From NCBI GenBank assembly GCA_024640585.1, contig JAHEEQ010000125.1, positions 1 through 8,717 of the forward strand: a DNA stretch of 8,717 bases, read 5' to 3'. The translations under genes were made by a program, and so were the position numbers. This DNA is from Micrococcales bacterium. Its GTDB lineage: Bacteria; Actinomycetota; Actinomycetes; S36-B12; UBA5976. A model generated the notes under the pieces. That model did no database searches, was not told where the DNA came from, and saw only the letters and a list, made by a program, of their open reading frames with translations. Positions 1-8,717 of the stretch are shown one piece after another. Each line of letters opens with the position of its first letter. The stretch's first letter is position 1.

Positions 1-101
1 TTGAGAATATTTCCATGATTAATTTTTGGATTCAAATCAAAATGAATTTTTTTGACAAAGTACCTTGTGTTTGGGCGACCCTCAAAACCTCGGTTAAATC
101 C

Positions 102-1430
102 ATGAAGATTGCCATTGGACTCGTTTCAATTTTGCTTTCTTCATTATTGCCAAACATCGCCAATGCAGTGCCAAGCTATGCGCGCCAAACCGGCGCTGAG
201 TGCGCTTCATGTCACGTAGGCGCTTTTGGTCCCCAGTTAACACCCTTTGGCATGCGCTTCAAAATTGGTGGTTATGTCGACAGTGACGGGTCATCAGGAA
301 AGGTCCCACTCTCTGGTATGTTAGTGGCCAACACGACGCGAACTGCAAAGAACGCAAGTGAAGCTGATACGTTGGAGAATTTCAAACCGAACAACAATAC
401 GGCCGTCCAGGAAGGCTCTGTGTTCTTGGCGGGACGTTTGTTTGAAAATGTCGGCTCATTTGTGCAGGCAACTTATTCCGGCATCGAGCGCAAATGGGGC
501 CTAGACCAATTGGATGTCAGGTATGTCAAAACTTTGACTCTTGCAGGGAAAGACACCACACTAGGTCTTTCTTTTAACAACAACCCCACTTTGACCGACC
601 CGTTTCACACCGTGGGTCAGTGGCGCTTCCCATACACCGCATCAGACTTTAACGCAGGCTTTGGCCCGGCGCCGTTGATGGAAAGCTTGGGCGGCGCTGT
701 TTGGGGGGCAAATGCCTATGCCATGTACAACGACCATTTCTACGGCGAGTTTGGGCTTTACAACAGTATTTCAGCCAAAGCACTTAAGGCATTTAACGGC
801 AGCGACATGGGTGCTTTTAAAGGGCTCGGTCGCTACGGACGTCTGGCTTATTTTCAAGACAATAAACGTGACAATTATTCAGTTGGCCTGTTTGGCTTTG
901 GCGCAAACGTTCAACCTGACCGAACAAACTTAGGCGTTGCTGATGGTTATCATGATTATGGAATTGACGCTTCTTATCAATTTCTCGGCAATAGAAAACA
1001 CATTGTTTCTGTCAATTCAAGCTATACCTGGGAAAGGCAAAAGCTGAACTTCACGAACGGTGTCATCGATGAGGCAGACCACCTGCGAAATAACTTGAAG
1101 CAGTTGAAGCTCAGTACGTCCTACCAATACAACAACACGTGGGGAACTACAGTGGGTCTGTTCAACACCCGAGGCAGCAGCGATTCACTTCACTATGTCA
1201 ACTCCATTAATGGCTTCCCAACAACGCGAGGTTATGTGTTGCAAGCCGATTGGACACCTTGGGGCAAAGATGGCTCTTGGGGTTCACCGCTTGCCAATAT
1301 TCGTTTAGGAATTCAGTACACAGGCTACCAAAAATTCATGGGTGGAACTTCCTATTTGAATGGTGACGGAAATACACGACGTGCAAGCGATAACAACACG
1401 GCCATGTTTTTTTTGTGGACTGCCATTTAA
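102..1430 (+). CDS. Cyc2-like outer-membrane porin-cytochrome (monohaem, secreted)
   Basis: Probably an outer-membrane monohaem cytochrome fused to a beta-barrel, passing electrons across the outer membrane. From the Met at 102 the protein is 442 residues. Residues 1-22 form a classical signal peptide (MK start, Ile/Leu-rich core, cleavage after ANA), which is why I prefer this start to in-frame ATGs at 15 and 42 that would bury it. Just after cleavage comes PSYARQTG and a single CASCH haem motif at residues 34-38, then LTPFGMRFKIGGY. This arrangement (PS-aromatic-ARQTG, CxxCH, then LTPFG..FK..GY) is known from the Cyc2 family of iron-oxidising bacteria. The remaining about 390 residues lack further haem sites and hydrophobic helices but are rich in Gly, Asn and aromatic residues in alternating patterns, as in a porin. 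A periplasmic cytochrome gene follows 12 nt downstream. The substrate is unknown; a non-Cyc2 homologue of the same fold is possible. Confidence 0.75.
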   Translation: MKIAIGLVSILLSSLLPNIANAVPSYARQTGAECASCHVGAFGPQLTPFGMRFKIGGYVDSDGSSGKVPLSGMLVANTTRTAKNASEADTLENFKPNNNTAVQEGSVFLAGRLFENVGSFVQATYSGIERKWGLDQLDVRYVKTLTLAGKDTTLGLSFNNNPTLTDPFHTVGQWRFPYTASDFNAGFGPAPLMESLGGAVWGANAYAMYNDHFYGEFGLYNSISAKALKAFNGSDMGAFKGLGRYGRLAYFQDNKRDNYSVGLFGFGANVQPDRTNLGVADGYHDYGIDASYQFLGNRKHIVSVNSSYTWERQKLNFTNGVIDEADHLRNNLKQLKLSTSYQYNNTWGTTVGLFNTRGSSDSLHYVNSINGFPTTRGYVLQADWTPWGKDGSWGSPLANIRLGIQYTGYQKFMGGTSYLNGDGNTRRASDNNTAMFFLWTAI

Positions 1431-1442
1431 AAAGGAATTAAT

Positions 1443-1817
1443 ATGAAATCGAAAAAAATAAACATCATCGCCTTGTGTGGTTTTTTAATCTTGCCAACCG
1501 TTTGGGCACAAGGAAACCCCAAAAAAGGCGCTGAGATCTTTGCTGAGGAATGTGGGGATTGTCACAGCGCCAGTGGGAAAAATAAAAAAGGGCCAAGCTT
1601 GATTGGACTCAACGGACGACAAGCGGGCTCATTGACTGACTACGCTGGTTACTCTGACGCTATGAAACAAATGGGTATAACTTGGACAGCTGAAAAAATA
1701 GATTCTTACATTGCGCAGCCCAGAAAAGTTGTCAGTGGTGGAAAAATGAAATACGACGGCCTCTCTGATGCAAAAGCAAGGGCAGACGTCATTTCATATA
1801 TCTTGTCATTGCGATAA
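1443..1817 (+). CDS. periplasmic class I cytochrome c
   Basis: A 124-residue secreted monohaem cytochrome c. Residues 1-22 are a signal peptide ending VWA. The haem-binding motif is CGDCH at 37-41, with His41 as one axial ligand. Met102 in VVSGGKMKYDGL is the likely second ligand, matching the usual Met-ligand segment of class I (c2/c550-like) cytochromes. The GPSLIGLNGR segment after the haem and the C-terminal helix DAKARADVISYILSL are typical of the fold. It starts 12 nt after the upstream stop and has AAGGA at about 1432-1436 as ribosome site, so it is almost surely co-transcribed with the porin-cytochrome and is its obvious periplasmic electron partner (inference). No inner-membrane oxidase or reductase is in the window, so the direction of electron flow cannot be told. 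Confidence 0.92.
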   Translation: MKSKKINIIALCGFLILPTVWAQGNPKKGAEIFAEECGDCHSASGKNKKGPSLIGLNGRQAGSLTDYAGYSDAMKQMGITWTAEKIDSYIAQPRKVVSGGKMKYDGLSDAKARADVISYILSLR

Positions 1818-1896
1818 AGTACTTTATAGAATTTAAATTTGAGCCAACCCAATCGCCTATCCTGCTAGATTTTTAAGCAAGGATGCGCAAGAATCA

Positions 1897-1917
1897 ATCG
1901 TCCAGTCACGGGACGAT
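1897..1917. repeat. inverted repeat, 7-bp arms
   Basis: ATCGTCC at 1897-1903 is repeated inverted as GGACGAT at 1911-1917 around a 7-nt centre. It lies in the gap after the cytochrome gene and just before the stronger hairpin at 1924-1948. There is no T-run, so it is a poor terminator. It could be part of a bidirectional transcription stop or mark the island edge. Confidence 0.4.
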
Positions 1918-1923
1918 GTTAGA

Positions 1924-1948
1924 ACAAAGGCGCTATTTGCGCCTTTGT
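1924..1948 (-). terminator. hairpin terminator for the DUF6641-type gene
   Basis: A perfect 10-bp stem (ACAAAGGCGC at 1924-1933, GCGCCTTTGT at 1939-1948) with a 5-nt loop, starting 15 nt past the stop of the minus-strand gene that ends at 1963. The T-run is weak on both strands. It may also stop transcripts from the cytochrome pair on the plus strand, since the two units converge here. Confidence 0.6.
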
Positions 1949-1962
1949 CCACTTAAAAGCAT

Positions 1963-2403
1963 TTACTGAGCAAAGCCATCTCGCAGCTTGTTGGCGGCAG
2001 CGTCAATCTGTGTGTCCAACTCTCCGTTAAGAACAGCAGTTTTGATTAGCTCCAATGTTGGCACCAAGTCCTTTTCCGTGCCAACTTCCACTGAGACTTT
2101 GCCCTTGGCAAGTTCCAGCACTCGGGTGCCATAGCGCACTGACAAAGCCAGTTTACCTGCGTCCGTGACAAACCACCAAGGCTTGACTCGCTTGGGCGTT
2201 TCCACTTGTCTGCGTATGCCAGTGTCGTTTTCCACGACACTTCGGAACTTGATGGGTGCGAATGTGGTACCTGCTTGGTGGGCTCGGGCTAATTCACATT
2301 GCTCCCACAAGCGTTTTACCAGCTTGTTGCGGCGAACTTGTACGGCGGGAATGTCAGCGGGTTTTGCAGCTGCGCTGAGTTTGAGAGTTGATAGTGTAGC
2401 CAT
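1963..2403 (-). CDS. DUF6641-type small protein of mobile islands
   Basis: A 146-residue protein that I recognise from memory as resembling the DUF6641 family, found in proteobacterial islands, phages and plasmids; the function is unknown. The start at 2403 has AAGGA at 2411-2415 (minus strand) 7 nt upstream and gives the family-like N-terminus MATLSTLKL; a longer in-frame ATG at 2484 would add 27 residues with no ribosome site. Visible blocks are RRNKLVKRLWEQCELA, GTTFAP.KFR, PKRVKPWWF and VRYGTRVLELAKGK. There is no signal peptide or membrane segment, and the many Lys/Arg residues suggest a nucleic-acid or protein contact role (inference). Residues 55-61 (SVVENDT) are encoded by one copy of the 21-bp palindrome, at a place where I would expect variable sequence. 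Another copy lies in its leader at 2505-2525. It diverges from the non-coding stretch on its right. Confidence 0.8.
   Translation of the reverse strand: MATLSTLKLSAAAKPADIPAVQVRRNKLVKRLWEQCELARAHQAGTTFAPIKFRSVVENDTGIRRQVETPKRVKPWWFVTDAGKLALSVRYGTRVLELAKGKVSVEVGTEKDLVPTLELIKTAVLNGELDTQIDAAANKLRDGFAQ
2221..2241 (-). repeat. 21-bp palindrome, copy A (inside the DUF6641-type gene)
   Basis: Read on the minus strand: left arm AGTGTCGT, centre GGAAA, right arm ACGACACT; both arms perfect (8 bp). It is identical to copy D at 6327-6347, and the identity extends a few bases on each side. It is in frame with the gene and encodes SVVENDT (residues 55-61). Confidence 0.9.
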
Positions 2404-2504
2404 GTGCTTTTCCTTTCTGATGTTGATAAAGCACAGGTAATTTTGTTGTCGAGTGGGGTGGAAGAGCAACCAGAGTCCGTTCATATTGGCGGGTCATTGG
2501 TCAA

Positions 2505-2525
2505 GGTGTCGTTTTACACGACAGT
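2505..2525 (-). repeat. 21-bp palindrome, copy B (leader of the DUF6641-type gene)
   Basis: Read on the minus strand: left arm ACTGTCGT, centre GTAAA, right arm ACGACACC; six inner arm pairs are intact and the two outer positions are changed. It is non-coding, about 100 nt upstream of the start codon at 2403 and in the same orientation as that gene. A TTGACC lies just downstream of it on the minus strand, so it may sit at the promoter. Confidence 0.85.
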
Positions 2526-2577
2526 GATGTGCGTAATTCCGCTGAAATTTCCAACATATCTGCGCATCAATGTCTTA

Positions 2578-2600
2578 TTCGTATAAATAAGTTATACGAA
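2578..2600. repeat. recombination-site-like inverted repeat (9-bp arms, 5-bp spacer)
   Basis: TTCGTATAA at 2578-2586 and its exact inverse TTATACGAA at 2592-2600 flank ATAAG. Short inverted arms around a 5-8 bp spacer are the layout of core sites of tyrosine recombinases, and the arm resembles those of loxP and of XerC-type half-sites (CGTATAA). A tyrosine recombinase gene lies 1.4 kb to the right. It may equally be an operator or the first hairpin of the non-coding RNA region. Confidence 0.45.
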
Positions 2601-2609
2601 ACAAGATGA

Positions 2610-2990
2610 AGGTTGCACGCCGATTGAACTGTGCTGCTAAGTCCGTTCTGATGTGAGACGGTAAAGAAGGTGTAGCTTGTTGCACTGATTCATTGCACTA
2701 CCCCGCAAGGGATGCTTTAAACGACTTTCGTTCCAGAGAGTAACGTTTGCAATGTCTTACAAGTTGAAATCAAGCACGATGTGCTTGAGAAAAAGTGAGT
2801 GGGAGGCCACGCTCGTAAGAGTACCCCACAAGGCACGAACAATGGCTGCTGCATAAGCCGTTCGTTGCTAGCGTAAGGACACGCACATAAAAGGAGATCG
2901 CAAAACCTGCCTTTCCCAGTTCAATCTGGTTGTGCATATGCAGTATGAATCACCTCAGTGAATGTCGCCGCGCCGCTAGGCGTGGCATAT
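2610..2990 (+). ncRNA. candidate large structured non-coding RNA
   Basis: Between 2404 and 3139 I see no convincing gene, but the plus strand is packed with complementary arms. The best domain is 2673-2766: an outer helix UAGCUUGU (2673-2680) with ACAAGUUG (2759-2766, two wobbles), an inner helix CATTGCA (2691-2697) with TGCAATG (2748-2754), and inside these a CCC-GCAA-GGG hairpin (2702-2711, GNRA loop) and a stem AACG-ACUUUC (2720-2729) with GAGAGU-aa-CGUU (2736-2747). Other hairpins: 2643-2661 (CCG/CGG plus UCU/AGA), 2770-2788 (8 bp, loop GAT), 2799-2829 (GTGGG/CCCAC enclosing GCTC-GTAA-GAGT, GNRA loop), 2835-2865 (ACGAAC/GTTCGT plus GGCT/AGCC), 2916-2929 (CCAG/CTGG), 2967-2986 (8 bp, loop GCTA). 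GNRA loops and wobbles favour the plus strand. I cannot match it to a known class; group I/II intron, RNase P and tmRNA signatures are not seen. Ends are approximate. Confidence 0.5.
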
Positions 2991-3097
2991 GGATTCCTAG
3001 TGAATATCTCAAGATTAATTAGTTCATCTTAAGCATGAATCTAATAAAAATATGCAGTTGAAATTAAGCGAAGGCTGAGCCTGAAGCGCAATGAGAA

Positions 3098-3118
3098 CTG
3101 CGGTTCGCAGAGCGAACC
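3098..3118 (+). promoter_or_regulatory. two overlapping alternative hairpins before the HTH-like gene
   Basis: CTGCG-GTT-CGCAG (3098-3110) and GGTTCGC-AGA-GCGAACC (3102-3118, 7-bp perfect stem) share bases and cannot form together. The second ends 9 nt before the ribosome site AAGGA (3128-3132) of the gene at 3140. As RNA this could be a translation switch; as DNA the 17-bp palindrome could be an operator for the HTH-like protein itself. Confidence 0.4.
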
Positions 3119-3139
3119 ATACATATGAAGGAATATTAA

Positions 3140-3502
3140 ATGAGTTTTACACAACAAATATATGCACACTTATGTGCATCAATGCCCAACATGACAGCAA
3201 GAAAATTTAGCAGTTATTGCGGAATGAGTGAAGGGTATTTCGGAAGCATCACTGCACAAGGACTGGAGATATCGACAAATGCACTATTTCATCTGGCAGA
3301 AGTAATAAATCAACACAATCGGAAAAGCTCATCACTGGAACTGCATAGGTCTATCGACATGATGGCAACTGAAATTGCAAGACGAATGCAAGACATGCCA
3401 ACAGCAAGTCATGTCATTCGAAAGCAAGTTATTGGCGCTCTTGGAATTGCATATGCTCAGAAAGATTTTGAATTTTCTGCTCCTCCAGTTTTAATTGGTT
3501 GA
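3140..3502 (+). CDS. small helix-turn-helix-like protein (DUF6626-like)
   Basis: A 120-residue protein with no signal peptide or membrane segment. Residues 19-56 (TARKFSSYCGMSEGYF...STNALFHLAEVI) follow the spacing of an XRE-like helix-turn-helix: a helix with FSS.YCG, a turn, a recognition-like helix GYFGSITAQG, then a third helix starting NALFHLAEVI. The pattern 'FS..yLG.s.sYf..l...g' recalls small DUF6626-type proteins of mobile elements (from memory, not checked). The C-terminal half is helical with no recognised motif. AAGGA at 3128-3132 is a good ribosome site 7 nt before the ATG. Likely role: DNA-binding regulator or site-specific DNA-binding accessory factor of the island (inference). 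A 17-bp palindrome sits directly upstream and would suit self-regulation. The next gene starts 10 nt after its stop. Confidence 0.7.
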   Translation: MSFTQQIYAHLCASMPNMTARKFSSYCGMSEGYFGSITAQGLEISTNALFHLAEVINQHNRKSSSLELHRSIDMMATEIARRMQDMPTASHVIRKQVIGALGIAYAQKDFEFSAPPVLIG

Positions 3503-3512
3503 AGGGGTAGAA

Positions 3513-3692
3513 ATGAAAGTAGAAGAAATTGTTGGCATCAAGCCACTAAAACCTTTAGACCCTGCTCAAGCACAGGTTGATTCGCTGAAAAGGCAAGAAA
3601 AGCAATTAGCAACAACCGTCAAAGTGACAAGGGCTCGCAAAGCAATCGCAAAAAAGCGCCAGCAACTTGCAAAGCTTACTCAGCCTACATAA
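3513..3692 (+). CDS. 59-residue basic coiled-coil protein, unknown function
   Basis: A short, very basic protein (about a quarter Lys/Arg). I chose the Met at 3513 because AGGGG at 3502-3506 lies 6 nt upstream; an in-frame ATG at 3495 would overlap the previous gene. Residues 1-18 contain IVGIKPLKPLDPAQAQ, and from about 19 to 55 the sequence is one long amphipathic Lys/Gln/Ala-rich helix (VDSLKRQEKQLATTVKVTRARKA...). No domain is recognised. Its position just behind the HTH-like gene suggests a two-gene operon and a nucleic-acid-binding or protein-bridging role, but that is a guess. Confidence 0.6.
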   Translation: MKVEEIVGIKPLKPLDPAQAQVDSLKRQEKQLATTVKVTRARKAIAKKRQQLAKLTQPT

Positions 3693-3984
3693 CTAAGCAT
3701 TAATCAAAGCTATGCGCTGCGATCTTCACTCTTCAGCAACCTGAGTAGCTGGCGCTATTGAAAAACGCTACAGGGCTGTTTAAAACTTTTTACTCAGCTT
3801 AGTTGTGGCGCATCTCCCACATCACGCCGGAAACTAAATCACCAAAGAAAATTACTATTTTCTTAACCGCGTTGATTTCATTGATGATTTTTAACCCGAT
3901 AAGTTATCGGGTTTCAGGTCGCGGAAATTTGTGTAAGAAAACACACTTGTGCATGCGTTTTTATTTAAGAAAGTGAAAAACGAG
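3693..3984. other. gene-free, palindrome-rich stretch before the recombinase
   Basis: No open frame here looks real. The right half holds three inverted repeats: AAGAAAAT/ATTTTCTT (3845-3852 and 3857-3864, loop TACT), CCGCG/CGCGG (3867-3871 and 3920-3924), and nested inside it AACCCGAT/ATCGGGTT (3893-3900 and 3906-3913, centre AAGTT). The last has no T-run after it on either strand, so it is unlikely to be a terminator; it is 8-5-8 bp, the same geometry as the dispersed 21-bp palindromes but with different arms. Its centre ATAAGTTAT also occurs in the inverted repeat at 2578-2600. It may be a binding or crossover site for the recombinase. In the left half I see only weak short complementarities (for example TAGC near 3747 and GCTA near 3767). 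Confidence 0.5.
3893..3913. repeat. 21-bp palindrome upstream of the recombinase gene
   Basis: Perfect 8-bp arms AACCCGAT and ATCGGGTT around AAGTT; the pairing can be extended to 10 bp with a 1-bp centre. It lies 72 bp before the recombinase start codon at 3985. Candidate operator or recombinase binding site. Confidence 0.5.
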
Positions 3985-4551
3985 ATGTCACAAGCAAAAA
4001 CACTCACACCAGCAGAACTAGAGCAAGTTCTAACTTACATCGATAGGCAAAATTTCGCTCTGCGAAATCGAGTGATGTTACTAACTGGAATGTGGTCTGG
4101 TATGCGGGTATCAGAAATTGCCAGTCTCAGCGTAGGCGATGTCATGAACGCTAACGGTTCAGTCAAAGCCGAAGTGAGACTTTCAGCTGCGCAAACCAAA
4201 GGGCGCCATCCACGCACTGTATTTTTCCCAGAAAAGCTCAGAGTCGAACTACAACATTATTTAAATCAACGAAATCCACTAAATCTAAAACACCCGCTTT
4301 TCATCACTGCAGGACACAGAGGATTTACAGCCAATGTAATGACACAACATTTTTATTGGCTTTTTAAGAAGGCGGGTATTGATGGTGCAAGTAGTCACAG
4401 CATGCGCCGTAGCTTTATCACCAATCTAGCCTCCAAAGGTATTGGAGTTCGTGTCTTAGCTAGTTTGGCAGGACACAGAAGTATTGCAGTCACCCAACGC
4501 TACATTGATGTCCATGATGATATGAAGCGTAATGCAGTAGAGCTAATTTGA
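3985..4551 (+). CDS. minimal tyrosine recombinase (catalytic domain only)
   Basis: A 188-residue tyrosine recombinase that cuts and rejoins DNA through a covalent 3'-phosphotyrosine. All catalytic residues are present: Arg41 in SGMRVSE, Lys72 in TKGRHPR, His138 and Arg141 in HSMRRS, His164 in LAGHRS and nucleophile Tyr173 in TQRYID. So it should be active. There is no N-terminal core-binding (SAM-like) domain; the length is that of FimB/FimE invertases or integron-like mini integrases rather than the usual 300-400 residues. I use the Met at 3985 (MSQAKTLTP, the typical domain start); an ATG at 3949 would add 12 unlikely residues. Its last 9 bases overlap the end of the convergent 313-residue gene. 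The palindromes at 2578-2600 and 3893-3913 are candidate sites. It could invert a nearby segment or mobilise the island. Confidence 0.9.
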   Translation: MSQAKTLTPAELEQVLTYIDRQNFALRNRVMLLTGMWSGMRVSEIASLSVGDVMNANGSVKAEVRLSAAQTKGRHPRTVFFPEKLRVELQHYLNQRNPLNLKHPLFITAGHRGFTANVMTQHFYWLFKKAGIDGASSHSMRRSFITNLASKGIGVRVLASLAGHRSIAVTQRYIDVHDDMKRNAVELI

Positions 4552-5484
4552 GGATGATGCTTTCTTTTTGTTCTTTTCAATCCAAGCTTCTTTGTATTCT
4601 CTACTCCACTTTGCGTTCAACTTCAATCGCATCGCTAAAGCCTCATATTTAAACTCAGCGCAATCAACTGGTTCTGTACATGGAAATTTTCCACGAGCGG
4701 CGTTCTCAGCAATTAATTCAAATCGCTTTAGTGCTCGGTGTGTAATTTTCCCCATGATTATTCGATCATCCATTTCGATTGCATCATGTGTTTTCCTTTC
4801 TGCAGTTGGATTAAGTACGCTAGAGTAACTGCTACTTAAACGCGCTTTCGCTCCGAGTCTCCACAATTCCCAATTTGGCTTTGCAGCTTTAAACCACAGA
4901 AGTCGTATGCCTTTAACCATTGCATTGATATGAAATCGCTTACCCATTAATTTAATTTTGGGTTGTTCATTTTTTCCAATATCTTTGTGTATGTGCTCGT
5001 CCAATAGATTGCGAAACTTCTTGAGTATTTCACTCCTCTTCAATCCGAGTGGTATTGAAACTATTAATGCCGCCGACAGTCCCTCTGCTTGACGAGCTTC
5101 AACGTAACTGGACTTAAGTGATTGACTTATTTTTTCAACTTCAGTTGACTCTCCATTTTCAATAAGAGCAATTTGATGCAACTTGGGCTTGTTGTATGGA
5201 TTGCCAAACACATGCAATCCACGCTTTAGCCACCATTGACGAAAAAGAATGCAGTTCACATTGCCGAGCAAGTCGTATGTGGCAAGAACCTTATCGAAGT
5301 CCTGTGGCAAGTTTTCCGATTCCTCTTTTGTGAGTTTGTTTGCTCTTGCTTTTCTTGCTAATTCATAGCTTGGACTGAGAACCAAAAATTCAAACATTAA
5401 TTGGTAAGCCGCAGTTGGTTCGGTGTGCCATCCTGATTGCGAAAAATCGCCACCTCTCATACTCCAAGGTAATTTTTTTTGCAT
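4543..5484 (-). CDS. 313-residue island protein, unknown function
   Basis: I have a faint memory of relatives next to recombinase genes in proteobacterial islands but know no function or domain. It is soluble and basic, with no signal peptide or membrane helix. The N-terminal part has SMRGGDFSQSGWHTEPTAAYQLMFEFL.LSPSYELARKARA, then FRQWWLKRGLHVFGNP. The middle contains a Ser/Ala/Leu-rich segment (LSAALIVSIPLGLKRSEILKKF), which may contact DNA, and the C-terminus ends in a Lys-rich tail (EKNKKKASSSN). Start: the ATG at 5484 has no clear Shine-Dalgarno; the Met at residue 9 (5460) is an alternative beginning at the better-looking MRGGDF. The tail-to-tail 9-nt overlap with the recombinase suggests the two genes travel together, so a recombinase partner or directionality factor is possible (inference). 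Confidence 0.7.
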   Translation of the reverse strand: MQKKLPWSMRGGDFSQSGWHTEPTAAYQLMFEFLVLSPSYELARKARANKLTKEESENLPQDFDKVLATYDLLGNVNCILFRQWWLKRGLHVFGNPYNKPKLHQIALIENGESTEVEKISQSLKSSYVEARQAEGLSAALIVSIPLGLKRSEILKKFRNLLDEHIHKDIGKNEQPKIKLMGKRFHINAMVKGIRLLWFKAAKPNWELWRLGAKARLSSSYSSVLNPTAERKTHDAIEMDDRIIMGKITHRALKRFELIAENAARGKFPCTEPVDCAEFKYEALAMRLKLNAKWSREYKEAWIEKNKKKASSSN

Positions 5485-5490
5485 ATAAAT

Positions 5491-5539
5491 TTCAACAAAT
5501 AATTTGTAGTATTTGAATTATATAAATTAATTTGTTGAA
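5491..5539. promoter_or_regulatory. inverted repeat in a divergent AT-rich promoter region
   Basis: TTCAACAAAT at 5491-5500 is repeated exactly inverted as ATTTGTTGAA at 5530-5539, with 29 bp between, in the 155-bp gap between divergent genes starting at 5484 (-) and 5640 (+). The gap is very AT-rich and holds TATA-like boxes (near 5519-5526, and GATAAT at 5545-5550) but no good -35 box that I can place. Spacing between arm centres is about 39 bp, close to four helical turns, so two dimers or a looped complex could bind and control both genes. Confidence 0.5.
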
Positions 5540-5589
5540 TTACAGATAATTCATACATCGCAGCAACAAACACTAAAAAAGTTGAAGCG

Positions 5590-5614
5590 ATGGCCGCAGC
5601 GGTGCGGTCTCCAT
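5590..5614 (+). promoter_or_regulatory. leader hairpin before the 284-residue gene
   Basis: ATGG-CCGCA (5590-5598) pairs with TGCGG (5603-5607) and, across a TCT bulge, CCAT (5611-5614); loop GCGG. It ends 11 nt before the ribosome site AAAGGAG (5626-5632). It could stabilise the leader or tune translation. Confidence 0.35.
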
Positions 5615-5639
5615 TAACCAGCATTAAAGGAGAATCCAA

Positions 5640-6494
5640 ATGCAAACAAATACCTCTATCGTTACTTCCTCAGTATCTACAACAGCTACAAACGGCTCAG
5701 AGCTTGCACAGTCTATGGCTACGAGTGTCGTGCAAAACGACACTGCAATTGCCACAGCAAAAGCTGGTGAAAGCGTTCGCAATCATTTTGAGCTACTCGC
5801 AGTTGAACGTGAAGCTTGGGAAAGCACGGTGCATCGCACAAACAATGAACAGTTGTATGTCTTATTGCAAAAGTGTTACCAAACTTATAAAGCGATGTCT
5901 GGCGCAGAAGATGAAGCCGGCAATCTTCGCAAAGGATTGACTGACTACATCAACACAAAGGGTTACAAGTTCAACGCAGGCACTCATACGCTGGTAAAGA
6001 TTGTCAAATGCGTCTTTGGTGCAGACCGACGTCGAGTCAGTGCATACGGCATCGTGTTGCGTACGGCTCTCGCTAAAGACGTCTCTATTGCTGATATCCC
6101 CGACTTCATCAGCAGCCAAGGTGGCGTTGAAGAAATTCGATTGGCAAAAGCCCCCAATGCAATGACTACAAAACAGAAAGCCGCCATGGGTGCACAAGTT
6201 GTGCAGAACGTAAGTATGGGCGTATTTTCAAGTAGCGCACTTGGCAGCAAGATCGACGCTGGAAATATTGGCAAAGCTGTTGTGCTTATTGGTACTTGGC
6301 AAGCTGACGGCAGCGTCATTGTTCGAAGTGTCGTGGAAAACGACACTGCGGTGAATGCAGCTTTGGCATGTCACTACAGCGCTAATAAGGTCGAAGTTAA
6401 AGAAGCTGCAGCTCAAGTACAGGCAGCTAACGACGAGCAAATCAAGCAAGACGCTATTACAGAAGCTGTACAAGCCGCTGTGGTCAATGCCTGA
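5640..6494 (+). CDS. 284-residue island protein, unknown function
   Basis: The start has a strong AAAGGAG 7 nt upstream. I think similar proteins occur on betaproteobacterial plasmids and islands, but no function is known to me. No signal peptide or membrane segment. Order: a low-complexity Ser/Thr/Ala N-terminus (1-45) carrying SVVQNDT (29-35); a helical middle with NLRKGLTDYINTKGYKFNAGTHTLVKIVKCVFGADRRRVSAYGIVLRTAL, basic and possibly DNA-contacting; EEIRLAKAPNAMTTKQKA; then a more beta-like part GKAVVLIGTWQADGSVIVRSVVENDTAVNAALACHY (SVVENDT at 230-236) and an Ala/Gln-rich C-terminal helix. Both SVVxNDT stretches are encoded by copies of the 21-bp palindrome, so one gene carries two. It ends 8 nt before a very strong terminator, so it may be highly expressed as a single-gene unit. 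Confidence 0.75.
   Translation: MQTNTSIVTSSVSTTATNGSELAQSMATSVVQNDTAIATAKAGESVRNHFELLAVEREAWESTVHRTNNEQLYVLLQKCYQTYKAMSGAEDEAGNLRKGLTDYINTKGYKFNAGTHTLVKIVKCVFGADRRRVSAYGIVLRTALAKDVSIADIPDFISSQGGVEEIRLAKAPNAMTTKQKAAMGAQVVQNVSMGVFSSSALGSKIDAGNIGKAVVLIGTWQADGSVIVRSVVENDTAVNAALACHYSANKVEVKEAAAQVQAANDEQIKQDAITEAVQAAVVNA
5724..5744 (+). repeat. 21-bp palindrome, copy C (N-terminus of the 284-residue gene)
   Basis: Left arm AGTGTCGT, centre GCAAA, right arm ACGACACT; perfect arms. In frame, encodes SVVQNDT (residues 29-35) within a low-complexity N-terminal region. Confidence 0.9.
6327..6347 (+). repeat. 21-bp palindrome, copy D (C-terminal part of the 284-residue gene)
   Basis: Left arm AGTGTCGT, centre GGAAA, right arm ACGACACT; perfect arms and identical to copy A on the other strand. 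In frame, encodes SVVENDT (residues 230-236). Confidence 0.9.
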
Positions 6495-6502
6495 ACCATA
6501 AC

Positions 6503-6529
6503 GGGCAGCAATTTTGCTGCCCTTTTTTT
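6503..6529 (+). terminator. strong Rho-independent terminator
   Basis: GGGCAGCA (6503-6510) pairs perfectly with TGCTGCCC (6515-6522) around ATTT, followed directly by seven T (6523-6529). Ends the 284-residue gene's transcript; the ATPase operon starts 35 nt later, so it needs read-through or its own promoter. Confidence 0.93.
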
Positions 6530-6563
6530 ATTTCAATATTTTTATCAAGAAAAGGACTACCCC

Positions 6564-7289
6564 ATGTGGAACCCTAAAGACTTTGAAACAACCTACAGAC
6601 CTAAATTAATTAATGACATTGTTTTCCCAAACGAGCAGAGTAAAACTTTGATTGAGCAACTTGTATCAGGCAAGCGCCCATTCCCAATTCCAGAAGGCAA
6701 ATGTGGCATTTTGCTCCACGGAATCCCAGGCACAGGAAAAAGCGCACTCGCAAAGCTGTTGCCAGACGCGATGGAGTTACAACGCAGTGGAACAGATGCC
6801 CAACAAGACACCCTTTATGTTCGAGTGCAGCAGGGCAATAATGGTGTCAAGCTGTTGGAGAAGATTGATTCCAACGCACGGCTTTACCCCATCAGCGCAA
6901 GCCATCATTACTACATGCTTGACGAGGTAGATAACCTGAATGATCAGGCAATGAAGATGCTGAAGTCTGTGATGAACGTTCCTGGTTGCGTGTTCATACT
7001 AACTACAAATAACTTCACTGACATTGAGCCAGGCGTCATCAGTCGTTGTCATTGCATTGGATTCAATGCTGCACCCGCGAGCAGTTGGCTTCCATTGGCG
7101 CGGCGTATTTTGAGCGATTCTGGCCTGACGGGTATCAGTGATGAGCAGTTGCTGGCAGTTATTGAGACAGGCAAAGGTAGTGCGCGAGATATTTTGGATG
7201 CATTAATTAGTGTCGTGTTAAACGTCACATCTCATGCTGGCAATACGCAATCCGCTATCGAAAGACGGCTTATCAAGGTGATGTTATGA
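6564..7289 (+). CDS. clamp-loader-like AAA+ ATPase
   Basis: A 241-residue AAA+ ATPase most like the ATPase core of sliding-clamp loaders (RFC small subunit, DnaX). Seen: YRP..I.DIVFPNE near the N-terminus (residues 11-24), Walker A GIPGTGKS (53-60), Walker B YYMLDEVD (116-123), sensor 1 TTNN (147-150), SRC (160-162, the arginine-finger triplet of clamp loaders) and sensor 2 Arg208 in GSARDIL. So it should bind and split ATP in a ring or arc. It lacks the C-terminal collar domain of true loaders, so it is a stripped-down version. Residues 216-222 (SVVLNVT) come from palindrome copy E. AAGGAC lies 6-11 nt before the ATG. The stop overlaps the next gene by 4 nt. A phage- or plasmid-type replication, partition or defence ATPase is possible; the substrate is unknown. 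Confidence 0.85.
   Translation: MWNPKDFETTYRPKLINDIVFPNEQSKTLIEQLVSGKRPFPIPEGKCGILLHGIPGTGKSALAKLLPDAMELQRSGTDAQQDTLYVRVQQGNNGVKLLEKIDSNARLYPISASHHYYMLDEVDNLNDQAMKMLKSVMNVPGCVFILTTNNFTDIEPGVISRCHCIGFNAAPASSWLPLARRILSDSGLTGISDEQLLAVIETGKGSARDILDALISVVLNVTSHAGNTQSAIERRLIKVML
7209..7229 (+). repeat. 21-bp palindrome, copy E (in the ATPase gene, degenerate)
   Basis: Left arm AGTGTCGT is intact, centre GTTAA, right arm ACGTCACA has two changes from consensus. In frame, encodes SVVLNVT (216-222 of the ATPase), where the usual Asp has become Val through GAC to GTC. Confidence 0.8.
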
Positions 7290-7573
7290 CCAAGTACACA
7301 TGGGCGTGGTCTGATGAGGACGAAACTTATATCAATAAAGCTGATTCGCTTTTTGAAATTTTAGACATTGTTCTTGACTGCTATTTATGGGATGACGAGC
7401 AATACACTATCACTGAACTCAATGGAAAATTTTCAATAACTATGTCAATGGAAAACGAACTAGTCGAGTATGAAGTTAATTCATGCCCCTGCGAAGTAAG
7501 TAAGTTCCTACACATTATGGCGAGACTCGAAGATCGTCCCGATACTTTTGCCATCTGTGCCATATCAGAATAG
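7286..7573 (+). CDS. 95-residue acidic protein coupled to the ATPase
   Basis: Not recognised. Starts at the ATG of an ATGA overlap with the ATPase stop, a sign of translational coupling and of a shared job. The protein is strongly acidic (WSDEDETY, WDDEQY, MENELVEYE) with alternating strand-like stretches (YTITELNGKFSITMSM) and ends ARLEDRPDTFAICAISE. No signal peptide, membrane helix or metal motif. The acidity suggests a partner or inhibitor of a DNA-binding protein, possibly a DNA mimic, or a subunit of the ATPase (inference). A hairpin terminator follows after 24 nt. Confidence 0.7.
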   Translation: MTKYTWAWSDEDETYINKADSLFEILDIVLDCYLWDDEQYTITELNGKFSITMSMENELVEYEVNSCPCEVSKFLHIMARLEDRPDTFAICAISE

Positions 7574-7597
7574 CAATGCCTTGTTGCTAGAAACTTC

Positions 7598-7622
7598 AAT
7601 CCCGCCACTTACTGGCGGGATT
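7598..7622 (+). terminator. terminator of the ATPase operon
   Basis: A perfect 10-bp stem, AATCCCGCCA (7598-7607) with TGGCGGGATT (7613-7622), loop CTTAC, followed by GCTTTG. GC-rich stem with a short T-run, placed 24 nt after the stop at 7573. Confidence 0.75.
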
Positions 7623-7649
7623 GCTTTGCGATGTAATCTGTTAATCTCG

Positions 7650-7666
7650 CTCTACACAAGGTAGAG
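7650..7666. repeat. small inverted repeat after the operon terminator
   Basis: CTCTAC (7650-7655) and GTAGAG (7661-7666) around ACAAG; shortly after, GGATTT (7668-7673) pairs with AAATCC (7691-7696). The 180-bp gap between converging genes (7574-7754) holds only these and the terminator at 7598. No T-run; role unknown. Confidence 0.35.
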
Positions 7667-7754
7667 TGGATTTATACGTAAAAAAGATTCTAAATCCATG
7701 CGAATTTTGACTTATGGCTTTAGTCCTCTGAATAAATTAAATTTTTCGTCAGAA

Positions 7755-8042
7755 TTAACACCAATTACCTGAAATGTTTAATTCGCAACCTTTTGCTAAT
7801 GTGCGAAAAACTTCTTGAAGATCACTTAAAAATTTTTCTTCATCGGGAATTGCTTTAACGCCCATGTCCGCCATTTCCATAACGGTTGGCAGTTCTTCGC
7901 CGGTTACCGTTTGTGCTAGAGCGAATCCTTCAGGCCATCGCTTTCCCATGTATGCCGCGATGTGGCTTTCCCAGCGATCGTAAAGCCGCTCATTGCGCTG
8001 CGTTATTTCCAATGCTTTCACATACAACAAGTTGTTTTTCAT
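7755..8042 (-). CDS. 95-residue protein, unknown function
   Basis: Not recognised. The start at 8042 has GGAG (minus strand, about 8048-8051) 5-6 nt upstream. Soluble and mostly helical: YVKALEITQRNERLYDRWESHIAAYMGKRWPEGFALAQ, then TGEELPTVMEMADMGVKAIPDEEKFLSDLQEVFRTLAKG. No signal peptide, no Cys/His cluster. A TATAAT box lies about 57-62 nt upstream of the start codon. It lies alone between two convergent/divergent units and points the same way as the integrase, from which it is separated by 145 bp including palindrome copy F. Mobile-element cargo of unknown role. Confidence 0.65.
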   Translation of the reverse strand: MKNNLLYVKALEITQRNERLYDRWESHIAAYMGKRWPEGFALAQTVTGEELPTVMEMADMGVKAIPDEEKFLSDLQEVFRTLAKGCELNISGNWC

Positions 8043-8078
8043 TATGTCTCCACTTTATTTATCCGCATGCAAAAATTC

Positions 8079-8104
8079 TAATCTGATGAGATTAAGTTAT
8101 TATA
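8079..8104 (-). promoter_or_regulatory. putative promoter and operator of the 95-residue minus-strand gene
   Basis: On the minus strand TATAAT lies at 8104-8099; I see no good -35 box at the right distance. Just after it, around the expected transcript start, TAATCT-GATG-AGATTA (8079-8094) is a perfect 6-bp inverted repeat that could be an operator. Confidence 0.4.
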
Positions 8105-8166
8105 AATTTGGAAAAATGGTAAAGCATAGGGTCTATTTCAGGCTACTTACGCTTTCTTGTTGGACA

Positions 8167-8187
8167 AGTGTCGTGTTAAACGACACC
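8167..8187 (+). repeat. 21-bp palindrome, copy F (touching the integrase stop codon)
   Basis: Left arm AGTGTCGT, centre GTTAA, right arm ACGACACC; seven inner arm pairs perfect, outermost changed. It is non-coding and ends exactly where the minus-strand integrase stop codon (8188-8190) begins. If it were read in the same frame as the coding copies it would also give SVVLNDT. Confidence 0.88.
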
Positions 8188-8717
8188 TCACGCTAACTGT
8201 TCCGCAGCCATAGTGGCTGTCAATTTTGAGTAGTGTCGCTCCAACATCACAACTGAAGTGCCCATTTGCCGCGCCAGTGTGTGGATGTCACGTCCAGCCA
8301 GTAATTCTTGCGTGGCATAGGTGTGCCGCAGGCTGTACAGCGTTCTGTCTGTGCCAGCTTGTCCCTTTACCAAGTCCAAGTCCTCCAGCAAGCGCCTAAA
8401 TATCTTGTTCATTTCAAAAGGTTTGCGCTGATCTTGGAACCTGAACAATTTAACGGGCATTCTCAGCGCCAGCAGATCATCCAAATCCATATCAGCTGTG
8501 TCTTGGTGTGTGGCTTGAATCCTTCGCAGCACATCCACGCATTCGTGTTTGGCAATCAGCCACCTTGCGCCTGTCTTGCCTGACACCCATATGCGTAGAT
8601 AGCGCACATCCTTTTCCACATACCACTCAATGTGCTTCCATTCGAGGTTCATTGACTCAGTGCCTTGACGCATTCCTGTCAAAGTCAAAATATCCACCAA
8701 GTCTCGCAGCATCAATC
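8188..8717 (-). CDS. phage/ICE-type tyrosine integrase, C-terminal part (runs off the window)
   Basis: About 176 residues of the catalytic domain of a site-specific integrase; the N-terminal part lies beyond 8717, so no start is visible. Seen: catalytic Arg in LTGMRQGTE, beta-hairpin Lys region SGKTGARW, LYSLRHTYAT (Arg of box II; the usual first His is Tyr here, common in this subgroup), and the nucleophile in ERHYSKLT. A short tail ATMAAEQLA follows. This looks like integrases of genomic islands and prophages of Burkholderiales (recalled, not searched). It differs clearly from the 188-residue recombinase at 3985, so the region has two recombination systems. Palindrome copy F abuts its stop codon, a usual place for attachment-type sites. 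Confidence 0.88.
   Translation of the reverse strand, partial: LMLRDLVDILTLTGMRQGTESMNLEWKHIEWYVEKDVRYLRIWVSGKTGARWLIAKHECVDVLRRIQATHQDTADMDLDDLLALRMPVKLFRFQDQRKPFEMNKIFRRLLEDLDLVKGQAGTDRTLYSLRHTYATQELLAGRDIHTLARQMGTSVVMLERHYSKLTATMAAEQLA

Follow-up and report, generated by a model that had tools for sequence, protein, structure and literature searches.

What are the six near-identical palindromes that lie scattered over the window, the whole stretch of 8,717 bp analysed here? They and the features around them are given below, with the strand for genes and for the RNA match.

1897–1917: seventh dyad, GTC-N9-GAC, with the geometry of the six but different letters (class D, ATCGTCCAGTCACGGGACGAT), past the 3′ end of the DUF6641 gene
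1963–2403, minus strand: DUF6641 protein (PF20346), 146 aa from its own ATG; the open frame reaches 2484
2221–2241: palindrome 1 (class A dyad), within the DUF6641 gene, encoding RSVVENDTG
2505–2525: palindrome 2, non-coding, with the DUF6641 ATG about 100 bp downstream
2610–2757, plus strand: sub-threshold match to Polynucleobacter-1 RNA (RF01718), 27.4 bits (gathering 37), E 0.0077
3140–3502, plus strand: small protein of 120 aa, with a DUF6626 match under cut-off
3985–4551, plus strand: TyrR188, a 188-aa tyrosine recombinase, Phage_integrase over residues 6–178 (PF00589, 4.2e-26)
4543–5484, minus strand: P313, with no Pfam or PHROGs domain
5640–6494, plus strand: P284, the proposed site reader, without noteworthy structure match
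5724–5744: palindrome 3, P284 codons 29–35, SVVQNDT
6327–6347: palindrome 4, P284 codons 230–236, SVVENDT
6564–7289, plus strand: AAA+ ATPase, RFC small-subunit / DnaX-like, in series with P284
7209–7229: palindrome 5, with two mismatches, in the C-terminal part of the AAA+ gene, SVVLNVT
8167–8187: palindrome 6, directly downstream of the large integrase gene
8188–8717, minus strand: large integrase, C-terminal part, cut by the window end (451 aa in locus L115)

All six palindromes lie where an earlier note on this DNA had placed them, with 0, 2, 0, 0, 2 and 1 mismatches, in order, to AGTGTCGT-N5-ACGACACT. The note held that they could not be due to chance, and this is borne out: allowing up to three mismatches, the window contains six matches against a mean of 0.00 in 200 dinucleotide shuffles (0/200 with any match), and the first 2.2 kb, comprising the cytochrome flank described as free of the motif, has 0 matches at the same threshold. 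The 5-nt centres read as described, provided that the copies at 2221 and 2505 are taken from the minus strand. The arms, too, are mostly conserved as claimed, but one change falls within an arm in the 7209 copy and one next to the outermost base in the 2505 copy. Four of the six palindromes are intragenic (one in DUF6641, two in P284 and one in the AAA+ gene), all on the coding strand and in one common frame, and they encode V-V-x-N-D, or V-V-L-N-V in the 7209 copy. Counterparts of palindrome 2 stand in a similar place in L112 (6860) and L115 (6809 and 6854), and copies are found on palindrome 6's side of the integrase frame in L116 (12451, about 90 bp past its end) and L115 (12211, about 475 bp).

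The window's palindromes are part of a family of mobile elements from freshwater bacteria that resemble Limnohabitans. The exact palindrome was found in 19 of the 60 genomes searched. The exact copies in Limnohabitans MMS-10A-178, 16 in all, fall into two clusters (0 for a reversed-pattern control), one with an intact and the other with a decayed element, which supports the proposed island specificity; with shorter arms, 16 of 18 sites lie in these clusters. The proposed co-occurrence with the 284-residue protein, P284, is partial. The two share a contig in 4 of the 19 genomes, and the others, among the 13 genomes inspected, have cassette arrays or fragments, a cassette repeat sharing the contig in five further genomes of the 19; no element gene was seen near the exact palindrome on contig G039:C5. 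Searches by title and abstract for Limnohabitans islands and mobile elements gave nothing on this element.

Related elements carry differing palindromes, often at similar positions, and the geometry of these sites is shared. Among well-paired GTC-Nk-GAC dyads (k from 5 to 14, at least 5 of 7 extra symmetric pairs) in 29 element regions totalling 244,888 bp, 51 of 58 have k = 9, against 0–3 for each of the nine other spacings; since L183 and L184 are near-identical, the 51 are partly non-independent. The letters in other lineages are TGTCGTTn3AACGACA, TGTCCTTTnAAAGGACA, GTCGGTTnAACCGAC, ATCGTCCn7GGACGAT and AGCGTCGn7CGACGCT. L187 and L150 have no dyad with at least four extra pairs, L150 also being without a P284 or AAA match, and L195 has a single weak one. 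Several positions recur: (i) Of the 24 loci in which TyrR188 has a match, 15 show a dyad (judged by eye) no more than about 70 bp beyond it on the downstream side, that of L182 having spacing 10. (ii) In 12 of 25 elements, the window included, the P284 frame carries a dyad among its first 70 codons. (iii) Ahead of a shared WW in P313, L170 has GTCGTTTCAAACGAC and L186 has GTCCTTTCAAAGGAC, each in its own lineage's letters. (iv) G375, an additional element found beyond the genus sample, has TGTCGTTTGAAACGACA at about P284 residues 29–35, as in the window. The centre of the dyad is lineage-specific as well, and other elements have other centres than the GNAA-like loop for which the earlier note had considered an RNA hairpin.

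A short mobile insert resembling REP or Rickettsia palindromic elements and spreading within the island, another option of that note, would agree with the many near-identical copies, intragenic ones included. It would also agree with cassette repeats that are free of the palindrome, namely one at about 6316 in L116, which resembles the same site minus the palindrome, and further repeats that stop before it. However, the differently lettered dyads of other lineages at similar positions are not explained by an insert. Because relatives without the palindrome keep the same length at P284 codon 230, insertion is disfavoured, and we consider it highly improbable.

The dyad letters co-vary with two of the element's proteins. 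In Mantel tests on 19 elements, which used sites with at least three extra pairs and hence included some chance dyads, the dyad correlated with P284 (r 0.74) and AAA (0.78; p 0.0005), and the values for TyrR (0.06, p 0.26), P313 (−0.09, p 0.81) and DUF6641 (0.15, p 0.12, 15 elements) were low. For sites outside P284-AAA (here and below with at least four extra pairs), the correlations were 0.50 for P284, 0.56 for AAA (p 0.0003), 0.17 for TyrR (p 0.08), −0.09 for P313 and 0.15 for DUF6641. At more than 300 bp from the module (15 elements), they were 0.31 for P284 (p 0.006), 0.44 for AAA (p 0.0007), 0.29 for DUF6641 (p 0.045) and 0.38 for TyrR (p 0.004, 14 elements); at more than 700 bp (14 elements), 0.34 for P284 (p 0.007), 0.53 for AAA (p 0.0003) and 0.35 for TyrR (p 0.004). 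Thus, at distant sites the correlation with TyrR is as strong as that with P284, and AAA ranks highest. Since these sites fail to single out P284, the module sites may have hitch-hiked with P284-AAA. Palindrome classes, assigned by eye with L197 left out and counted without a shuffle control, change 7 times on the P284 and AAA trees and 10 times on the TyrR and P313 trees, the minimum for seven classes being 6.

Because the dyad co-varies with P284 and its AAA+ partner, the best fit among the four options in the earlier note is a site bound by an island protein, with P284 as the putative reader. With moderate confidence, we propose that the palindrome is the cognate binding site of the element's P284 working with the RFC-like AAA+ ATPase. 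No recognisable DNA-binding fold was found for P284, of which one search gave 837 homologues and another 298, sets that may overlap and that include proteins from metagenome contigs. What computation has shown, namely the sites with their shared spacing and recurrent positions and the co-variation with P284-AAA, suggests a self-recognition code, not described before, that belongs to a mobile element. Each element lineage would have its own version of the GTC-N9-GAC dyad, with lineage-specific bases beside GTC, and would scatter up to eight copies over its genes and the ends of its operons. P284 would bind the dyad, possibly as a dimer, and the AAA+ protein would be recruited to it; the dyad may mark element and cassette DNA as self, governing the time of expression or mobilisation. 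In this it would resemble the stoperators, the dispersed repressor sites of Cluster A mycobacteriophages, but with a different reader of no recognised type.

Alternatively, the dyad could be the core site of TyrR188, with two symmetric half-sites and a short spacer, at which the recombinase inverts or swaps the P313-P284-AAA block and joins cassettes. Consistent with such a role are the dyads just downstream of TyrR188, the palindromes at cassette joints and the TyrR correlation at distant sites. So is the orientation of the block, which 7 of 21 elements carry inverted with respect to TyrR; in L189, L191, L192 and L193 dyads flank it on both ends. TyrR188 also has a weak, below-cut-off match to tyrosine-type DNA invertases (1.8e-8); that to Xer-type families is better (1e-23) and likewise below cut-off. 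Nevertheless, different dyad classes accompany TyrR188 proteins about 70–78% identical to that of the window or L115 (in L174, L182, L189, L191, L192 and L196), class A itself includes a TyrR at 56% identity (L114), module sites are uncorrelated with TyrR, and many copies lie within the element's genes. Apart from the correlation at distant sites, the recombinase option is disfavoured, and we regard it as unlikely; like the RNA hairpin and the inserted palindrome, it is less likely than a binding site.

Dyads also stand at the joints of gene-cassette arrays, some adjoining tRNA-Met. The array repeats (model of 126 positions) are co-oriented and part shuffled gene segments, as in integron cassette arrays. 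In 5 of the 9 segment families compared, some members begin directly after the palindrome; the comparison kept 80 of 109 repeat matches, after removal of duplicates that overlapped and of weak matches, mostly to the palindrome alone, that lay within the element or where a locus ends. In contrast to integrons, the intervals, up to several kb long, contain genes on both strands, and on the contigs available for 20 genomes, 15 of them with array repeats, no integron integrase (TIGR02249) scores over cut-off; G088 has a split partial match of 172 bits. Folded simply as single-stranded DNA, six array-repeat copies were ordinary (z −0.54 to −1.74). It is conceivable, though doubtful, that P284 and the clamp-loader-type ATPase read a lineage-specific GTC-N9-GAC word marking modules and cassette ends in the tRNA-Met-linked arrays, giving integron-like shuffling without the integron integrase; such a self-recognition code would have no described counterpart in mobile DNA. 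As in genomic islands at tRNA genes with tyrosine recombinases, the large integrase adjoins a 5′-half copy of tRNA-Met in L115 and L116; the dyad, however, lies outside the tRNA copy, and this likeness says nothing of its dispersal.

Partition sites such as parS, the site of ParB, are likewise palindromic and dispersed in mobile elements. The family here differs in its RFC-like AAA+ partner, and a partition site finds no support in the Pfam scan of the ten window proteins, among which ParA and ParB families are absent.

The dyads could also serve transcription control only, with an element repressor at operon ends or starts silencing the integrated element and the cassette copies being relics. 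Sites near the P284 start accord with this, and so do sites that adjoin terminator-like hairpins after AAA or TyrR (by eye, in L114, L170, L171, L182, L189 and L192). A parallel is found in Cluster A mycobacteriophages (L5, Bxb1 and relatives), for which PMC6550527 describes 20–30 dispersed repressor sites, the stoperators, with one consensus per lineage and a site distance that correlates with repressor distance. The dyads are similarly dispersed, and their lineage-specific consensus tracks a putative reader, as judged from correlation. Stoperators measure 13 bp and lie mostly in one orientation in phage genomes, whereas the dyads of the window family are 21 bp long and lie in an integrative element and at the joints of gene cassettes, with a reader of no recognised type and an RFC-like AAA+ ATPase as its partner. 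No Pfam family matches P284 above cut-off and no PHROG matches it, a Cluster A type repressor included. Transcription control as the only role appears improbable to us.

If P284 does bind the dyad, a dispersed DNA word would be tied to a protein pair without known function, and the seven dyad classes with their proteins would offer natural specificity variants. Literature searches found no paper on DUF6641, on dispersed palindromes with an AAA+ protein and a tyrosine recombinase, or on integron-like cassettes with palindromes, and no description of such arrays, some by tRNA-Met, in freshwater bacteria. P313 is strongly variable among elements otherwise alike. The orphan Polynucleobacter-1 RNA perhaps has a host in this element family. 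L115 has no match in 7400–8300, and L112 has one at 6966–7113 that scores 31.4 bits (E 6.3e-5, with 751 bases searched).

The six palindromes of the window (class A dyads) lie where the earlier note placed them, at 2221-2241, 2505-2525, 5724-5744, 6327-6347, 7209-7229 and 8167-8187, differing from the arms at 0, 2, 0, 0, 2 and 1 positions, respectively, and no further copy with up to three mismatches occurs anywhere in the window. Its judgment that six copies could not be chance also held, as 200 shuffles of the window yielded none. Four of the six are intragenic, all on the coding strand and in one common frame; three encode VVxND, and the copy at 7209 encodes VVLNV. The window carries genes for DUF6641, TyrR188 (a 188-residue tyrosine recombinase), P313, P284 and AAA+, together with the terminal part of a large integrase gene; no dyad directly follows this TyrR188.

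The proposed island specificity stood up to a whole-genome search. In Limnohabitans sp. MMS-10A-178 (G004), all 16 copies of TGTCGTN5ACGACA fall within two clusters of 14 and 16 kb, the first a decayed element with integrase and DUF6641 remnants and the second an intact element, and a reversed-pattern control gave 0 occurrences. For the shorter GTCGTN5ACGAC, 16 of 18 copies are inside the clusters. Of 60 genomes searched in the genus, 19 contain at least one copy of TGTCGTN5ACGACA. Co-occurrence with an island protein was seen in part: P284 is encoded on the palindrome's contig in four of the 19 (G004, G018, G053, G058), and the palindrome on contig C5 of G039 has no element genes nearby. The palindrome's contig carries a cassette repeat in five others (G011, G013, G035, G040, G046), and other element genes or gene fragments are near it in G025, G031 and G037; the neighborhoods in G027, G029, G033, G052, G061 and G063 were left out.

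The core of TyrR188, P313, P284 and AAA recurs in many elements without TGTCGT-N5-ACGACA. Many of these bear different repeated palindromes, which fit one geometry, GTC-N9-GAC (L182, with a spacing k of 10, is an exception). We counted GTC-Nk-GAC sites that formed five or more of 7 further symmetric pairs in 29 regions (244,888 bp) and found 51 at k = 9 and 0, 0, 1, 1, 3, 1, 1, 0 and 0 at k = 5, 6, 7, 8, 10, 11, 12, 13 and 14. By eye, 15 of 24 loci have a dyad downstream of TyrR188, at a distance of up to about 70 bp; in 12 of 25 elements the P284 frame contains one among its first 70 codons, and several elements have one downstream of AAA. The P284 dyads listed read V-xxx-D every time. One common P313 position holds GTCGTTTCAAACGAC in L170 and GTCCTTTCAAAGGAC in L186, and in G375, from outside the genus sample, TGTCGTTTGAAACGACA spans about residues 29-35 of the P284 match. 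Past the 3' end of DUF6641, the window also carries a dyad of another lineage's class (1897-1917, ATCGTCC-N7-GGACGAT), similarly placed in L112, L115, L116 and L132 and partly decayed in L115, which is perhaps a relic of another element.

Half-site letters were compared with protein distances for four sets of sites.

Correlation (r, with p in brackets) of half-site letters with protein distances
Core-module sites (19 elements, 15 for DUF6641; 2000 permutations): P284 0.74 and AAA 0.78 (each 0.0005, the permutation minimum); TyrR 0.06 (0.26); P313 -0.09 (0.81); DUF6641 0.15 (0.12)
Sites outside P284-AAA (20 elements, 19 for TyrR, 14 for DUF6641): P284 0.50, AAA 0.56 (0.0003); TyrR 0.17 (0.08); P313 -0.09; DUF6641 0.15
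Sites >700 bp from the module (14 elements, 13 for DUF6641): AAA 0.53 (0.0003); TyrR 0.35 (0.004); P284 0.34 (0.007); DUF6641 0.16 (0.11); P313 -0.15
Sites >300 bp away: AAA 0.44; TyrR 0.38; P284 0.31; DUF6641 0.29; P313 -0.16

Placing the seven dyad classes on trees takes 7 changes for P284 and likewise for AAA, against 10 for each of TyrR and P313. Based on the correlations at module, outside and distant sites and on these changes, the dyad tracks the P284-AAA pair, with AAA the steadiest correlate; at distant sites P284 and TyrR correlate alike, so P284 is not separated from TyrR there.

The order of the module is TyrR+ P313- P284+ AAA+ in 14 of 21 elements and TyrR+ AAA- P284- P313+ in the other seven; thus, the P313-P284-AAA block has turned as one unit relative to TyrR. 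Dyads stand at both block ends in the inverted-block elements L189, L191, L192 and L193, which is consistent with recombination between dyads; however, the trees need no more than two or three block turns. The dyad is dispersed, island-bound and lineage-specific, has a fixed geometry and co-varies with P284-AAA. In the reading we prefer, P284 would read the dyad and the AAA+ protein would act at it, and our guess at its function is control of expression, of mobilization, or both. The closest known behavior is that of stoperators (PMC6550527), and the nearest rival reading takes the dyad as a TyrR188 core site.

The window AAA+ protein is kin to RFC small subunits and DnaX. No domain was found in P313 or P284, and the predicted P284 fold (pLDDT 78.0) had no clear relative in structure comparison; its profile matched no solved chain at E 1. 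The protein collection holds 837 P284 homologs. All five P284-encoding loci in the genome scan are proteobacterial: MMS-10A-178 (L115), two Comamonadaceae, one Oxalobacteraceae and one further proteobacterium. Of 90 genomes in the genus of MMS-10A-178, 21 have a P284 match at E 1e-5, some of these matches being weak; in its family the figure is 3 of 399 at E 1e-15.

Outside the element, a longer repeat often terminates, on its 3' side, in the palindrome. This repeat, modeled across 126 positions, is uneven: its left part varies among copies, and some stop before the palindrome. The model has hits in 21 of the 90 genomes searched in the genus; 80 of 109 matches in the fetched loci were kept. 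Repeats are co-oriented within each locus (72 of 72 in the 17 loci with at least two), despite which the intervening genes lie on both strands. Some arrays start next to tRNA-Met. Inter-repeat segments reappear in other genomes beside different neighbors: one of about 320 bp is common to six arrays, L141 and L143 share another at 99% identity, and L132 and L148 share a 1.4-kb segment at 83%. Among nine segment families compared, five include members beginning directly after the palindrome, two begin directly after CCGTGCTTGTGG without it, and two show no common joint. The 21 array loci searched for dyads (267,390 bp), mostly picked for holding the repeat or palindrome, contain 27 well-paired ones of three letter classes at spacing 9 and none at any other spacing from 6 to 13. 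The arrays in L132, L140-L149, L136 and L116 resemble integrons in their co-oriented repeats and shuffled gene segments, but differ in that no integron integrase exceeded the cut-off in the 20 genomes searched. A split partial integrase match (G088:C33:38046-38611, 172 bits) falls below it.

A copy of the 5' half of tRNA-Met adjoins the large integrase (L116 14075-14195; L115 14209-14343) and is probably an attachment site in the anticodon region. Several array repeats of L116 and L115 contain a second imperfect palindrome, AACTTT-N5-AAAGTT, which is possibly a recombination core and occurs again a short way upstream of the promoter region of tRNA-Met. The Polynucleobacter-1 RNA (RF01718) was not found in L115 7400-8300. 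Sub-threshold matches to it precede a small 120-residue gene at 2610-2757 of the window and 6966-7113 of L112, and suggest that this orphan RNA may belong to the island's element family.
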